Source of the DNA: Prevotella sp.
Lineage (GTDB): Bacteria; Bacteroidota; Bacteroidia; Bacteroidales; Bacteroidaceae
Direction of reading: 5' to 3'
DNA length: 60,728 nt
NCBI GenBank assembly: GCA_017449025.1
Contig: JAFSKJ010000006.1
Location: 1 to 60,728, forward strand
Shown piece after piece: positions 1 to 60,728 of this stretch. The position numbers were made by a program, and so were the translations under genes. The notes under the pieces are model-generated. The model did no database searches, had not been told where the DNA came from, and was given only the letters and a program-made list of their open reading frames with translations. Numbering within the stretch: position 1 is the stretch's first letter; every line of letters begins with the position of its first letter.

Positions 1-172
1 CAGCGTCATTTCAACCGCACAGGTCGAAAAATTCTGCCTACACTGCCTACATTTTGCCTACACTGTTTATCGTCTTGTAAACCAGTAACTTATATAATAG
101 TGTAGGCAATGTAGGTAAAAAAGTAACATTATATTATTTTTTATGATTATCCGCAAAGATACCACCAAAGCC
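1..172. repeat. Left copy of 172-bp end-of-window inverted repeat
   Basis: Positions 1-172 match the reverse complement of 60446-60617 with about four mismatches and no net indel (position p pairs with 60618-p). The order is the end of a hairpin cassette (AACCGCACAGGTCGAAAAA), a block rich in GCCTACACT and its complement AGTGTAGGC that can fold on itself, then the start of the TIR element at 144. The arm probably continues left of the window, since the right copy carries on to 60728. No gene is visible here. Confidence 0.9.
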
Positions 173-272
173 CGAAGGGCTGATAAGACCACAGGCAGGG
201 GTGCCGCTCCAGCTCCGCTGCCTGCGGTCTGTTGCCCCTTTGGGGCTTTGGTGGTACGATAGCGGATAATCA
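144..272. mobile_element. Short TIR-bounded element (MITE-like), 129 bp
   Basis: The element is bounded by TGATTATCCGC-N5-TACCACCAA at 144-168 and its inverted form TTGGTGGTA-N5-GCGGATAATCA at 248-272. The interior is GC-rich and has its own small palindromes (AGCCCGAAGGGCT near 168). It has no transposase, and the 68-codon reading frame across it on the minus strand looks like a by-product of repeat sequence. A second element with the same ends lies at 37070-37395. The mobile nature is inferred from the ends only; no target-site duplication could be assigned. Confidence 0.6.
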
Positions 273-571
273 TTTTATTTTTTTATAAAGTATCCTTTTC
301 TTTTATGCATTCGGACGCTGCGGTTACCGAGCGTAGACGCTTTCAGCGTCTTTCAACCGCACAGTACGGAAATTATTTTATTTACACTTTTCAACCGTGA
401 AACATAGAAGCTTCATCCGTAGAGTGCCACTCCTCATCCGACATGATTAACGTGTCAGAGGTGTCGGTGGAAAAGTGTCATCTCGTAAGCGCGCGAGAGA
501 GGTGGGAGTGCCATTACGGTAAACAAAGTTAAATTCGAGGGAGAATGTTATGAGTATTAGAAAAAAAGCTG
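273..571. other. Gene-free region upstream of the CotH gene
   Basis: This stretch holds a partial hairpin cassette at about 310-374 (GACGCTTTCAGCGTC inside, ending in AACCGCACAGTACGG). It also holds two AGTGCCA-type motifs (AGAGTGCCACTCCTC at 421-435 and GGAGTGCCATTACGG near 504-518) like those at 17844-17915. No coding potential is convincing. Confidence 0.5.
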
Positions 572-579
572 TAACTTTG
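572..579 (+). promoter_or_regulatory. Promoter -7 element for the CotH-resB-ccsA transcript
   Basis: TAACTTTG matches the Bacteroidota -7 consensus TAnnTTTG and lies 53 bp before the ATG at 633. No clear TTG lies at the usual distance upstream; the closest is TTATG. Confidence 0.55.
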
Positions 580-632
580 TAGCCCAGTGACAACGAAGAC
601 CTGATTAGGCATTAAAAAAACACATTACCATA

Positions 633-3518
633 ATGAAACGATTACACCTATTATTATTATTAACCTTACTTTGCACCTGCACCATGCTTGCCATTCCTAA
701 ACTGGAGGCCGGGAAGCGCTATCACATCGTATGCCAGATGTTTCCAGATGGTTGCACCACCGACGGAGCCACAGCAGGAAAGAACACCCCGTTGTTCTAT
801 CAGACCAGTGCCAATGACAATGACGAGACCTACTGGCTTGTAGAGGAAAAAGATGCATCCTTCGCTTTGAAAAATGCAAAGACGGGGAAATACATCACCT
901 ACGACGGCGTAAGACAGGACTCTCCACAGTTGCGCCGCTACGTCAGCATGACCGACACGCCAAGTGAAGCCTCGTACTGGTATTTCCAACTACAGGACAA
1001 CGGAAACTATGTGATCCGAAATACTGCAAAGAGCGACCACCTGTGGGACGTGCGTGTAGACTCCTACTGTGTGGGCACATACAGCAACCAGGGCAACGGA
1101 AACAACAACCAGCTCTTCTACATCACAGACGAGACTGGCAACCGCGTGACAGAGCGTTCGTCGATAGACACCGGTCAGGGCTTTGACGTGACAAGCTGGT
1201 TGGACGCCACAGCCGAGTCGCCCGACGGATGGACCTTCGATGGGGCTTCATGGGGGGACCCGGGATTTGGCAGCTATAGCAACGGAGACTCCTGGATACA
1301 GTCTCCTTTCCTGGAACGATGGCAAAGCCAGTGGAACGGAGGCCTGCCTGACGGTGCCCTGAAACAGACCATAAAGAACCTGCCTTCAGGCAACTACACA
1401 CTGTATGCCGATGTCATTGCCGTAAGGCAAGGCTGGAATGCAAGCGATATGGGAACACCGGCACAGGGAGTCCAACTCTTTGCCAATGACGGCTACACCA
1501 GTTGCGCCACGGGCAGCGAACGTCCGCAGCACTACGGGGTGAGCATCAGCATCGGCAGCGAAGGAACGATGACATTAGGAGTGCGCTGCGAAAGCACCAC
1601 GGCCAACTGGGTGGCCTGCGACAACTTCCAGCTGCTGTTCCTTGGCACCGAGGAAGAGCTGTTGGACGGTGAAAAGAACAAGATTCGCAAGGAGCTTTCC
1701 AACTATTACTCTGCCACCGAGACAGAGAACATGATAATAAAGGCCGGAAACGACTTCTACAGCTTGGAGGAGCTGCGCAAGTCGGTGGAAACAATGTCGG
1801 CCGTAGACCCACTGGCAAAGGCCACACAGAGTCTTACCATAGACGGGCGTGCACTGTCCTACGTGGAGTCGCTCGACCTCTACCTGTGCACACTTCCGTT
1901 AGGAAGCTTCGGACAAGACTACAAGGGGCGCATAGACTATCAATTGCGCGAGGGATATTCCAATCTGCGCATCGGCAGTAGCGAGGTGCCCACAGGCACC
2001 GACTATACCTTTGCCAACGTTCAGGGCGGGGGCACATATAAGTTCACATTCAGCAATGCCGATGGCAGTACAGTGGAGAAAAGCATCACCTTCACCTCGC
2101 TGCCCGTGGTGAGGATCTACGGCAAGTTCAACAACGAATACCAGGAGGGAAGCATCATCGTGAACGAACCGGACAAAGCCGCACCGCAGATGCTGCGCAT
2201 GAAGGCAAAATGGCGCGGAGGCATAACCAACTCCAACGGCAAACACAAGCGCAACTACCACGTGAAGCTGCTCGACGACAACGGCGACAAGATGGAACAG
2301 AAGTTCTTCGGGCTACGCAACGACAACAGCTGGATATTGGAGAGCTGCCAGGTGGACATGAGCCGAATACGCAACCGCACGATTACCGACCTATGGAACG
2401 CATACGCCTCAAAGCCCTACTACATAAACCAGGAGCCGAAGGCCAAGAGCGGCACACAAGGGCGATTTGTGGAACTCATACTGAACGACGAGTACAGAGG
2501 CATATACTGCATGACGGAGAACATGGACCGCAAACAGATGAAGCTGAAGAAATACGACGAGGCAGCCAACACGACACATGGACAGCTCTGGAAGTCGAAA
2601 GACTGGAGCTATGCCGTATTCATGGGGCCAAACAGAGGGCACTATTACCCTGCCGACTTCCTCACGACTCCAGATGAGAACAGCGAGATGTGGGACAAAT
2701 ATGAAGTCAAGTACCCTGACTTCGAGGACTACGGGAACCAAACCGACTGGACCACACTCTACAATGCCGTGGATTTCGTGTGCCACTCAACAGACAATGA
2801 TTTCCAATCACACATAGCAGAGTATTTCGACCTGCCGGTAGTCATCGACTACTACATACTCATGGAAACCTTACTCTCCTGCGACAACCACGGCAAGAAC
2901 ATGTTCTTCGCCGTCTACGACAAACAGGTAGACAAGAGAATCACATTCGGAATATGGGACCTGGATGCCACCTGCGGACAGCGGTGGAGCGACGATTATT
3001 TCCATTGGTCAGGAATGCAGCCCGAACAGGACTATGCCGCCTACATCTACAACAACGAACACGGCGACTACAACCTGTTCAACCGCCTGCGCAATACAGA
3101 CGCCAACGACTTCAACATGAAAGTGCGCATGCGCTACCGCGACCTGCGACATGGAGAGCTGGCCACCGAACGCATACTCAACCGATTCCGCACACAGCTC
3201 GACGAGTTCAAGGTCTGCGGAGCTGCACAGCGCGAATACGACAAGTGGAGCTACGACTCAGACGTGGCTGGTCACAAACTGGACTTCGACAACGAGATGG
3301 ACTATCTTGACGACTGGTTCACACGCCGCATGAACTACTTGGACAAAATCCGATTTAAGATAAGCGAGCTGCCAAATGCCATCACCGACGTATGCCAGAC
3401 ACCAGAGCAGAGCAACAACGTCTACGACCTGTGCGGCAGGAAAGTAGGCACCGCCGACCAGATGGAACAACTGCCGGCAGGCATCTATGTTGTCAACGGA
3501 ATAAAGATTAAAAAGTAG
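633..3518 (+). CDS. Secreted CotH-kinase-like protein with N-terminal ricin-like domain
   Basis: This is a 961-residue exported protein. Residues 1-20 form a signal peptide. Residues of about 30-180 look like a ricin-type/beta-trefoil module (repeated aromatic motifs such as YITYDG and YVIRN), and about 185-340 resemble a jelly-roll carbohydrate-binding region. The middle and C-terminal part (about 500-900) matches the CotH protein-kinase-like fold: GIYCMTENMDRKQMK is followed by DNHGKNMFFAVYD and the acidic GIWDLDATCG. The last 35 residues, ending LPAGIYVVNGIKIKK, resemble the C-terminal sorting or anchoring tails common in Prevotella surface proteins. CotH domains phosphorylate proteins in spore-formers; the target here is unknown. 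The gene ends 2 bp before the resB-like gene, so the two are probably co-transcribed although no functional link is obvious. Confidence 0.8.
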   Translation: MKRLHLLLLLTLLCTCTMLAIPKLEAGKRYHIVCQMFPDGCTTDGATAGKNTPLFYQTSANDNDETYWLVEEKDASFALKNAKTGKYITYDGVRQDSPQLRRYVSMTDTPSEASYWYFQLQDNGNYVIRNTAKSDHLWDVRVDSYCVGTYSNQGNGNNNQLFYITDETGNRVTERSSIDTGQGFDVTSWLDATAESPDGWTFDGASWGDPGFGSYSNGDSWIQSPFLERWQSQWNGGLPDGALKQTIKNLPSGNYTLYADVIAVRQGWNASDMGTPAQGVQLFANDGYTSCATGSERPQHYGVSISIGSEGTMTLGVRCESTTANWVACDNFQLLFLGTEEELLDGEKNKIRKELSNYYSATETENMIIKAGNDFYSLEELRKSVETMSAVDPLAKATQSLTIDGRALSYVESLDLYLCTLPLGSFGQDYKGRIDYQLREGYSNLRIGSSEVPTGTDYTFANVQGGGTYKFTFSNADGSTVEKSITFTSLPVVRIYGKFNNEYQEGSIIVNEPDKAAPQMLRMKAKWRGGITNSNGKHKRNYHVKLLDDNGDKMEQKFFGLRNDNSWILESCQVDMSRIRNRTITDLWNAYASKPYYINQEPKAKSGTQGRFVELILNDEYRGIYCMTENMDRKQMKLKKYDEAANTTHGQLWKSKDWSYAVFMGPNRGHYYPADFLTTPDENSEMWDKYEVKYPDFEDYGNQTDWTTLYNAVDFVCHSTDNDFQSHIAEYFDLPVVIDYYILMETLLSCDNHGKNMFFAVYDKQVDKRITFGIWDLDATCGQRWSDDYFHWSGMQPEQDYAAYIYNNEHGDYNLFNRLRNTDANDFNMKVRMRYRDLRHGELATERILNRFRTQLDEFKVCGAAQREYDKWSYDSDVAGHKLDFDNEMDYLDDWFTRRMNYLDKIRFKISELPNAITDVCQTPEQSNNVYDLCGRKVGTADQMEQLPAGIYVVNGIKIKK

Positions 3519-3520
3519 AG

Positions 3521-4420
3521 ATGTGGACTAAACCCTATGGAATGAAAGAGGGATTCATGATTGGAGCCGGACTCACAGTTGCCGGACTTACCCTCCAACT
3601 CAGTGTTGGCCCAGTAGTGTGGGATGCTTTCCGATGGCCTGTCAACGGCATAGTGCTGGCAACATTCCTCCTGCTCATTGCCATCACCTTCATGCTGCGA
3701 AAGCTGGTCTATGGCTTCCAGTTCCTTTGCACCTACAAAGCCGCCGTTCCGGCATTGATATACGCTATGGTGCTCACCATCATCATGGGGTTGACACCAC
3801 AGACGGTAAACGGAGAGTGGCTCAACAACATGCTGTCGTTCTGGCCCTTCGTGCTCATCTATGTCTATATCGCCGTGATTCTCGGGCATGTTATCCTCCG
3901 ACGGGTGTTGCATTTTCACAGCTGGCGTCGCGACGTTCCATTCCTGCTGAATCATTTGGGATTGTTCCTTGCCATGACCACAGCCACACTGGGCAATGCC
4001 GACATGCAGCGACTGAAGATGATCACCGTAAAGGGACAGCCCGAATGGCGTGCCCTCGACTCCCGGCAGCAGATTGTGGAGATGCCCATGGCCATCGAAC
4101 TGAAAGAGTTTATCATGGAGACCTACGACGACGGCTCGCCCCGCCGCTTTGCCTCAGACATCCAAATTCTCACACAGTCAGGCAAGAACATGCATACCAC
4201 CGTAGAGGTGAACAAGCCCGTAGAGGTGGACGGGTGGAAAGTCTACCAATATGGCTACGACACGCAGATGGGAGCCATGAGCCAGACAAGCATCTTGGAA
4301 CTGGTGAGCGACCCCTGGCTACCACTCGTCTATAGCGGCATATATATGATGCTCGCCGGAGCTGTATGCCTTTTCGTATTCGGCAAAACCTCAAAACCCA
4401 CAAACCTACAAAATGATTAG
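3521..4420 (+). CDS. ResB-like cytochrome c biogenesis protein
   Basis: This 299-residue integral membrane protein has about four hydrophobic segments at the N-terminus (residues 10-30, 38-58, 68-90, 105-130), then a soluble region of about 100 residues and a final membrane helix (about 265-288, LVYSGIYMMLAGAVCLFVFG). That layout and the KVYQYGYD motif before the last helix match the short Bacteroidota ResB-like partners of CcsA in system II cytochrome c maturation. The family is thought to deliver or hold haem and reduced apocytochrome outside the membrane. The ATG is 2 bp after the CotH stop, and the gene overlaps ccsA by 8 bp, so the two products are probably made together. In many relatives the pair follows nrfHA; no nrf genes are present here. 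Confidence 0.75.
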   Translation: MWTKPYGMKEGFMIGAGLTVAGLTLQLSVGPVVWDAFRWPVNGIVLATFLLLIAITFMLRKLVYGFQFLCTYKAAVPALIYAMVLTIIMGLTPQTVNGEWLNNMLSFWPFVLIYVYIAVILGHVILRRVLHFHSWRRDVPFLLNHLGLFLAMTTATLGNADMQRLKMITVKGQPEWRALDSRQQIVEMPMAIELKEFIMETYDDGSPRRFASDIQILTQSGKNMHTTVEVNKPVEVDGWKVYQYGYDTQMGAMSQTSILELVSDPWLPLVYSGIYMMLAGAVCLFVFGKTSKPTNLQND

Positions 4421-5207
4421 CTGGGAACAATTTATATACTTCGCAATAGCGGCAGTATTCTTATGGACTATAGGCGCATGGGCAGCATGGCGACAAAAAT
4501 CCGCCATCGCCTATACAGCCACCATCGCCGGACTCACAGTCTTCTTTAGCTTCATCCTGATGATGTGGATCTCATTGGAACGACCGCCACTCCGCACCAT
4601 GGGCGAGACGCGCCTGTGGTATTCATTCTTCCTGCCGCTGGCAGGCATCATAGTCTATTCCCGATGGCGTTACAAGTGGATACTCACCTTCTCCACCCTG
4701 CTTGCCTTCGTCTTCATCTGCGTCAACCTCTTCAAGCCCGAAATCCACTCAAAGACCCTCATGCCAGCCCTCCAGAGTCCCTGGTTCGCCCCGCATGTCA
4801 TAGTCTATATGTTCGCCTACGCCGTATTTGGCGTTGCCACCCTCATGGCTTTGTGGATGCTCATCAAAAAGAAAACTCCCACCTCCCACCTCTCACCTCT
4901 CACCTCCTTAGACGACCTCGTATATGTCGGACTCGCCTTTATCACCATTGGCATGCTCTTCGGTGCCCTTTGGGCCAAGGAAGCATGGGGACATTACTGG
5001 TCGTGGGACCCTAAGGAGACATGGGCCGCCATCACCTGGCTTGCCTATCTCCTTTACATCCACTACCGACAGATGCCCACCCACAAGCCTCGGCTCGCCC
5101 TGTGCATATTGCTCATCGCCTTCCTACTCTTGCAGATGTGTTGGTGGGGCATAAACTACCTGCCTTCAGCCCAAGGCTCCAGCGTCCATGTCTATAGCAC
5201 GCCATAA
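4413..5207 (+). CDS. ccsA: CcsA-like cytochrome c assembly protein
   Basis: This 264-residue polytopic protein has about eight hydrophobic segments. The hallmark is the tryptophan-rich haem-handling WWD motif at about residues 189-202 (WGHYWSWDPKETWA), with conserved histidines nearby. CcsA (CcmC/CcmF/CcsA superfamily) ligates apocytochrome to haem on the outer face of the membrane. The start ATG overlaps the resB-like stop (ATGATTAG). Oddly, the loop at residues of about 155-167 is coded by a CACCTC-type microsatellite (positions 4876-4912), giving a TPTSHLSPLTS insertion in a non-membrane loop. Confidence 0.85.
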   Translation: MISWEQFIYFAIAAVFLWTIGAWAAWRQKSAIAYTATIAGLTVFFSFILMMWISLERPPLRTMGETRLWYSFFLPLAGIIVYSRWRYKWILTFSTLLAFVFICVNLFKPEIHSKTLMPALQSPWFAPHVIVYMFAYAVFGVATLMALWMLIKKKTPTSHLSPLTSLDDLVYVGLAFITIGMLFGALWAKEAWGHYWSWDPKETWAAITWLAYLLYIHYRQMPTHKPRLALCILLIAFLLLQMCWWGINYLPSAQGSSVHVYSTP

Positions 5208-5237
5208 GGGAGAGGTGGTAAAAAAAAGACAAAGAAG

Positions 5238-5708
5238 ATGAAGACTGTGCTGATAATGGTGGGAAAGACCACCGACAAGCTTTTCTACGCGGGCATTGCC
5301 GACTATGCGGGGCGGATAGGTCACTACATGCCCTTCGAGATTATCACCATTGCTGAACTGAGGAACACCAAGAGCCTGACTGCGGAGCAGCAGAAGACGG
5401 CGGAGGGGGAGCTGATTCTCAAGTTGCTGAAGGGTGACGACACGGTGGTTTTGCTCGACGAGAGGGGCAGCGAGCTGCGCAGCATTGAGTTTGCACAGTG
5501 GTTGGAGCGCAAGCGCTCTGCGGCGCGCCGACTGGTGTTTGTCATCGGCGGTCCCTACGGTTTCTCGCCTGCTGTATATGAGCGTGCCAACGAGAAGCTG
5601 TCGCTGTCGCGCATGACCTTCTCTCACCAGATGGTGCGCTTGGTGTTCACCGAACAAGTCTATCGCGCGTGTACTATTATTAAAGGTGAGCCTTACCACC
5701 ATGAGTAA
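5238..5708 (+). CDS. rlmH: 23S rRNA pseudouridine-1915 N3-methyltransferase RlmH
   Basis: This 156-residue SPOUT-class methyltransferase has the usual family length. The C-terminal trefoil-knot SAM site is clear: FVIGGPYGFS at about residues 101-110, then LSLSRMTFSHQMVRLVFTEQ and YRACTIIKGEPYHHE. RlmH methylates pseudouridine 1915 in helix 69 of 23S rRNA on the assembled 70S ribosome. It follows ccsA by 30 bp in the same direction, so it may share that transcript. The next gene is convergent and is separated by a GC-rich hairpin repeat at 5711-5782. Confidence 0.95.
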   Translation: MKTVLIMVGKTTDKLFYAGIADYAGRIGHYMPFEIITIAELRNTKSLTAEQQKTAEGELILKLLKGDDTVVLLDERGSELRSIEFAQWLERKRSAARRLVFVIGGPYGFSPAVYERANEKLSLSRMTFSHQMVRLVFTEQVYRACTIIKGEPYHHE

Positions 5709-5710
5709 AA

Positions 5711-5782
5711 AAGCCCCCTCCTAACCTCCCCCCTGGGGGAGGGACTGTTTGTCTTCCCCCAAGGGGGGATGAGAGGGGGCTT
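5711..5782. terminator. GC-rich inverted repeat between convergent rlmH and tamA
   Basis: The outer arms AAGCCCCCTC (5711-5720) and GAGGGGGCTT (5773-5782) enclose two inner hairpins (CCTCCCCCC/GGGGGAGG and CCCCCAAGGGGG). The left arm starts 2 bp after the rlmH stop and the right arm ends 4 bp before the tamA stop, which fits a bidirectional terminator. A second copy of the same sequence family ends next to the cytidylate kinase-like gene (37787-37820). Confidence 0.6.
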
Positions 5783-5786
5783 CCCT

Positions 5787-8249
5787 TTAGAAGGGATAGC
5801 CTATTGCGAAGTGCAGCGTCTGGGCATCGTGGAAGCGTCTTACGTTGAAATAGCCAGACTTGCCGGTATCGTACGGGGCGTGGATGGCGAGTCCCCAGTC
5901 AAGTCGCAGGACGAGGAAGCCGAGGTCGTAGCGCAAGCCGACGCCCGTGCCCACGGCAATCTGGTCGAAGAGCCTCGAGGGCTTGAACTTTCCCTGGTCG
6001 CTCTCATAGTTGAACAGCTCTAACAAATCCTTCCATTCCCCATCCTCAATGTCGGAAGTGTCCAACTGCTCTCCGTCGAAGTTCCACACGTTGCCCACGT
6101 CGAGGAACAAGGCTCCGCTAAGCTTTCCGAAGAGCCGTGAGCGATACTCGAGGTTTCCCACAAACTTGATGTCACCGTTTTGCAGTACGTAGGAGAACTG
6201 CTTGTCGCCGAACACGTCGACATATCCGCCGGGGCCTACGCCGCGCACGCCGAAGGCCCTGATGCTGTTGGCACCGCCGGCATAGAAGAGTTCGGTGAAG
6301 GGAGCATAGTCGCTGTTGCCGAAAGAGTAGATCATTCCTGCGTTGAGATGTCCCACGAGGCTGGAATGGCTGCCCAGTGTCCAGGTCTTGGTGAGGTCGG
6401 TCTCTACGCGCACGAATTGGGAATAGGGGTTCTTGAAGAGTGTCTTGTCTTTCTGCGACCACGACTTGCCTCCGGCCAGGTCCCACAGGGCAACGAGGTT
6501 GCCAGATTCCTCTACGGTGGTCTCCCAGCGAATGGGATGGCGGAAGGTGGAAGGGCTGGTAAAGGTGTAGGTGTAGCGCATCTTGGGTATGAAGCAGTCT
6601 TCCATGGTGGTAGAGACAAAGGGGTTGACGGAGAGTATGGAGTCGAACTTGTCGGTGTGGCTGTTCTTGAACTGGTACTTCACGGTGAGCGGCGACAGGG
6701 CATGGCGGTGCTGTTCGGAGGGTTGCCACTGGTAGGTCCACTCTCCGCTGACGATGTGCATCTTGTAGAACTGGGGGCGGCGCACCACGTCGGTGGACAC
6801 CTTGGCCAGCGTGGTGGGTGTGGAGAAGAAGCGTGCTCTGCGACGCTGTGAGGATGGGGAGGCCGATGATGGGGATGCTGGCCTGCGACGGCGTTCATGC
6901 ACGAATGGTGCAATGATTCTTGGGAACTCCACTGAGACGTCGGCTCCATACTGGTAAGAATTGCCTGAGGAGCCTCCGCTGCGCTGCCACTCGTAAGCAC
7001 CGTGGAGGTTGATGTCGAGCTTCTCAGCTCCGCGGAAAGCATTTCTGCGTGTGACACCAATCTTGGCCTGCGGGCCGTAGCGCCCAATGGTGCGCCCGAT
7101 GGCGGTGGTCTCAATGTAGAAGTCGTAGGGTTTGTCGAATGTGCAGTTGACCTGAAGGTTTAGGGAATCGCTGGCCGACGAGGGGCTGAGTGTGAAGTCG
7201 ATGGCGCTGAACACACCAGTTGCGTTGATGTCGGTGAGCGACTGCATGTAGTTGTCGTAGCTGAAGAGCTGCCCGGAACGCAGCTTGAGGTTGCGGAGCA
7301 CCACACGTGGGCGGATAGGCGAGTGTCGGCCGTGCCAGCGTATGGTGGTGTGCCGCCTAAGCAGGCTGTCGGTCATCTGCTCCATGCGCTGTCGGCGCAG
7401 CAGCACCTCGGTCTTGCCTATGTACCACTGCCGCATGGCCTCCGGCGGCAGGTCGCCAGAGAGCTTCAGCTGCAGCTGCACGCGGTTGGCAGACATTACC
7501 GTGTCGGCAAGGAAATTGGCATAGTTAGTGTTGTAATAGTAGTATCCATTGTTGCGCAGCATGGTTGACAGCCGCGTGCGCTCGGCCTCGAGGTTTGACA
7601 GCGATAAGGGGTCGCCCTTGGCAATGAGCGACTGTGAGGCGAGAGAGTCAATGATATGTCGGGGCGCAGCAGGGAAGTCTGTGTAGGCTATGCTGTCGAC
7701 GGTGAAGAGCGAGTCGAGGTGTATGCTATAGGCTATCTTGGCCTTCTTCGGGTTGCGCTGCGTGAGTGTCTGGTAGTCGACGGAGGCACGGAAGAAACCG
7801 TTGTTCCTGAGCACGGAGCGGGCCACCGAGGCATGGAGTGCGGGGTTTACCTGACTCATCAGCACGGGTTTGCGCCCCATGCTCTTGGCCAACAGTTTCA
7901 TCAATGGTATGCGGCTGTTGGAGAAGTTGTTGTAGAGCCACAGGCGCCACGACCACGGCACGCGGTGATAGCTGCTGCCGAAGAGTGCACCGTTTGGCGG
8001 TGTGACCAGGGCGGCCTCCACTTCGGCCTTGGTTGTCATGATATGCTGGGAGATGGGAGCGGAATGCTCAAGGGTGTCGTCGACGTAGGCTATGCGGGTG
8101 AGACCGATATAGAGCTGGTCGTCGTCGGGAATATCCTTGGTCATGGAGCATGATGCCAAGCCCAAGGCAACCCATGCCATGAGGACTGTGGAGAGGATGG
8201 CTGTCAGCCTGTCGGCGGCTCTTTTTGTTGTTGTCGTTGGTTCCTTCAT
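5787..8249 (-). CDS. TamA-like BamA/Omp85-family outer membrane protein
   Basis: This 820-residue protein has a lipoprotein-like signal (LGLASCSM, Cys about residue 34). The N-terminal half is POTRA-like with repeated NNGFFRASVDY and NNGYYYYNTNYA blocks. The C-terminal 16-strand beta-barrel has the Omp85 signature FYAGGANSIRAFGVRGVGPG (about residues 650-670) and ends in the aromatic beta-signal HFAIGYPF. Together with TamB it would form the translocation and assembly module that helps place proteins or lipids in the outer membrane. A low-complexity Arg/Ser/Pro insertion lies at about residues 455-475. The gene follows tamB by only 5 bp, so the two are in one operon. The lipid anchor is typical of Bacteroidota TamA variants (TamL); TamL is the more precise alternative name. 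Confidence 0.85.
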   Translation of the reverse strand: MKEPTTTTKRAADRLTAILSTVLMAWVALGLASCSMTKDIPDDDQLYIGLTRIAYVDDTLEHSAPISQHIMTTKAEVEAALVTPPNGALFGSSYHRVPWSWRLWLYNNFSNSRIPLMKLLAKSMGRKPVLMSQVNPALHASVARSVLRNNGFFRASVDYQTLTQRNPKKAKIAYSIHLDSLFTVDSIAYTDFPAAPRHIIDSLASQSLIAKGDPLSLSNLEAERTRLSTMLRNNGYYYYNTNYANFLADTVMSANRVQLQLKLSGDLPPEAMRQWYIGKTEVLLRRQRMEQMTDSLLRRHTTIRWHGRHSPIRPRVVLRNLKLRSGQLFSYDNYMQSLTDINATGVFSAIDFTLSPSSASDSLNLQVNCTFDKPYDFYIETTAIGRTIGRYGPQAKIGVTRRNAFRGAEKLDINLHGAYEWQRSGGSSGNSYQYGADVSVEFPRIIAPFVHERRRRPASPSSASPSSQRRRARFFSTPTTLAKVSTDVVRRPQFYKMHIVSGEWTYQWQPSEQHRHALSPLTVKYQFKNSHTDKFDSILSVNPFVSTTMEDCFIPKMRYTYTFTSPSTFRHPIRWETTVEESGNLVALWDLAGGKSWSQKDKTLFKNPYSQFVRVETDLTKTWTLGSHSSLVGHLNAGMIYSFGNSDYAPFTELFYAGGANSIRAFGVRGVGPGGYVDVFGDKQFSYVLQNGDIKFVGNLEYRSRLFGKLSGALFLDVGNVWNFDGEQLDTSDIEDGEWKDLLELFNYESDQGKFKPSRLFDQIAVGTGVGLRYDLGFLVLRLDWGLAIHAPYDTGKSGYFNVRRFHDAQTLHFAIGYPF

Positions 8250-8254
8250 GGCTT

Positions 8255-11200
8255 CTATTGTTTGGGCAAGGGCTGTGAGACAGGCATTGGCTGTTGCTTA
8301 GACTTCTTGAAAATCTCCAAGAGGGAGTTGAGCTTGCGGCGCCAGATGAATCCCACGCCATACTCGCCGGTGTAGCCCTCAAGCCAGTCGTAGACGTTCT
8401 GCTTGTAGTAGGCCTTTATGTTCTTCTGCCCGCTCTGGTCGAGGCGGTACTCCATTGACACATTGTCGAAGAACGACTGCTGCTGGCCCGAAAGGTCGTC
8501 GCTGCCTGTGGACACTTTTCCACCCACCTCCAGCTTCACCCTGTTGTTCCACAGGCGCTTGGCAAACTGGAAGGAATAGTCGGTGTGGACGGTGCCCGAA
8601 GCGTCGGTGCTGTTGTCTACTCCAACTTGCAGGTCGACGGTTTTCAGGGCATTTCCCGTTATCTGGTTTATCTCACCCTGCAGGAATGAGTTCAGTGCAT
8701 TGTTCATGGAGAAGCTGGAGCTGCCATCGGCCAGGTACATGCCCGTTGTGAGCATGGTGACAGCCAGCTTGCCGCGCTCCTCTGCCGACATGCTCTGCAG
8801 CTCTCCGCTTACGGACATGTCTTCAGGTGCGCTGATGATGAACTGCAGCCCCATGTTGTTGAGAGTCTGTGTTATCACCACGCCACAGTCGAACGCCACG
8901 CTGCGTGTGGCTCCTCCTTCGGAGCTGGCCACGGTAGACTTTATGCGCTCGGTGGCGGTGATGTTGAGTCGTGGATTGGCGGGGTCGCCGGTGAACTCAA
9001 CGTAGCTGCCATCCTTGATGGTGAAGGTCTTCAGGGGAATGATGGGCACGGAGTACTTCATCTGCCCGTTTGTGAGGGTGTACCTGCCCCGCAGCGACAG
9101 CCCGTTGTCTTTGTACTGCATACGGAGTTCGCCTCCGCCCTGCAGGTCAACATAGTTGGTCTGCTCTGCGTTGAGGTTGCAGAGTATGCGTGCCCCCTGC
9201 GACACATTCACCGTAAGGTCGGCATCGATACCTGATGGCGTAGGACGCACAACCACGGTCTGCGTGGAGTCGCTGAAGTCGGTGAACTTCACCAGCTCGT
9301 CCAATCGGTTGTCGGTGGATAGCGGGGAGTCAAGGAGCATGTAGGTGAGGTCGGTAGACCCTAAAACGTCGAGGCGGCCGCGCATGTGCAAATTTCCCAC
9401 GGGGCCTGTCAGTCGTGCAAAGAAGTTGACGAAGGCATTGCCGAAAGCCAACGACTTCTGAGTCTGCTTAGCCTTGATAACCTGATAGTTTGAGGCACGC
9501 ATGCGCATGTCGACAGTGGTGTTTTCCGGGCGGCTGAAGTCAATATCGCCCATGAGCACCAACGGCTGGTCGTTATAGGCATAAAGGCCGAAGTTCTCCA
9601 ACAGCAGATGGGAGTCGGCAATGCGCACCGGGTCGTTGTCGAAGCGGAGGCTGATGCCATAGGGCGTGCTCACCAAGTAGGCAGAGTCGAGATATACCTC
9701 GCCGTCGACGAGCGGACGGGCTGTGGTGCCCTTGACAGTGATGGTGCCCTCGCCATAACCATCGAGTCCAACGATTTGGTCGGGCACAAAGCCGTTGACC
9801 AACGATAGCGGGGCACGCATAAGCGAGAGGGTGCCGTCGATGCCCATAGCTGCCGAGGGCGACGCCGGTGGCAGCAGGCTGCCGCTGAAGTGTGAGAACT
9901 CGTTGCCGTCGAGCATGAGAAGAGCCTCAACGGCCTGCGAGGCGTCTTCACGCTGCAGATAGTTAAGCTCGGCGCTGATGTTGCCGATGGGTGCCGACTC
10001 ATAGGCCATCTTACTCACCGCAAGGTCGGAGACCACCGAGAAGCGCCCCTGCTCGTTCTGCACAATATGGAAGTCGCCGCCAAGCTGCCCGGACATGCGT
10101 GGCACGTAGGGCAGCACCGAGGTGAACTCGTCGAGACTGAAGCTGTTGAGCGACACGGTGAGGTCGAGGAGATTGGTCGTAGCGTCGTCGGCGGTCTGCT
10201 CCATGGTGTAGATCTTGACACCCGTCTTGTCGTCGGCTATCAGGTCGATCTTGGCCTCCACGGGGCCTTTTGTGGGCAGGAAGATATAGTTATCCTTGTT
10301 AAGGTTGAACTCCTTGTATCCTATGGTAGGGCGTTCGGGCAACAGGCGCAACCTTATGCCGCTGTCTTCCATCTCGGCGGTGGCTCCGAGTCGAACGCCC
10401 ATGCGGTTGCGTTTGTCGAAATAGCGCACGCCTATCAATGCCCCATGCTCATGCAGGTGACCGTCGAACAGTGTCTTGAAGACAAACTGCGGATTGCGGT
10501 TGTTGTTAGCGATATGGCCATTATAGGTGAAGCGCTGCCCCTTGTGCTTGAGCTGGATGGCGATGGTGTCGATGAGCAGGCTGTCGTAATTCAAGGAGTG
10601 GAGATAGGCATCGCCGTTGAGACCGGTGACGGGCGACGTATAGAGGTCGACGAGCAACTGGCGGAAAGCTATGCCCTTGGTGCGCAGGACATCGGCCAGT
10701 GGGTTGGTGTGTCCGCTGGAGACGTAGAGGTGGGCTTGGGGCAGCAGGCGCATGACCAGAGCTTGGTCGATCACTTTTTTCTTGTCGAGCATTACGATGG
10801 TGTCGACGAGCACCTCAGCCTGCCTCATTAGCTTACGGTAACCGCCGGAGGCATCGGCCTTTACAATAAGGGTTCCGCTCTGAAGGCGCACCAAGGTTGT
10901 ATCAGGGGCAGTACGAAGGAACAGCCCCACGGCCTTGGGCCGATAGTCGTTCAGGCGGTCCTTTATGTAGATGTCATCGATAAGTCCGCGCACCTGGTGG
11001 ATGTCGCCAAGGTTGGAGAGCAACTCCACCTTGCCCTTCATGCCAACGGTGAGGGGCTTTTCCGAGAGTCTAAGGCGCTGCAGGTCGATATGTGCTATGC
11101 TTCCGCTGAGGGTGGCATCTATCTTGCGCTTGGTAAGCAGTCCGCTGGCCGAAAGGGTACAACCGAGCAGCACATTATCGCTGTTGAGCTCTATCTGCGC

Positions 11201-12853
11201 CTGACCGCCCTTGAGAGTGGCTCTCATGGTGACGCTGTCAAGGGCAAGGCTGCCATACTGAAGCCTGTCGAGCACCACGTCGGCATCTAAGGCAGTTCCG
11301 GCATTGAGCATGTCGGTCCCGCGGCCTTTCATCCTGACCTTGGCCGACAGGGTGTAGAGCGAATCGTGGGGCATGAAGTGGTGAAGGTTAACACCGCTCA
11401 CATAGCCGTCGGCAGAGTAATCGCCTGAGGAGGCAGAATAGCTGCCCTTGAGCTTAACCTCGCCGCTGCTTTCACGGGCAGTAATGTCGGCGCGGTACAG
11501 CTGATTTCCGGCACTGACGTTCCCCTGCAATGCAATGCCATCGGGCAGCGCATAGTTACTCCTGATGTCGGCAGGAAGAAGGGCCGTAAGAAAGGCTGTG
11601 TTCTGTGTCTTGACGTTGAAAGCCACCTGTGCACGCAGCTTCTTCTTGTCGCGCACATCGGCAACGAAACCGTCGGCACTGGCATGGAAGGCAGTGGGCA
11701 GCGAGACGCGGATGCCCGTAAGCTCCATATTCTCTAAGTTGCCGTTGACAGAGCCGCGTACCGACAGCGGATGGTTTGGATAATGCTTTACAAACTGTTC
11801 GGGCAACAGCGGTTCCCCCCTACCCTCGCCCGCGATGGCAGCTATACGCATAATATCCTGCTTGCCAACCTGCGCATTGAGTCTCAGCTTCATGCGCCCA
11901 GGGCTGATGCTGTCCATGACGCTGAAGTCGACATCGGCATCTGCATCAATGTCGGAGTCGGTGGTACTGAGTTTCAGAGCCTTCAACTGTATGGCGCTGA
12001 ATGTTGAGTCGAGTGCTATGCCACCTGTGAGCGACGTAAACTCAAGGCCGCTCTTGTCGCGAAGTGCTGCGCGGCGGAAGGAGAGCCGGGTGCCCTGCGG
12101 GGTATAGCTGATACTGTCGATGCCAAGGGCTATGCCAGTAAGGCTGAGCGGATGATAGCTCAGTTGACCGTCGTCGTAGTCGAAGGCAGAGACGCGGTAG
12201 ACACCCTCGCCAAGGTCGATGTCAGTCTCGCGAGCGACGGCATGCCCAACGTAAGCCTCAAGCGTTGTGGTGTCTTCGGGAAGGTGGAGGGAGAGTGCCG
12301 TGCGGCTGATGCTGACAGAGTCGGCCTTGACAACCCAGCGCATCTCGCTCTTCGTGGTATCTGCGGCTGCCGTGTCGCTGAGGGCGATGTCAATCTGAGC
12401 GTCGCTGAGCAGCGCCCCGTTCACCTCAACCGTCTGTCCGCGCAGGTCAATGCCCCGTGAACGGGCCTTCAGCTGTCCTATATATCCCTGCACCCGCAGG
12501 TCGCTGATGAAACCGTTGGTGTTAATGCGGGCCTTGCCCAGCTCAATGCCATTGACCACAATTCGGCGGTTAAGCAACGGGCGCAGCTGTACGTCGGCAA
12601 CAAGGCGGTCTACGTCGGCAATGGTGTCGCCCTCGTGAACCATGATGAAGCGCTCTATAGACAAGTCGAGCGGCCAAGCCAGGCAGACATGCCCCACGCT
12701 GATGCTCATGCCCGTCTCGTCGGCAACAATGCCCGCCACCTGTCTCACCGCCCAGTTCTGCACAGGCGGGCAGTAGAGCAAGGCCGCCAAGGCCAGGACA
12801 AGCAGGACAGGAGTAAGCAGCAGTGCTGCCGTCCACTTCACTATGCGCTTCAT
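8255..12853 (-). CDS. tamB: TamB-like translocation/assembly protein
   Basis: This 1532-residue AsmA/TamB-family protein has a single N-terminal membrane helix (about residues 7-27, rich in Leu/Ala) followed by a very long, repetitive beta-strand body. Such bodies form a hydrophobic groove spanning the periplasm. The C-terminal region of about 350 residues is the conserved TamB domain (GGELRMQYKDNGLSLRGRYT, then KVSTGSDDLSGQQQSFFDNV). The ATG at 12853 was chosen because the protein then begins MKRIVKWTAALLL. A longer reading frame to 12880 needs a TTG start. It lies just upstream of the tamA-like gene and 28 bp downstream of a glycosyltransferase, in one long minus-strand operon. Confidence 0.88.
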   Translation of the reverse strand: MKRIVKWTAALLLTPVLLVLALAALLYCPPVQNWAVRQVAGIVADETGMSISVGHVCLAWPLDLSIERFIMVHEGDTIADVDRLVADVQLRPLLNRRIVVNGIELGKARINTNGFISDLRVQGYIGQLKARSRGIDLRGQTVEVNGALLSDAQIDIALSDTAAADTTKSEMRWVVKADSVSISRTALSLHLPEDTTTLEAYVGHAVARETDIDLGEGVYRVSAFDYDDGQLSYHPLSLTGIALGIDSISYTPQGTRLSFRRAALRDKSGLEFTSLTGGIALDSTFSAIQLKALKLSTTDSDIDADADVDFSVMDSISPGRMKLRLNAQVGKQDIMRIAAIAGEGRGEPLLPEQFVKHYPNHPLSVRGSVNGNLENMELTGIRVSLPTAFHASADGFVADVRDKKKLRAQVAFNVKTQNTAFLTALLPADIRSNYALPDGIALQGNVSAGNQLYRADITARESSGEVKLKGSYSASSGDYSADGYVSGVNLHHFMPHDSLYTLSAKVRMKGRGTDMLNAGTALDADVVLDRLQYGSLALDSVTMRATLKGGQAQIELNSDNVLLGCTLSASGLLTKRKIDATLSGSIAHIDLQRLRLSEKPLTVGMKGKVELLSNLGDIHQVRGLIDDIYIKDRLNDYRPKAVGLFLRTAPDTTLVRLQSGTLIVKADASGGYRKLMRQAEVLVDTIVMLDKKKVIDQALVMRLLPQAHLYVSSGHTNPLADVLRTKGIAFRQLLVDLYTSPVTGLNGDAYLHSLNYDSLLIDTIAIQLKHKGQRFTYNGHIANNNRNPQFVFKTLFDGHLHEHGALIGVRYFDKRNRMGVRLGATAEMEDSGIRLRLLPERPTIGYKEFNLNKDNYIFLPTKGPVEAKIDLIADDKTGVKIYTMEQTADDATTNLLDLTVSLNSFSLDEFTSVLPYVPRMSGQLGGDFHIVQNEQGRFSVVSDLAVSKMAYESAPIGNISAELNYLQREDASQAVEALLMLDGNEFSHFSGSLLPPASPSAAMGIDGTLSLMRAPLSLVNGFVPDQIVGLDGYGEGTITVKGTTARPLVDGEVYLDSAYLVSTPYGISLRFDNDPVRIADSHLLLENFGLYAYNDQPLVLMGDIDFSRPENTTVDMRMRASNYQVIKAKQTQKSLAFGNAFVNFFARLTGPVGNLHMRGRLDVLGSTDLTYMLLDSPLSTDNRLDELVKFTDFSDSTQTVVVRPTPSGIDADLTVNVSQGARILCNLNAEQTNYVDLQGGGELRMQYKDNGLSLRGRYTLTNGQMKYSVPIIPLKTFTIKDGSYVEFTGDPANPRLNITATERIKSTVASSEGGATRSVAFDCGVVITQTLNNMGLQFIISAPEDMSVSGELQSMSAEERGKLAVTMLTTGMYLADGSSSFSMNNALNSFLQGEINQITGNALKTVDLQVGVDNSTDASGTVHTDYSFQFAKRLWNNRVKLEVGGKVSTGSDDLSGQQQSFFDNVSMEYRLDQSGQKNIKAYYKQNVYDWLEGYTGEYGVGFIWRRKLNSLLEIFKKSKQQPMPVSQPLPKQ

Positions 12854-12881
12854 TGTCAGGTCGGAGGTTCTGGAGTCCAAA

Positions 12882-13736
12882 CTATTTCTTCTTTACTAAG
12901 TTTTCCGGGGCATCCTCATAGTGGTCGGTGGACGAGAAGATGCGGGTGATGCCGCGCGCCTGTATCTTGACGTGGTTGACAAAACTCTGCCACATGGACT
13001 GCTGTCCGATGGTGCCGTAACCGGTGACGGCCTTGCAGCGACGGTCGCGTACGAACACTATCTTGCCGTACTTCTTCAAGGCCAAGGCCATGGAGCCGTC
13101 TTCGCCGCGGATGATGTCGACACGGTAAGGTTCCTTGCGGCCATAGTCGGCATTATAGGCGAACACAAGGCCGCGCACACTAAGCTCAGGACGCTTGAAA
13201 TGCTGCACCCAAAGGAAGAGGTCGCGAGCCATCTCAAAGAGTCGGAGGCTGAGGCGTGAGTGATTGGCATCGGGGAAGTAGCTCCACGTGGCTGACGCAC
13301 ATGACACTCCGGGGCGCAACAGGTGGTTGAGCATTATCTCGTAGTAGTGCGGAGGGTAGAGCGTATCGCTGTCAACGTCGAAATAGAAGCGCCCACGGGC
13401 ATGCTCAAGGCCGCAGCGGCGGGCATAGCCGCAAGAATGCTGGTACTCGGTGTAGTAAGGAATGCCCGAGCGCTGGTATATCTCAGCGGTGCGGTCGGAG
13501 GAATCGTTGTCCACTCCAATGATTTCCACAGGATACTTGCACTTGATTTCGCTGATGGCCCAGAGGCAGGCCTGAAGATGGGTTTCCTCGTTGTAGCCGA
13601 TAACAACTATCGAGGCTATCGGCTCATCACTCTGAAGGGCGGCAAGGCGCATACGCGTCTCCTCTATTATAGACTCGGGAACTTCGCTGAACGGCTTCCC
13701 GTAGATGGTTAGATATTTGTCATACCAGTTTGACAT
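12882..13736 (-). CDS. Family 2 glycosyltransferase
   Basis: This 284-residue GT-A fold enzyme has ASIVVIGYNEETHLQACL at about residues 40-58 and the nucleotide-binding DNDSSDRT at about 77-84. The metal-binding DVDSD is at about 120-124, and a downstream acidic RGEDGS is the likely catalytic-base region (about 212). No membrane helix is evident, so it probably acts at the cytoplasmic face. It would add a sugar to a lipid-linked or envelope glycan; donor and acceptor cannot be read from sequence. It lies 37 bp after the GT4 gene and directly before tamB. Confidence 0.85.
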   Translation of the reverse strand: MSNWYDKYLTIYGKPFSEVPESIIEETRMRLAALQSDEPIASIVVIGYNEETHLQACLWAISEIKCKYPVEIIGVDNDSSDRTAEIYQRSGIPYYTEYQHSCGYARRCGLEHARGRFYFDVDSDTLYPPHYYEIMLNHLLRPGVSCASATWSYFPDANHSRLSLRLFEMARDLFLWVQHFKRPELSVRGLVFAYNADYGRKEPYRVDIIRGEDGSMALALKKYGKIVFVRDRRCKAVTGYGTIGQQSMWQSFVNHVKIQARGITRIFSSTDHYEDAPENLVKKK

Positions 13737-13772
13737 AAGCAGTGTTGTCTTTATTTATACTCTAAGTATTTT

Positions 13773-14903
13773 CTACTTGGCTATCACCGACTTGTATGCC
13801 TGCTCCCACCTTTTTGCAACATCTTTGCAAAGATAGTCAGCAGCAGCGCGTCGGGCTGAGGCTCCCATGGCCTGACGCTCCGACTCGTGGGTAATCATCC
13901 ACTCTATCTTCTCGGCAAGGTCGCTGGTGTCGAGGTTGGCAAGAAGCCCTGTCTCTCCGTCGGCAATGATTTCCTCCGGTCCATGGGGACAGTTGGTAGA
14001 CACTATTGGCAGTCCACACGACATGGCCTCGATTATCACCAGCCCGAAGCCCTCGAAATCTGAGCTCATCACAAAGAACTGGCTGCGCCAGTACTCTGTG
14101 TAGATATCTTTGGTTGGTTTCAGAATGCGTATGCGGACTCCCTTGGCGAGAATCCGTTGCTGAAGCTCCTCAAGATCCTCTCCCTGGCCGAAGATGTCGA
14201 CGTGCCACTGCGGATACTTGTCGGCCAGCAAGGCAAAGGCGTCTATCAATCGGTCGTAGCGTTTCTGCCTCGTCAACCTTCCAACGCAGATAATGCGACC
14301 GGGCACCTTCTCTACGGCTGGGGGAGTCATGTCATAGCGTGTCAGGGGGTTGGGTATCTTGACAATGTTCCTAACACCATGCCGGCGCCAATTGTCGGCA
14401 TCGCCGGAAGTAAGGGCTACCAACAGCTGAGACCTGCGGATGGCACGCTGCGGATTGTAGACAAGGTATAGCAATTTCTCCGCGAGTCCGCGACGTATGA
14501 CAGAGTAGCCGTATGCCAGATGAGACTCTATGACTACAGGCACAGGCTTCACTACTTTCATCACATCGCAGATGAAATTTTCGGTATTGGGCACGGTCAC
14601 CACAACCACGTCGGGGCGGAACCTGTTGACAACAGCCTTCAGCTTTTGATGAAAAAGCCGCTTCAGCCTCAGGGCTTCCGAAAAGCGGCGGAAGAATGGA
14701 TAACGGTAGATGGTGAAGAAGTGGCACGCCAAGTCAACATGCTCCACAGACTCCTTAAGCTCGTAGGCTGGCTCACCATCGTGCTCATAGGTGACAATCA
14801 TCACTTCATTACTGTCAGAGGCAATGAAATTCGCCTTGTCGGTAAGCGTCCGCTCCAGACCGCCAACATTATTCAGCAATGGTGTAAAGTAGAGTAACTT
14901 CAT
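13773..14903 (-). CDS. Family 4 glycosyltransferase
   Basis: This 376-residue GT-B fold enzyme has an N-terminal Rossmann domain (MKLLYFTPLLNNVGGLERTL, with the glycine-rich acceptor loop) and a C-terminal GT4 domain. The C-terminal domain contains RIICVGRLTRQKRYDRLIDA (about residues 204-223) and the EX7E retaining-transferase motif in EGFGLVIIEAM (about 285). HGPEEIIADGETGLL follows. The family uses nucleotide-activated sugars to build surface polysaccharides. It is 21 bp downstream of a GT2 gene in the same operon. Confidence 0.88.
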   Translation of the reverse strand: MKLLYFTPLLNNVGGLERTLTDKANFIASDSNEVMIVTYEHDGEPAYELKESVEHVDLACHFFTIYRYPFFRRFSEALRLKRLFHQKLKAVVNRFRPDVVVVTVPNTENFICDVMKVVKPVPVVIESHLAYGYSVIRRGLAEKLLYLVYNPQRAIRRSQLLVALTSGDADNWRRHGVRNIVKIPNPLTRYDMTPPAVEKVPGRIICVGRLTRQKRYDRLIDAFALLADKYPQWHVDIFGQGEDLEELQQRILAKGVRIRILKPTKDIYTEYWRSQFFVMSSDFEGFGLVIIEAMSCGLPIVSTNCPHGPEEIIADGETGLLANLDTSDLAEKIEWMITHESERQAMGASARRAAADYLCKDVAKRWEQAYKSVIAK

Positions 14904-14924
14904 GGCTGTTGCTTATAGATTCCT

Positions 14925-15989
14925 TCACAGACTGTTCTTGCGGTGAAGACAGTCGGTGAGATGGCTTATACGGTTAACTGCAAATTCTAAATCGTAATAA
15001 TGACGGCGGAAGAAGCGCCACTTCTGTATATGGCAGAAAGGCGGGAACATCAATGTGAGGAAGAAAGCCACCAACAACCTGCCATACCTGAGCGACCGCA
15101 AGAACAGGCGGCGCCTTACGGCAAAGAAAGGGCGGCTGGCATCAGCAGAAATGGGGCAACGCATAACCACATCGACACCGTTGGTCGCAAAATTGGCCAT
15201 GAACATCAGATAGTCCACAGCAAGGTTGCGGCGGTAGCGCTCAGCAGCAGGAGGGTTGTTGAGCATATAGTCAATGCTTACTGCCTGACTGTACACCACC
15301 CTGTCGGCCCTTTCTGTAATGAACGTAGTATTGACTATTGACGACTGGTTATACTCATACACGTATGTAATACGGGGAAGCATCAGCACACTCGACAGAT
15401 GGCCGAAAAGCATTAGAGACCACGACTGGTCCTCGTAGAGAATGCCGTCGATGAACCTTATGTTGTTGTCCATCAGCAGCTCACGCCGTATCAGCTTGTT
15501 CCAGGCATATAGGTATATCTGGTGACGAAGCATGCGCTGCATTAGTTCATCGGCATCGTCAACAAGCAGCTCTCTGTCAAGGTTGTTTATCAACAGGCTG
15601 TTGTCTTTCATGTTCTTTACATTACCCATCACCATGTCAACGCCGGAATGCTGCAGCAGATTGTCAATAAGGTACTGAATGGCACCGGGAGTGAGATAGT
15701 CGTCGCTGTCAACGAAAAGGACATACTCTCCACGGGCATGTTCCAGCCCTGTATTACGTGCAGCAGAGAGACCGCGGTTATGCTCATGGGACACAATGGA
15801 GAAGTTTATGAAGCCATGATAGTTGTCGATGACACGCCTTACTATCCGCATGCTGTCGTCAGTACCACAATCATCCACTATAAGGCACTCCATCTCAACG
15901 CCGCAAACATCCTGAGACATCAGCGACTGGAGGCAGCGCTCCACGTACTGGCTGACATTATATATAGGTATTATAACAGATACAGTCAC
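14925..15989 (-). CDS. Family 2 glycosyltransferase, GTG start
   Basis: This 354-residue protein has the GT2 core SVIIPIYNVSQYVERCLQSL at residues 4-23, VDDCGTDDS at about 38-46 and the metal-binding FVDSDDYLTPG at about 92-102. A Cys/Trp-rich tail includes a hydrophobic patch near residue 300 (LLVAFFLTLMFPPFCHIQKW) that may touch the membrane. The GTG at 15989 is chosen because the core motif begins at residue 4, no in-frame ATG exists nearby, and a strong promoter (16013-16043) lies just upstream, giving a leader of only about 17 nt. It heads the operon GT2-GT4-GT2-tamB-tamA. Confidence 0.85.
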   Translation of the reverse strand: MTVSVIIPIYNVSQYVERCLQSLMSQDVCGVEMECLIVDDCGTDDSMRIVRRVIDNYHGFINFSIVSHEHNRGLSAARNTGLEHARGEYVLFVDSDDYLTPGAIQYLIDNLLQHSGVDMVMGNVKNMKDNSLLINNLDRELLVDDADELMQRMLRHQIYLYAWNKLIRRELLMDNNIRFIDGILYEDQSWSLMLFGHLSSVLMLPRITYVYEYNQSSIVNTTFITERADRVVYSQAVSIDYMLNNPPAAERYRRNLAVDYLMFMANFATNGVDVVMRCPISADASRPFFAVRRRLFLRSLRYGRLLVAFFLTLMFPPFCHIQKWRFFRRHYYDLEFAVNRISHLTDCLHRKNSL

Positions 15990-16012
15990 AATAGTTTGTA
16001 TGATTCAGCTTG

Positions 16013-16043
16013 CAAATATAGCCAAAAATACTCATACCGCCAA
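16013..16043 (-). promoter_or_regulatory. Promoter of the glycosyltransferase-tamB-tamA operon
   Basis: Read on the minus strand: TTG at 16043-16041, a 20-bp spacer, then TATATTTG at 16020-16013. This is a perfect Bacteroidota promoter about 24 bp before the GTG start. Confidence 0.75.
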
Positions 16044-16072
16044 AAATACAAACATAAAAATGTTAAAGATGC

Positions 16073-16103
16073 TTGCCTGTATGGAAAAAAAGCTGTAACT
16101 TTG
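16073..16103 (+). promoter_or_regulatory. Promoter of the HU/SPOR gene
   Basis: TTG at 16073-16075, a 20-bp spacer, then TAACTTTG at 16096-16103, 51 bp before the ATG. It is back-to-back with the minus-strand promoter at 16013-16043. Confidence 0.75.
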
Positions 16104-16154
16104 CAGCGGAGAATAAGGAAACACGGGTGTACTCGCCCGCAACAATACGTAACT

Positions 16155-17219
16155 ATGATTGCATTATCACAACACATTGAGCACTTGCTGCTGGAGAACG
16201 ACTGCGTGATTGTGCCCGGAATGGGCGGTTTCATGGCGCACAAGGTTGCTGCACGATATGACGAGAGCCAGCAGCTTTTCTTGCCGCCATACAGGCAGTT
16301 GGGCTTCAACCCTCAGTTGAAAATAAACGACTCACTGTTGGCGCAATCGTATGTGGAGGCATACGACCTGAGCTACCCTGAGGCCTTGCGACGCATTGAG
16401 AGCGAGGTGGCAGAGCTGTGCCAGCACATAGAAAACGAGGGCTGCTACTACCTTAATAATATAGGCGAACTGCGAACCAACGACGAGGGACACTTGGAGT
16501 TTGAGCCGGCATTCTCCGGGATAACCACACCATCACTCTACGGGTTAAGCCATCTTAGCATCAGCCGCTACGAAGCAGAGCAGAAAGACAATACGGCAAC
16601 AAAGAGAACCATTGTCAGCGACAGCATGGTTGATACTGACAAGGAAACAGAGCCTGCCGTGGTGATAAAGCTGTCGTGGATAAGAAACGCAGTAGCTGTT
16701 GCTGCTGCCATCGTTGCATTCCTGTTCATTGCCACTCCGCTGAGCAACGACACCGTGAAACCGCAGATGGCAGGAATCGCGGGGATTTTCACCACATCGG
16801 CTCCAGAAGCTATTGTAACTGAGGAAAAGCCTGACTCTTCTGACATTGTCACTGCCTCGGAGACAGAGACAGAGACAGACACCACATCACCTACCACACC
16901 TACAACACCTACTACACCTACCACACCTACTTCACCTCAAAACCTCACCGAATCCCCAGAGACCACCACAACCGAAGACGCCACTTCAGAATCAAGACCA
17001 TACTCTATAGTACTGGCCAGTCAAGTGTCGCAGCGCAATGCCGCTGCCTTCGTGGAAGAGCTGCATAAGAACGGCTTCACCGATGCGAGGATTGTCAACG
17101 GTAAGAAAATGACACGCGTAGTCTACGGCTCTTACTCTACAGAGAACGAGGCCTACAACGAACTGCGTTCGTGCCGACGCAGCAACTTCTTCAAAGAAGC
17201 TTGGGTGATAAAGTTCTAA
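16155..17219 (+). CDS. HU-CCDC81 and SPOR domain membrane protein
   Basis: This 354-residue protein has an N-terminal HU-like DNA-binding region of the bacterial CCDC81 type (residues 1-140; CVIVPGMGGF and LGFNPQLKINDSLLAQSY are typical). One membrane helix follows at about 176-195 (AVAVAAAIVAFLFIATPL), then a Thr/Pro linker of TPT repeats (about 237-260) and a C-terminal SPOR domain (about 280-354, PYSIVLASQVSQRNAAAFVEELHKNGF). SPOR domains bind denuded peptidoglycan at division sites. The protein may therefore link DNA to septal cell wall, which is an inference from the domain pair. The ATG at 16155 starts exactly at the HU domain and follows the promoter at 16073-16103. Confidence 0.8.
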   Translation: MIALSQHIEHLLLENDCVIVPGMGGFMAHKVAARYDESQQLFLPPYRQLGFNPQLKINDSLLAQSYVEAYDLSYPEALRRIESEVAELCQHIENEGCYYLNNIGELRTNDEGHLEFEPAFSGITTPSLYGLSHLSISRYEAEQKDNTATKRTIVSDSMVDTDKETEPAVVIKLSWIRNAVAVAAAIVAFLFIATPLSNDTVKPQMAGIAGIFTTSAPEAIVTEEKPDSSDIVTASETETETDTTSPTTPTTPTTPTTPTSPQNLTESPETTTTEDATSESRPYSIVLASQVSQRNAAAFVEELHKNGFTDARIVNGKKMTRVVYGSYSTENEAYNELRSCRRSNFFKEAWVIKF

Positions 17220-17309
17220 CAATCAATGCAAACAAGCTTTTCCCTAAAGTAATTAGAATTAGCAGACCAAGCTTCCAACCTTTGCGCAAAGGAACAAAAC
17301 AACAAAAAC

Positions 17310-17843
17310 ATGAAGAGAGTACGCTGTCCTAAGTGCGACCACTACATAGTCTTCGACGAGACAAAATACGAGGAAGGCCAGGCGCTGGTGTTCCAGTGTG
17401 ACGAGTGCGGTCGCCAGTTCGGCATCCGCATGGGCAAGTCGAAGCTTAAGGCTCTACAGCGCGACGACAACCCCGACGAGAAAGCCGACGAAATGGGCTG
17501 CGGTTCAATAGTTGTAATTGAAAATGTGTTCCATTACAAACAGGTGATACCTCTGCGCATGGGCGACAATGTGATAGGCCGCTACCAGAAGGGCAACCCC
17601 ATTAACACTCCGTTTGAGACTGTAGACCCCAGCGTTGACCTAAACCATTGCACCATCAATGTAAGTCGCGACAAACGCGGCAACCTGCGCTATACGCTTA
17701 GCGACAACAACAGCAATACAGGAACATTTGTTGACAACGTGGAAATAAGACAGCGCGAACGCCGCATAATTGAAGACGGAACGCTGTTTACCATCGGCGC
17801 AACGTCAATCATACTGAGAACAACTGAAATGCCTCATTCGTAG
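17310..17843 (+). CDS. Zinc-ribbon and FHA domain protein
   Basis: This 177-residue soluble protein has an N-terminal zinc ribbon with two CxxC pairs (CPKCDHY at residues 5-11 and CDECGRQF at about 30-37). A C-terminal FHA domain (about 85-170) has IGRYQKGN, the phosphopeptide-loop segment DLNHCTINV and the NSNTGTFVDN turn. FHA domains bind phosphothreonine, so a Ser/Thr-phosphorylated partner is expected; no kinase gene is adjacent. It follows the HU/SPOR gene by 90 bp in the same direction. Transcription probably ends in the hairpin repeats at 17844-17915. Confidence 0.75.
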   Translation: MKRVRCPKCDHYIVFDETKYEEGQALVFQCDECGRQFGIRMGKSKLKALQRDDNPDEKADEMGCGSIVVIENVFHYKQVIPLRMGDNVIGRYQKGNPINTPFETVDPSVDLNHCTINVSRDKRGNLRYTLSDNNSNTGTFVDNVEIRQRERRIIEDGTLFTIGATSIILRTTEMPHS

Positions 17844-17915
17844 AGTGGCACTTTACGGAGCTAAAGTGGCACTTTTTTGAAATTAAGTGCCACTTTACAA
17901 TTGTAAAGTGGCACT
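17844..17915. repeat. Four copies of AAAGTGGCACTTT between convergent genes
   Basis: Copies lie at 17844-17854, 17863-17874, 17885-17896 (inverted) and 17905-17915. Each is a near-palindrome (AAAGTG-G-CACTTT). Copies 2 and 3 form a 12-bp perfect hairpin with a 10-nt loop, and copies 3 and 4 form an alternative 11-bp hairpin. Location between two convergent genes suggests termination on both strands. Related motifs occur at 421-435, near 504, at 20830, at 20881 and inside 47743-48040. Confidence 0.6.
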
Positions 17916-17965
17916 CCTCAAAAGGCATGTTTCACGCCATTTTTATGAATACATTCCATCGGGGG

Positions 17966-19498
17966 TTACGCCTGCTTGTTGTAGCAGTTGAAGATGGTGT
18001 CGAGGGTTGCTTTGGGCAGCTTCTTTGTCAGCAGGCTTACAATCCAAACCACGGGGAATCCGCCCACCATGGCTATGGCTCCACAGTTGATGGGGTTGAT
18101 GGGGTTGCCTGCCAGCATGTTGATGACCGTCAGTCCGACGCCCCAGATGAAGCATGCCCATACGCTGGCTGTGGTTATTCCGCGCCAGTAGAGTCCGAGC
18201 ATGAACGGAGCGAGGAAAGCTCCTGCCAGCGCTCCCCATGATATGCCCATGAGCTGTGCTATGAACGTGGGGGGGTTGAGTGCTATGAGCAGCGATATGA
18301 CTATGAAGAACATTATCAGCACTCGCATCACCACCACCTTGCGGCGCTCAATCTTCTCGGCCACGATGTCGTCGATGGTACCCTCCTCCACTTCACCTGG
18401 CAGCGACTTCTTGTCGCGGTAGATAAGGTCGAGAGTCATGGTAGAGCTTGAGGTGAGCACCAATGAGGCGAGCGTCGACATGGATGCAGAGAGCACCAGC
18501 AGCACCACGAGTGCTATGAGCACGTCGGGCAGTGTGACGAGCATGGCGGGCACGATGGAGTCGAAGGCAATCTTGCCCGTAGCCTCGTTGATGACGGGGT
18601 CGTAGAGGCGTCCGAAACCTCCGAGGAAGTAGCAGCCTCCGGCCACGATGAATGCGAAGATGGTGGAGATGACGGTGCCGCGCTTGATGGCGCTCTCGTC
18701 GGTTATGGAGTAGAACTTGCCCACCATCTGCGGCAGTCCCATAGTGCCTAACGATGTGAGAATGACCACGCCGAGCAGGCCCCACGGGTCGGGTCCGAAC
18801 CACGATGCAAAGCCGCCGTTCACCGACGGGTCGGCGTCGGAGGGTATCTGTGCCAGCTTGTCTACGGCGGCGGAGAGGCCTCCCTGTGCATTGAGCACTG
18901 CAAGTATGACTGCCACGATGCCGAAGAGCATGATGATGCCCTGGATGAAGTCGTTCATGGCCGTGGCCTTGTAGCCGCCGATGATGACATAGACGGCTGT
19001 CAGTATCGACATGATTACTACGCAGTACTCGTAAGGAATGTCGAAGCCCATCTCGAAGAGTCGTGAGATGCCGCTGTAGACGCCTGCCGTGTATGGGATA
19101 AGGAACACGAAGGCAATGATGGAAGCCGCCACGCGCAGACCCTGATCGGCAAAGCGTGTGCCGAAGAAGTCGGGCATGGTGCGACTCTCTATGTGCTGTG
19201 TCATCAGCTTGGTGCGCCGCCCGAGGATGAGCCAAGCCAGCAAGGAGCCGATGACGGCATTGCCAATGCCTATCCAAGCGCTGGAGAGGCCGTATTTCCA
19301 TCCGAACTGTCCGGCATAGCCCACGAAGACCACTGCCGAGAAATAAGAGGTTCCGAAGGCAAAGGCTGTGAGCCACGGACCTACTGCACGGCCTCCGAGC
19401 ACGAAGCCGTCAACACTGCTGGCCTGCTTGCGGGAATAGAGTCCCACTCCTACCATCACGACCAGGAAGATGATGGTTAAAAGAACTTTGATTATCAT
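17966..19498 (-). CDS. Sodium:solute symporter family protein
   Basis: This 510-residue SSS-family transporter has about 13 membrane helices. Typical motifs are SVDGFVLGGRAVGPWLTAFA (residues 28-47), TSYFSAVVFVGYAG, and IIGGYKATAMNDFIQGIIM (about 155-173), the family region linked to sodium-dependent sugar, amino-acid or organic-acid uptake. Substrate cannot be assigned. The ATG at 19498 (MIIKVLLTIIF) was chosen over an upstream TTG. It lies downstream of the porin gene on the same strand, separated by 163 bp holding a large inverted repeat. Joint expression is therefore possible but may be attenuated. Confidence 0.85.
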   Translation of the reverse strand: MIIKVLLTIIFLVVMVGVGLYSRKQASSVDGFVLGGRAVGPWLTAFAFGTSYFSAVVFVGYAGQFGWKYGLSSAWIGIGNAVIGSLLAWLILGRRTKLMTQHIESRTMPDFFGTRFADQGLRVAASIIAFVFLIPYTAGVYSGISRLFEMGFDIPYEYCVVIMSILTAVYVIIGGYKATAMNDFIQGIIMLFGIVAVILAVLNAQGGLSAAVDKLAQIPSDADPSVNGGFASWFGPDPWGLLGVVILTSLGTMGLPQMVGKFYSITDESAIKRGTVISTIFAFIVAGGCYFLGGFGRLYDPVINEATGKIAFDSIVPAMLVTLPDVLIALVVLLVLSASMSTLASLVLTSSSTMTLDLIYRDKKSLPGEVEEGTIDDIVAEKIERRKVVVMRVLIMFFIVISLLIALNPPTFIAQLMGISWGALAGAFLAPFMLGLYWRGITTASVWACFIWGVGLTVINMLAGNPINPINCGAIAMVGGFPVVWIVSLLTKKLPKATLDTIFNCYNKQA

Positions 19499-19501
19499 AA
19501 T

Positions 19502-19661
19502 AAGCCCACCCAAGCCCTCCCAAAGGGAGGGGTGTTTGATTACATGATACGGTGGAAATATCCTTTATTTATTAAACTTCAATTGTTATTTCTCATTCGC
19601 CCAATCCCAATATATTCGGTATTTAAGCATCCCTCCCTTCGGGAGGGTTTGGGTGGGCTTG
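19502..19661. repeat. Long inverted GC-rich repeat between porin and symporter genes
   Basis: The left arm, 19502-19532 (AAGCCCACCC then CCCTCCCAAAGGGAGGG), and the right arm, 19631-19661, are complementary with about two mismatches. They enclose about 100 bp of AT-rich sequence without a gene. Each arm is itself a hairpin. The right arm ends exactly at the porin stop codon, which suggests a terminator or mRNA-processing site that separates expression of the two genes. Confidence 0.6.
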
Positions 19662-20756
19662 CTAAAACGCCACCTGCACCTGTGCCTGCAGCCAGTTGTA
19701 GTCCTTTGAGCTTATGTTCTCGCCACAGAGACAGCGTGTGTACTGCAGCTGCAGACGACACTTCTTGAAATACCAATACTGCAGGCCTATGGTGAGGTTG
19801 GTCTGGTCCCATCCGTCTACCTTGGTGTTGCGGTCGAAGGTCTCGCCTGAGGCTATGACGTCGAGTGCGCCGACCACGGGAATGCAGGCCGTCATGTAGC
19901 CGCCTCGGGAGCCTACGTCGCCGTCCTGTCCGCCGAGCCACTCAGCGCGCAGGCTGGCGGGTCGGGCCTCCTTGTACTGTCCCTCAGAGTAAGGCCGCGT
20001 CTTATACTCGGCGCCCACCGAGTATCGGTTGCGCTTGTAGTTGTCGCCAACCTTTATGTCGGGGTTCCACTTGGCGGTGCCCACTGCGCATCCTGTGCCG
20101 ATGTATCCCGACCCCACTATGCGCAGGCCGTCGAAGGGTTTCACCTCGAGCTTGGCTATGAAATCTTTCTGGTTGTTAAGGTCTTTGCGGTTGATGCCTT
20201 GTCCGCTCATCAGCGCCAGGTCATAGTGCAGCAGGCCCTTGAACAGGTCGCCGTAGACGTTTACGCCCATGTCGCGGCCGTAGTTGACGCCGTTGAGCGG
20301 ATCGGGGCCTTCGCCGGCCAGATAGAGCACGGCCTGTGAGTAGACGTCGATAAGCTCAAGCTGAGTGGGAGACATGGGGTTCTCCATGGTGTAGGAGTGC
20401 TTGAACTGTCCGATGCGTACGGTGAGAGCATTGTCGTTGGAGATGCGGTAGTCGGTGTAATACTCCTGGACTACGCTGGAGAAGTCGTGCATGAACATGA
20501 ATGACCACCTGTCGGTGATGCGGGCCTTGGCCCAGAGAAGCGTCCGCTTGAGGTTGTAGGCGTTGGTCTTGTTGCCGTTGATGTCCTGATACGACCATCC
20601 GCCCTGTGCATAGCCATTGAGTGTGATACGCTCTGTGAAGTTCCTTGTCCAGTCTGTTTTCTGGCTCTTCTCTTTCTGTTGCCCCATGGCGGCAACACTG
20701 CTGAACACTGCCATAGCTACTGCCAGTGTCCGCAACATGAAACTCTTTTTTCTCAT
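19662..20756 (-). CDS. Phosphate-selective porin O/P-like outer membrane protein
   Basis: This 364-residue outer membrane beta-barrel has a signal peptide (about residues 1-26, ending AAMGQ). Alternating strands are rich in aromatic residues, and the C-terminus ends in phenylalanine (AQVQVAF). The pattern (NGYAQGGWSYQD at the first strand, RIGQFKHSYTMENPMSP, WSFMFMHDFSS) fits the OprO/OprP-like family seen in many Bacteroidota. It would allow passive entry of small anions or other solutes; real selectivity cannot be read. A promoter at 20798-20828 precedes it, and a sodium symporter gene follows. Confidence 0.8.
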   Translation of the reverse strand: MRKKSFMLRTLAVAMAVFSSVAAMGQQKEKSQKTDWTRNFTERITLNGYAQGGWSYQDINGNKTNAYNLKRTLLWAKARITDRWSFMFMHDFSSVVQEYYTDYRISNDNALTVRIGQFKHSYTMENPMSPTQLELIDVYSQAVLYLAGEGPDPLNGVNYGRDMGVNVYGDLFKGLLHYDLALMSGQGINRKDLNNQKDFIAKLEVKPFDGLRIVGSGYIGTGCAVGTAKWNPDIKVGDNYKRNRYSVGAEYKTRPYSEGQYKEARPASLRAEWLGGQDGDVGSRGGYMTACIPVVGALDVIASGETFDRNTKVDGWDQTNLTIGLQYWYFKKCRLQLQYTRCLCGENISSKDYNWLQAQVQVAF

Positions 20757-20797
20757 TTTTTCATTCTTTTATTACGGTTAAATGGTTCATGCGGCGG

Positions 20798-20828
20798 CAA
20801 AATTACTCTTTTTCTTTCAATTGTGCAA
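20798..20828 (-). promoter_or_regulatory. Promoter of the porin gene
   Basis: Minus strand: TTG at 20828-20826, a 20-bp spacer, then TAATTTTG at 20805-20798. An AAAAGTGCCAGT motif overlaps its upstream side (20830-20841). Confidence 0.75.
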
Positions 20829-20942
20829 GAAAAAGTGCCAGTAATTCTTCTTTCTGATGTTTTTTGGGCTGTTTCCGTTGAAAAGTGTCAGTAGGCAGGG
20901 GTGTAATAATTGCTTAAAATCCTATAAATAAACTTTGCAGGG

Positions 20943-20973
20943 TTGCACTTGTTGCGAAAATAATGTAACTTTG
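20943..20973 (+). promoter_or_regulatory. Promoter of the C1 peptidase operon
   Basis: TTG at 20943-20945, a 20-bp spacer, then TAACTTTG at 20966-20973, 54 bp before the ATG. An AAAAGTGTCAGTA motif lies about 50 bp upstream of it. Confidence 0.75.
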
Positions 20974-21027
20974 TAGGCTAAAAGTGTGTGAAAGCGTAAA
21001 TAACAACAAACAAAAGCATAAGTAAGA

Positions 21028-22431
21028 ATGAAGAAAACAATCATCCTCACAGCCGTGATGACCATTACAGCACTGACGTCAACGGCACAGACCAAGGACG
21101 GCGGCCTTTCGCGCGCCATTGTCTACGACATACAGAAGGAGCACAAGAACGCGCCTGTGAACAGGGCGCTGGCCAACGCCGTGGCGGCAAACTCCATAGA
21201 CGAGCTTGCCAAGAACCATGCCAATGCTGGCATCGTTGACACCTACTTCAGCGTGGAGACCCCAAAACAGAGCATCACCGACCAGAAGAGCTCCGGCCGC
21301 TGCTGGATGTTCAGCGGGCTCAACGTGCTGCGCTCAGACTATGCCCTGAAACACGACTCCGTGGCCTTGGAGCTGTCGCAGTCATACCTCTTCTTCTGGG
21401 ATCAGCTGGAAAAGTCGAACTTGATGCTACAGGGAGTGATTGACACGGCAAAGAAGCCCATCGACGACCAGCGCGTACAGTTCTTCTTCCACCATCCGCT
21501 CAACGACGGAGGCACCTTCTGCGGTGTGGCCGACTTGGTAGACAAGTACGGGCTGGCACCCAAGGAGGCCATGCCCGAGACCTACTTCACCGACAACACC
21601 AGCAAAGCCTCGAAGCTCATCGCCTCGAAGCTGCGCGAGTTCGGGCTGCAGCTGCGCGAGATGGTGGAGAAGGGAAAGAGCAACTCTTCGGTGGAGAAGG
21701 CCAAGGTGCGCATGCTCGGGCAGATCTATCGCATGCTGGTGCTCACCATAGGCGAGCCTCCCAAGAGCTTCACCTATGCCTTCAAGACCAAGAGCGGGCG
21801 CAACTTAAGCCAGCCCAAGGAGTACACTCCGCAGGAGTTTGCCAAGGAAGTGGTGGGAGGCCCCATCAACGGCACCTTCATCATGGTGATGAACGACCCG
21901 CGCCGACCATACTACAAGACCTACGAGGTGGAGTACGACCGCCACACCTACGACGGCCACAACTGGAAGTACGTCAACCTGCCCATGGACGACATTGAGC
22001 GCATGGCCATAGCTGCCCTGAAGGCAGGCCACAAGCTCTACAGCAGCTACGACGTGGGCAAGATGCTCGACCGCAAGCGCGGCTTTGCCGACACCGAGAA
22101 CTACGACTACGGCTCGCTCTTCTCAACAACCTTCGGCATGGACAAGGCACAGCGGATAGCAACCTTCGACAGCGGCTCCACCCACGCCATGACCCTCACC
22201 GCCGTAGACCTCGACAAGAAAGGCAACGCCAAGAAGTGGAAGGTGGAGAACTCATGGGGCGCCGACTGGGGGCAGAAGGGCTGCCTGATTATGACCGACC
22301 GCTGGATGCGCGAATATATGTTCCGGCTTGTAGTCGACAAGAAGTACGCCACGGAAAAGGTGCGCAAGGCCGCCGAGCTGCCACCAGTCATGGTGATGCC
22401 CGAAGACCCGCTCTTCCTGCCCGACGAGTAG
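21028..22431 (+). CDS. Exported C1-family (PepC/bleomycin hydrolase-like) cysteine peptidase
   Basis: This 467-residue papain-fold peptidase has a signal peptide (about residues 1-21, TALTSTAQ), which sets it apart from cytoplasmic PepC. The catalytic cysteine is C92 in QKSSGRCWMFSGLN. The histidine is about H386 in SGSTHAMTLTAV and the asparagine about N408 in VENSWGADWG. The C-terminus lacks a clear self-processing tail and ends MPEDPLFLPDE. Bleomycin-hydrolase relatives form hexamers and trim peptides as aminopeptidases. This one would act in the periplasm or outside. It heads a run of closely spaced plus-strand genes, with alpha-2-macroglobulin 46 bp downstream. Confidence 0.88.
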   Translation: MKKTIILTAVMTITALTSTAQTKDGGLSRAIVYDIQKEHKNAPVNRALANAVAANSIDELAKNHANAGIVDTYFSVETPKQSITDQKSSGRCWMFSGLNVLRSDYALKHDSVALELSQSYLFFWDQLEKSNLMLQGVIDTAKKPIDDQRVQFFFHHPLNDGGTFCGVADLVDKYGLAPKEAMPETYFTDNTSKASKLIASKLREFGLQLREMVEKGKSNSSVEKAKVRMLGQIYRMLVLTIGEPPKSFTYAFKTKSGRNLSQPKEYTPQEFAKEVVGGPINGTFIMVMNDPRRPYYKTYEVEYDRHTYDGHNWKYVNLPMDDIERMAIAALKAGHKLYSSYDVGKMLDRKRGFADTENYDYGSLFSTTFGMDKAQRIATFDSGSTHAMTLTAVDLDKKGNAKKWKVENSWGADWGQKGCLIMTDRWMREYMFRLVVDKKYATEKVRKAAELPPVMVMPEDPLFLPDE

Positions 22432-22477
22432 CCCGCTGCCCGAGAGAAGCTGAAACAAACCATAAATAGAGTGACCG

Positions 22478-25400
22478 ATGAGAAATTCTGTATTGGCCTT
22501 GATGGCTATCGTAATGATGATACCAATGAAGATGTTCGGAGACAGTTTTGACTCACTATGGAAGCAGTTCGAAGCCGCCAGCGACAAGGACTTGCCGCAG
22601 AAAGAGCTTGAAGTGCTTTCTACCATAGTCAACAAAGCTACCCGGAGCAAGGAGTATGGACAGCTGCTCAAGGCCGAGCTGATGGCGGCACAGGTGAGAA
22701 CCGACATCTCGCCCGACTCACTTGCGCCTGCCGTGGGCAGACTGAAGGAAAGGGCCAGCGCCTGCACTGACATTCCCCTGAAGGCGGTGTACAATGCCGT
22801 GTTGGGGCGTATCTACCAAGACAACAGCTCACTTTCCGACTCAGCATCTTGGAGCAGCCTGTTCTACACCAAGGCCATGGAGAATCCCGACAAGCTGGCT
22901 GCAGTGAAAGCCGGCAAGTACTGCCCCTTAGTGGTCATGGGCAGAGACAGCCGCATATACAACAACGACCTGCTAAGCGTCATAGGCATGTGGACTGACA
23001 ACTACAGGGTCATGCACGAGTATTACGATGCGGCAGGCAACCGCAGCGCAGCCTGCCTCACCGCCTTGGAGCTGGCCAGCGACCACCGCCCCTACGGCAC
23101 ATATAAGGTGGAAGAGTCAGCATATCTGCAAGAGCTCGACTCGCTCATCAAGCTCTACTCCGACGTGCCCGAGGTGGGCGAGGTGGTTATCGAGCGCTTC
23201 GACTTCATGAACAGCCGCACTTCGGCCACCGCCCGGCAGAAGATAGAGTACATTGACGATGCACTGACGCGTTTCAGCAACTGGAAACGCATGGCAGAGC
23301 TGCGCAACAGCCGCAAGCAGCTCACAGCAAGCCAGTTCACGGCAGCCCTCCCGCAAAAGGTGATGACCACCCACGAACAACAGACCGTGAAAATCAAGCG
23401 CATACGCAACGTCAGCGAGATAAAGCTCAACATCTACCGCGTGGCAGCCGACGGCACCATAACCCTCGACCCCTCAAACCCCAAGGACTATGACAAGCTG
23501 AAAACCATGCTCACCCCGCTGCCTGAGCTTACACAGACAGCCCGCTACACGGACTTCACTGATTACGACCTGCACGACGACACCCTTACCATAGGCAGCC
23601 TGCCTGCCGGCGTCTACATGATTGAGGCCCTGAGCACCCCTCTGATGAAAGCCTCGCGCAGCCTGCTCCATGTGAGCGACGTACGCCTGCTCACCGAGCC
23701 ACTGCCAGGCAAGAACCACCGCTATGTGGTGGTTGATGCCACCACAGGCCACCCACTTGCCGGAGCACACATAGATGCCGACATCTACAAGGACTACAGC
23801 TACAAGGATGTGCGCACCGTTAATCTCGTTGCCGACGCCGACGGCGAGTGCCAGCTGGCACTCGGAGCGCGTGAGTCGTTCAAGCGCATCTTCGTATTTA
23901 CCGACAATGACAAGGCCCGCCCCGCCAACAGGGGCGACGGAGGCAGGTACTCATTCACAAAGAGCAACGACAACAACTACATTGAAATCTACACAGACCG
24001 CAGCATCTACCGCCCCGGACAGACCGTACACGCCGCGGCCATCACTTACAGCGTGACAAATAGCATACAACAGAAGGCAATGGCCGATGTCATGCTCGAC
24101 TTTGAGCTTCGCGACGCCAACTACAACTTGGTAAGCAAGAAAAGCGTGCCTGCCGACAAGTTCGGCACCGCTGCTGCCGACTTCGTGCTGCCCTCATCGG
24201 GGCTTACAGGCGACTTCACCCTGCGTGTAGGCCAGTCGGCGACAAGCTTCCGCGTTGAAGAATACAAGCGCCCAACCTTCGAAGCCGCCTTCGACAAGGT
24301 GGACAAGCCATACCAGGTGGGCGACACCGTGGCTGTAAAGGCCGTGGCACGTACATTCGCCGGAGTGCCTGTGCAGGGCGGAAAGGTAAGCTGGCGGATA
24401 AAGCGACAGCACGCATGGTGGTGGTGGCGCTACTCCAACTACTATGAGACAGCCTACATAGGGCACTCAAGCAGCGGCACTGACATTGCCGACGGAGAAA
24501 CCACCACCGGAGCCGACGGCTCGTTCACCATAGACGTGCCAATGCTGCTGCCGGAGAGTGAGTATGCCACATTCTATACCTTCATCGTGACTGCCGACAT
24601 AACAGACCAGGGTGGAGAGACACACAGCTGCGAGACACAACTGAACTTAGGCAACCGCAAGACCGCCTTCGGATGCACGCTGCAGCCGAAAGTGCTCATC
24701 GACGAGAAGCCGGAGTTCGCTTTCACCTACTACAACGCCTCGGGATTTGCCATCAACGGCGACGTGAGCTACCGCCTCGACGGCAGCCAGTGGCAGAAGG
24801 CCAAGACCAACACCCAGATACAGATACCCGCCATGACCAGCGGCAAGCACCTGCTTGAGGCAGTCTGCGGCACCGACAGCATAGAGCGCCACTTCGTGGT
24901 TTTCTCGCTCGACGACAAGAGCCCCGCCATAGAGACCGAAGATTGGTTCTACCAGTCGGCATCGGCATTCACCAACGATGGCAAGCCTGTCACAGTGCAG
25001 ACAGGCTCGTCGGACAGCGACGTATATATTATATATAATGTGTTCTCCGGCGACAAGGTGCTCGAGTCGGGACACGTAATGCGGACAAACGAGCTGATAA
25101 ACCGCAAGCTCACCTACCGTGAAGACTATGGCGACGCCGTGCTGCTTACCTATGCCTGGGTGAAGAACGGCAAGATGTATCACCACACAGCCACCATCAG
25201 CCGTCCACTGCCCGACAAGCAGCTGAAGTTGGAGTGGCACACCTTCCGCGACCGTCTGACACCAGGACAGAAGGAGGAGTGGACACTGCGCGTAGAAATG
25301 CCGCCGACTGCTGCCGACAAGCATCAACAGGCACAGCTTATGGCCACACTCTACGACTACAGCCTCGACCAGCTCTACCCGCACAACTGGTGGCTCTCGC

Positions 25401-28057
25401 CACGCATACACCTCACGTCACCACATACCGACTGGGCCTTCACCATGTGGAGCGGCATATCATTGTCGGCCTACCAGGCTTTAAGCCATGAGACTGTCGA
25501 CGAGCTTGTGTTCTCAACCTTCGACGAGTCGCTCTTCCCAACAATGTACGGCAGGCGGCGCTACGGCGGAATGGTCTACGACATGATGCCTGAGCCAGAG
25601 GCGATGATGGTCGGCGCAGCATCACCAAGATTGTTGCGCAAGACCAACACCACGGGAGCCATGATGGCGCAGAACGCCGCCATGAAGGAGAGTGCCGACG
25701 AGGCAGAAGAAGAAGAATCGAAAATTGACAGCGGCAGCGACCACGACGGCGGGGAAAAGCCGGAGACGGTAGCCACCGTGCGCGAAAACCTGCAGGAGAC
25801 AGCCTTCTTCTATCCACAGCTCGTCACCGATGCCAACGGTATGGTGTCGCTCAAGTTCACACTGCCCGAGAGCCTCACCACCTGGCGCTTCATGGGACTG
25901 GCCCACACCGCCGACATGTATTACGGCCAGATTACCGGCAAGGCAGTAGCCCAGAAGGATGTGATGGTGCAGCCCAACGTTCCGCGATTCCTGCGCGAAG
26001 GCGACGAGGCCACCGTCAGTGCCCGCCTCTTCAATACCGGCGGACGCACTGTCAGCGGTACAGCGCGCATGGAACTTCTTGACCCCGAAACCAACAATGT
26101 TGTATACACAAAGAGTGAACCGTTCACGATAGCCTCCGATGCCACAGCCGCCATCACCTTCACCATTGAGAGTGGTAAGCTCGACGCACAGACCATGAGC
26201 CTGCTCGTATGCCGTGTCATGGCCGAAGGCAAGGGCTTCAGCGACGGCGAACAGCACTACCTGCCAGTGCTGCCCAGCAGGGAGCGCGTCACAGTGAGCA
26301 GACCGTTCACCCAGAACAATCCCGGCACCACCAAGATTGACCTGACAACGATGGTGCCATCCGACGCCACCGGAGGTGAGCTTACTGTGGAGTACACCAA
26401 CAATCCGGCATGGCTCATGGTGCAGGCGCTGCCAACAATGGCCTACACCACTGATGACAATGCCATCTCACAGGCAGCCTCACTTTATGCCAACACCCTG
26501 GGCAAGTTCATACTGAGCCAGATTCCAAACGCAAAGCGCACCTTCGAGCTGTGGCAGAAGGAGAAGGGCACCGAAAACTCGCTGACAAGCAACTTGGAGA
26601 AGAACCAGGAGCTGAAAGACATACTCATAGGCGAGACGCCATGGGTGATGGAGGCAACGCGCGAGACTGAACAGATGCACCGCCTCGCCGACTTCTTCGA
26701 CGAGAACCGCATCACCAGCCAAACAGCCTCTGCCATAGAGAAGCTTGAGAAGTTACAGCTCGACAACGGAGCATGGACATGGTGGGAAGGCATGAACGGC
26801 TCGTTCTGGATAACAGTGGAGATAGCCGAGATGCTCGTACGCCTGAATGCCATGACAGGTACTCAGGCCGACACACGCCAAATGCTAAGCAAGGCCATGA
26901 GCTACATGCAGGGCGAGATTGCCGACGAGGTGAAGGAACTAAAGAAGAAGGAGAAGAAGTACGGTGAGGTAAGCTTCCCGTCATACAAGTGCCTGCAATA
27001 TCTGTATATATGTGCCCTCGACGGCCGCAAGCTTTCCTCGAAAGCCGAGGCAGACAACAAGTATCTGATAGAGCTGCTGCGAAAGGACATCAAGCAGCAA
27101 GACCTCTACGACAAGGCTATCACCGCCATCATACTTGAACGCTACGACCGCAAGGCTGCTCTTGAATACGTTCAGAGCCTGAAACAGTACACCGTTTACA
27201 CCGAGGAGAAAGGCCGCTACTACGACAGCCGCCGCGCAAGCTACTCATGGATGGACTACCGCATACCCACGCAGGTGGCCGCCATCGAGGCCATTGGCCG
27301 ACTTACACCCGACGACCGCCAGACACTGACAGAGATGCAGCGCTGGCTGTTGCAGGAGAAGCGCACCACAAGCTGGAGCACGCCCATCAACAGCGTGAAC
27401 GCCGTCTACGCATTCCTTACAGGAAACAAAGCCTCGTTCGCACCGCAGGAGCGCACGAGACTCTCCATCGACGGCAAACCCCTTGAGCTGCCCAAGGCCA
27501 CTGCCGGCCTGGGCTACGTGAAGACAAAGACCAGCGCCAAGGGAGCCAAGACGCTTACGGCCGAGAAGACATCGGAAGGCATCTCATGGGGAGCCGTCTA
27601 TGCACAGTTCATGCAGCATACGGCGAACATAGCCGACAGCGGCAGCGGCATCACCGTCAGCCGACAGCTCTTTGTAAGCAGAGGGGGCAAGTGGGAGCCG
27701 CTGAACGGGCCGCTGAAGGTAGGTGAACGCATCAAGGTGCGCATAACCATCGAGGGTGAGCGCGACTACGACTTTGTACAGGTGCTCGACCGCCGCGCAG
27801 CATGCATGGAACCAGTGCGGCAGCTCAGCGGCTACAACGGATGGGCATACGTGTCACCACGCGACTGCTCCACAAACTACTATCTCAACATGATGCCCAA
27901 AGGCAAGCGCATCATTGAGACAGAGTACTTCGTAGACAGGGCAGGAACCTACGAGACAGGCACCTGCACCGTGGAGTGCGCCTATTCGCCAGAGTATCGC
28001 GCCAAGACCAAGTCAGTGACACTGCACTGCATACAACAGGAGGACGACGGAAAGTGA
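22478..28057 (+). CDS. Alpha-2-macroglobulin family protein, no thioester motif
   Basis: This 1859-residue exported protein has a signal peptide and an N-terminal helical region. MG1/MG2-type beta domains follow (ITVYTDRSIYRPGQTVHAAA-like motif near residue 505: EIYTDRSIYRPGQTVH). A bait-like low-complexity segment (about 1060-1100, acidic EEEES) precedes the A2M domain (about 1120, LPESLTTWRFMGLAHTADMYYGQ), the helical TED-like domain (about 1290-1640) and a C-terminal receptor-like domain. The CxEQ thioester that traps peptidases is replaced by TTDDNAISQAAS (about 1325). It therefore probably acts without covalent capture, as known for some bacterial A2M proteins (YfaS/MagD type). It lies next to a secreted cysteine peptidase. 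Confidence 0.85.
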   Translation: MRNSVLALMAIVMMIPMKMFGDSFDSLWKQFEAASDKDLPQKELEVLSTIVNKATRSKEYGQLLKAELMAAQVRTDISPDSLAPAVGRLKERASACTDIPLKAVYNAVLGRIYQDNSSLSDSASWSSLFYTKAMENPDKLAAVKAGKYCPLVVMGRDSRIYNNDLLSVIGMWTDNYRVMHEYYDAAGNRSAACLTALELASDHRPYGTYKVEESAYLQELDSLIKLYSDVPEVGEVVIERFDFMNSRTSATARQKIEYIDDALTRFSNWKRMAELRNSRKQLTASQFTAALPQKVMTTHEQQTVKIKRIRNVSEIKLNIYRVAADGTITLDPSNPKDYDKLKTMLTPLPELTQTARYTDFTDYDLHDDTLTIGSLPAGVYMIEALSTPLMKASRSLLHVSDVRLLTEPLPGKNHRYVVVDATTGHPLAGAHIDADIYKDYSYKDVRTVNLVADADGECQLALGARESFKRIFVFTDNDKARPANRGDGGRYSFTKSNDNNYIEIYTDRSIYRPGQTVHAAAITYSVTNSIQQKAMADVMLDFELRDANYNLVSKKSVPADKFGTAAADFVLPSSGLTGDFTLRVGQSATSFRVEEYKRPTFEAAFDKVDKPYQVGDTVAVKAVARTFAGVPVQGGKVSWRIKRQHAWWWWRYSNYYETAYIGHSSSGTDIADGETTTGADGSFTIDVPMLLPESEYATFYTFIVTADITDQGGETHSCETQLNLGNRKTAFGCTLQPKVLIDEKPEFAFTYYNASGFAINGDVSYRLDGSQWQKAKTNTQIQIPAMTSGKHLLEAVCGTDSIERHFVVFSLDDKSPAIETEDWFYQSASAFTNDGKPVTVQTGSSDSDVYIIYNVFSGDKVLESGHVMRTNELINRKLTYREDYGDAVLLTYAWVKNGKMYHHTATISRPLPDKQLKLEWHTFRDRLTPGQKEEWTLRVEMPPTAADKHQQAQLMATLYDYSLDQLYPHNWWLSPRIHLTSPHTDWAFTMWSGISLSAYQALSHETVDELVFSTFDESLFPTMYGRRRYGGMVYDMMPEPEAMMVGAASPRLLRKTNTTGAMMAQNAAMKESADEAEEEESKIDSGSDHDGGEKPETVATVRENLQETAFFYPQLVTDANGMVSLKFTLPESLTTWRFMGLAHTADMYYGQITGKAVAQKDVMVQPNVPRFLREGDEATVSARLFNTGGRTVSGTARMELLDPETNNVVYTKSEPFTIASDATAAITFTIESGKLDAQTMSLLVCRVMAEGKGFSDGEQHYLPVLPSRERVTVSRPFTQNNPGTTKIDLTTMVPSDATGGELTVEYTNNPAWLMVQALPTMAYTTDDNAISQAASLYANTLGKFILSQIPNAKRTFELWQKEKGTENSLTSNLEKNQELKDILIGETPWVMEATRETEQMHRLADFFDENRITSQTASAIEKLEKLQLDNGAWTWWEGMNGSFWITVEIAEMLVRLNAMTGTQADTRQMLSKAMSYMQGEIADEVKELKKKEKKYGEVSFPSYKCLQYLYICALDGRKLSSKAEADNKYLIELLRKDIKQQDLYDKAITAIILERYDRKAALEYVQSLKQYTVYTEEKGRYYDSRRASYSWMDYRIPTQVAAIEAIGRLTPDDRQTLTEMQRWLLQEKRTTSWSTPINSVNAVYAFLTGNKASFAPQERTRLSIDGKPLELPKATAGLGYVKTKTSAKGAKTLTAEKTSEGISWGAVYAQFMQHTANIADSGSGITVSRQLFVSRGGKWEPLNGPLKVGERIKVRITIEGERDYDFVQVLDRRAACMEPVRQLSGYNGWAYVSPRDCSTNYYLNMMPKGKRIIETEYFVDRAGTYETGTCTVECAYSPEYRAKTKSVTLHCIQQEDDGK

Positions 28058-28090
28058 ACCATGAATAATTCACAGAAAAAGACATAGCAC

Positions 28091-29197
28091 ATGAGAACAA
28101 CAAAGGATAATAGTAAAAAAAACCGCCTGATGGTGCTGGCTGCACTGTTTGCCCTTCACTCCTCGCCCTTCATCAGTGAGGCACTGGCACAGAAACTCAG
28201 CGTAGCCAACCCGGAGCAGGACTGTGGGAAGACAGGGTTCAACATACCCGCCACCGTAAGCTTCGAGATGGAGAACACAGGCCGCAGGCAGCTCAACATC
28301 ATCAGCGTGACACCCGACTGCGGCTGCACAAAGGTGGAATACCCACGCAAGGGAATTGCCGCCGGCGAGAAGTTCACTGTAAAGATGACCTACGACGCCC
28401 GCCAGTTAGGGCATTTCTACAAGCAGGCAGCAGTGAAGAGCAACGGCACAAAGGAACCCATATACATCACCATGAAGGGAGTGGTGCTGCCCGAAGTGCA
28501 GGACTACAGCGGCAACTACCCCTTCCGCATGGGTGCCATGCTCATAGACAGGGATGCAATTGAGTTCGACGACGTTAATCAGGGCGACCAGCCCCAGCAG
28601 GTGATACACATCATGAACGACGGCGTGGACGAGATACAGCCCAGCGTTATGCACCTGCCCTCGTATCTCACTGCCGAGGTAGCCCCGGAGCGCCTGGCTC
28701 CCGGCCATGCCGGCACAATCACCCTGACGCTCGACACCAAGGCCATCCGCACCCTCGGACTCACACAGACCAATGTCTATCTGGCTCAGCATTTAGGCGA
28801 GACCGTGCGTAGCGACAACGAGCTGAACGTGTCTGTTGTGGTGCTGCCCGACCTCAAGAGCCTTGCCGGAGGGCAGAAAGCTTTCTCGCCACGACTGCAG
28901 CTCTCTACCACCGACCTCAACCTCGGCTCCTTCGACGGCAAGTCGAAGAAGAGCGGCGAGATAGTGATAACCAACAACGGACGTACGGCGCTGACCATCT
29001 CCGCCCTACAGATGTTCACTCCCGGACTGCGTGTGACGCTCGACGACAGGGAGATACGCCCCGGTGCCTCCACAAAGCTCAAGGTGGTGGCCTACCGCGA
29101 AGAGCTGGCCCGCGTCCGCACTCAGCCTCGTGTGCTCATGATTACCAACGACCCAGACCACTCAAAGGTAGTCATCAACATCACTTATACCCCATAA
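28091..29197 (+). CDS. DUF1573-domain exported protein
   Basis: This 368-residue protein has a signal peptide (cleavage near SEALAQ, residue 34) and two immunoglobulin-like DUF1573 modules. The first (about 35-130) contains the family motif VTPDCGCTKVEYPRKGIAAG; the second is about 265-365 (IVITNNGRTALTISAL and LMITNDPDHSKVVINI). The DCGC pair and the ASH-like fold suggest binding of a partner in the periplasm. The function of DUF1573 is not settled. It is 33 bp after the macroglobulin gene and 17 bp before meaB, so it is part of the same transcript. Confidence 0.8.
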   Translation: MRTTKDNSKKNRLMVLAALFALHSSPFISEALAQKLSVANPEQDCGKTGFNIPATVSFEMENTGRRQLNIISVTPDCGCTKVEYPRKGIAAGEKFTVKMTYDARQLGHFYKQAAVKSNGTKEPIYITMKGVVLPEVQDYSGNYPFRMGAMLIDRDAIEFDDVNQGDQPQQVIHIMNDGVDEIQPSVMHLPSYLTAEVAPERLAPGHAGTITLTLDTKAIRTLGLTQTNVYLAQHLGETVRSDNELNVSVVVLPDLKSLAGGQKAFSPRLQLSTTDLNLGSFDGKSKKSGEIVITNNGRTALTISALQMFTPGLRVTLDDREIRPGASTKLKVVAYREELARVRTQPRVLMITNDPDHSKVVINITYTP

Positions 29198-29214
29198 TAT
29201 AGAAAACTTAGAAT

Positions 29215-30309
29215 ATGGAGCATCCCGAGAACAGCAGCGAGTACGCCGGACTGCAGGTAAACAGCGGCGTAGAGCAACAGGCCATCGTCAACCCCTACCT
29301 GAAGCGTGGGCGCTTCCGCCGCCGCGAGTATAGCGTGGCAGAAATGGTTGAGGGTATAGTCAAGGGCGACGTCACCATGCTCTCACAGGCCGTCACACTC
29401 ATTGAGAGCGTCAATGCCGACCACCAGAAAAAGGCTCAGGAGGTAATAAACCTATGCCTGCCATACAGCGGGCACAGCATACGTGTGGGCATCAGCGGTG
29501 TGCCAGGTGCCGGCAAGTCGACAAGCATCGACGAGTTTGGCATCCACGTGCTAAAAGAGCACGGAGGCAAGCTTGCAGTGCTCGCCATCGACCCGTCGTC
29601 GGAACGGTCAAAGGGCAGCATCCTTGGCGACAAGACCCGCATGGAGAAACTGTCGCAACACCCCGACTCGTTCATACGCCCTTCGCCGTCGGCAGGGTCG
29701 CTGGGAGGGGTGGCGCGTAAGACGCGTGAGACCATTGTGCTTTGCGAGGCCGCAGGATTCGACAAGATTTTCGTAGAGACAGTAGGAGTGGGACAGTCGG
29801 AAACGGCATGCCACTCCATGGTAGACTTCTTCCTGCTTATACAGGTTGCAGGCACAGGAGACGAGCTTCAGGGAATAAAACGCGGCATAATGGAAATCAG
29901 CGACGGCATCGTCATCAACAAGTGCGACGGCGACAACGTAGACCGCTGCCAGATGGCTGCCACCAATTTCCGCAACGCCCTACACTTCTTCCCCATGCCC
30001 GAGAGCGGCTGGACGCCTAAGGTGCTCTGCTACTCAGGCTTCTACGGCACAGGCGTCAAAGAGGTATGGGACATGATCTATCAGTACATGGACTTCGTGA
30101 AGCACAACGGATACTTCGACTACCGCCGACAGGAGCAGGCCAAATACTGGATGTACGAGACCATCAACGAGCAGCTACGCTCCAGCTTCTACAACAGCTC
30201 GGTAATAAAGTCGCAGCTACAGAGAGCAGAGAGCGACATCCTCAGCGGAAAGAAAACATCGTTCATTGCAGCACAAGACCTGCTCGACATGTATTTCAAA
30301 AGCATTTAA
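29215..30309 (+). CDS. meaB: MeaB/ArgK-type G3E GTPase
   Basis: This 364-residue G3E-family GTPase has Walker A GVPGAGKST (about residues 92-100), DPSSERSKGSILGDKTRM (about 122-139), ETVGVGQSE (about 191-199) as the switch region, and INKCDGDN (about 239) as a variant NKxD base-specificity motif. MeaB loads cobalamin into and protects methylmalonyl-CoA mutase. No mutase subunit is in the window, so the partner must be elsewhere. It lies 17 bp after the DUF1573 gene and 24 bp before ispH. Confidence 0.92.
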   Translation: MEHPENSSEYAGLQVNSGVEQQAIVNPYLKRGRFRRREYSVAEMVEGIVKGDVTMLSQAVTLIESVNADHQKKAQEVINLCLPYSGHSIRVGISGVPGAGKSTSIDEFGIHVLKEHGGKLAVLAIDPSSERSKGSILGDKTRMEKLSQHPDSFIRPSPSAGSLGGVARKTRETIVLCEAAGFDKIFVETVGVGQSETACHSMVDFFLLIQVAGTGDELQGIKRGIMEISDGIVINKCDGDNVDRCQMAATNFRNALHFFPMPESGWTPKVLCYSGFYGTGVKEVWDMIYQYMDFVKHNGYFDYRRQEQAKYWMYETINEQLRSSFYNSSVIKSQLQRAESDILSGKKTSFIAAQDLLDMYFKSI

Positions 30310-30333
30310 GGCTAAAGATATATTGCATGTGTG

Positions 30334-31266
30334 ATGGAACACAGACAAGACTCAAGCAACAGTAACTCTCCACAGCCATCGGAAGAGAGTGGAAAGCCGC
30401 TTTACGTAGAGATTGACAGCGGCAGCGGCTTCTGCTTTGGCGTTACCACGGCCATCAACAAGGCAGAAGAGGAGTTGAGAAACGGCAAGACGCTCTACTG
30501 CCTTGGCGACATTGTCCACAACAGTATGGAGTGTGAGCGCCTGAGGCTGATGGGACTGGAAACTATCAACCACGAGGACCTGGAACACCTGCACAATGTG
30601 AAAGTGCTGCTTCGTGCCCACGGCGAACCACCGTCGACTTACGAGCTTGCACGGCGCAACAACATAGAGATTATCGATGCCACATGCCCCGTGGTGCTGA
30701 AGCTGCAGAAGCGCATCAAAGAGAAGTGGACAGAGGAAGGTGGAGGGACCAACGGGCATGAGGCTCCGCAAATAGTGATTTTCGGCAAGAAAGGCCACGC
30801 AGAGGTGTTAGGGCTTGTAGGGCAGACGGATGGCAACGCCATAGTAGTGGAGAGTTTCGACGAGGCGAAGCGCCTCGATCTCTCACGCGACGTCTATCTC
30901 TACTCTCAGACCACCAAGTCGCTCGACGAGTTCCACCTGATTGTCGACTATATACAGGAGCACATCTCGCCGAATGCCAATTTCAGGTCGTTCGACACCA
31001 TTTGCCGTTCCGTGGCCAACCGCATGCCCCTTATATCCCAGTTTGCCGTACGCCATGACCTCATACTCTTCGTCTGTGGCCGGAAGAGTTCCAACGGCAA
31101 GGTGCTTTTCGGCGAGTGCCTGCGCGTCAATCCCAACAGTCACCTGATAGAAGGCCCCGGCGACATACGGCGCGAATGGCTACGCGGAGTCACCACTGTA
31201 GGCATCTGTGGTGCCACCTCAACTCCCAAATGGCTGATGGAACAGTGCAGGACGGCAATAGAGTGA
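30334..31266 (+). CDS. ispH: 4-hydroxy-3-methylbut-2-enyl diphosphate reductase IspH
   Basis: This 310-residue enzyme carries out the last step of the MEP isoprenoid pathway, reducing HMBPP to IPP and DMAPP. The three iron-sulphur ligands are visible: Cys in GSGFCFGVTTA (about residue 31), in DATCPVVLKL (about 113) and in GICGATSTPKWL (about 293). The conserved LGDIVHN and HGEPPSTYE histidine regions are also present. The ATG at 30334 is preferred to a GTG one codon upstream. The first 22 residues, rich in Ser/Asn, are an extension relative to the usual start. It is in the same run of genes as meaB. Confidence 0.95.
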   Translation: MEHRQDSSNSNSPQPSEESGKPLYVEIDSGSGFCFGVTTAINKAEEELRNGKTLYCLGDIVHNSMECERLRLMGLETINHEDLEHLHNVKVLLRAHGEPPSTYELARRNNIEIIDATCPVVLKLQKRIKEKWTEEGGGTNGHEAPQIVIFGKKGHAEVLGLVGQTDGNAIVVESFDEAKRLDLSRDVYLYSQTTKSLDEFHLIVDYIQEHISPNANFRSFDTICRSVANRMPLISQFAVRHDLILFVCGRKSSNGKVLFGECLRVNPNSHLIEGPGDIRREWLRGVTTVGICGATSTPKWLMEQCRTAIE

Positions 31267-31314
31267 GCCAAGCCTTGACGGAAGAACACCTAAACAGATA
31301 AAACGCGAATTATT

Positions 31315-32187
31315 ATGATAAGAGTATTATTGACAGCAGCATTGCTCTGCAGCACCACGATGCAGGCAATGGCATCGGAAAACGAAGACGGGACATTGGT
31401 AACGCTCAATAATGGTGAATCCACCATGAGCATAGACACCTCCAAAGGCGGTAGAATCATGTCGCTGAAGTACGGCGGGAAAGAGATAATATCGCAGTTG
31501 CGATGGCCCGAATCGTTTGGAAGCACTTTTTGGACAAGCCCGCAGAAGGAATGGAACTGGCCGCCTGTTGCTGAGTTCGACAAACAGGCCTACACAATAG
31601 TGGAGAGGAAGGAGAAGCGGCTGGTAATCAGCAGCCCCGTATCGGAACGCCTGCACATGAGTGTAGGCAAGGAATTCTCCGTTGCCGGAGATAATGCCTT
31701 CACTGTCACATACTCAATAAAGAACGAAGGCAGCGAGCCGCGACAAGTGGCACCGTGGGAGATAACCCGTGTGCCTAACGCCGACGGAATCATCTTCTTC
31801 TCACCGACAGACAGCATTTGGCCTTCCGGCATTATGACTTTCAACAACGCTTACGGCGCAGCATGGTACAAGACAGACGAAGCCCCGCAGAACAGGAAGG
31901 TTAACGCCGACGGCCAAGGCTGGCTGGCATACTTTGCCGAAGGCATTCTGTTGGTGAAGACATTCCAGGACTTGCAGACAGGTGAACCGGCTCCCGGAGA
32001 GGCGGAGATACAGGTGTACGTGAATCGCGGAAAGACTTTTATTGAGCTGGAGAGCCAGGGGGCGTACACAATGCTACAGCCAGGCGAACGACTCTCATGG
32101 ACCGTAGGCTGGCACCTGACGCCCGTAGGCGAAACCCTGCAACCTTCGCCTGTGCTCATGGAAGAAGTGCGGAAGATTGTACGCTGA
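31315..32187 (+). CDS. Exported DUF4380 protein, galactose-mutarotase-like fold
   Basis: This 290-residue protein has a signal peptide (about 1-20). The sequence (STMSIDTSKGGRIMSLKYGG, FWTSPQKEWNWPP, EITRVPNADGIIFF) matches DUF4380, a beta-sandwich family related to aldose-1-epimerase-like proteins that often bind carbohydrate. No catalytic residues can be assigned with confidence. It is 48 bp after ispH and 50 bp before the GHL10 hydrolase; a shared role in glycan handling with the latter is inferred. Confidence 0.7.
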   Translation: MIRVLLTAALLCSTTMQAMASENEDGTLVTLNNGESTMSIDTSKGGRIMSLKYGGKEIISQLRWPESFGSTFWTSPQKEWNWPPVAEFDKQAYTIVERKEKRLVISSPVSERLHMSVGKEFSVAGDNAFTVTYSIKNEGSEPRQVAPWEITRVPNADGIIFFSPTDSIWPSGIMTFNNAYGAAWYKTDEAPQNRKVNADGQGWLAYFAEGILLVKTFQDLQTGEPAPGEAEIQVYVNRGKTFIELESQGAYTMLQPGERLSWTVGWHLTPVGETLQPSPVLMEEVRKIVR

Positions 32188-32237
32188 CTACATACCGCCC
32201 TTTGATGAGGAAATACCATAAAAACAACTTTTCCGTA

Positions 32238-33878
32238 ATGAAGAAAAAGATACTTGTAGTTCTCTCAATGCTTATGCTGACGGCATCTGTCTCACACGCT
32301 CAGAAGCATGAGGTAAGAGCCGTTTGGCTGACTACCATCGGCGGCATAGACTGGCCACACTCTTACTCTGCCACAGCACAGAAGCGTGAGCTTACAACAC
32401 TGCTCGACAAGCTTAAGCTTGCAAACATCAACACGGTACTCGTGCAGGCGCGCGTGCGCGGTACTACTATATATCCTTCGGCCATGGAGCCTTGGGACGG
32501 ATGCATCTCAGGCACACCGGGGCGCTCGCCTGGCTACGACGCCCTGCAGCTTGTCATCGACGAGTGCCACAAGCGAGGCATGGAGTGCCACGCATGGATG
32601 GTAACCATACCCGTAGGGAAATGGAACAAAACGGGATGCAGCCAGCTGCGCAAGAAGTTTCCGACAATGATACGACGGATAGGCGAAGACGGATTCATGA
32701 ACCCTGAGCAGCCCATGACTGGAGACTATTTAGCCAAGATATGCGCAGAGGTGGTGACAGCATACGACATAGACGGCATACACCTCGACTATATACGCTA
32801 CCCCGAGACGTGGCCGAGAGTGAAGAACGGCAAGGAGCGCATACAGCGCAGGGCAAACATCACCAGCATTGTACGCAAGATACATCAGGCAGTGAAGAGC
32901 CGGAAACCATGGGTGAAGATGTCATGCTCGCCTGTGGGAAAAGCCGACGACCTGAGCCGATACTCATCAGGAGGTTGGAACGCCTATACGGCCGTGTGCC
33001 AGGATGCACAGGGGTGGCTGCGCGAGGGAATTATGGACCAGCTCTACCCTATGATGTACTTCCGCGGCAACCAGTTCTTTCCCTTTGCACTCGACTGGCA
33101 GGAGCGCAGCTACGGGCGCACCATAGTCTCCGGACTGGGCATATACTTCCTGTCACCACAGGAGGGCAACTGGCCGCTGGCCGACGTGAAGCGCGAAATG
33201 CACTTCGTAAGGCAGAACGGACTGGGGCACGCCTACTTCCGGGCAAAATTCCTTACCGACAACACCAAGGGACTGTACTCTTTCGTAAGACAGTTTGACG
33301 ACGCACCGGCTCTGATTCCGCCAATGACATGGGCATCGACACTGCCACCGACGGCACCGACAACAATCAGAGTCGTACGCAGCGAACGTTCCGACAAAAT
33401 ATCATGGGGCGGCGCACAGGACCGCTCACACTCACCATATCTGTTGTACAACATTTACGCATCGCTCACGCCCGACGTAGACACTAACGACCCGCACAAC
33501 CTTGTGGTGACAAGGCTGACAGCCACCACCACCGCCCTACCCCACTCTGCTGGGCGGACACTATACTATGCTGTCACTGCCCTCGACCGATACGGCAACG
33601 AGAGCATGCCGCTGTTCGAGGTGTCTACTGCCATAAGCAGCGCAAAGCCGTCAATACAGATTACCGACGGACGACGAATGCGACTACCGGCAAAGGGGCA
33701 GGTGCTCGACGCTGAATTCATTGCCATTGAGACACTGCAAGGTCAGGTGGTGGTCACCCTGCCCTACCGCGGCACCTATGCGGACATAAGCCGACTGCCC
33801 GATGGTGTCTACCGCATGCGGTCAATAGGGCGGAAAGGCAGAAGCCACCGGATAGGATTGTTCTCTGTAAAGCGTTAA
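32238..33878 (+). CDS. Exported glycoside-hydrolase-like GHL10 (DUF187) protein
   Basis: This 546-residue protein has a signal peptide (MKKKILVVLSMLMLTASVSHA). The TIM-barrel GHL10 domain has EVRAVWLTTIGGIDWPHSY at about 25-43, VLVQARVRGTTIYPSAMEPW at about 68-87, and YDIDGIHLDYIRYPETWP at about 178-195, where Asp/Asp are the likely catalytic area. A fibronectin-III-like domain (about 385-475) and a C-terminal tail resembling surface-protein sorting regions follow. The family acts on glycans, in some cases peptidoglycan; substrate is unknown. The ATG at 32238 was chosen because it directly precedes the signal peptide. A longer frame would overlap the previous gene. Confidence 0.82.
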   Translation: MKKKILVVLSMLMLTASVSHAQKHEVRAVWLTTIGGIDWPHSYSATAQKRELTTLLDKLKLANINTVLVQARVRGTTIYPSAMEPWDGCISGTPGRSPGYDALQLVIDECHKRGMECHAWMVTIPVGKWNKTGCSQLRKKFPTMIRRIGEDGFMNPEQPMTGDYLAKICAEVVTAYDIDGIHLDYIRYPETWPRVKNGKERIQRRANITSIVRKIHQAVKSRKPWVKMSCSPVGKADDLSRYSSGGWNAYTAVCQDAQGWLREGIMDQLYPMMYFRGNQFFPFALDWQERSYGRTIVSGLGIYFLSPQEGNWPLADVKREMHFVRQNGLGHAYFRAKFLTDNTKGLYSFVRQFDDAPALIPPMTWASTLPPTAPTTIRVVRSERSDKISWGGAQDRSHSPYLLYNIYASLTPDVDTNDPHNLVVTRLTATTTALPHSAGRTLYYAVTALDRYGNESMPLFEVSTAISSAKPSIQITDGRRMRLPAKGQVLDAEFIAIETLQGQVVVTLPYRGTYADISRLPDGVYRMRSIGRKGRSHRIGLFSVKR

Positions 33879-33936
33879 TGATACAAAAACACAGGCTTTT
33901 CATCATATTTTATGGTGGAGACAGGAAAAAAAAGAC

Positions 33937-33944
33937 TATCTTTG
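33937..33944 (+). promoter_or_regulatory. Promoter -7 element for uxuA
   Basis: TATCTTTG lies 46 bp before the ATG at 33991. No TTG is found 19-21 bp upstream, so activity may need an activator. Confidence 0.5.
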
Positions 33945-33990
33945 CCGACGAATTTATTCTTAAGCAACAATTATAAAAACCTACAGTTTT

Positions 33991-35244
33991 ATGGAAAGAA
34001 CATGGAGATGGTTTGGCAAGAAAGACAAGATTACACTTGCCATGCTCAGACAAATCGGAGTAGAGGGAATAGTGACTGCACTTCACGACGTTCCCCTCGG
34101 ACAAGTATGGACACGAGAGAAAATCCGCGAACTGCGCGAGTATATCGAGAGCTACGGCATGCGCTGGAGTGTGGTAGAAAGCCTGCCTGTCGTGGAGACT
34201 ATCAAATACGGCGGCCCTGACCGCGACGAGCAGATAGAGGTCTACAAGGAGAGCCTGCGCAATCTCTCGGCCGAGGGCATACACTGCATCTGCTACAACT
34301 TCATGCCTGTACTTGACTGGGCACGTACCGACCTGCTACACGCCAACCCCAACGGCTCCACAAACCTCTACTTCAACTATGCCGAGTTTGCATACTTCGA
34401 CATCTATATATTGAAGCGCCCGGGCGCACGCGAGGAGTGGCAGGCCTTCCGGTTCCCGGAAGGAGTGGGCAAAGGCCGCAACGTACTGGCAGAGTGCGAT
34501 GAACTGGCCAAGACCATGACACCGGAGAAAGACCACAAGCTGGTGGAGAACATCGTCATCAAGACGCAGGGCTTCGTAAGCGGCAACTTCAGCGAGAACG
34601 ACGAGGCTCCCGTGCAGAAGTTCCGCGAATTCCTCGACCTGTATAAGGGCATAGACAAGAAGCAGTTGCGCGAAAACATGAAATACTTCCTCGAAGCTAT
34701 CATGCCCACCTGCGAGGAGTACGGAATGAACATGTGCGTACACCCCGACGACCCGCCCATCGAGATTCTCGGCCTGCCGCGCATCGTACGCACCGAAGAG
34801 GACATACAGTGGTTACTCGATGCAGTGCCCAACAAGCACAACGGCCTTACATTCTGTGCAGGCTCACTCAGCGCCGGTGCATACAACAACGTGGTGGAGA
34901 TGGCCCGTAAGTTCGCCTCCCGCACACACTTCGTACACCTGCGCTCATGCCACATCTTCCCCAACGGAGACTTCACTGAGGCCAGCCACCTTGGAGGGCG
35001 CGCCGACATCATTGAGCTATGCAAGATTTTCGAGAAGGAGAACCCGCAGCTGCCAATGCGCGTTGACCACGGAATGACCTTCACCGACCAGCAAGGCGGC
35101 ATAATGGACGAGTCCAGCCATGGCCACAATGCCGGATACACACTCCTTGGACGCATGTTCGCACTGGGACAGGTGCAGGGTATACTCGCCACAGTAGACC
35201 GTGAGCTGGGCATTCCCTACAAGCAGCCCGGCTTCTTTGACTAA
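33991..35244 (+). CDS. uxuA: Mannonate dehydratase UxuA
   Basis: This 417-residue enzyme dehydrates D-mannonate to 2-keto-3-deoxygluconate. Recognised segments are MERTWRWFGKKDKITLAMLR (start), GIVTALHDVPLG, YNFMPVLDWARTDL, HPDDPPIEILGLPRI (metal-binding His/Asp) and the C-terminal HLRSCH and VDHGMTF motifs that supply metal ligands. The length is normal for the TIM-barrel UxuA family. It stands alone with its own -7 element and ends in a strong hairpin (35263-35305). The next two pathway steps (kdgK, eda) lie 8 kb away at 43-44.8 kb on the other strand. Confidence 0.95.
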   Translation: MERTWRWFGKKDKITLAMLRQIGVEGIVTALHDVPLGQVWTREKIRELREYIESYGMRWSVVESLPVVETIKYGGPDRDEQIEVYKESLRNLSAEGIHCICYNFMPVLDWARTDLLHANPNGSTNLYFNYAEFAYFDIYILKRPGAREEWQAFRFPEGVGKGRNVLAECDELAKTMTPEKDHKLVENIVIKTQGFVSGNFSENDEAPVQKFREFLDLYKGIDKKQLRENMKYFLEAIMPTCEEYGMNMCVHPDDPPIEILGLPRIVRTEEDIQWLLDAVPNKHNGLTFCAGSLSAGAYNNVVEMARKFASRTHFVHLRSCHIFPNGDFTEASHLGGRADIIELCKIFEKENPQLPMRVDHGMTFTDQQGGIMDESSHGHNAGYTLLGRMFALGQVQGILATVDRELGIPYKQPGFFD

Positions 35245-35262
35245 ATAACCATTAAAAGTGTC

Positions 35263-35305
35263 ACACAACAAATCGGCCTCCCTGTGGGAGGCCGATTTGT
35301 TGTGT
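35263..35305. terminator. Bidirectional terminator between uxuA and fabG
   Basis: There is a perfect 20-bp stem (35263-35282 with 35286-35305) and a 3-nt loop. The outer part reads ACACAACAAATC and its complement GATTTGTTGTGT. It lies between the stop codons of two convergent genes. Confidence 0.85.
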
Positions 35306-35309
35306 CTGG

Positions 35310-36047
35310 TTACATATTCATTCCGCCGTCAACCTGTATAACCTGTCCGCTGATGTAGCTCGACATGTCAGAGGCAAGGAACACTGCACACTTGGCAATG
35401 TCATCAACAGTGCCTCCACGGCGCAGGGGAATCTTCTGTATCCACTCCTTGCGGATGTCATCGGGCAGAGCCTGAGTCATGGCAGTGTCAATGAATCCGG
35501 GGGCGATGGCATTGGCGCGGATGCCCTTGGGACCCATCTCCTGGCCAATGGACTTTGCCAGAGCAATAAGGCCGGCCTTTGAGGCTGCGTAGTTCGACTG
35601 TCCGGCATTGCCGTGGACACCGACAACCGAGGCCATATTGATAATACTTCCGCCACGCTGGCGCATCATCACCGGCACACAGGCATGTATGAAATTAAAC
35701 GCCGACTTCAGGTTCACTGCAATCACTGCATCCCACTGCTGCTCCGACATGCGAAGCATCAGGCCGTCCTTAGTTATACCGGCATTGTTAACAAGAATGT
35801 CAACACTGCCGAACTCTTCCTTCACCTGCTTCACAACCTCCTCAGTCTGTGCAAAGTCGGCAGCGTTAGAGGCGTAGCTCTTGGCCTTGACACCCTTGGC
35901 AGCAATCTCCTGCTCAGTCTCAAGGTTCACCTCCAAGTCGGTAAAAGCAATGTTTGCGCCTTCTTCAGCAAATTTCAGAGCTATGGCCTTGCCAATGCCT
36001 CGTGCAGCACCCGTTATCAGTGCTGTTTTTCCTTCTAATAATTTCAT
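35310..36047 (-). CDS. fabG: 3-oxoacyl-ACP reductase FabG
   Basis: This 245-residue short-chain dehydrogenase has the NADPH-binding TGAARGIG at residues 12-19. NNAG occurs at about 86-89, the catalytic Ser in NMASVVGVHG (about 138), and the YAASK motif at about 151-155. The end PLRRGGTVDDIAKCAVFLAS and SGQVIQVDGGMNM are typical of FabG, the keto-reduction step of type II fatty acid synthesis. The gene follows tetR by 44 bp on the same strand, so the regulator may control it. Confidence 0.92.
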   Translation of the reverse strand: MKLLEGKTALITGAARGIGKAIALKFAEEGANIAFTDLEVNLETEQEIAAKGVKAKSYASNAADFAQTEEVVKQVKEEFGSVDILVNNAGITKDGLMLRMSEQQWDAVIAVNLKSAFNFIHACVPVMMRQRGGSIINMASVVGVHGNAGQSNYAASKAGLIALAKSIGQEMGPKGIRANAIAPGFIDTAMTQALPDDIRKEWIQKIPLRRGGTVDDIAKCAVFLASDMSSYISGQVIQVDGGMNM

Positions 36048-36091
36048 GATTCTTTTCTTTTAATTAAATATGTATACAATCTTTTCATTCA

Positions 36092-36685
36092 TCAAAACCT
36101 GTTAACCTTGCCCAGTGCGCCATAGACCACCTTTGCCACCTGGGGCTTCGTTGCCTCCTCAGTCATGCCGTGGGCTATCCGACCGTAGATGTAAGGCACC
36201 TCCAGACCCTTGATGCAATAGTGGGTGATGTCGGCAACAAGGTCAATGTTGTCAATGTCGAACTCTCCGTCTGCCTTACCCTCGGCATAAACCTTGCGGA
36301 AGAGTTCAATCTCGGCATCGTCGAAGTTCTTACGCACTTTCTCAACCATCCAGATATTCCTGAAGAACTCTGCGCGCAAGTTACCGTTGCGCACCACAGT
36401 CTCACGTATCATGAACAGATGGGTGTAGATAAGTTCAATAACCTTCTCCTGGGGACGTATGCGCTTGGCCGCCACCTCGTCGAGCTTGTCGGAGAGCCGC
36501 TCCAACTCGCCCTCGATAACGGCGTAGTAAATATCTTCCTTCGATTTGAAATAAGTATAAAGCGTGCGACGACCCTTGCCTGATGCTGTCGCTATATCGT
36601 TCATGGTGGTATTCTCCAAGCCTTTCTTTGCAAACAGCTGGCGGGCCACGTCAACGAGTATCTGTCTTGTTTTCGATATTGACAT
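36092..36685 (-). CDS. TetR-family transcriptional regulator
   Basis: This 197-residue regulator has an N-terminal helix-turn-helix: TRQILVDVARQLFAKKGLEN (residues 6-25), then TTMNDIATASGKGRRTLYTYFKSKEDIY, the TetR signature with its turn at residues of about 30-50. The C-terminal ligand region (about 60-197) is helical and unassigned. Its position directly before fabG suggests control of fatty-acid metabolism, and lipid-responsive TetR proteins are common in that setting. A perfect promoter lies at 36738-36768. Confidence 0.88.
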   Translation of the reverse strand: MSISKTRQILVDVARQLFAKKGLENTTMNDIATASGKGRRTLYTYFKSKEDIYYAVIEGELERLSDKLDEVAAKRIRPQEKVIELIYTHLFMIRETVVRNGNLRAEFFRNIWMVEKVRKNFDDAEIELFRKVYAEGKADGEFDIDNIDLVADITHYCIKGLEVPYIYGRIAHGMTEEATKPQVAKVVYGALGKVNRF

Positions 36686-36737
36686 CTTCTTCCTCTTTTA
36701 TGTTCAAAACAAATATGCACAGTAGTTTTATCGTGTG

Positions 36738-36768
36738 CAAAATTATGTCTTTTATTTCAATTGAGCAA
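36738..36768 (-). promoter_or_regulatory. Promoter of tetR-fabG
   Basis: Minus strand: TTG at 36768-36766, a 20-bp spacer, then TAATTTTG at 36745-36738. Confidence 0.75.
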
Positions 36769-36796
36769 GATAAAATAGAAAAAAAATGCTAAAAGC

Positions 36797-36827
36797 TTGC
36801 AGAATCAAAAAAAAAACAGTAATTTTG
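36797..36827 (+). promoter_or_regulatory. Promoter of the initiator tRNA gene
   Basis: TTG at 36797-36799, a 20-bp spacer, then TAATTTTG at 36820-36827, 20 bp before the mature tRNA. Confidence 0.75.
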
Positions 36828-36847
36828 CACCCGAATTCAGAAAACAT

Positions 36848-36920
36848 CGCGGAGTGGAGCAGTTGGTAGCTCGCCAGGCTCATAACCTGGAGGTCGCATG
36901 TTCGAGTCCTGCCTCCGCAA
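36848..36920 (+). tRNA. tRNA-fMet (CAT), initiator type with variant stems
   Basis: This 73-nt tRNA has anticodon CAT in the loop CTCATAA. Initiator features are the C1-A72 mismatch (CGCGGAG with CTCCGCA) and A11:U24. Two departures are visible. The anticodon stem is CCAGG/CCTGG, so pair 29:41 is A:U instead of the third G:C. The T-stem GCATG/CCTGC has a U52-C62 mismatch. CCA is not encoded. A terminator follows at 36927-36961. Confidence 0.85.
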
Positions 36921-36926
36921 CTGCTA

Positions 36927-36961
36927 CTGGGCAACAGGCTATTTATTAGCACGTTGCCCAG
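36927..36961 (+). terminator. Terminator after tRNA-fMet
   Basis: CTGGGCAAC (36927-36935) pairs with GTTGCCCAG (36953-36961), followed by TCTTTTGTTT. Confidence 0.75.
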
Positions 36962-37069
36962 TCTTTTGTTTCCAAGTGGGACGAAATCGGGAATCCGCTG
37001 AGCCGTAAATCCGCTGAGCCCTATTTTGAAATAATAAAAGTGGGATAAGGTAACAGACAAAATAAAAAA

Positions 37070-37395
37070 TGATTATCCGCTATCGTACCACCAAGACGCT
37101 GAAAGCGTCGCCTCTCAATAACTCTAAATTTGCAGCGTCCGAAGGACCTGCGGACAAATGAAGGCTGCGGTTGAAATGACGCTGAAAGCGTCTTCGCTCA
37201 GTAACCGCAGTGTCTGAAGGACCTGCGGGCAAATGAAGGCTGCGGAACGCACTCTGAAAGAGTGCCCCATCACATCGGAAGGGCGACCCCTTCAGGGTCG
37301 ATACTGGCGCAGACTGACATCCGGTGGTGCTGCGCACACCCCGTTATTGAGCGTTAACGCTTTCAGCGTATTGGTGGTAATATTGCGGATAATCA
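37070..37395. mobile_element. TIR-bounded cassette filled with mini-hairpins, 326 bp
   Basis: The ends are TGATTATCCGC-N5-TACCACCAA (37070-37094) and the inverted form (37371-37395). The interior, read on the minus strand, is a mosaic of tiny perfect hairpins with TTC-type loops: GACGCTTTCAGCGTC twice, GTCCTTCGGAC, GCACTCTTTCAGAGTGC and CGACCCTGAAGGGGTCG. It carries two tandem units of the GCAGCCTTCATTTG..CGCAGGTCCTTC block. Reading frames across it on the minus strand appear to be repeat by-products. It shares ends with 144-272 and filling with 58697-58946 and 60590-60728. Confidence 0.65.
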
Positions 37396-37402
37396 TTAAA
37401 TA

Positions 37403-37432
37403 AAAAGAGAACCCTTCATCAGGCTCTCTTTT
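37403..37432 (-). terminator. Terminator of the tRNA-Ser/tRNA-Glu transcript
   Basis: On the minus strand AAAAGAGA pairs with TCTCTTTT, followed by a T-rich stretch (TTTTTATTT). It lies 12 bp after tRNA-Glu. Confidence 0.7.
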
Positions 37433-37443
37433 GTTGGCTTCTG

Positions 37444-37515
37444 TAGTCGGTAAGGGAATCGAACCCTTATGCCAAGATTGAGAATCTTGTATCCTAACCG
37501 TTAGATGAACCGACC
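37444..37515 (-). tRNA. tRNA-Glu (CTC)
   Basis: This 72-nt tRNA has anticodon stem CAAGA/TCTTG with loop TTCTCAA, giving CTC (codon GAG). The T-arm is AAGGG-TTCGATT-CCCTT and the acceptor is GGTCGGT/ACCGACT with a wobble first pair. CCA is not encoded. Confidence 0.88.
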
Positions 37516-37544
37516 GTTAGTGCATCCTTTGCGAGACCCCCTGG

Positions 37545-37631
37545 CGGAAGGAGGGGGATTCGAACCCCCGGTACGGGAACCCGTACGGCAGTTTAGCAAA
37601 CTGCTGGTTTCAGCCACTCACCCATCCTTCC
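37545..37631 (-). tRNA. tRNA-Ser (GCT)
   Basis: This 87-nt class II tRNA with a long variable arm (GTACGGG..CCCGTAC) has anticodon stem GCAGT/ACTGC with loop TTGCTAA, giving GCT for AGC/AGU codons. The acceptor is GGAAGGA/TCCTTCC with discriminator G. It is upstream of tRNA-Glu and shares its promoter. Confidence 0.9.
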
Positions 37632-37679
37632 GGAAGCCTTGGTACAGAAACCTTTGGGGTTATCTCCTCAAATGCGGTG

Positions 37680-37710
37680 CAAAGGTACTGCTATTTTTTC
37701 AATCCGCCAA
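37680..37710 (-). promoter_or_regulatory. Promoter of tRNA-Ser/tRNA-Glu
   Basis: Minus strand: TTG at 37710-37708, a 20-bp spacer, then TACCTTTG at 37687-37680. Confidence 0.75.
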
Positions 37711-37786
37711 ACTTTTAGGCAACTTTTTTTGAAAAAAAACATATTACCACGTTAAAACTCCCTCTTTATCCCCCTAACAACCCTTT

Positions 37787-37820
37787 CTCCTCCCCCAAGG
37801 GGCAGGTTGGGAGGGGGCTT
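37787..37820. repeat. GC-rich AAGCCCCCTC-family repeat at a gene end
   Basis: The reverse complement reads AAGCCCCCTCCCAACC then GCCCCTTGGGGGAGGAG, the same family as 5711-5742. It abuts the stop of the cytidylate kinase-like gene, where it may act as a terminator. Confidence 0.55.
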
Positions 37821-38440
37821 CACTCTATACACTTCATAAGGAATTCCACCGCACCGTTGATGCCGAACTTGCGCACGTCGAGCGATATGTCGTAGTTGCG
37901 CGCGTCTGTCCATTCTGCTCCGGTGAAGGTCTTTGTATACAGTTCACGCGAATAGTCGTTGTCAACAATCATTGCTGCAGCATCCTGCTCGTCAAGACCG
38001 TACTTCTCGACTATCCTGCGCTTGCGCACGTCTACGGACGAGTGGATGAATATCTTTAGGGCGTTGGGATGGTTGCGGAAGATGTCGAATCCGCAGCGCC
38101 CTATGATAACGCACGACTCCTGTGAGGCTATCTGGCGTATGGCCTCTGCCTGTGCCTTGAAGAGAGTGTGCGATGTCTGATCCTGTTCGCTACCGTTGTA
38201 TTCCATCCCAGACATATAGCTGCGGTAGAAGTTAGTGAAATCATCGCGCCAGAGTGGGTTGCGCGCCTCTATCTTCTCAACGGCATCTTCCACGACATAC
38301 ATCTTCCGTGCCACTTCGTTAAGTATCTGCTTGTCGAGCAGCTTCACTCCCAACCTTTCTGCCAAGCCCATTCCTATCTCATGTCCACCGGTGCCAAACT
38401 GGCGGCTGATGGTGATTACGAATTTTTCCTCTTTGTTCAT
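37820..38440 (-). CDS. Cytidylate kinase-like family protein
   Basis: This 206-residue P-loop-type protein of the cytidylate kinase-like family has FVITISRQFGTGGHEIGMGL at residues 7-26. Its GTGGHEIG loop is a modified P-loop. CVIIGRCGFDIF occurs at about 110-121 and IHSSVDVRKRRIVEKYGLDE at about 132-151. Such proteins are widespread in Bacteroidota beside a true Cmk; the nucleotide substrate is not known, so it is not named cmk here. A perfect promoter (38479-38509) gives a single-gene transcript. Confidence 0.8.
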   Translation of the reverse strand: MNKEEKFVITISRQFGTGGHEIGMGLAERLGVKLLDKQILNEVARKMYVVEDAVEKIEARNPLWRDDFTNFYRSYMSGMEYNGSEQDQTSHTLFKAQAEAIRQIASQESCVIIGRCGFDIFRNHPNALKIFIHSSVDVRKRRIVEKYGLDEQDAAAMIVDNDYSRELYTKTFTGAEWTDARNYDISLDVRKFGINGAVEFLMKCIE

Positions 38441-38478
38441 TGTCAGAATATTTTAAGTTAGTGTTTGGAATTATTGCA

Positions 38479-38509
38479 CAAAGATACAAAAACAATCTGA
38501 CACCTGCAA
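38479..38509 (-). promoter_or_regulatory. Promoter of the cytidylate kinase-like gene
   Basis: Minus strand: TTG at 38509-38507, a 20-bp spacer, then TATCTTTG at 38486-38479. Confidence 0.75.
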
Positions 38510-38546
38510 GTTTTCTACCGATTATTTTGCATATCAGCAGTAAAAA

Positions 38547-39155
38547 TCACCCGAACACGAATCTCATGGACTGTATCAGCTGTACGGCGAGCACGTAGAC
38601 GACAAACAACGGAGCCGACTGCTGTATGCCGTAGGAAAGCGACGAAACGACATGGCCCAATGACGGATAGCGGCCGGACAGAAGCCCATAGACGGCAGAC
38701 AAGAGAGTGATGCCAAAAGAAGCTATGGGCACCAAGGCGCGGCTGAAAGCAGAGGGCACGAGCTTGCCTGTTGCAGAAAGGAGAACGGCATGGGGTATGA
38801 CCGTCAGGGCAAGGACTACCGCGACATAGAGTACCAACATCACTACCACTGTGCGCAGTGCCACAAGCTCACGGTAGGTAAGCCTCGACGGCGACGGACG
38901 GCCAATGGAGGTTAGCAGGCCGCTCTGCCACAGACAGCCACCAGCCATTGCCATCAAAAGAAGCCACGACACCACCTCCGTGGCAAGCATGGCGGAGAAC
39001 TGGCCCACGAACCACCTTATGCCCTCTGACGACAACAGCGAGTGAACGCCGTCGGCCATCATTGCAGAAAACATCCACGACAGCACTACCAGCAGCAGCT
39101 GAGCAACGGCCAGTACAACTGTCAGACAGACAAAAAACCTCTTCACCATTATCAT
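38547..39155 (-). CDS. Polytopic membrane protein, possibly AbgT-related
   Basis: This 202-residue protein has about five hydrophobic segments (residues 5-30, 58-80, 100-128, 140-160, 178-200). The stretch HSLLSSEGIRWFVGQF followed by LLLMAMAGGCLWQSGLL resembles the N-terminal part of AbgT-type p-aminobenzoyl-glutamate transporters (SLLSADGxRW, then a Gly-rich SGLL segment). The protein is less than half the size of a complete transporter. It may be a shortened relative or an unrelated family. It lies 36 bp after the response regulator gene, at the end of the kdgK-eda-kinase-regulator run. Confidence 0.45.
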   Translation of the reverse strand: MIMVKRFFVCLTVVLAVAQLLLVVLSWMFSAMMADGVHSLLSSEGIRWFVGQFSAMLATEVVSWLLLMAMAGGCLWQSGLLTSIGRPSPSRLTYRELVALRTVVVMLVLYVAVVLALTVIPHAVLLSATGKLVPSAFSRALVPIASFGITLLSAVYGLLSGRYPSLGHVVSSLSYGIQQSAPLFVVYVLAVQLIQSMRFVFG

Positions 39156-39191
39156 TATTTATCTGTTCCTGCCCATCAAGGCGTCAACACG

Positions 39192-39920
39192 TCAGTCTTC
39201 ATCGGCTTCGAGGTTGTCGAGGTCGATGATGCGCAGCTCCAACGCCCTCACTACAAGCCGTGTGGCATTGATACCTATTCCGCCATTGTTGCCATCGGGA
39301 AAGAGCTTCTTCATCAGCTCCACCTGCCGCTTCTCCAGACTCTTGACACCGAAGGGCATTCCGCGGAGCTGGGTTATCTGGTCCTTGGTGTATCCGAGGG
39401 CCAAATGGCGCAAGAAACGCTCGTCGTACTCGTCAATCTCATAGTTGACAAGGGCCTCCTGCTTGGCAATCTGCGCATTGACAGCCCGCTTGAACCTCTC
39501 GACAATTTTCTTGAGTATCGGCTCGTTGAACACCAGCTGCTTACCGTCCATGACGCTCTGCACGTCGTGGCGCGTGAGCAGCTCGCCCGTTTTCAGGATT
39601 ATTCCGTCAGCACCGGCATCGAGGGCGTCAACCCACAGTTTCTCATTGATGATTTCGCCTGTAAATATGAGTACCTTCACTGAGGGGTACATCTCCTTGG
39701 TGGAACGGCACAGCTCCACGCCGATGGTTGTAGACCCTCCAAGTCCCAAATCGAGCAGTAACAGGTCGGGCAGCTGGCTTTTCAATGCGCGCCAGTACTC
39801 GGTTTCGTTTGTGGCAGTACCCACGACTTCGGCTTCGGGAATATCGGTGCGTATTATTCCCAGTGTGCCCTTCATCTCCAAGGGCACGTCTTCAACGACT
39901 ATAATCTTAAACTTCTCCAT
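39192..39920 (-). CDS. Two-component response regulator with C-terminal HTH
   Basis: This 242-residue protein has a receiver domain (residues 4-125) with acidic pocket E10/D11, phospho-acceptor D57 in LLLLDLGLG, Thr in IFTGE (about 87) and Lys in ILKTGE (about 110). A linker and a C-terminal helical LuxR-like DNA-binding region follow (about 165-215, ERFLRHLALGYTKDQITQLRGMPFGVKSLEKRQ). The start overlaps the end of the sensor kinase gene by 14 bp, so the two are translationally coupled partners. Target genes are not visible, although kdgK-eda upstream in the same transcript are candidates. Confidence 0.85.
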   Translation of the reverse strand: MEKFKIIVVEDVPLEMKGTLGIIRTDIPEAEVVGTATNETEYWRALKSQLPDLLLLDLGLGGSTTIGVELCRSTKEMYPSVKVLIFTGEIINEKLWVDALDAGADGIILKTGELLTRHDVQSVMDGKQLVFNEPILKKIVERFKRAVNAQIAKQEALVNYEIDEYDERFLRHLALGYTKDQITQLRGMPFGVKSLEKRQVELMKKLFPDGNNGGIGINATRLVVRALELRIIDLDNLEADED

Positions 39921-42900
39921 AAGCAGGTAGTATTATTATCAAATTCTCGTTTCCATCGGGCTTTGACTCCATACGTATGCTGCATGCACGGCGGTTCGTG
40001 GCCTCACCATGATCGCGTACGATCTGCCGGCAGAGCATGCGGGGAATATCTTTCATTCTATTCACGTTGCTGAACGTCACCTCAATATACTTATCGCCGT
40101 ATGGCTTGTATTCTGCTTCATTATTCTTGCGTCCTGTCTCTCTTCTGATTATGTCGAACAGGTATCTGACGAGCACTTCATCGCCAAGTATACCGTTGGG
40201 GAGACGGACAAGATGCAGTTTTACGCGCTCCACCTGCGACATGGCCTGCTGACTGAGCAGTGTGTATAGCTCGCGGTAGTAGTTGACCACCTCACCGACA
40301 GACTCCATATCCTCCTGGGCCACAATCTGACGAATGCGCGACGGATAGTACATGGTTTCATGCTTGAGTGTGGAGAGGCAGTTGTCAAGCACCGAATTGG
40401 AGACATGGAGATTTGAAAGCTCCAGCTCGGCACGGCGCTGTTCGTCGCGCAGCAGCTCTAACTGCTCGCGCTGCTGTCGCTCTGCAGAAAAGCGGGCATT
40501 GAGCCTCGGCCGCAGGTAGAAGAAATAATATGCAGGCAGAATGGCCAAAAGAATCAAGATGAGCATAGCCACTGCAATCATGCGGTTGGAGCGTGTCTGC
40601 TGCATTGTGCGGCAATAGTCTGCCAGTGTGCTGTCGGCAGAGAGTTCCTTGAACAACTGGGTGTAGATACGGTTGTTGTAGGAATAGAGCGACCACTTGT
40701 GCATGGCGAGGGCAGCCACTGCGCACTCATTGCGCGCATCAAGTATTATGTTGTAGTTAGTGGAGAGCGAGTCGTGCAGCCAAGTCACTTCCGGGGAGGT
40801 GACGGAAGCGTCACCCTCAAGCTGCAAGAACAGGGTTCCTTTTGGACGCTGCTGGCGATAGTGGTCGTTCAGGCAGTGCAGGCATGAGTCTACGAACAGC
40901 AACGTACGCTCGTAGGTGCCGTTGATGTTTGAGAAATAGGCGGAGTCGGCATAGACTGCGGCGCGGTCTAATGGAGAGTGAGGCGTTATGTCAATGGGCT
41001 GAGGCGTAGAGGTTAAGGCTGGCAACGACAAGGCAATGAGAGCTGCAACGGCTATGAGGGCCTTACCCTTTGGCAGGCGGAAGAAGAAGCGGCTGCCTTG
41101 TCCCTTACGGCTCTCAGCCTTGATGGCACATACATTGAACAACTGACTCATCTTGCGATACCTCTCAATGATTCCCTTACAGTTAAGCAATCCAAAGCCG
41201 TGGGTTGTCAGCTGATGGTTGAACACGTTGGACAGCTGTTCCTGGTCCATTCCGACGCCGGTGTCCTTTACAGAAATCTCCACGTAGTCGGGGGCTTCCT
41301 CTGAGCTGATGGTCACCTGACCGCCGTCGGCAGTAAACTTGCGTGCGTTGTCGGCAAGGGTGTTAAGCATGAAGAGTGTGAGTATTCGGTCGGCCTTCAC
41401 CACAGCATCGGTAGGCTCCACGTTGAGTGTGATACCCTTCATCAAGAAACTCTTACGGCTGCGCGAAACAATGTCGAAAAGCGGCTGCAGAGGGAAGCTC
41501 TCTATGCGCAGGCTCAGCTGGCCCTGACGCAACTGGATCCACTGAGTGAGCAACGAATTGTCTGACTCAATCTTCTCTGTAAGCTCCGAAATGTATTCAC
41601 GGTCGCCGCCGTGTTCCACGGCGTAGACCATGCGGTCGATGAGTGGCAGCATGCTGTTGACGAGCGATATCTTGGCGCGCTGCTCAAGGTGGCGCCGCTC
41701 GCCCTCCTCAATATTTAGGCGGCTTTCGGCAAGCTGTTCGCGCAAGTCATCGAGCTGTCCGTCAAGCGGGTTCTCTGTCTTACTGTGGCTACTGTTCTTT
41801 CTGCGGAAGAACAACAGCAAGAACAGCAACAGTACAATGGAAGCGCACACAGTGGCCATGATCCAGTTCAGCTGGCTAACAGCACGGTTCAGCTGGTCGG
41901 CACGAGCCTCAAGCTGGCGGTCCTGGCGTGTCTGTTCCTGGAGGTCAAGATAGAGATTACGGTTATAGTCACTGGCGGGCTTGTCGTCGATAGCCGAATA
42001 GACCACCGACAGCTGCTCGCGTATGCTGGCTACAAGGTCTGGAGCCTGAAGTATGAGTGAGTCGGACAGTGCCTGCTGCAGATTATACAAAGCACTGTCG
42101 TTGTCGCCATTGGCACGAAAACAAGAGGCAAGTGTCCGATACGCACCTGCTATCTGGTAGACATCGCCGTACTGCTGAAACAAGTGCAGTGCCTCTTCTG
42201 CCAGCACCACCGGCAGTTCGTCAAGGGGGACATTTTCCGGATTAACAAGCACTAATTGCAATTCGTCGCAAGATGGAGTGTCAATAAGATGCTCGGCTAT
42301 GGCTTCCAAGGCATTGGCTGTAAAATAAGGAAAGCCGTTGCGCTGTGCTATCTGGTAGCAGCGCAGCAGATAGTCCATCTCCTGCTGGTATATCTCTGCA
42401 GCGGTGCCCTCGTTGAGTATGCCGCCGGCACCAATATTATACAGGTAGTTGAGAAACTGAGCCGTGTCGGGCTTCACCTCATCGGGGTTGATGGCCATCA
42501 GTGCCTCTATGCTTTGTCGTTCCAACCCTATATAATAATAATAGGTGGAACAGACTATGGCAAACTCTGTCTCGGCATAGAGCATGCGGTGCTGCTGATG
42601 CTCGTTGAGCATACCGCGCTCCTCAGCGATACGCTTCATACAGTTTAAGGCGCGTTCACGATAGTCGTAGAAGTCCTTGTTCTGCGAACGGCGCTGACAG
42701 AGTCGCATCTGTTGCACATAGCCAATGAGCAACTCTATCTGGTTGTCTGTAATCTCGGGTATTGTTTTCAGGAGTGACTCTGCTTTCTTGTATTCCATCC
42801 TGACGATATTCACGAAGGCCAGATTATTCAGCCTCTCTGCCTCACCGTCGCGATAGGCATGCTCCCCCACCCCATTGCCTTCATGCAACTGCTTCTGGCA

Positions 42901-43044
42901 ATAGTATTCAACAGAGTCGATATTCCTGTAATGATAAGAGTAAGAAAGGACATTCAGCTTGTCCATCCGCTGAGTATCAGCAGACGAACAAGCTGAAAAG
43001 ACAATTAACGTCAGCAGTGACTTAAGCGCGAGCCTTAGCCACAT
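39907..43044 (-). CDS. Dual-module membrane sensor histidine kinase (DUF5112/DUF5113 type)
   Basis: This 1045-residue protein has a lipoprotein signal (VFSACSS, Cys about 19), a TPR-like periplasmic sensor (about 30-385), a membrane helix at about 393-413, a coiled coil, and an HATPase domain with N566 in [11 protein letters not shown] and DTGVGM. A second membrane helix (about 661-675), a second short periplasmic domain, a third helix (about 822-845) and a coiled coil follow. Next is an H-box-like [12 protein letters not shown] with H895, then a degenerate ATPase-like tail. The good ATP site comes before the clear phospho-accepting histidine, the reverse of ordinary kinases. The start overlaps eda by 23 bp and is needed for the signal peptide. 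The next gene is its response regulator. Confidence 0.82.
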
Positions 43045-43690
43045 AACCGAGTGCCTCCTTGCACTTATCGGTCACATACTGCCAATCGCCGGCCTTAACC
43101 TTGTCTGACGGGAACAGCTTGGAACCCATGCCAACGCAGAACACGCCAGCCTTGAACCACTTGGACAGGTTCTCCTCCTCAGGAGCAACACCGCCAGTGA
43201 CCATGATCTTCGACCAAGGCATTGGAGCCTTCAGGCCCTTAACCATGTTGGGGCCAACAACGTCGCCGGGGAACACCTTTGTAAGGTCGCAGCCAAGCTC
43301 CTGTGCCTTGCCAATCTCCGAGACTGTCATGCAGCCTGGGCAATAGGGCACAAGACGACGGTTGCAGACAGGTGCAATGTCAGGATTCAGCAGAGGACCT
43401 ACGACGAAGCAGGCACCCAGCTGGATATACATGGCTGCTGTTGGAGCATCAACGATGGAGCCGATGCCAAGCGCCAGCTCTGGACACTCCTTGTCGGCCC
43501 ACTTCACCAGCTCGCCGAAAATCTCCTGGGCGAAGTCGCCGCGGTTTGTGAACTCGAAGGCACGGACGCCACCCTCATAGCAGGCCTTAACCACATTCTT
43601 ACATGTCTCTAAATCCTTGTTGTAGAACACGGGAACCATGCCTGTGTCGCCAATCTTCTTCAGTACGGCTATCTTGTCAAACTTTGCCAT
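43022..43690 (-). CDS. eda: KDPG/KHG aldolase Eda
   Basis: This 222-residue class I aldolase cleaves 2-keto-3-deoxy-6-phosphogluconate to pyruvate and glyceraldehyde-3-phosphate. The Schiff-base lysine lies in DLTKVFPGD (about residue 141), preceded by [18 protein letters not shown]. The glutamate region is FEFTNRGD (about 46-53), and [11 protein letters not shown] (about 76) completes the TIM-barrel phosphate site. It follows kdgK by 41 bp and overlaps the sensor kinase gene, so all are in one transcript. Confidence 0.93.
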
Positions 43691-43731
43691 AATCGTCTTT
43701 TATATTATATGGAAACCGTTGAACTCTGTTA

Positions 43732-44754
43732 TTATCTCTGTACGCGACCGTTGGCGTTACCTCCTGCCAGTGATTCCACTTCATCGACACTCACCAGATT
43801 GAAGTCACCGTTGATGGTGTGCTTCAGTGCGCTGGCAGCCACTGCGAACTCAAGAGCCTCACCCTGTGTAGACTTTGTCAGCAGGCCGTGAATCAGGCCG
43901 CCGGAGAAAGAGTCGCCACCGCCGACACGGTCGATAATGGGATTTATCTCATAGCGCTTCGACTGGTAGAACTCCTTGCCATCGTAGATGAGTGCTTTCC
44001 AGCCGTTGAAGGTAGCACTGAACGACTCACGCAGCGTTGACACCACATACTTGAAGCCAAACTCCTCGCGCATCTGCTTGAAGATACCCTCATAACCAGA
44101 AGCGTCGGTCTGTCCGCCCTCTACATCTGCATCGGGCTTGAAGCCGAGACAAAGCTCTGCATCCTCCTCATTGCCTATGCAGACATCAACATATTTCATC
44201 AGCGGGCGCATAATGCTTATGGCCTTCTCTGAAGTCCACAGCTTCTTGCGGAAATTCAGGTCAACGCTGACTGTAACGCCATGACGCTTTGCTGCCTCGC
44301 AGGCAAGCTTGGTCAGCTCTGCTGCCTTGTCAGAGATGGCAGGTGTTATTCCTGACCAGTGGAACCAAGCAGCACCTTCCATTATCTTGTCAAAGTCGAA
44401 GTCTGAAGGATCAGCCTCAGCTATTGACGAATGTGCACGGTCATAGATAACCTTAGAGGGGCGCATGGAAGCACCAGTCTCTGCATAGTAAAGACCCACA
44501 CGGTCGCCGCCACGGGCAATGAACTCGGTGTTAACACCATAGCGACGCATGGCATTGACAGCTATCTGGCCGATTTCATGCTTCGGCAGCTTGCTTACGA
44601 AGTATGCCTCATGGCCATAGTTGGCCACTGAAATGGCTACGTTAGCCTCACCACCACCAGGGATGATGCGGAATGATTCACTCTGAATAAAACGGTCGTT
44701 TCCCTGAGGGGAAAGGCGGAGCATAATCTCGCCTAATGTTACAATCTTTGCCAT
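43732..44754 (-). CDS. kdgK: 2-keto-3-deoxygluconate kinase KdgK
   Basis: This 340-residue PfkB-family sugar kinase makes KDPG from KDG with ATP. GGGEANVAISVANYG at residues 33-47 is the sugar-binding PfkB motif. DRVGGGDSFSGGLIHGLL at about 273-290 is the ATP/anion-hole signature with catalytic Asp. The length and the neighbour eda support kdgK over fructokinase. It is the first gene of the minus-strand operon and has a perfect promoter at 44805-44835. Substrate KDG would come from uxuA at 34 kb. Confidence 0.9.
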   Translation of the reverse strand: MAKIVTLGEIMLRLSPQGNDRFIQSESFRIIPGGGEANVAISVANYGHEAYFVSKLPKHEIGQIAVNAMRRYGVNTEFIARGGDRVGLYYAETGASMRPSKVIYDRAHSSIAEADPSDFDFDKIMEGAAWFHWSGITPAISDKAAELTKLACEAAKRHGVTVSVDLNFRKKLWTSEKAISIMRPLMKYVDVCIGNEEDAELCLGFKPDADVEGGQTDASGYEGIFKQMREEFGFKYVVSTLRESFSATFNGWKALIYDGKEFYQSKRYEINPIIDRVGGGDSFSGGLIHGLLTKSTQGEALEFAVAASALKHTINGDFNLVSVDEVESLAGGNANGRVQR

Positions 44755-44804
44755 TAAATTTGTTTTTTTAGTTTTTATAGATTAACTGTTTTTCGTTTGC
44801 GACG

Positions 44805-44835
44805 CAAAGATACAACATATATTCGAATTCACCAA
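44805..44835 (-). promoter_or_regulatory. Promoter of the kdgK-eda-sensor kinase operon
   Basis: Minus strand: TTG at 44835-44833, a 20-bp spacer, then TATCTTTG at 44812-44805, about 50 bp before the ATG. Confidence 0.75.
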
Positions 44836-44949
44836 AGAAATACACGAAAAAAATATGCGTAAGCGATTGCGTAACCATAGTTAGCATTTTTTTTTAAGCC
44901 TTTGACAATCATTTTGGCCAAATTGTTCGCCATTGTCGGTTTTTCTTCG

Positions 44950-44957
44950 TACCTTTG
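44950..44957 (+). promoter_or_regulatory. Promoter -7 element of glyA
   Basis: TACCTTTG lies 31 bp before the ATG at 44989. The matching TTG is uncertain (44923-44925 gives a 24-bp spacer). Confidence 0.55.
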
Positions 44958-44988
44958 CCCAAAATTTATCACAAACAAATCCATTAAC

Positions 44989-46269
44989 ATGAACAAAGAC
45001 ACAAAAATCTTCGAGCTGATAGAGAAAGAGCATCAGCGCCAGTTGAAAGGCATAGAACTCATTGCCAGCGAGAACTTCGTGAGCGACCAGGTGATGGAAG
45101 CCATGGGTAGTTATCTTACCAACAAGTATGCAGAGGGCTATCCCGGCCACCGCTATTATGGCGGTTGCCAGGTGGTTGACGAGGTAGAACAATTGGCCAT
45201 AGACCGTGTGTGCCAGCTCTTTGGTGCAGAATATGCCAACGTGCAGCCCCACTCCGGTGCCCAGGCAAACGCCGCTGTTCTGCTGGCCGTCCTGAGGCCT
45301 GGCGACACGTTTATGGGACTTAACCTGGCTCACGGTGGACACCTCTCCCACGGTTCACTTGTTAACACCAGTGGCATCCTTTACAAGCCTGTGGGATATA
45401 ACCTGAACAAGGAAACAGGACGTGTTGACTACGACGAGATGGAGCAGCTTGCACTTGAACACAAGCCAAAACTAATCATCGGAGGCGGCTCGGCTTACAG
45501 CCGCGAGTGGGACTACAAGCGCATGCGCGACATTGCTGACAAGGTTGGAGCACTGCTTATGATTGACATGGCTCACCCAGCAGGACTTATTGCTGCGGGA
45601 CTCTTGGAGAACCCGGTGAAGTGGGCACATATCGTTACCTCTACTACCCACAAGACCCTCCGCGGCCCGCGCGGCGGCATCATACTCATGGGCAAGGACT
45701 TCGAGAATCCCTGGGGACTGACAACTCCTAAAGGACAGGTTAAGATGATGTCGCAGCTGCTCAACTCGGCTGTGTTCCCCGGACAGCAGGGAGGCCCATT
45801 GGAGCACGTCATCGCAGCTAAGGCCGTGGCTTTTGGCGAGGCACTGCAGCCAGAGTTCAAGGAATGGGCAAAGCAGGTGCAGAAGAATGCCAAGGTGCTG
45901 GCTGAGGAGCTGGTAAAGCGCGGCTTCACCATCGTCAGCGGCGGCACCGACAACCACTCCATGCTTGTTGACCTGCGCTCCAAGTATCCCGAGCTTACTG
46001 GTAAGGTGGCAGAAAACGCACTTGTGGCTGCCGACATCACAGTCAACAAGAACATGGTGCCATTCGATACGCGCTCGGCATTCCAGACAAGCGGAATACG
46101 CTTAGGCACGCCTGCCATCACTACACGCGGAGCAAAGGAAGACTTAATGGTGCTCATTGCCGAACTCATAGAAGAGGTGCTCAACGCTCCGGAGAACGAT
46201 GAGGTTATAGCATCTGTACGCAGCCGCGTAAACGAGAAGATGAAGGAATATCCGCTCTTCGCATACTAA
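44989..46269 (+). CDS. glyA: Serine hydroxymethyltransferase GlyA
   Basis: This 426-residue PLP enzyme converts serine and tetrahydrofolate to glycine and methylene-tetrahydrofolate. It is recognised by [11 protein letters not shown] (residues 19-29), [14 protein letters not shown] (about 50-63), [24 protein letters not shown], and the PLP lysine in [15 protein letters not shown] (about residue 225). The ATG at 44989 gives [18 protein letters not shown], the usual start for Bacteroidota GlyA; the frame further upstream lacks a plausible start. A strong terminator follows at 46291-46330. Confidence 0.96.
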
Positions 46270-46290
46270 TGATTATGATTGGTGCAAGAC

Positions 46291-46330
46291 GAAAGAGGTC
46301 GGACGGATGAAAATCCGCCCGACCTCTTTC
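46291..46330 (+). terminator. Terminator after glyA
   Basis: GAAAGAGGTCGG and CCGACCTCTTTC form the outer stem, and CGGAT/ATCCG the inner stem, with a small internal mismatch and a GAA-containing loop. A short T-rich stretch follows. Confidence 0.8.
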
Positions 46331-46441
46331 TCCATCCTCGCCAGCCTTAGCAATTCCGCTCGGCCCATGGGACGCTTGCCAGAGCAAATACTCTTACTTA
46401 TGTTTGTCTATCTGCTCATTGTTCGTTTTGTTCTACATTAT

Positions 46442-47539
46442 TTATAGTGCCTTTATTTGTTCTGTTGTAAGTCCTGTTGCCTCGGCAATCTGCTCGATGG
46501 TCATCACGTTCATGGATTTCAGTTTGCGAGCGGTGTCCATCTTTTGCTGTTCGACTTTGGCTTTGGCCTGCTCGACTTTGGCTTCGGCCTGTTCGGCTTT
46601 GGCTTCGGCCTCTTTTATCATTTCTTCCGCCTTCTTGTTGGCTTCTTCCTCTGCCTTCTGCTTGACCTCTGTCTCTAATTTCTGCTTGACCTCTGTCTCT
46701 AATTTCTGCTTGACCTCTGCCTCCAATTTCTGCTTGACCTCTGCCTCTAATTTCTGCTTGACCTCTGCCTCTATTTTCTGCTTGACCTCTGCCTCTACTT
46801 TCCTTATAACCCTCCGCGTTATCGTCTCTTCGATATCCTCTTCGTATGTCCGCTGGGTGCTGACCCTGTCCCAGAATTTGTCGTAAGCCCGCATCTCCGC
46901 GTCGCTGAAGGCGGCTATCTCCACAATTTCAAGTGCTTCGTTCACCTCGGCATTCTCCAGCAACTCTGCCGGCACCTCCTTGGTCTTCTCATCGATTTCC
47001 GTCAGGAAACGTAGCCATAGCACCTGCATCTTCCTCTCAGAGAACGTGGTTGGCTTAAACTTCGGCAACTCAATAAAAATCAAGTGGAGGCCGTCAATCA
47101 CCTGGTCTGTGTATTTGTCATGCACAAGATGATAGTAGTGGTAATAGTCATCGACACCGTCCAAGAATGTTGAATTGACAAAATTCAAGGCATAGACGGG
47201 TTGCAGGCACTTGTAGGCCATGCCCTTATTCGTCTGTGCCACGTATGCTTTCGAGGCATTGAGCAGCACGCGCTTCTTGAACGCTTCCGTCCACGACATC
47301 TGCATCTCGACGATGAACTCGCGGTTCTTGTTGTCCTTGCAGCACACGTCCACAATACTGTATTTCTCGGCCTCCGTCCTGTTGGGGATTTTATCGGCAG
47401 GCCAGTATTCAATGCTCTCCACCCGCTCGTCATCCTCAAGGGGCAAGAGGGCGTTGAGCAGACTGATGACGAGATGCTTGTGCTCGCCAAATATCTTCTT
47501 GAAAGTCAGGTCGGCTTTCGGGTCTAAGTACTTTGCCAT
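46442..47539 (-). CDS. Rpn/PDDEXK_2-family nuclease (transposase-like) with 24-bp repeats
   Basis: This 365-residue protein of the Rpn family (PD-(D/E)XK nuclease, often annotated as putative transposase) has MAKYLDPKADLTFKKIFGEH at the start. The catalytic region is YSIVDVCCKDNKNREFIVEMQ (about 72-92, D...EVQ-like with Asp, Glu and Gln/Met). A conserved helical core reaches about 235. The C-terminal third is a long charged coiled coil of an eight-residue unit (EAEVKQKL), repeated about seven times and coded by 24-bp tandem repeats at 46655-46802. It ends in MTIEQIAEATGLTTEQI. The ATG at 47539 starts the family motif. Relatives promote RecA-independent recombination and are horizontally mobile. 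Confidence 0.85.
   Translation of the reverse strand: MAKYLDPKADLTFKKIFGEHKHLVISLLNALLPLEDDERVESIEYWPADKIPNRTEAEKYSIVDVCCKDNKNREFIVEMQMSWTEAFKKRVLLNASKAYVAQTNKGMAYKCLQPVYALNFVNSTFLDGVDDYYHYYHLVHDKYTDQVIDGLHLIFIELPKFKPTTFSERKMQVLWLRFLTEIDEKTKEVPAELLENAEVNEALEIVEIAAFSDAEMRAYDKFWDRVSTQRTYEEDIEETITRRVIRKVEAEVKQKIEAEVKQKLEAEVKQKLEAEVKQKLETEVKQKLETEVKQKAEEEANKKAEEMIKEAEAKAEQAEAKVEQAKAKVEQQKMDTARKLKSMNVMTIEQIAEATGLTTEQIKAL
46655..46802. repeat. 24-bp tandem repeats inside the Rpn-family gene
   Basis: On the plus strand the unit CTGCTTGACCTCTG followed by (T/C)CTC(T/C)AATTT recurs about six times with few changes. It codes the EVKQKLEA coiled-coil unit. Unit length is a multiple of three, so copy-number changes keep the frame. 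Confidence 0.85.
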
Positions 47540-47742
47540 AATCGTGATGCTGTTAAATTCTGGCGCAAAGTTAAGCAATTTTTTTGTAATTCCGAGGAAT
47601 TATGGCGTTAAATCTTACGAAAGCGAGCAAAGATGCAGCTTTTTGACATGATACCATATCATAAACAGAAAAAATTCACAAAAAAGGTTGACACGCTGAC
47701 ACAACGCCGATGTACAGGGCATTTGCAACCTTTTTCAAGGGT
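47540..47742. other. Intergenic region upstream of the Rpn gene
   Basis: On the minus strand TAACTTTG lies at 47573-47566, 27 bp before the Rpn start, as a likely -7 element. The rest is AT-rich without a gene. A TTGACACGCTGACACAACG segment at about 47687-47705 resembles the ends of the palindromic element that follows. Confidence 0.5.
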
Positions 47743-48040
47743 GACACGGGTGACACAAGGCTGACACATCCTGTCAACGACAACTACGACAACTTGGACA
47801 ACTGCCTACTGTTGCAACCGCAGTCTTCGGATTTCAGAAAAGATGTATTAGTTGTTTAGGTTGTCGTCTTTTATGCACTTTGAATTCTCTCGAGAATTCA
47901 AAGCTAAAGGGGCACTTGCTCATGCTCATGTGCCACTTTTCCGTTCAATTCTCTCGAAAATTTGCTTTTTCACGTGCTCTGCCGAACGGAAAAGCCCAAT
48001 CTCCGCACAGCAAATGTGTCAGCCTTGTGTCACCCGTGTC
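47743..48040. repeat. 298-bp palindromic non-coding element with perfect 26-bp inverted ends
   Basis: The ends at 47743-47768 and 48015-48040 are exact inverted copies built on GACACGGGTGACACAAGG. Inside, a 12-bp-arm palindrome (CTTTGAATTCTC-TC-GAGAATTCAAAG) lies at 47878-47903. An AAAGGGGCAC/GTGCCACTTT hairpin lies at about 47907-47940, and an 11-bp pair CTTTTCCGTTC/GAACGGAAAAG at 47936-47946 and 47984-47994. No reading frame looks real. It may be a structured RNA or a non-autonomous mobile element. Confidence 0.75.
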
Positions 48041-48061
48041 GCTTGAGTTGTTAGGTTTGTG

Positions 48062-48694
48062 TCAGTCGATGTAGTCCACCTTGATGACTATAACGCGTAT
48101 GTCCTGATTGTAACCGTCGTTCTCAATCTTTGCAATATGCCAGTCGCTTGGAAAGAAGATGAAGAACTTGTCGGCGGTGGAGTCGTAGAATCGGGCGCGC
48201 CCGGCATCGTAGTTATAGTGTATGACGTCGGGCTTGTACTGGTCTTTGGGTGTCGACGTCTCGTGGTCTATGACAGCGAAGCGCTCTGTGCCTCCTACCA
48301 CATACTGAAAGTCGATGTGGTGATAGTGGCTCTCGCTGTTTCTCTTGGCGAGCGGTTCGTTCTTGGAGTCTTCAACACTGGCCACGAGCTGTGTGCCCGG
48401 GATGGGGTGTTTGCCTGCGGATATTGCCTTAAGGTCGGTGTCGGCAAGCCATCGGAAAAGAGCCTTCCATTGCGTGGGGTTCTTCTCGTACTGCTCATAG
48501 AACTCAGTGATGTTCACCGACTTGTGCGGGTCGGCCTTGTGGAAGTCGTGTCGCCAGCTGCCAGCCTTCAGCCATTGGCGTGCTTGTCTCACCTTGTGTC
48601 GGTCAGTATACTCCCGGGTGTAGTATCCGCTCTGTGCTGTGGCAAAGACGGTAAGTGTCATGCAGACGATGGCGCAGAATATTCTTTTCTTCAT
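48062..48694 (-). CDS. Exported YhcH/YjgK/YiaL-family protein
   Basis: This 210-residue protein has a signal peptide (MKKRIFCAIVCMTLTVFATAQ) and a cupin-like DUF386 domain. SHYHHIDFQYVVGGTERFAV at about 122-141 carries the metal-binding His/Glu, and FFIFFPSDWHIAKI (about 177-190) the last histidine. The family is linked to catabolism of sialic acid and other sugars. Export is unusual for cytoplasmic YhcH and points to periplasmic sugar chemistry. The ATG at 48694 is preferred to a TTG three codons earlier. It is 12 bp after the MFS gene, so the two form an operon. Confidence 0.85.
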   Translation of the reverse strand: MKKRIFCAIVCMTLTVFATAQSGYYTREYTDRHKVRQARQWLKAGSWRHDFHKADPHKSVNITEFYEQYEKNPTQWKALFRWLADTDLKAISAGKHPIPGTQLVASVEDSKNEPLAKRNSESHYHHIDFQYVVGGTERFAVIDHETSTPKDQYKPDVIHYNYDAGRARFYDSTADKFFIFFPSDWHIAKIENDGYNQDIRVIVIKVDYID

Positions 48695-48706
48695 AGTTTC
48701 CAAGTG

Positions 48707-49885
48707 TTATCTGTTCTTATGGGTAATAAACCAGTTGTGGGTGAAGCGGGTGTAGAGCAGCATAGTGGCGGCGGTGACGGCCATTGCCGTGATGAGTAGC
48801 GACTTGTCGTCGTTGAAGAACAGCATAAATCCCATGCAGAGTCCTAAGGACATTCCCAATTCCCAGCTTAGCAGATACATGCTCTGCGAAGTTCCCCTCT
48901 TGCAATGGTGGCTAAGCTTGATGAAGAACATAAGGAAACGAGAGCTTGTCAGTCCTACGGCCAGTCCTATGCACAGCGGTGATAGATACCACACTATGGG
49001 CAGCGGGCGGGTGTAAATCATCAGCTCTGCGGCAAGCATGAGTATCAGTCCACTCACCACCTCGCTCTTAAGGTCGGCATCGCGGAATACAAACCGCTGT
49101 GCCAGCAAGGCAAAGAGGAAGCCTATCATCATGATGGCATAGAAGCGGTCGCTCAGTCCTAACGTCATGATCATGCCAAGGGAAAGTGACACGAGGGCGA
49201 GATTGATGAACAGCGGCATGGAGCCTGGCAACAGGAAGCGGTCGAGGCTGAAGACGCGCAGATTGTCGGAGGGTGAGCGGAACGGAAAGCGTACGGTGAG
49301 GATAAACACTACCGACAACAGGGCGCTGAACACGGCTGCGAGCACAACGGCGTCGAAGCGGAAGTAGTTGAAGATAACCAGTCCGAGCATGGGGCCTAAG
49401 GATATTGCGAAGCGGGCGAACCATGCCGCTGAGAAATTGGCCTCTGTGCGCTTGAACGACTCGCTGGTGTCGATGATAAGCGTGCTGCTCAGCACCATCT
49501 GGGCAAAGCCGAAGAAGGCGCCGAGGAAGAATCTCTGCAAAAGTATCAGTCCCACGCTGACAATCTGCGAGCGGAGGCTGTGGACATAGTATAGTTCAAG
49601 CAGGCAGGCAATGACGCCGAAGACTGAGAGTATGCACACCCTGTTACGCCGGTAACGCTCCACCATATACGAGCAGCAGGGGCCGAAAGTGAACAGTCCT
49701 ATGCCGAAGGCGCCCATGGCCAGTCCCACCTCCATGGGCGTGAAGTGCTCTTTCTGCATGAGCCACTCGGGCATTGTGGGTATTAGAATATAGACTGCTA
49801 CGGAGAGCAGCAGAGTGGACAGCGACATGAGCCAGAAGTCTCTATGCCAGAGCCTGACATGTACAGGAGTATTCTGTGTGTTCAT
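48707..49885 (-). CDS. Major facilitator superfamily transporter
   Basis: This 392-residue protein has about 12 membrane helices. The loop between helices 2 and 3 reads GLFTFGPCCSYMVERYRRNRV, a modified MFS GxxxDxxGRR motif. A central cytoplasmic loop (about 185-210) separates the two six-helix halves. No substrate can be assigned; the pairing with a YhcH-like gene 12 bp downstream makes a sugar or sugar-acid plausible. A promoter at 49912-49941 precedes it, so MFS and YhcH are probably one transcript. Confidence 0.82.
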   Translation of the reverse strand: MNTQNTPVHVRLWHRDFWLMSLSTLLLSVAVYILIPTMPEWLMQKEHFTPMEVGLAMGAFGIGLFTFGPCCSYMVERYRRNRVCILSVFGVIACLLELYYVHSLRSQIVSVGLILLQRFFLGAFFGFAQMVLSSTLIIDTSESFKRTEANFSAAWFARFAISLGPMLGLVIFNYFRFDAVVLAAVFSALLSVVFILTVRFPFRSPSDNLRVFSLDRFLLPGSMPLFINLALVSLSLGMIMTLGLSDRFYAIMMIGFLFALLAQRFVFRDADLKSEVVSGLILMLAAELMIYTRPLPIVWYLSPLCIGLAVGLTSSRFLMFFIKLSHHCKRGTSQSMYLLSWELGMSLGLCMGFMLFFNDDKSLLITAMAVTAATMLLYTRFTHNWFITHKNR

Positions 49886-49911
49886 CCTATTTTTCCTCTG
49901 AATTTGCGGTG

Positions 49912-49941
49912 CAAAGTTACTCTAAATTCTGTAAATGGCAA
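49912..49941 (-). promoter_or_regulatory. Promoter of MFS-YhcH
   Basis: Minus strand: TTG at 49941-49939, a 19-bp spacer, then TAACTTTG at 49919-49912. Confidence 0.7.
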
Positions 49942-49947
49942 AGAAAA

Positions 49948-50574
49948 TCACATATTAAATTCACGATAGTCGGTAATCTGCATGTCTGAGAGGCCGCTGA
50001 TGGCGTCCACGGGGTTGGTAGTGGCCAGTCCCACCACGCACATTCCTGCAGCTCTTCCTGAGCGGAGGCCGTTAAAGCTGTCCTCGAACACCACGCATTC
50101 TTCAGGTTGCAGTCCGAAGCGTGCCGCTGCCTTCAGATAGCAGTCGGGGTGAGGTTTGGAGTGCTCAAAGTCCTCGCTGGTGAGGATGGCGTCGAACATG
50201 CCCTTGAACTCCGGGTGCTGGCGGTAGACGGCCTCCATCTTCATGATGTTGCTGCTGGTGACCACTGCCGTGAGCACACCACGGCTGCGCAGACGGGCTA
50301 TGTAGTCGGTGAATCCGGCTATGTAGCAGTAGTCCATCCCAGCCTCGTACTCGTCGAGCCGCCGTGTGATGACTGCCTGCTCCTGCTCCAAAGGTCCGCT
50401 GAACCACCTGTCGTAGATCTGCGTCAGGGTCTGACCCTTTATCTCATGTTCTAATCCCGGATGCTCGGGGTGGTATAGCCTGCACTGCGCCCCCCAGAAC
50501 ACGGTGTACTGGGGCTCGGTGTCGAAGACCACGCCGTCGAGGTCGAAGAGTGCTGCTTTCATTCTGTTGCTCAT
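49948..50574 (-). CDS. HAD-family hydrolase, beta-phosphoglucomutase-like
   Basis: This 208-residue HAD enzyme has nucleophile motif I LFDLDGVVFDTEP (Asp about 11 and 13). Motif II is VVTSSN (about 100-105), motif III Lys is in SKPHPDCYLKAA (about 139), and motif IV is VVFEDSFNGLRSGRAAGM (about 160-177). The helical cap is of C1 type, as in PGM and phosphatase members, so the substrate is a sugar phosphate or similar. Its ATG overlaps the relA stop (ATGA), so it is translated after relA. Confidence 0.88.
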   Translation of the reverse strand: MSNRMKAALFDLDGVVFDTEPQYTVFWGAQCRLYHPEHPGLEHEIKGQTLTQIYDRWFSGPLEQEQAVITRRLDEYEAGMDYCYIAGFTDYIARLRSRGVLTAVVTSSNIMKMEAVYRQHPEFKGMFDAILTSEDFEHSKPHPDCYLKAAARFGLQPEECVVFEDSFNGLRSGRAAGMCVVGLATTNPVDAISGLSDMQITDYREFNM

Positions 50575-52823
50575 ACTCGTTCCACTTGTTTCACGCCCTT
50601 CACGGTGCGTAGTTTCTTTATGAGTGTCTCCATGCGCGAGGTGTCGTCGACCATCACCACGAGTGTTCCCCTGAACAGACCGTCGTGTGAGTCGATGTTT
50701 ATGCTTCGCAGCACGAGCTTCTCGTCCTTTGATATTATGCTTGTAAGGTTGTTGATTATGCCCAGGTCGTCAGTGCCTACCACGCGCAGTGCTATGCTGT
50801 ACTGCGAGGCCCCCTTCCCGCTCCACTTAGCCTTTACCAAGCGGTAAGGGAAGCGTCGGCGCAACTCAGGGGCGTTGGGGCAGTCGGCACGGTGAATCTT
50901 GATGCCTCCGCCGGTGGTGACGAACCCGAAGACGTTGTCGCCGTAGATGGGGTTGCAGCAGCGTGCCAGCTGATAGTCTATGCCTTTCAGGTCACGGTCT
51001 ATTACGAGCACGTCGTCGGGCACGTGCAGCGGCGAGTCGCTGCCCGTCTCGAGCACGAACTCTTCGGCCGAGCGGATCACGGTGTCGATGTTCGGGTTCT
51101 GTTCTCTCTGTCGCAGCTCCTGATAGCGGTCTATTATGGTGTTGGTGTCGAGAGTTCCGTCGGCCACTTGCTGGTAGAACTCGCTCACCTGCCTGAAGCC
51201 CAGCCGGCGTATCATGTGGGCCATCGTTGCCTCGTCAATCTCTATTTTCCTGTTCTTGAACTTGCGCTCAATCATCTCCTTGGCGAAGAGAGCCTCCTTG
51301 GCCTGCGTCTCCTTAAGTGCCAGGCGTATTTTCGACTTTGCCCTCGAGGTCTTCACCACTCCGAGCCACTCCTGCTTGGGCTTTTGCGTCGAAGCGGTCA
51401 TTATCTCCACCTGGTCGCCCGAGCGCAGCTGCTGGCGGAAGGTTACCACCTTATTATTTATACGCGCGCCCACGCACGTGTTACCCACTTTGGAGTGAAT
51501 GTGGTAGGCCATGTCGAGAACCGTGGCTCCCTTGGGGAATTTCAGCAGGTCGCCCTTGGGCGTGAAGACGAACACCTCGTCCTCGTAGAGGTCCATCTTG
51601 AACTGGTCCATCACCTCGTTGCCGTCGGCGGTCTCGAGCATGGTGCGTATGTTGGTGAGCCACTCGTCGAGCCCCGTCTCGCCCTTCACGCCCTTGTAGC
51701 GCCAGTGTGCGGCCACGCCTCGCTCAGCCACCTCGTCCATTCTCTCTGTGCGTATCTGCACTTCCACCCATTTCTGTTCAGGTCCGAGCACTGTGATGTG
51801 CAGGCTCTCGTAGCCGTTCGACTTCGGCACGGAGAGCCAGTCGCGAAGGCGCTTGGGGTTGGGCTGGTACATGTCGGTGACTATTGAGTAAGCCTGCCAG
51901 CACAGTGCTGTCTCCGACAGCTGGTGCTTCTGTCCCCCCGCACCGCTGCCTTCGGCTCCCTGGCTTTCCGGCTCAATTATTATCCTTATGGCAAAGAGGT
52001 CGTAGACACCCTCGAAGTCACACTTCTGCTTCTTCATTTTCTGCCAGATGGAGTGTATCGACTTTGTGCGCCCTTTTATGTGGAAGTGCAGGCCTGCTGC
52101 CGTCAGCCTCTGGCTCACGGGGCCTATGAAGTTCTCTATGTAAGCATCGCGGCTCTGCTTGGTGGCGTTGAGCTTCTCGCGAATCATGTAGTATGCGTCG
52201 TGCTCCAGATACTTCAGCGACAGGTCTTCAAGCTCGCTCTTCAGCTTGTATAGTCCCAGCTTGTGAGCCAGCGGCGCATAGAGGTATGCCGCCTCTTCCG
52301 ACACCTGGCGCTTGGCCTCGGCCTCGGCGGTGTCGCGTATCTGCCTCATCAGGTTCACACGGTCGGCAATCATTATCAGTATCACGCGCATGTCCTCGGC
52401 AAATGAGAGCAGCAGGTTGCGGAAGTTCTCGCTCTCCACCACAGGGTTCTTCTTGTACAGCTCCTGTATGCGCATCAGGCCTCGCAGAATGCGCGCCACC
52501 GACTCGCCGTAGTCGCTCTCTATGGTGTCTATCGACAGCTGTCCGCCTGCCACACTGGCATAGAGCAGTATGGCGAGCACGCTGTCGCGCTTTAGTCCTA
52601 TCTCGTCAACGGTAATCATGGCAGTCTGGAATGCCAGCACTATGGGGTTCAGCCCGAACACGTTGCGGCTCAGCTGTCCGCTCTCCAAGTCGTGGCTCAA
52701 CTGAGCGCGCACACGCTCCTCGTCGCCGGGAAGCAGCGAGGTCTCTATGCGGGCCTTCAGCTGGTTGTAGATGGTTAGCGACAGCTCTCTCTCGTGGGTG
52801 GTAAAGTCAAGTTTGTTGGCCAT
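50571..52823 (-). CDS. RelA/SpoT-family (p)ppGpp synthetase with degenerate hydrolase site
   Basis: This 750-residue protein has a pseudo-HD domain (about 25-175), the synthetase (about 235-380; VYDLFAIRIIIEPE, RLRDWLSVPKSNGYESLH, VEVQIRTERMDEVAERGVAA), a TGS domain (about 400-460, VFVFTPKGDLLKFPKGATVL), a helical/zinc-finger region, and a C-terminal ACT domain (about 675-750). The hydrolase HDxxED motif is replaced by YAxxAG in LLYASVAGGQLS (about 85-96), so it is probably synthetase-only. The ATG at 52823 (MANKLDFTTHER) is chosen because a longer frame needs a TTG. A Gly/Ser-rich insertion interrupts the synthetase after residue 303. Confidence 0.88.
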   Translation of the reverse strand: MANKLDFTTHERELSLTIYNQLKARIETSLLPGDEERVRAQLSHDLESGQLSRNVFGLNPIVLAFQTAMITVDEIGLKRDSVLAILLYASVAGGQLSIDTIESDYGESVARILRGLMRIQELYKKNPVVESENFRNLLLSFAEDMRVILIMIADRVNLMRQIRDTAEAEAKRQVSEEAAYLYAPLAHKLGLYKLKSELEDLSLKYLEHDAYYMIREKLNATKQSRDAYIENFIGPVSQRLTAAGLHFHIKGRTKSIHSIWQKMKKQKCDFEGVYDLFAIRIIIEPESQGAEGSGAGGQKHQLSETALCWQAYSIVTDMYQPNPKRLRDWLSVPKSNGYESLHITVLGPEQKWVEVQIRTERMDEVAERGVAAHWRYKGVKGETGLDEWLTNIRTMLETADGNEVMDQFKMDLYEDEVFVFTPKGDLLKFPKGATVLDMAYHIHSKVGNTCVGARINNKVVTFRQQLRSGDQVEIMTASTQKPKQEWLGVVKTSRAKSKIRLALKETQAKEALFAKEMIERKFKNRKIEIDEATMAHMIRRLGFRQVSEFYQQVADGTLDTNTIIDRYQELRQREQNPNIDTVIRSAEEFVLETGSDSPLHVPDDVLVIDRDLKGIDYQLARCCNPIYGDNVFGFVTTGGGIKIHRADCPNAPELRRRFPYRLVKAKWSGKGASQYSIALRVVGTDDLGIINNLTSIISKDEKLVLRSINIDSHDGLFRGTLVVMVDDTSRMETLIKKLRTVKGVKQVERV

Positions 52824-52841
52824 AAAACACAAATTTTCATG

Positions 52842-52849
52842 CAAAGTTA
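52842..52849 (-). promoter_or_regulatory. Promoter -7 element of relA
   Basis: TAACTTTG on the minus strand, 19 bp before the ATG at 52823. It lies back-to-back with the -7 element for the DUF4301 gene. Confidence 0.55.
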
Positions 52850-52892
52850 CAAATTTTATGCCATTTCCTGCACCAATATCAAAAAAACTTTG

Positions 52893-52900
52893 TATATTTG
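52893..52900 (+). promoter_or_regulatory. Promoter -7 element of the DUF4301 gene
   Basis: TATATTTG, 38 bp before the ATG at 52939. No exact TTG lies at the usual distance upstream. Confidence 0.5.
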
Positions 52901-52938
52901 CCATCAAATTAGCGAGAAACCCTTAAAATACCAATATT

Positions 52939-54450
52939 ATGTTATCACAGCAAGACCTTAAACAGATTGCCCAGAAGGGTATCACAGAAGAGCAGATAAA
53001 TGTTCAGCTCAACGAGTTCAAGACAGGCTTTCCCTTTCTCAAGCTTGAGGCTGCAGCCAGTATCGACCGGGGTATCGTAGCCACCGGAAAACAGGACAAG
53101 CAGAACTACATCAAGGCCTGGGAGAAATACAAGCAGGAGGGGCACAAGATTGTGAAATTCGTTCCGGCCAGCGGTGCCGCCAGCCGTATGTTCAAGGACA
53201 TGTTTGCATTCTTGGACGCCGACTATCAGGTGCCTACCACGCCTTTCGAACAGAAATTCTTTGAGAACATAAAGAAGTTTGCCTTCTACGACGAACTGGA
53301 TGCCGCATGCCGCAAGAACGAGGGCAAGAGCATCAAGTACCTCATTGACGAGGGCAACTACAAGGCCGTGGTTGCCAACATGCTGTTCGAGAAGGGACTG
53401 AACTACGGTCAGCTGCCAAAGGGCATGCTGCTGTTCCACAAGTACGACGACGGTGCACGCACACCCATGGAGGAGCATCTCGTGGAGGGTGCCCTCTACG
53501 CCACATCCAACGGCGAGGCATGTGTACACTTCACTGTCTCACACGAGCACATGGAGCTGTTCAAGAAGCGCGTGGCAGCAAAAGCCGACGGCTACGCCAA
53601 GAAATACAACGTGAAGTACGACATCTCGTTCTCTGAGCAGAAACCGTCGACAGACACCATAGCCGCAAATCCCGACAATACGCCATTCCGCAACGACGAC
53701 GGCTCGCTGCTCTTCCGCCCCGGAGGCCACGGAGCACTCATTGAGAACCTTAACGAAATCGATGCCGACGTAATCTTCATAAAAAACATAGACAACGTGG
53801 TGCCCGACCGCATAAAGGCCGACACCGTGGAATACAAGGAGGTGATTGCCGGGGTGCTGGTAAACCTGCAGAAGATAGCCTTCGGATACCTGAAGGAGCT
53901 TGAGGGAGACCCCTCGAAGGAGCGCATGGCAGAGATGGCCAAGTTCGTGGAGACCATCTTCGTGGAGAACCCGCGCATGAAGTCGCTAAGCCAAGCCGAG
54001 CTGAAGGAATACCTCATAAAGAAACTCAACCGACCCATGAGAGTGTGCGGCGTGGTGCAGAACGTGGGCGAGCCGGGTGGCGGCCCCTTCCTCACCTACA
54101 ACCAGGACGGCACCATCTCGCTGCAGATTCTGGAGTCGAGCCAGATTGACAAGAACAACAAGGAATACATGGAGATGTTCACCAAGGGAACACACTTCAA
54201 CCCCGTAGACCTTGTGTGCGCCGTCAAGGACTATAAGGGGCAGCCATTCAACCTGCCCGACTTCGTCGACCGCACAACAGGGTTCATCTCGTCGAAGTCG
54301 AAGAACGGCAAGGAGCTGAAGGCTCTCGAACTGCCCGGACTATGGAACGGAGCCATGAGCGACTGGAACACCGTCTTCGTAGAGGTGCCACTCTCTACGT
54401 TCAACCCCGTGAAGACCGTCAACGACCTGCTCCGCGAACAGCATCAGTAA
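52939..54450 (+). CDS. DUF4301 protein, predicted nucleotidyltransferase fold
   Basis: This 503-residue soluble protein is of the Bacteroidota DUF4301 family. Two segments recall UDP-sugar pyrophosphorylases. KFVPASGAASRMFKDM (about 72-87) is in the place of their Gly-rich nucleotide loop. FRPGGHGALIENLNEIDADV then IFIKNIDNVVPD (about 253-284) resembles the GHG and DN metal-binding motifs. NVGEPGGGPFLTYNQDG follows at about 374. A uridylyl- or similar transferase role is inferred; no substrate is known. The neighbours are relA (divergent) and mscL (44 bp downstream). Confidence 0.78.
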   Translation: MLSQQDLKQIAQKGITEEQINVQLNEFKTGFPFLKLEAAASIDRGIVATGKQDKQNYIKAWEKYKQEGHKIVKFVPASGAASRMFKDMFAFLDADYQVPTTPFEQKFFENIKKFAFYDELDAACRKNEGKSIKYLIDEGNYKAVVANMLFEKGLNYGQLPKGMLLFHKYDDGARTPMEEHLVEGALYATSNGEACVHFTVSHEHMELFKKRVAAKADGYAKKYNVKYDISFSEQKPSTDTIAANPDNTPFRNDDGSLLFRPGGHGALIENLNEIDADVIFIKNIDNVVPDRIKADTVEYKEVIAGVLVNLQKIAFGYLKELEGDPSKERMAEMAKFVETIFVENPRMKSLSQAELKEYLIKKLNRPMRVCGVVQNVGEPGGGPFLTYNQDGTISLQILESSQIDKNNKEYMEMFTKGTHFNPVDLVCAVKDYKGQPFNLPDFVDRTTGFISSKSKNGKELKALELPGLWNGAMSDWNTVFVEVPLSTFNPVKTVNDLLREQHQ

Positions 54451-54494
54451 AAACAGAACAGTCATTCAATTAAAACCTTAAAAACATCAAAACT

Positions 54495-54893
54495 ATGGGA
54501 TTTATCAGTGAATTCAAAGAGTTTGCCATGAAAGGCAACGTCATGGACATGGCTGTCGGTGTAATCATCGGCGGCGCGTTTGGAAAGATTGTCAGCTCGC
54601 TTGTCGACGACGTACTCATGCCCCTCGTAGGGATGATTACCGGCAATGTAGACTTCACTAACCTTGTCTTCAAGATTGGCGAGGGCGAAGAGGCTGCAGT
54701 GCTGAAATACGGTACGTTCATACAGAACGTTGTCGACTTCATCATTGTAGCATTCTGTATCTTCCTCATGCTCAAGGGCATAAACAAGCTCAACCGCAAA
54801 AAGGAGGAACCCGCTCCAGAGCCTGAGGCACCAAAGGGTCCCACACAGGAAGAGCTGCTCGCTGAAATACGCGACCTGCTCAAGACCAAGTAA
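54495..54893 (+). CDS. mscL: Large-conductance mechanosensitive channel MscL
   Basis: This 132-residue channel is of normal length for the family. The N-terminal amphipathic helix and first pore helix [20 protein letters not shown] (residues 7-26) carry the Gly/Ala-rich face. The second helix is at about 75-95 ([15 protein letters not shown]), and the C-terminal cytoplasmic helix is Glu/Pro-rich. MscL opens under membrane tension and releases solutes on osmotic downshock. It lies 44 bp after the DUF4301 gene and ends at a hairpin terminator (54920-54950). Confidence 0.95.
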
Positions 54894-54919
54894 TACAGAC
54901 CGTTGAGAAACTTTTAGCT

Positions 54920-54950
54920 GTGCAGCCATTCCTCCAAAGAGTGGCTGCAC
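54920..54950 (+). terminator. Terminator after mscL
   Basis: GTGCAGCCA and TGGCTGCAC enclose a 13-nt loop, followed by TTATTG. Confidence 0.65.
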
Positions 54951-55020
54951 TTATTGTATGCGCCACAATGGCATGCTCAAGGTTATTTAATTCAATTTTA
55001 CTGAATAATGCTTAAATTCT

Positions 55021-55051
55021 TTGCAAGCCCAGCATTTATTTAGTATTTTTG
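55021..55051 (+). promoter_or_regulatory. Promoter of the MORN-repeat gene
   Basis: TTG at 55021-55023, a 20-bp spacer, then TATTTTTG at 55044-55051, 22 bp before the ATG. Confidence 0.75.
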
Positions 55052-55073
55052 CATTTCCAAAACCAAGATAACA

Positions 55074-56198
55074 ATGCAAATGACCATAAAGACATATATG
55101 ATTTCCATGCTTCTGGCACTACCATTGACAGCTGATGCACAGAAGATAACACTGGGTTCCACCATTACCGCCGACGGGGGTGAGTACCAGGGAGAAATGT
55201 CGGGCGGAAAGCCACAGGGACAAGGCACATGCAAGTGGAGCAACGGAAACCGCTACGAAGGCTCATACGTGAAAGGGCGCCGACAGGGCTACGGCGTATT
55301 CACCTTCTACGACGGAGAGAAGTACGAGGGCGAGTGGTATCAGGACCACCAGCATGGAAAAGGAATATACTATTTTGCAAACAACAACAAGTACGACGGA
55401 CTGTGGTGGCGCGACGAACAGGAGGGACACGGCATAATGTACTACTACAACGGCGACCGCTACGACGGCTACTGGAAGCAGGACAAGCGCGAGGGAAAGG
55501 GCAAGTACACATTCGTAGGTGGAGCATACTATGACGGTGAGTGGAAGAACGACAAGAAACACGGGCGAGGATTCTACGACTGGGGCGACGGAACCACCTA
55601 CGACGGACAATGGGCGGAGAACCAGCGCAACGGCAAGGGACAGTATAAGTATTCCGACGGAGACCTATACGTGGGCCAGTGGAAAAACGACCTGCAGCAC
55701 GGCAAGGGCATCTACCGCTTCCAGAACGGCGACATCTACGAGGGCGAGTACGTACAGGGCGAGCGCACAGGCACTGGCATCTTCCGCTATGCCAACGGCG
55801 ACAAGTACACCGGACAGTTCCTAAAGGGCGACAAAAGCGGCACGGGCACCTTGGTGTGGGCAAACGGAAACACATACGTGGGACAATGGAAAGCCGACAA
55901 GCCCAACGGCAAGGGGCGTCTCACCACCAAGGCCGGCGACCGCTTCGAGGGAACGTTCAAAGACGGCAAAATAGACGGCGAGGGCATAGGGCACTATTCC
56001 GACGGCTCCAAGTTCAAAGGCTCCTTCAAGGCAGGCAAGCGCAACGGACCCGCCATAGAGGAGGACAAGGACGGAAACCGATTCGAAGGCACTTACGTCG
56101 ACGACAAGCGCGACGGACGCTTCGTGGAGAAAGACCGCAACGGCAGGGTCACAGCACAGGGAACATACACACGAGGGCACCGACAGCTTGACAAATAA
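55074..56198 (+). CDS. Exported MORN-repeat protein
   Basis: This 374-residue protein has a signal peptide (about 1-23, LTADAQ) and about 14 consecutive MORN units of 23 residues from about residue 35 to 350. The unit is typified by GNRYEGSYVKGRRQGYGVF and DGEKYEGEWYQDHQHGKG. MORN repeats form a long beta-hairpin solenoid and bind lipids or serve as scaffolds. Secreted bacterial members are poorly understood. The last units drift (KGSFKAGKRNGP, EGTYVDDKRDG). Its own promoter precedes it, and an LRR gene follows 6 bp later. Confidence 0.85.
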   Translation: MQMTIKTYMISMLLALPLTADAQKITLGSTITADGGEYQGEMSGGKPQGQGTCKWSNGNRYEGSYVKGRRQGYGVFTFYDGEKYEGEWYQDHQHGKGIYYFANNNKYDGLWWRDEQEGHGIMYYYNGDRYDGYWKQDKREGKGKYTFVGGAYYDGEWKNDKKHGRGFYDWGDGTTYDGQWAENQRNGKGQYKYSDGDLYVGQWKNDLQHGKGIYRFQNGDIYEGEYVQGERTGTGIFRYANGDKYTGQFLKGDKSGTGTLVWANGNTYVGQWKADKPNGKGRLTTKAGDRFEGTFKDGKIDGEGIGHYSDGSKFKGSFKAGKRNGPAIEEDKDGNRFEGTYVDDKRDGRFVEKDRNGRVTAQGTYTRGHRQLDK

Positions 56199-56204
56199 CC
56201 ATAT

Positions 56205-56894
56205 ATGATTACCACCAGTCGGCAGCACTTCCTACATAGCTTACGCTCCATCCTTCACGCCTCACTCTTCGCACCGGCAGCCTTGCTGCTATTCTGTGTC
56301 CTGCCCCTGTCGGGACAGAATTCACACCACTTCCGCCACTGGTTTGAGGGCGACCCCATTGACTCTTACGTCTATTGCAACGGGAAAAAGGTGAAAGCGC
56401 TTTACAGTATACGCAGAGGCGGGCGCACGGTGGCCCTCGGCGGTGAGTCATATATGGTAAAAGCCATCGACACCACCCTCTCAGGACGTATCGTCATTCC
56501 GTCACACATCACGGGACCCGACGGCCGTGAATTCGCCGTCACCAGCATCTCGCGCCATGCTCTTGCCGACTGCAGCCACATCACTGAGGTCGTGTTGCCC
56601 GAATGCCTTCATGACATCGGCGACCAGTCGTTCATGAACTGCCGTTCGCTGCGCAGCATTGTGCTGCCTCCCTTTACGGAATACATCTGGCCCTATGCCT
56701 TTCGCGGGTGTACCAGCCTGCAGCGCATAGAGATAACCAGCGAGATGCCTCCCGACGCTTACAGCGACGTTTTTGACGAGCGCACCATGCGCTATGCCAC
56801 ACTGGTGTTGCCGTCATTGCTTGCCAAGGACTACCACAATGCCTTTATTTGGAATATGTTCCGCTATGTCGTCACCAACTGGGACAACAATTAA
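56205..56894 (+). CDS. Exported BspA-type leucine-rich repeat (LRR_5) protein
   Basis: This 229-residue protein has a signal peptide (about 1-38, VLPLSGQN). A beta-rich N-terminal part is followed by about three LRR_5 units (ISRHALADCSHITEVVLPE, IGDQSFMNCRSLRSIVLPP, IWPYAFRGCTSLQRIEITSE; about 115-185). BspA-like proteins of oral and gut Bacteroidota sit on the surface and bind host or bacterial partners. This short form lacks an obvious anchor. It is 6 bp downstream of the MORN gene, so the two are co-transcribed. Confidence 0.82.
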   Translation: MITTSRQHFLHSLRSILHASLFAPAALLLFCVLPLSGQNSHHFRHWFEGDPIDSYVYCNGKKVKALYSIRRGGRTVALGGESYMVKAIDTTLSGRIVIPSHITGPDGREFAVTSISRHALADCSHITEVVLPECLHDIGDQSFMNCRSLRSIVLPPFTEYIWPYAFRGCTSLQRIEITSEMPPDAYSDVFDERTMRYATLVLPSLLAKDYHNAFIWNMFRYVVTNWDNN

Positions 56895-57171
56895 GGTGAG
56901 TGGTGACCACTATTCACCTATTTACTGTTTGACTATTTACTATTTATTTACGATTGGGCTATTTAGCTATTTGCTGCGCACCTTATCGGTTGTATTAATT
57001 ATTAACTGAGCCCACTTTAAAGTGGGCTCATCTGTTACATTGTTATAGATTGCGCAATTATCGAGAAAGATGATGGATCCAATAACTGGAGCCACATCGG
57101 CAAACGGTTAAACAAACTTAAAAAGCGGAGTATTGGCGCATAATTATGAAGTATAGTTTAGAATAATTTGC
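56895..57171. other. Gene-free AT-rich region with a perfect palindrome
   Basis: After the LRR gene there are short TATTTAC repeats (about 56929-56985), then a 24-bp perfect palindrome at 57007-57030 (GAGCCCACTTT/AAAGTGGGCTC) that can terminate transcription. No convincing gene or RNA is seen. Confidence 0.6.
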
Positions 57172-57179
57172 TATATTTG
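57172..57179 (+). promoter_or_regulatory. Promoter -7 element of the first ATPase gene
   Basis: TATATTTG, 24 bp before the ATG at 57204. Confidence 0.5.
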
Positions 57180-57203
57180 CAAAGTAAACATAAGAATATT
57201 GCT

Positions 57204-58481
57204 ATGGATAAGCAAATTATCAAGACCGTCATTGCCGAAAAGCAACAGCAAATAGGAAAGACGAAATTGTTGCAAAGGGCTGGACATTTCGATGAGCATT
57301 CCTGTTATGTGCTCGTCGGTATTCGTCGTTCTGGAAAGTCATACACGCTTTATCAGGATATGCAAGCCAAGCTCTCTGCAGGAAAAGCCACCCATGAAGA
57401 CTTCCTTTACATCAATTTTGAGGACGAGCGCCTGGCCTCGATAAAGTCTGAAGAACTGGGCTTGTTGCTTGATGCTTATTGTGAGATGTACGACCAGAAA
57501 CATCCTCTGATTTATCTTGATGAGATACAGAATATTGCAGGATGGGAGAAATTTGCCCGAAGACTGGCTGAAGAAAAACGCCAAGTGATGATTACGGGTA
57601 GCAACGCAAAAATGCTCAGCCGTGAGATAGCCTCCACACTTGGCGGCAGTTATATCCAGTGCAATATCTATCCCTTCTCCTTCGAAGAGTATCTGAACTA
57701 TTACGGCATCCAGCTTGACAAGAACTGGACGTTCCAGCCAGACATACGGCTGACGGTATTGCGTCATTTCAACGAGTATTTCTATCGTGGCGGGTTTGCC
57801 GAATCGTTCGACAAGACAGACAAGCGGGAATGGCTCACCTCGCTCTATCAGAAAATACTGATGGGTGACATCGTGGAGCGCAATAAGATCCGTAATCCGC
57901 GCATCTTCAGACTGTTGGCAAGGAAACTGGCCGACAGTGTGATGCAGCCAACCACGCTGAAACGCCTGGAGCACATCATCAAGTCAACGGGCGACAGTAT
58001 CAGTCCAACAGTACTGAAAGACTACCTCGACTATATGGAGGATGCCTATCTCATATTCTCCATACCAAACCTCGTCTCACCCTTGACCGAACAGCAGACT
58101 ATCGTAAAGCGCTATTTTGCCGATAATGGCATATTGAACCTCTTCTTGACGGGTGGAGAAACCAAATTATTGGAGAATATCGTTGCCATTCATCTGAACA
58201 AGCTATACCCCAACACTGCAGAAGAGCTGCGCCTATTCTATTACAATAAAGGCGTAGAGATAGATTTCTGCATACCAGAGGTGAACAAAGCCATCCAGGT
58301 ATCCAATAGCATCGATGATCTGGACACATACGAACGCGAAGTGGGAGGACTCATCAAATTTCTGAAAGCATATAAGCAGTATCAGGGTACTATCATTACA
58401 TGGGATACTGAACGGCAAATAACAGAAGACGGCATCACCATTGAGGCCATTCCCGTCTGGAAATGGTTGTTACAAAAGTAA
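57204..58481 (+). CDS. AAA ATP-binding protein with DUF4143, eroded nuclease-like end
   Basis: This 425-residue P-loop ATPase has Walker A GIRRSGKSYTLY (about 38-49), Walker B LIYLDEIQNI (about 102-111) and sensor ITGSNAKMLSREIA (about 130). The middle region is YPFSFEEYLNYYG. The C-terminal DUF4143 part ends with LFYYNKGVEIDFCIPEVNKA, where the PD-(D/E)XK triad E-D-(E/Q)xK is weakened (IQVS instead of EIK). Such ATPases are common, often horizontally acquired, with no settled function. The ATG at 57204 starts MDKQIIKTV. A second ATPase lies 540 bp downstream. Confidence 0.85.
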   Translation: MDKQIIKTVIAEKQQQIGKTKLLQRAGHFDEHSCYVLVGIRRSGKSYTLYQDMQAKLSAGKATHEDFLYINFEDERLASIKSEELGLLLDAYCEMYDQKHPLIYLDEIQNIAGWEKFARRLAEEKRQVMITGSNAKMLSREIASTLGGSYIQCNIYPFSFEEYLNYYGIQLDKNWTFQPDIRLTVLRHFNEYFYRGGFAESFDKTDKREWLTSLYQKILMGDIVERNKIRNPRIFRLLARKLADSVMQPTTLKRLEHIIKSTGDSISPTVLKDYLDYMEDAYLIFSIPNLVSPLTEQQTIVKRYFADNGILNLFLTGGETKLLENIVAIHLNKLYPNTAEELRLFYYNKGVEIDFCIPEVNKAIQVSNSIDDLDTYEREVGGLIKFLKAYKQYQGTIITWDTERQITEDGITIEAIPVWKWLLQK

Positions 58482-58652
58482 TATCATTACAGCCAGCCAT
58501 CTGGACGAGCTACGTGAAATAATAAGTTAGGAAGCTGCAAAAAAGAACAATGGAAATACCTGGAATAAAGAGGGGAAAAGGATTCGTACGAGGGCAGCAA
58601 AACAGTAGTATCACCAAAATATATAATATGGATTAAAAAGTTGGTGTTAAAT
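58482..58652. other. Gap after the first ATPase gene
   Basis: 171 bp of AT-rich sequence with no gene or clear hairpin. Weak purine-rich stretches do not look like a terminator. Confidence 0.4.
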
Positions 58653-58683
58653 TTGCAAATTCTTCAGAATATACCTATCTTTG
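58653..58683 (+). promoter_or_regulatory. Perfect promoter with a long leader to the second ATPase
   Basis: TTG at 58653-58655, a 20-bp spacer, then TATCTTTG at 58676-58683. The next gene starts at 59024, so the transcript would begin with a leader of about 330 nt that includes the hairpin cassette 58697-58946. Confidence 0.75.
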
Positions 58684-58696
58684 CACCGCAAAAAAG

Positions 58697-58946
58697 TTCG
58701 ACCTGATTTCTATGGTTGACCCGCTGTATGACCGCAAAGCGGTCGCCGCTCAATAACTCGGGCGGTGCGAAGCACACCCGGTGGAGGCGAGGGGCAAGCA
58801 TCGACCCTAAAAGGGTCGCCCACTTGAGCTGTTGGGGCACTCTTCCAGAGTGCATTCCGCAGCCTTCATTTGCCAGCAGGTCCTTCGGACACTACGGTTC
58901 CTGAGCGAAGACGCTTTCAGCGTCATTTTCTACCGTACAGGTCGAA
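58697..58946 (+). repeat. Mini-hairpin repeat cassette
   Basis: The cassette is flanked by inverted TTCGACCTG (58697-58705) and CAGGTCGAA (58938-58946). It contains in order the perfect mini-hairpins GACCGCAAAGCGGTC, CGACCCTAAAAGGGTCG, GCACTCTTCCAGAGTGC, GTCCTTCGGAC and GACGCTTTCAGCGTC. The GCAGCCTTCATTTG and TGAGCGAAGACGC blocks are shared with 37070-37395 and 60590-60728. It is inside the predicted leader of the second ATPase. Confidence 0.8.
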
Positions 58947-59023
58947 AAAGTTTCAAATATCGGGACCGTATTCCTGAATTTTACAGAAATTTCGGAAGTA
59001 TCATTACTTTTTTCAGAGGTTTT

Positions 59024-60163
59024 ATGTACAAGAGAATATTTGATATTGAAAGAAAACTGGACGAAGGAATGTTTCTGTTTGGCGCACGTCAGACGGGGAA
59101 GTCAACCCTTTTGAAAGAGCGGTTCAAAGGGGCAGTTTATTATGATTTGCTGGACCCGAATCTGAGAAAGGCTTTTAAAAGGAATCCCAACTCACTAAAA
59201 GAAGCTCTTTGGGACAAGCCTGCTGGCACGCTTGTCATAATAGATGAGATTCAGAAAGTGCCAGAGTTGTTGGATATAGTACATACCCTAATGGTGGATA
59301 AAGGATTGTTCTTCATCCTCAGTGGTTCCAGCGCAAGGAAACTCAAGCGTTCAGGAGTCAACACACTTGGAGGTCGTGCCATACCAGAAACACTTTATCC
59401 CCTTGTATGGCCGGAAGTGACCGATTTCCAGATAGATCGTGCCGTGCAGAATGGTATGATTCCCCGTCATTATATGGTAGAGGATGCCACCAAACGTCTT
59501 TCCGGCTATGTAAAGGTGTATCTGGACGAAGAAATCAGGGAGGAAGGCGAAGTGAGAGAACTCGATGCCTTTGAACGGTTTATGGAGATTGCCGCCATTT
59601 CCGACGGCGAGATGCTGAACTATTCAAATATCGCCTCTGACTGCGGCGTGTCTGCCAAAACGGTCAAGTCGTACTTCCAAATCCTTTATGATACGCTTAT
59701 CGGATACGAGATTCCTGCATTCAGGAAAGAAATCAAACGGAAGATAGTCCAGGCTCCCAGATTCTACTATTTCGATGTCGGACTGGCCAACTACCTGATG
59801 GGGCGCCACTCCTTGAAGCGGGGTACAGATGATTACGGACACGCTTTCGAGCACTTTGTGATGCAGGAAATCATTGCATACAAAGGATACAACGACAAGC
59901 GTGACACTATCTCCTATTGGCACACCTACGACAAAAAAGAGGTGGATGTCGTTATAGGCGATGCCAAGGTGGCTATTGAGATTAAATCGACGGAGCATGT
60001 GGAAACAAAACATAAAAAAGGGCTCAAGGCTTTCAAAGAGGAACATCCTGATTGCCGCCTGATTCTCGTGTCCCTTGATCCGATTACCCGCAAATCAGGT
60101 GACAAGGAACTTATCTACGTCCTAGACTTCTTGAAAATGCTTTGGAATGGTAATCTTTTTTAG
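59024..60163 (+). CDS. AAA ATP-binding protein with DUF4143 and intact PD-(D/E)XK-like end
   Basis: This 379-residue P-loop ATPase starts MYKRIFDIERKLDEGMFLFG. Walker A is GARQTGKSTLLKE (about 20-32), Walker B LVIIDEIQKV (about 71-80) and the sensor is LSGSSARKLKRSG (about 99). A winged-helix-like region follows at about 195-220 (YSNIASDCGVSAKTVKSYFQ). The C-terminal DUF4143 domain ends in EVDVVIGDAKVAIEIKSTE (about 305-323), a well-formed nuclease-like motif (D...EIK). The ATG at 59024 was chosen for fit to the family start. The frame upstream runs through repeat sequence. Function is unknown for the family. Confidence 0.85.
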   Translation: MYKRIFDIERKLDEGMFLFGARQTGKSTLLKERFKGAVYYDLLDPNLRKAFKRNPNSLKEALWDKPAGTLVIIDEIQKVPELLDIVHTLMVDKGLFFILSGSSARKLKRSGVNTLGGRAIPETLYPLVWPEVTDFQIDRAVQNGMIPRHYMVEDATKRLSGYVKVYLDEEIREEGEVRELDAFERFMEIAAISDGEMLNYSNIASDCGVSAKTVKSYFQILYDTLIGYEIPAFRKEIKRKIVQAPRFYYFDVGLANYLMGRHSLKRGTDDYGHAFEHFVMQEIIAYKGYNDKRDTISYWHTYDKKEVDVVIGDAKVAIEIKSTEHVETKHKKGLKAFKEEHPDCRLILVSLDPITRKSGDKELIYVLDFLKMLWNGNLF

Positions 60164-60177
60164 GTTGTAGCCATACG

Positions 60178-60237
60178 ATGGGATGTCTTAAGTGGATAGT
60201 CGTAGGCTTCTGTGTCTTGATCGTGTTGTTTCTGTAA
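60178..60237 (+). other. Possible 19-residue membrane micro-ORF
   Basis: MGCLKWIVVGFCVLIVLFL starts 14 bp after the ATPase stop and is fully hydrophobic after residue 5. In the +1 frame from about 60251 an acidic run follows (DEDEWDEDEETEKK), which could mean a frameshifted small gene. This is weakly supported. Confidence 0.25.
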
Positions 60238-60445
60238 TCACTATATTAGGGAGCACAAGGCCCCTGCATCGCAAAACTTTGACGAGGACGAATGGGACGA
60301 GGACGAAGAAACTGAAAAAAAGGCAGATTATTTTTATTTTTCTGCAGAAGTTACTATATTAGTGGCGTTACAAACCAATAAGAAACGTAAATGGTGAAGT
60401 TAGTCGAACAGTTGCAACAGTTGCAGGTGGTCTGTTCCTCTTTGG
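60238..60445. other. Region after the second ATPase
   Basis: The acidic frame noted above ends at about 60396. No other gene, RNA or terminator is evident before the terminal repeat. Confidence 0.4.
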
Positions 60446-60728
60446 GGCTTTGGTGGTATCTTTGCGGATAATCATAAATAATAATATAATGTTACTTTTT
60501 TACCTACATTGCCTACACTATTATATAAGTTTCTGGTTTACAAGACGATAAACAGTGTAGGCAAAGTGTAGGCAGTGTAGGCAGAATTTTTCGACCTGTG
60601 CGGTTGAAATGACGCTGAAAGCGTCTTCGCTCAGTAACCGCAGCGTCCGAAGGACCTGCGGAAGTAGGAACACTACGAATGCACTCTGAAAGAGTGCCCC
60701 AGCAGCAGTATAGGGCGACCCCTTCAGG
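60446..60728. repeat. Right copy of the end repeat plus hairpin cassette
   Basis: 60446-60617 is the inverted copy of 1-172. Within it, a lone end TTGGTGGTA-N5-GCGGATAATCA lies at 60450-60474. From about 60590 onward the minus strand reads a hairpin cassette: GACGCTTTCAGCGTC, GTCCTTCGGAC, GCACTCTTTCAGAGTGC and the start of the CGACCC hairpin. The cassette continues past the window end. Confidence 0.85.

Follow-up and report, generated by a model that had tools for sequence, protein, structure and literature searches.

What is a cluster of short hairpins doing between the promoter and the start codon of an ATPase gene? The question was raised by a window of Prevotella DNA (the whole stretch analyzed here, 60,728 nt), in which the first-pass annotation had singled out such a cassette, had suggested that it is transcribed as a leader, and had proposed a functional tie between it and the ATPase that follows.

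The hairpin cassette and its surroundings

The gene in question (59024-60163, plus strand) encodes an AAA_14 + DUF4143 ATPase of 379 aa, and its upstream neighbour on the same strand encodes a second AAA_14 + DUF4143 ATPase (57168-58481). The predicted Bacteroidetes-type promoter of the former (58653-58683, plus strand) was found as the first-pass annotation had described it, with TTG at 58653-58655, TATCTTTG at 58676-58683, and a spacer of 20 bp. Taken alone, this match is weak, because 16 TTG/TATCTTTG arrangements with spacers of 18-22 bp occur over both strands of the window; the leader alignment showed that TATCTTTG is kept in the leaders of the orthologues L262-L265.

The cassette itself spans 246 bp (58699-58944, plus strand). 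Its left terminal inverted repeat (58699-58705, plus strand) is altered inward relative to the family end CGWSCTGTGCGGTTGA, hereafter TIR-1, and its right terminal inverted repeat (58929-58944, minus strand) has two mismatches to that end. The inverted flanks noticed earlier, TTCGACCTG (58697-58705) and CAGGTCGAA (58938-58946), do form a perfect 9-bp inverted pair, and where at least five perfect mini-hairpins had been claimed, six short stems with 3-nt loops can be read from the sequence between them. All lie on the plus strand and, numbered as helices of the covariation count below, they are GACCGC-AAA-GCGGTC (helix 1, 58730-58744), the hairpin around GTGC-GAA-GCAC (helix 2, 58759-58781, with the 3-nt-loop stem itself at 58765-58775), CGACCCT-AAA-AGGGTCG (helix 3, 58802-58818), GCACTCT-TCC-AGAGTGC (helix 5, 58837-58853), GTCC-TTC-GGAC (helix 7, 58880-58890), and GACGCT-TTC-AGCGTC (helix 8, 58910-58924). 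The start codon of the ATPase follows the end of the element after 79 bases, in agreement with the distance of about 78 bp given before.

Two features of the locus were absent from the first-pass annotation. One is an 8-bp direct duplication outside the inverted ends, with AAAAAGTT as its left copy at 58691-58698 and its right copy at 58945-58952 (both plus strand). The other is the presence of further copies and pieces in the same window. At 37068-37397 (minus strand), an interior homologous to the hairpin core of the cassette is bounded by different ends, AATGATTATCCGC, hereafter TIR-2, and the duplication AAATAAAA flanks this second element on both sides (37060-37067 and 37398-37405); the element with its duplications (37060-37405) lies between tRNA genes. 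A further cassette copy is cut by the contig end (60592-60728, minus strand) and the right end of another TIR-1 element by the contig start (1-26, plus strand), so that the window itself begins and finishes within a TIR-1 element. A TIR-2 pair adjoining a TIR-1 end was also observed (142-273 and 310-368).

The cassette as a mobile repeat

Searching the own genome of the window, a 3.5-Mb draft in 134 contigs with 80.65% completeness, gave at least 49 cassette matches (40 of 122 candidates were scored), with some places represented by two pieces. Over the window and 36 other stretches of DNA, 48 non-overlapping matches were counted, including 23 complete copies of 234-268 bp, which are too short for a transposase gene, lie on many contigs, and typically end in TIR-1, inverted at the opposite end. 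Sites with at most two mismatches to TIR-1 numbered 125 in this genome, compared with 3 for the reversed control, and among the 100 of these 125 places that were listed, TIR-1 lay within the first 400 bases of at least 25 of the 134 contigs; a repeat family found near so many contig starts of a draft matters for the assembly of such genomes. Of 26 placed copies, the TIR-2 element among them, none lay inside a longer open frame as judged by a crude frame call, and their neighbour genes were co-directional in 13 cases, divergent in five, convergent in four, and not classed in four. In the copy alignment, no other row exceeds 82% identity to the window copy, which is therefore not a recent jump.

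Outside this genome, the exact 18-base TIR-1 pattern was absent from the other genomes of a family-level set of 399; since the 399 include other genomes of the same genus, the pattern is a strict one. With one mismatch allowed to 16 bases, TIR-1-like sites were found in 38 of 299 genomes of the genus, some being chance matches inside genes. The exact end with an A/T-rich flank occurred among named genomes in 18 stretches, all of them metagenome-assembled Prevotella, Prevotellaceae or Bacteroidaceae, for which the sites named were goat rumen, reticulum, omasum or abomasum, and buffalo rumen. Neither a blastn search of the cassette against phages and plasmids nor an exact search of two TIR-1 patterns against viral contigs gave a match.

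The 8-bp duplication was then scored in the 23 complete copies taken from the 48 non-overlapping matches. It was perfect in 10 and had at most one mismatch in 13, whereas random re-pairing of left and right flanks gave means of 0.5 and 1.7, with maxima of 4 and 6, respectively. The left duplications have a G+C content of 15%, compared with 43% for the flanks and 58% for the elements. Among the 10 copies without a duplication within one mismatch, four (L018, L030, L036, and L037) have one right flank in common, which could mean that they are mis-assembled or lie within another repeat.

Orthologues of the ATPase with 89-97% identity are present in other species of the genus, and they provide the empty site. 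The cassette was absent from all seven alignable close orthologous leaders (L260-L266; L267 was excluded since its start could not be placed), and the upstream regions of the orthologues are continuous across the insertion point as far as the start codon. When the element and one copy of the duplication are removed, the flanks in the window align with these leaders. Thus, since the orthologous leaders lack the element and have alignable flanks, the element lengthened a pre-existing leader. A blastn search of the 33 orthologue stretches L260-L292, which answers the earlier suggestion to look for the cassette upstream of related DUF4143 ATPases, found the positive control alone. Common terminal inverted repeats, a duplication of fixed 8-bp length, a short and dispersed unit without a transposase gene, and an empty site are features by which a MITE is recognized, and these four were found for the cassette.

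The hairpins inside the element are nevertheless not arbitrary. On either strand, the fold of the cassette is stronger than expected by chance (z -4.55 and -4.12; none of 200 shuffles each reached it). For covariation, 41 of 132 matches were aligned, from several species and mostly near-complete, one being the core of the TIR-2 element. The consensus structure of 41 pairs was formed in 97.1% of the cells, and 19 of the 41 pairs had changed on both sides, compared with a shuffle mean of 8.6 (none of 500 shuffles reached 19) and with two to nine pairs for slid structures; a pair of this kind occurred in seven of the eight helices. Because the copies are related and whole hairpins have been exchanged, the number of independent events is smaller than the number of cells and the shuffles overstate the excess. 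Such exchanges can be read from the alignment, for example GACCGC-AAA-GCGGTC in place of GACGCT-GAA-AGCGTC, and in one copy (L239:592-825) the middle part is in inverted orientation. The covariation check that had been suggested for the stems thus came out positive, but over copies at unrelated loci, and since the stems covary, the hairpins are maintained. At curated Rfam thresholds the window gave three tRNAs and nothing else; with relaxed limits there were only chance-level matches at the cassette, the best E-value in the all-family scan of the locus being 2.5.

Could the cassette be a structured leader RNA that controls the ATPase, or the RNA or DNA substrate of that protein? Its position between a promoter kept in orthologues and the start codon makes it likely, judged from the sequence, that the cassette is transcribed as part of the leader, and its stems do fold better than shuffles and covary; they fold about equally well on both strands, however, and the copies are scattered beside other genes through the own genome, which is the pattern named in advance as speaking against a tie. 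Nine DUF4143 matches are present in that genome, and among the cassette matches listed, none came within 2 kb of any but the window pair; the nearest other case is on contig C130, where the distance from the DUF4143 match to a partial relative is about 2 kb. When both ATPases of the window were used as tblastn queries, the 76 other stretches that hold copies or ends gave nothing at E 1e-3, and the positive control was found; the two ATPases find each other only at 3e-4, and the search therefore reaches close relatives and may miss distant paralogues. Together with the absence of the cassette from the close orthologous leaders and the orthologue stretches, these results do not support a functional tie of the cassette to the ATPase, and the leader or substrate role, already contradicted, retains hardly any probability. 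An origin as a REP/BIME-type composite, in which hairpin repeats are spread on single-stranded DNA by a REP-associated tyrosine (HUH) transposase, would account for the clustering of short palindromes in intergenic regions and for the exchange of whole hairpins among copies. We regard it as very improbable all the same, as terminal inverted repeats together with a target duplication of 8 bp are a mark of DDE transposition and IS200/IS605-type HUH elements are not known to leave a target duplication. The reading that deserves most attention among the alternatives is that selection acts on the hairpin core, for instance as a structured small RNA, a protein-binding site, or a site involved in supercoiling, and that the TIR-1 and TIR-2 elements merely carry it. 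The same core does occur within TIR-1 (58699-58944) and TIR-2 (37068-37397) ends, and compensating changes keep its stems across species. On the other hand, the core has no Rfam family match, and TIR-1 is found around other interiors as well, the smallest being a near-empty element of 42 bp, so that the ends move without the core; we therefore consider this reading unlikely, though by no means negligible. It is very probable that the cassette is one copy of a MITE-like non-autonomous DNA transposon family of Prevotella relatives, and it lies in the ATPase leader most likely by chance. A striking hairpin cluster is in this way explained as a transposon copy.

The range of DNA enclosed by TIR-1 bears on how such an element would move. 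With matching 8-bp duplications, TIR-1 bounds elements of 42 bp (L171), 89 bp (L146), 120 bp (L061), approximately 238 bp (the cassette type), 627 bp (L083), and 637 bp (L166), the interiors of which differ and in many cases hold other palindromic repeats, as read from the sequence. A single terminal signal bounding 42 to 637 bp makes a good system for studying what a trans-acting transposase requires. No transposase gene was seen between paired TIR-1 ends in the stretches read, with frames judged by eye. The search for a parent insertion sequence covered the IS1595, ISL3, and ISAzo13 families, the own genome being a draft of the completeness given above; IS1595 and ISL3 were looked for in 36 relatives each, ISAzo13 in 100 relatives, and a 70-aa IS1595-type query was run on 249 genomes of the genus; in none of the loci read did TIR-1 flank a transposase gene.

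Two candidates for a mobilizing gene were considered and rejected. In L124 and L160, what is by eye an ISAzo13-type transposase ends at TIR-1, but fragments alone remain, the last frame runs into TIR-1, and a second end with a matching duplication was not found; in L160 (G315:C24, approximately 2094-2701) the fragments abut TIR-1 as if captured in a TIR-1 element. The 315-aa frame of L088 (G000:C78, 418-1362) belongs to the IS1595 family but seems by eye to be without the usual acidic residues, so that its catalytic residues appear lost; this frame is possibly a domesticated relative, and the palindrome GTGCGGTTTAACCGC before its promoter resembles the TIR-1 core. A different arrangement was seen in L137 (G233:C81), where three near-identical 22-bp units, each consisting of a TIR-1-like end and AAAATTC, stand in tandem without an interior.

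The TIR-2 ends lead to a recognizable family. In L179, TIR-2 is present at both ends of an element (208 to 2532) that has the duplication ATAATTTA and a 317-aa frame, and the frames of L179, L180, and L181 match IS1595 transposase models above cut-offs. Four pieces of an IS1595-type gene lie at contig ends in the own genome (C42, C47, C106, and C107), and TIR-2 is present at the ends of these pieces. The window element at 37068-37397, with AATGATTATCCGC at both ends as in L179 and an 8-bp duplication, is thus itself of the IS1595-type MITE kind. The ends of the cassette at 58699-58944 do not fit this kind, as the IS1595-type elements read have other ends and TIR-1 and TIR-2 are unlike in sequence. 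In several other stretches (L056, L057, L059, and L063 among them), TIR-2 sequence comes next on the inner side of a TIR-1 end, as though insertion of TIR-2 elements into TIR-1 elements had produced a nested arrangement.

Under the transposon reading, a transposase supplied in trans would recognize TIR-1 and, making cuts with an 8-bp stagger, would insert the element into A/T-rich intergenic DNA. The likeliest mobilizing enzyme would be of the IS1595 type, since IS1595-type elements of the same genus also leave A/T-rich 8-bp duplications and since the same hairpin core occurs between IS1595-type ends. The hairpins would be a passenger structure kept either by selection or by whole-hairpin copying between elements, and might perhaps shield ends or transcripts. 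At the locus under study, the element would have fallen between the ATPase promoter and the start codon and lengthened the leader by 254 nt, and any effect on the ATPase, while possible, would be incidental.

Repeats and palindromes upstream of the ATPase genes

When the upstream regions of the ATPase orthologues were analyzed, another type of repeat appeared. Distant orthologues (51-59% identity) carry tandem palindromic units such as ATTTTCAATGAAAATCCTCAGTAG, placed 32 nt apart, which corresponds to roughly three helical turns. A tandem repeat exceeding that of shuffles was found in 18 of 32 upstream regions, that is, in 18 of the 25 more distant orthologues and in none of the seven closest, compared with one of 36 control genes of the window, and the best lag was 31 or 32 in 23 of the 32. 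Summed over the 32 regions, lag 32 reached z 10.8 and lag 64 z 4.1; because lags also stand out in the control genes (42, 24, and 51, the best being 42, with a combined z of up to 5.0), these statistics are reliable only as comparisons. As judged by eye, L268-L276 and others have the units between promoter and start codon, and L284-L291 and others have them upstream of the promoter. Thus, since their side of the promoter differs by group, they cannot act as leader RNA alone.

In the close orthologues a palindrome takes the place of the tandem repeat, for example CGTACTCCCGAATTTTATGGAAAAATCGGGAGTACG (L266, z 7.8). The window retains a worn native leader motif outside the cassette (58960-59002, plus strand), which aligns with this palindrome; 19 of 39 positions are identical at lag 32 and 22 of 41 at lag 30, and its palindrome is not significant. 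Within the subfamily, significant palindromes were found in 12 of 33 leaders, that of the window not being among them. Another DUF4143 gene of the own genome (L294, G000:C108) is preceded by a further tandem repeat of about 23 bp, CCAAGCAAAAACTTACCAAACAA, in approximately three copies.

DUF4143 genes were also examined across the order, in which 84 of 99 genomes have a DUF4143 match. L300 and L308, which gave no frame, and the truncated L316 were excluded from the lag and palindrome tests. The lag test had its top at 19, with lag 33 at z 1.8, which argues against the 32-bp period as a general rule. Long palindromes within 150 nt of the DUF4143 start (L299-L328), mostly of differing sequence, occurred in 15 of 27 cases, compared with four of 43 own-genome controls; against controls from the same stretches the figures were 13 of 27 and four of 23 (Fisher p 0.036). 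The order-wide excess of palindromes near DUF4143 starts is suggestive only. Several of these palindromes overlap a TAnnTTTG box.

The 32-bp-period repeat is tied to this ATPase subfamily as a DNA-level, operator-like candidate site, and the simplest reading of it, which we put forward as a lead, would be an autoregulatory or self-recognition site. It is a better candidate than the cassette for the control element that the first-pass annotation had sought, and its tie to the ATPases gives a testable prediction for a common protein family. A bolder pair of proposals, more apt to fail than to hold, would be that the AAA_14/DUF4143 ATPase-nucleases of Bacteroidales recognize private palindromic or tandem-palindromic promoter sites, with the 32-bp period in this subfamily, and, for the cassette, that TIR-1 might be a general mobilization signal by which one transposase moves DNA of nearly any kind, over a size range from 42 bp to above 600 bp, when it is set between two ends. 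The ATPase would recognize its private site as a repressor, or the site would be a target that the ATPase must be kept from cutting. If that holds, the earlier annotation would be right about the leader and wrong about which of its elements matters.

Relation to known elements

The transposon family of the cassette was not found described, being ordinary in kind and unusual in its covarying hairpin interior and very variable cargo; a search of the open-licence literature on MITEs, Prevotella, the rumen, IS1595, and hairpin or intergenic repeats gave no title describing it, which does not prove that it is absent. Like the cassette, the REP/BIME, BOX, and RU/ERIC repeats are dispersed, palindromic, and intergenic. 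REP and BOX units are not known to have a target duplication, in contrast to the defined 8-bp duplication and terminal repeats of the cassette. Duplications of 8 bp, as in the cassette, are usual for insertion sequences of the IS1595 family (PMC8101967). Elements of that family with TIR-2 ends occur in the genus, and the TIR-2 element of the window carries the hairpin core of the cassette; their TIR-2 differs, however, from the TIR-1 of the cassette, between the ends of which no transposase gene was seen.

Porphyromonas gingivalis belongs to the Bacteroidales, as does the host of the cassette. Its MITEs (BrickBuilt, MITE239, MITE464/PgRS, and MITE700) have terminal inverted repeats, as the cassette does, and in the published description the MITE types show near-identical ends over unrelated interiors, with BrickBuilt always intergenic and having an interior of tandem repeats (PMC4596501). 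Their ends match IS5-family elements, whereas no insertion sequence with the ends of the cassette was found in the present analysis; the BrickBuilt duplications vary in length, whereas that of the cassette is 8 bp and A/T-rich; and the interior of the cassette is, unlike theirs, a covarying array of hairpins. Among the open-licence titles searched, the closest described counterpart of the cassette family is BrickBuilt of P. gingivalis (PMC4596501).
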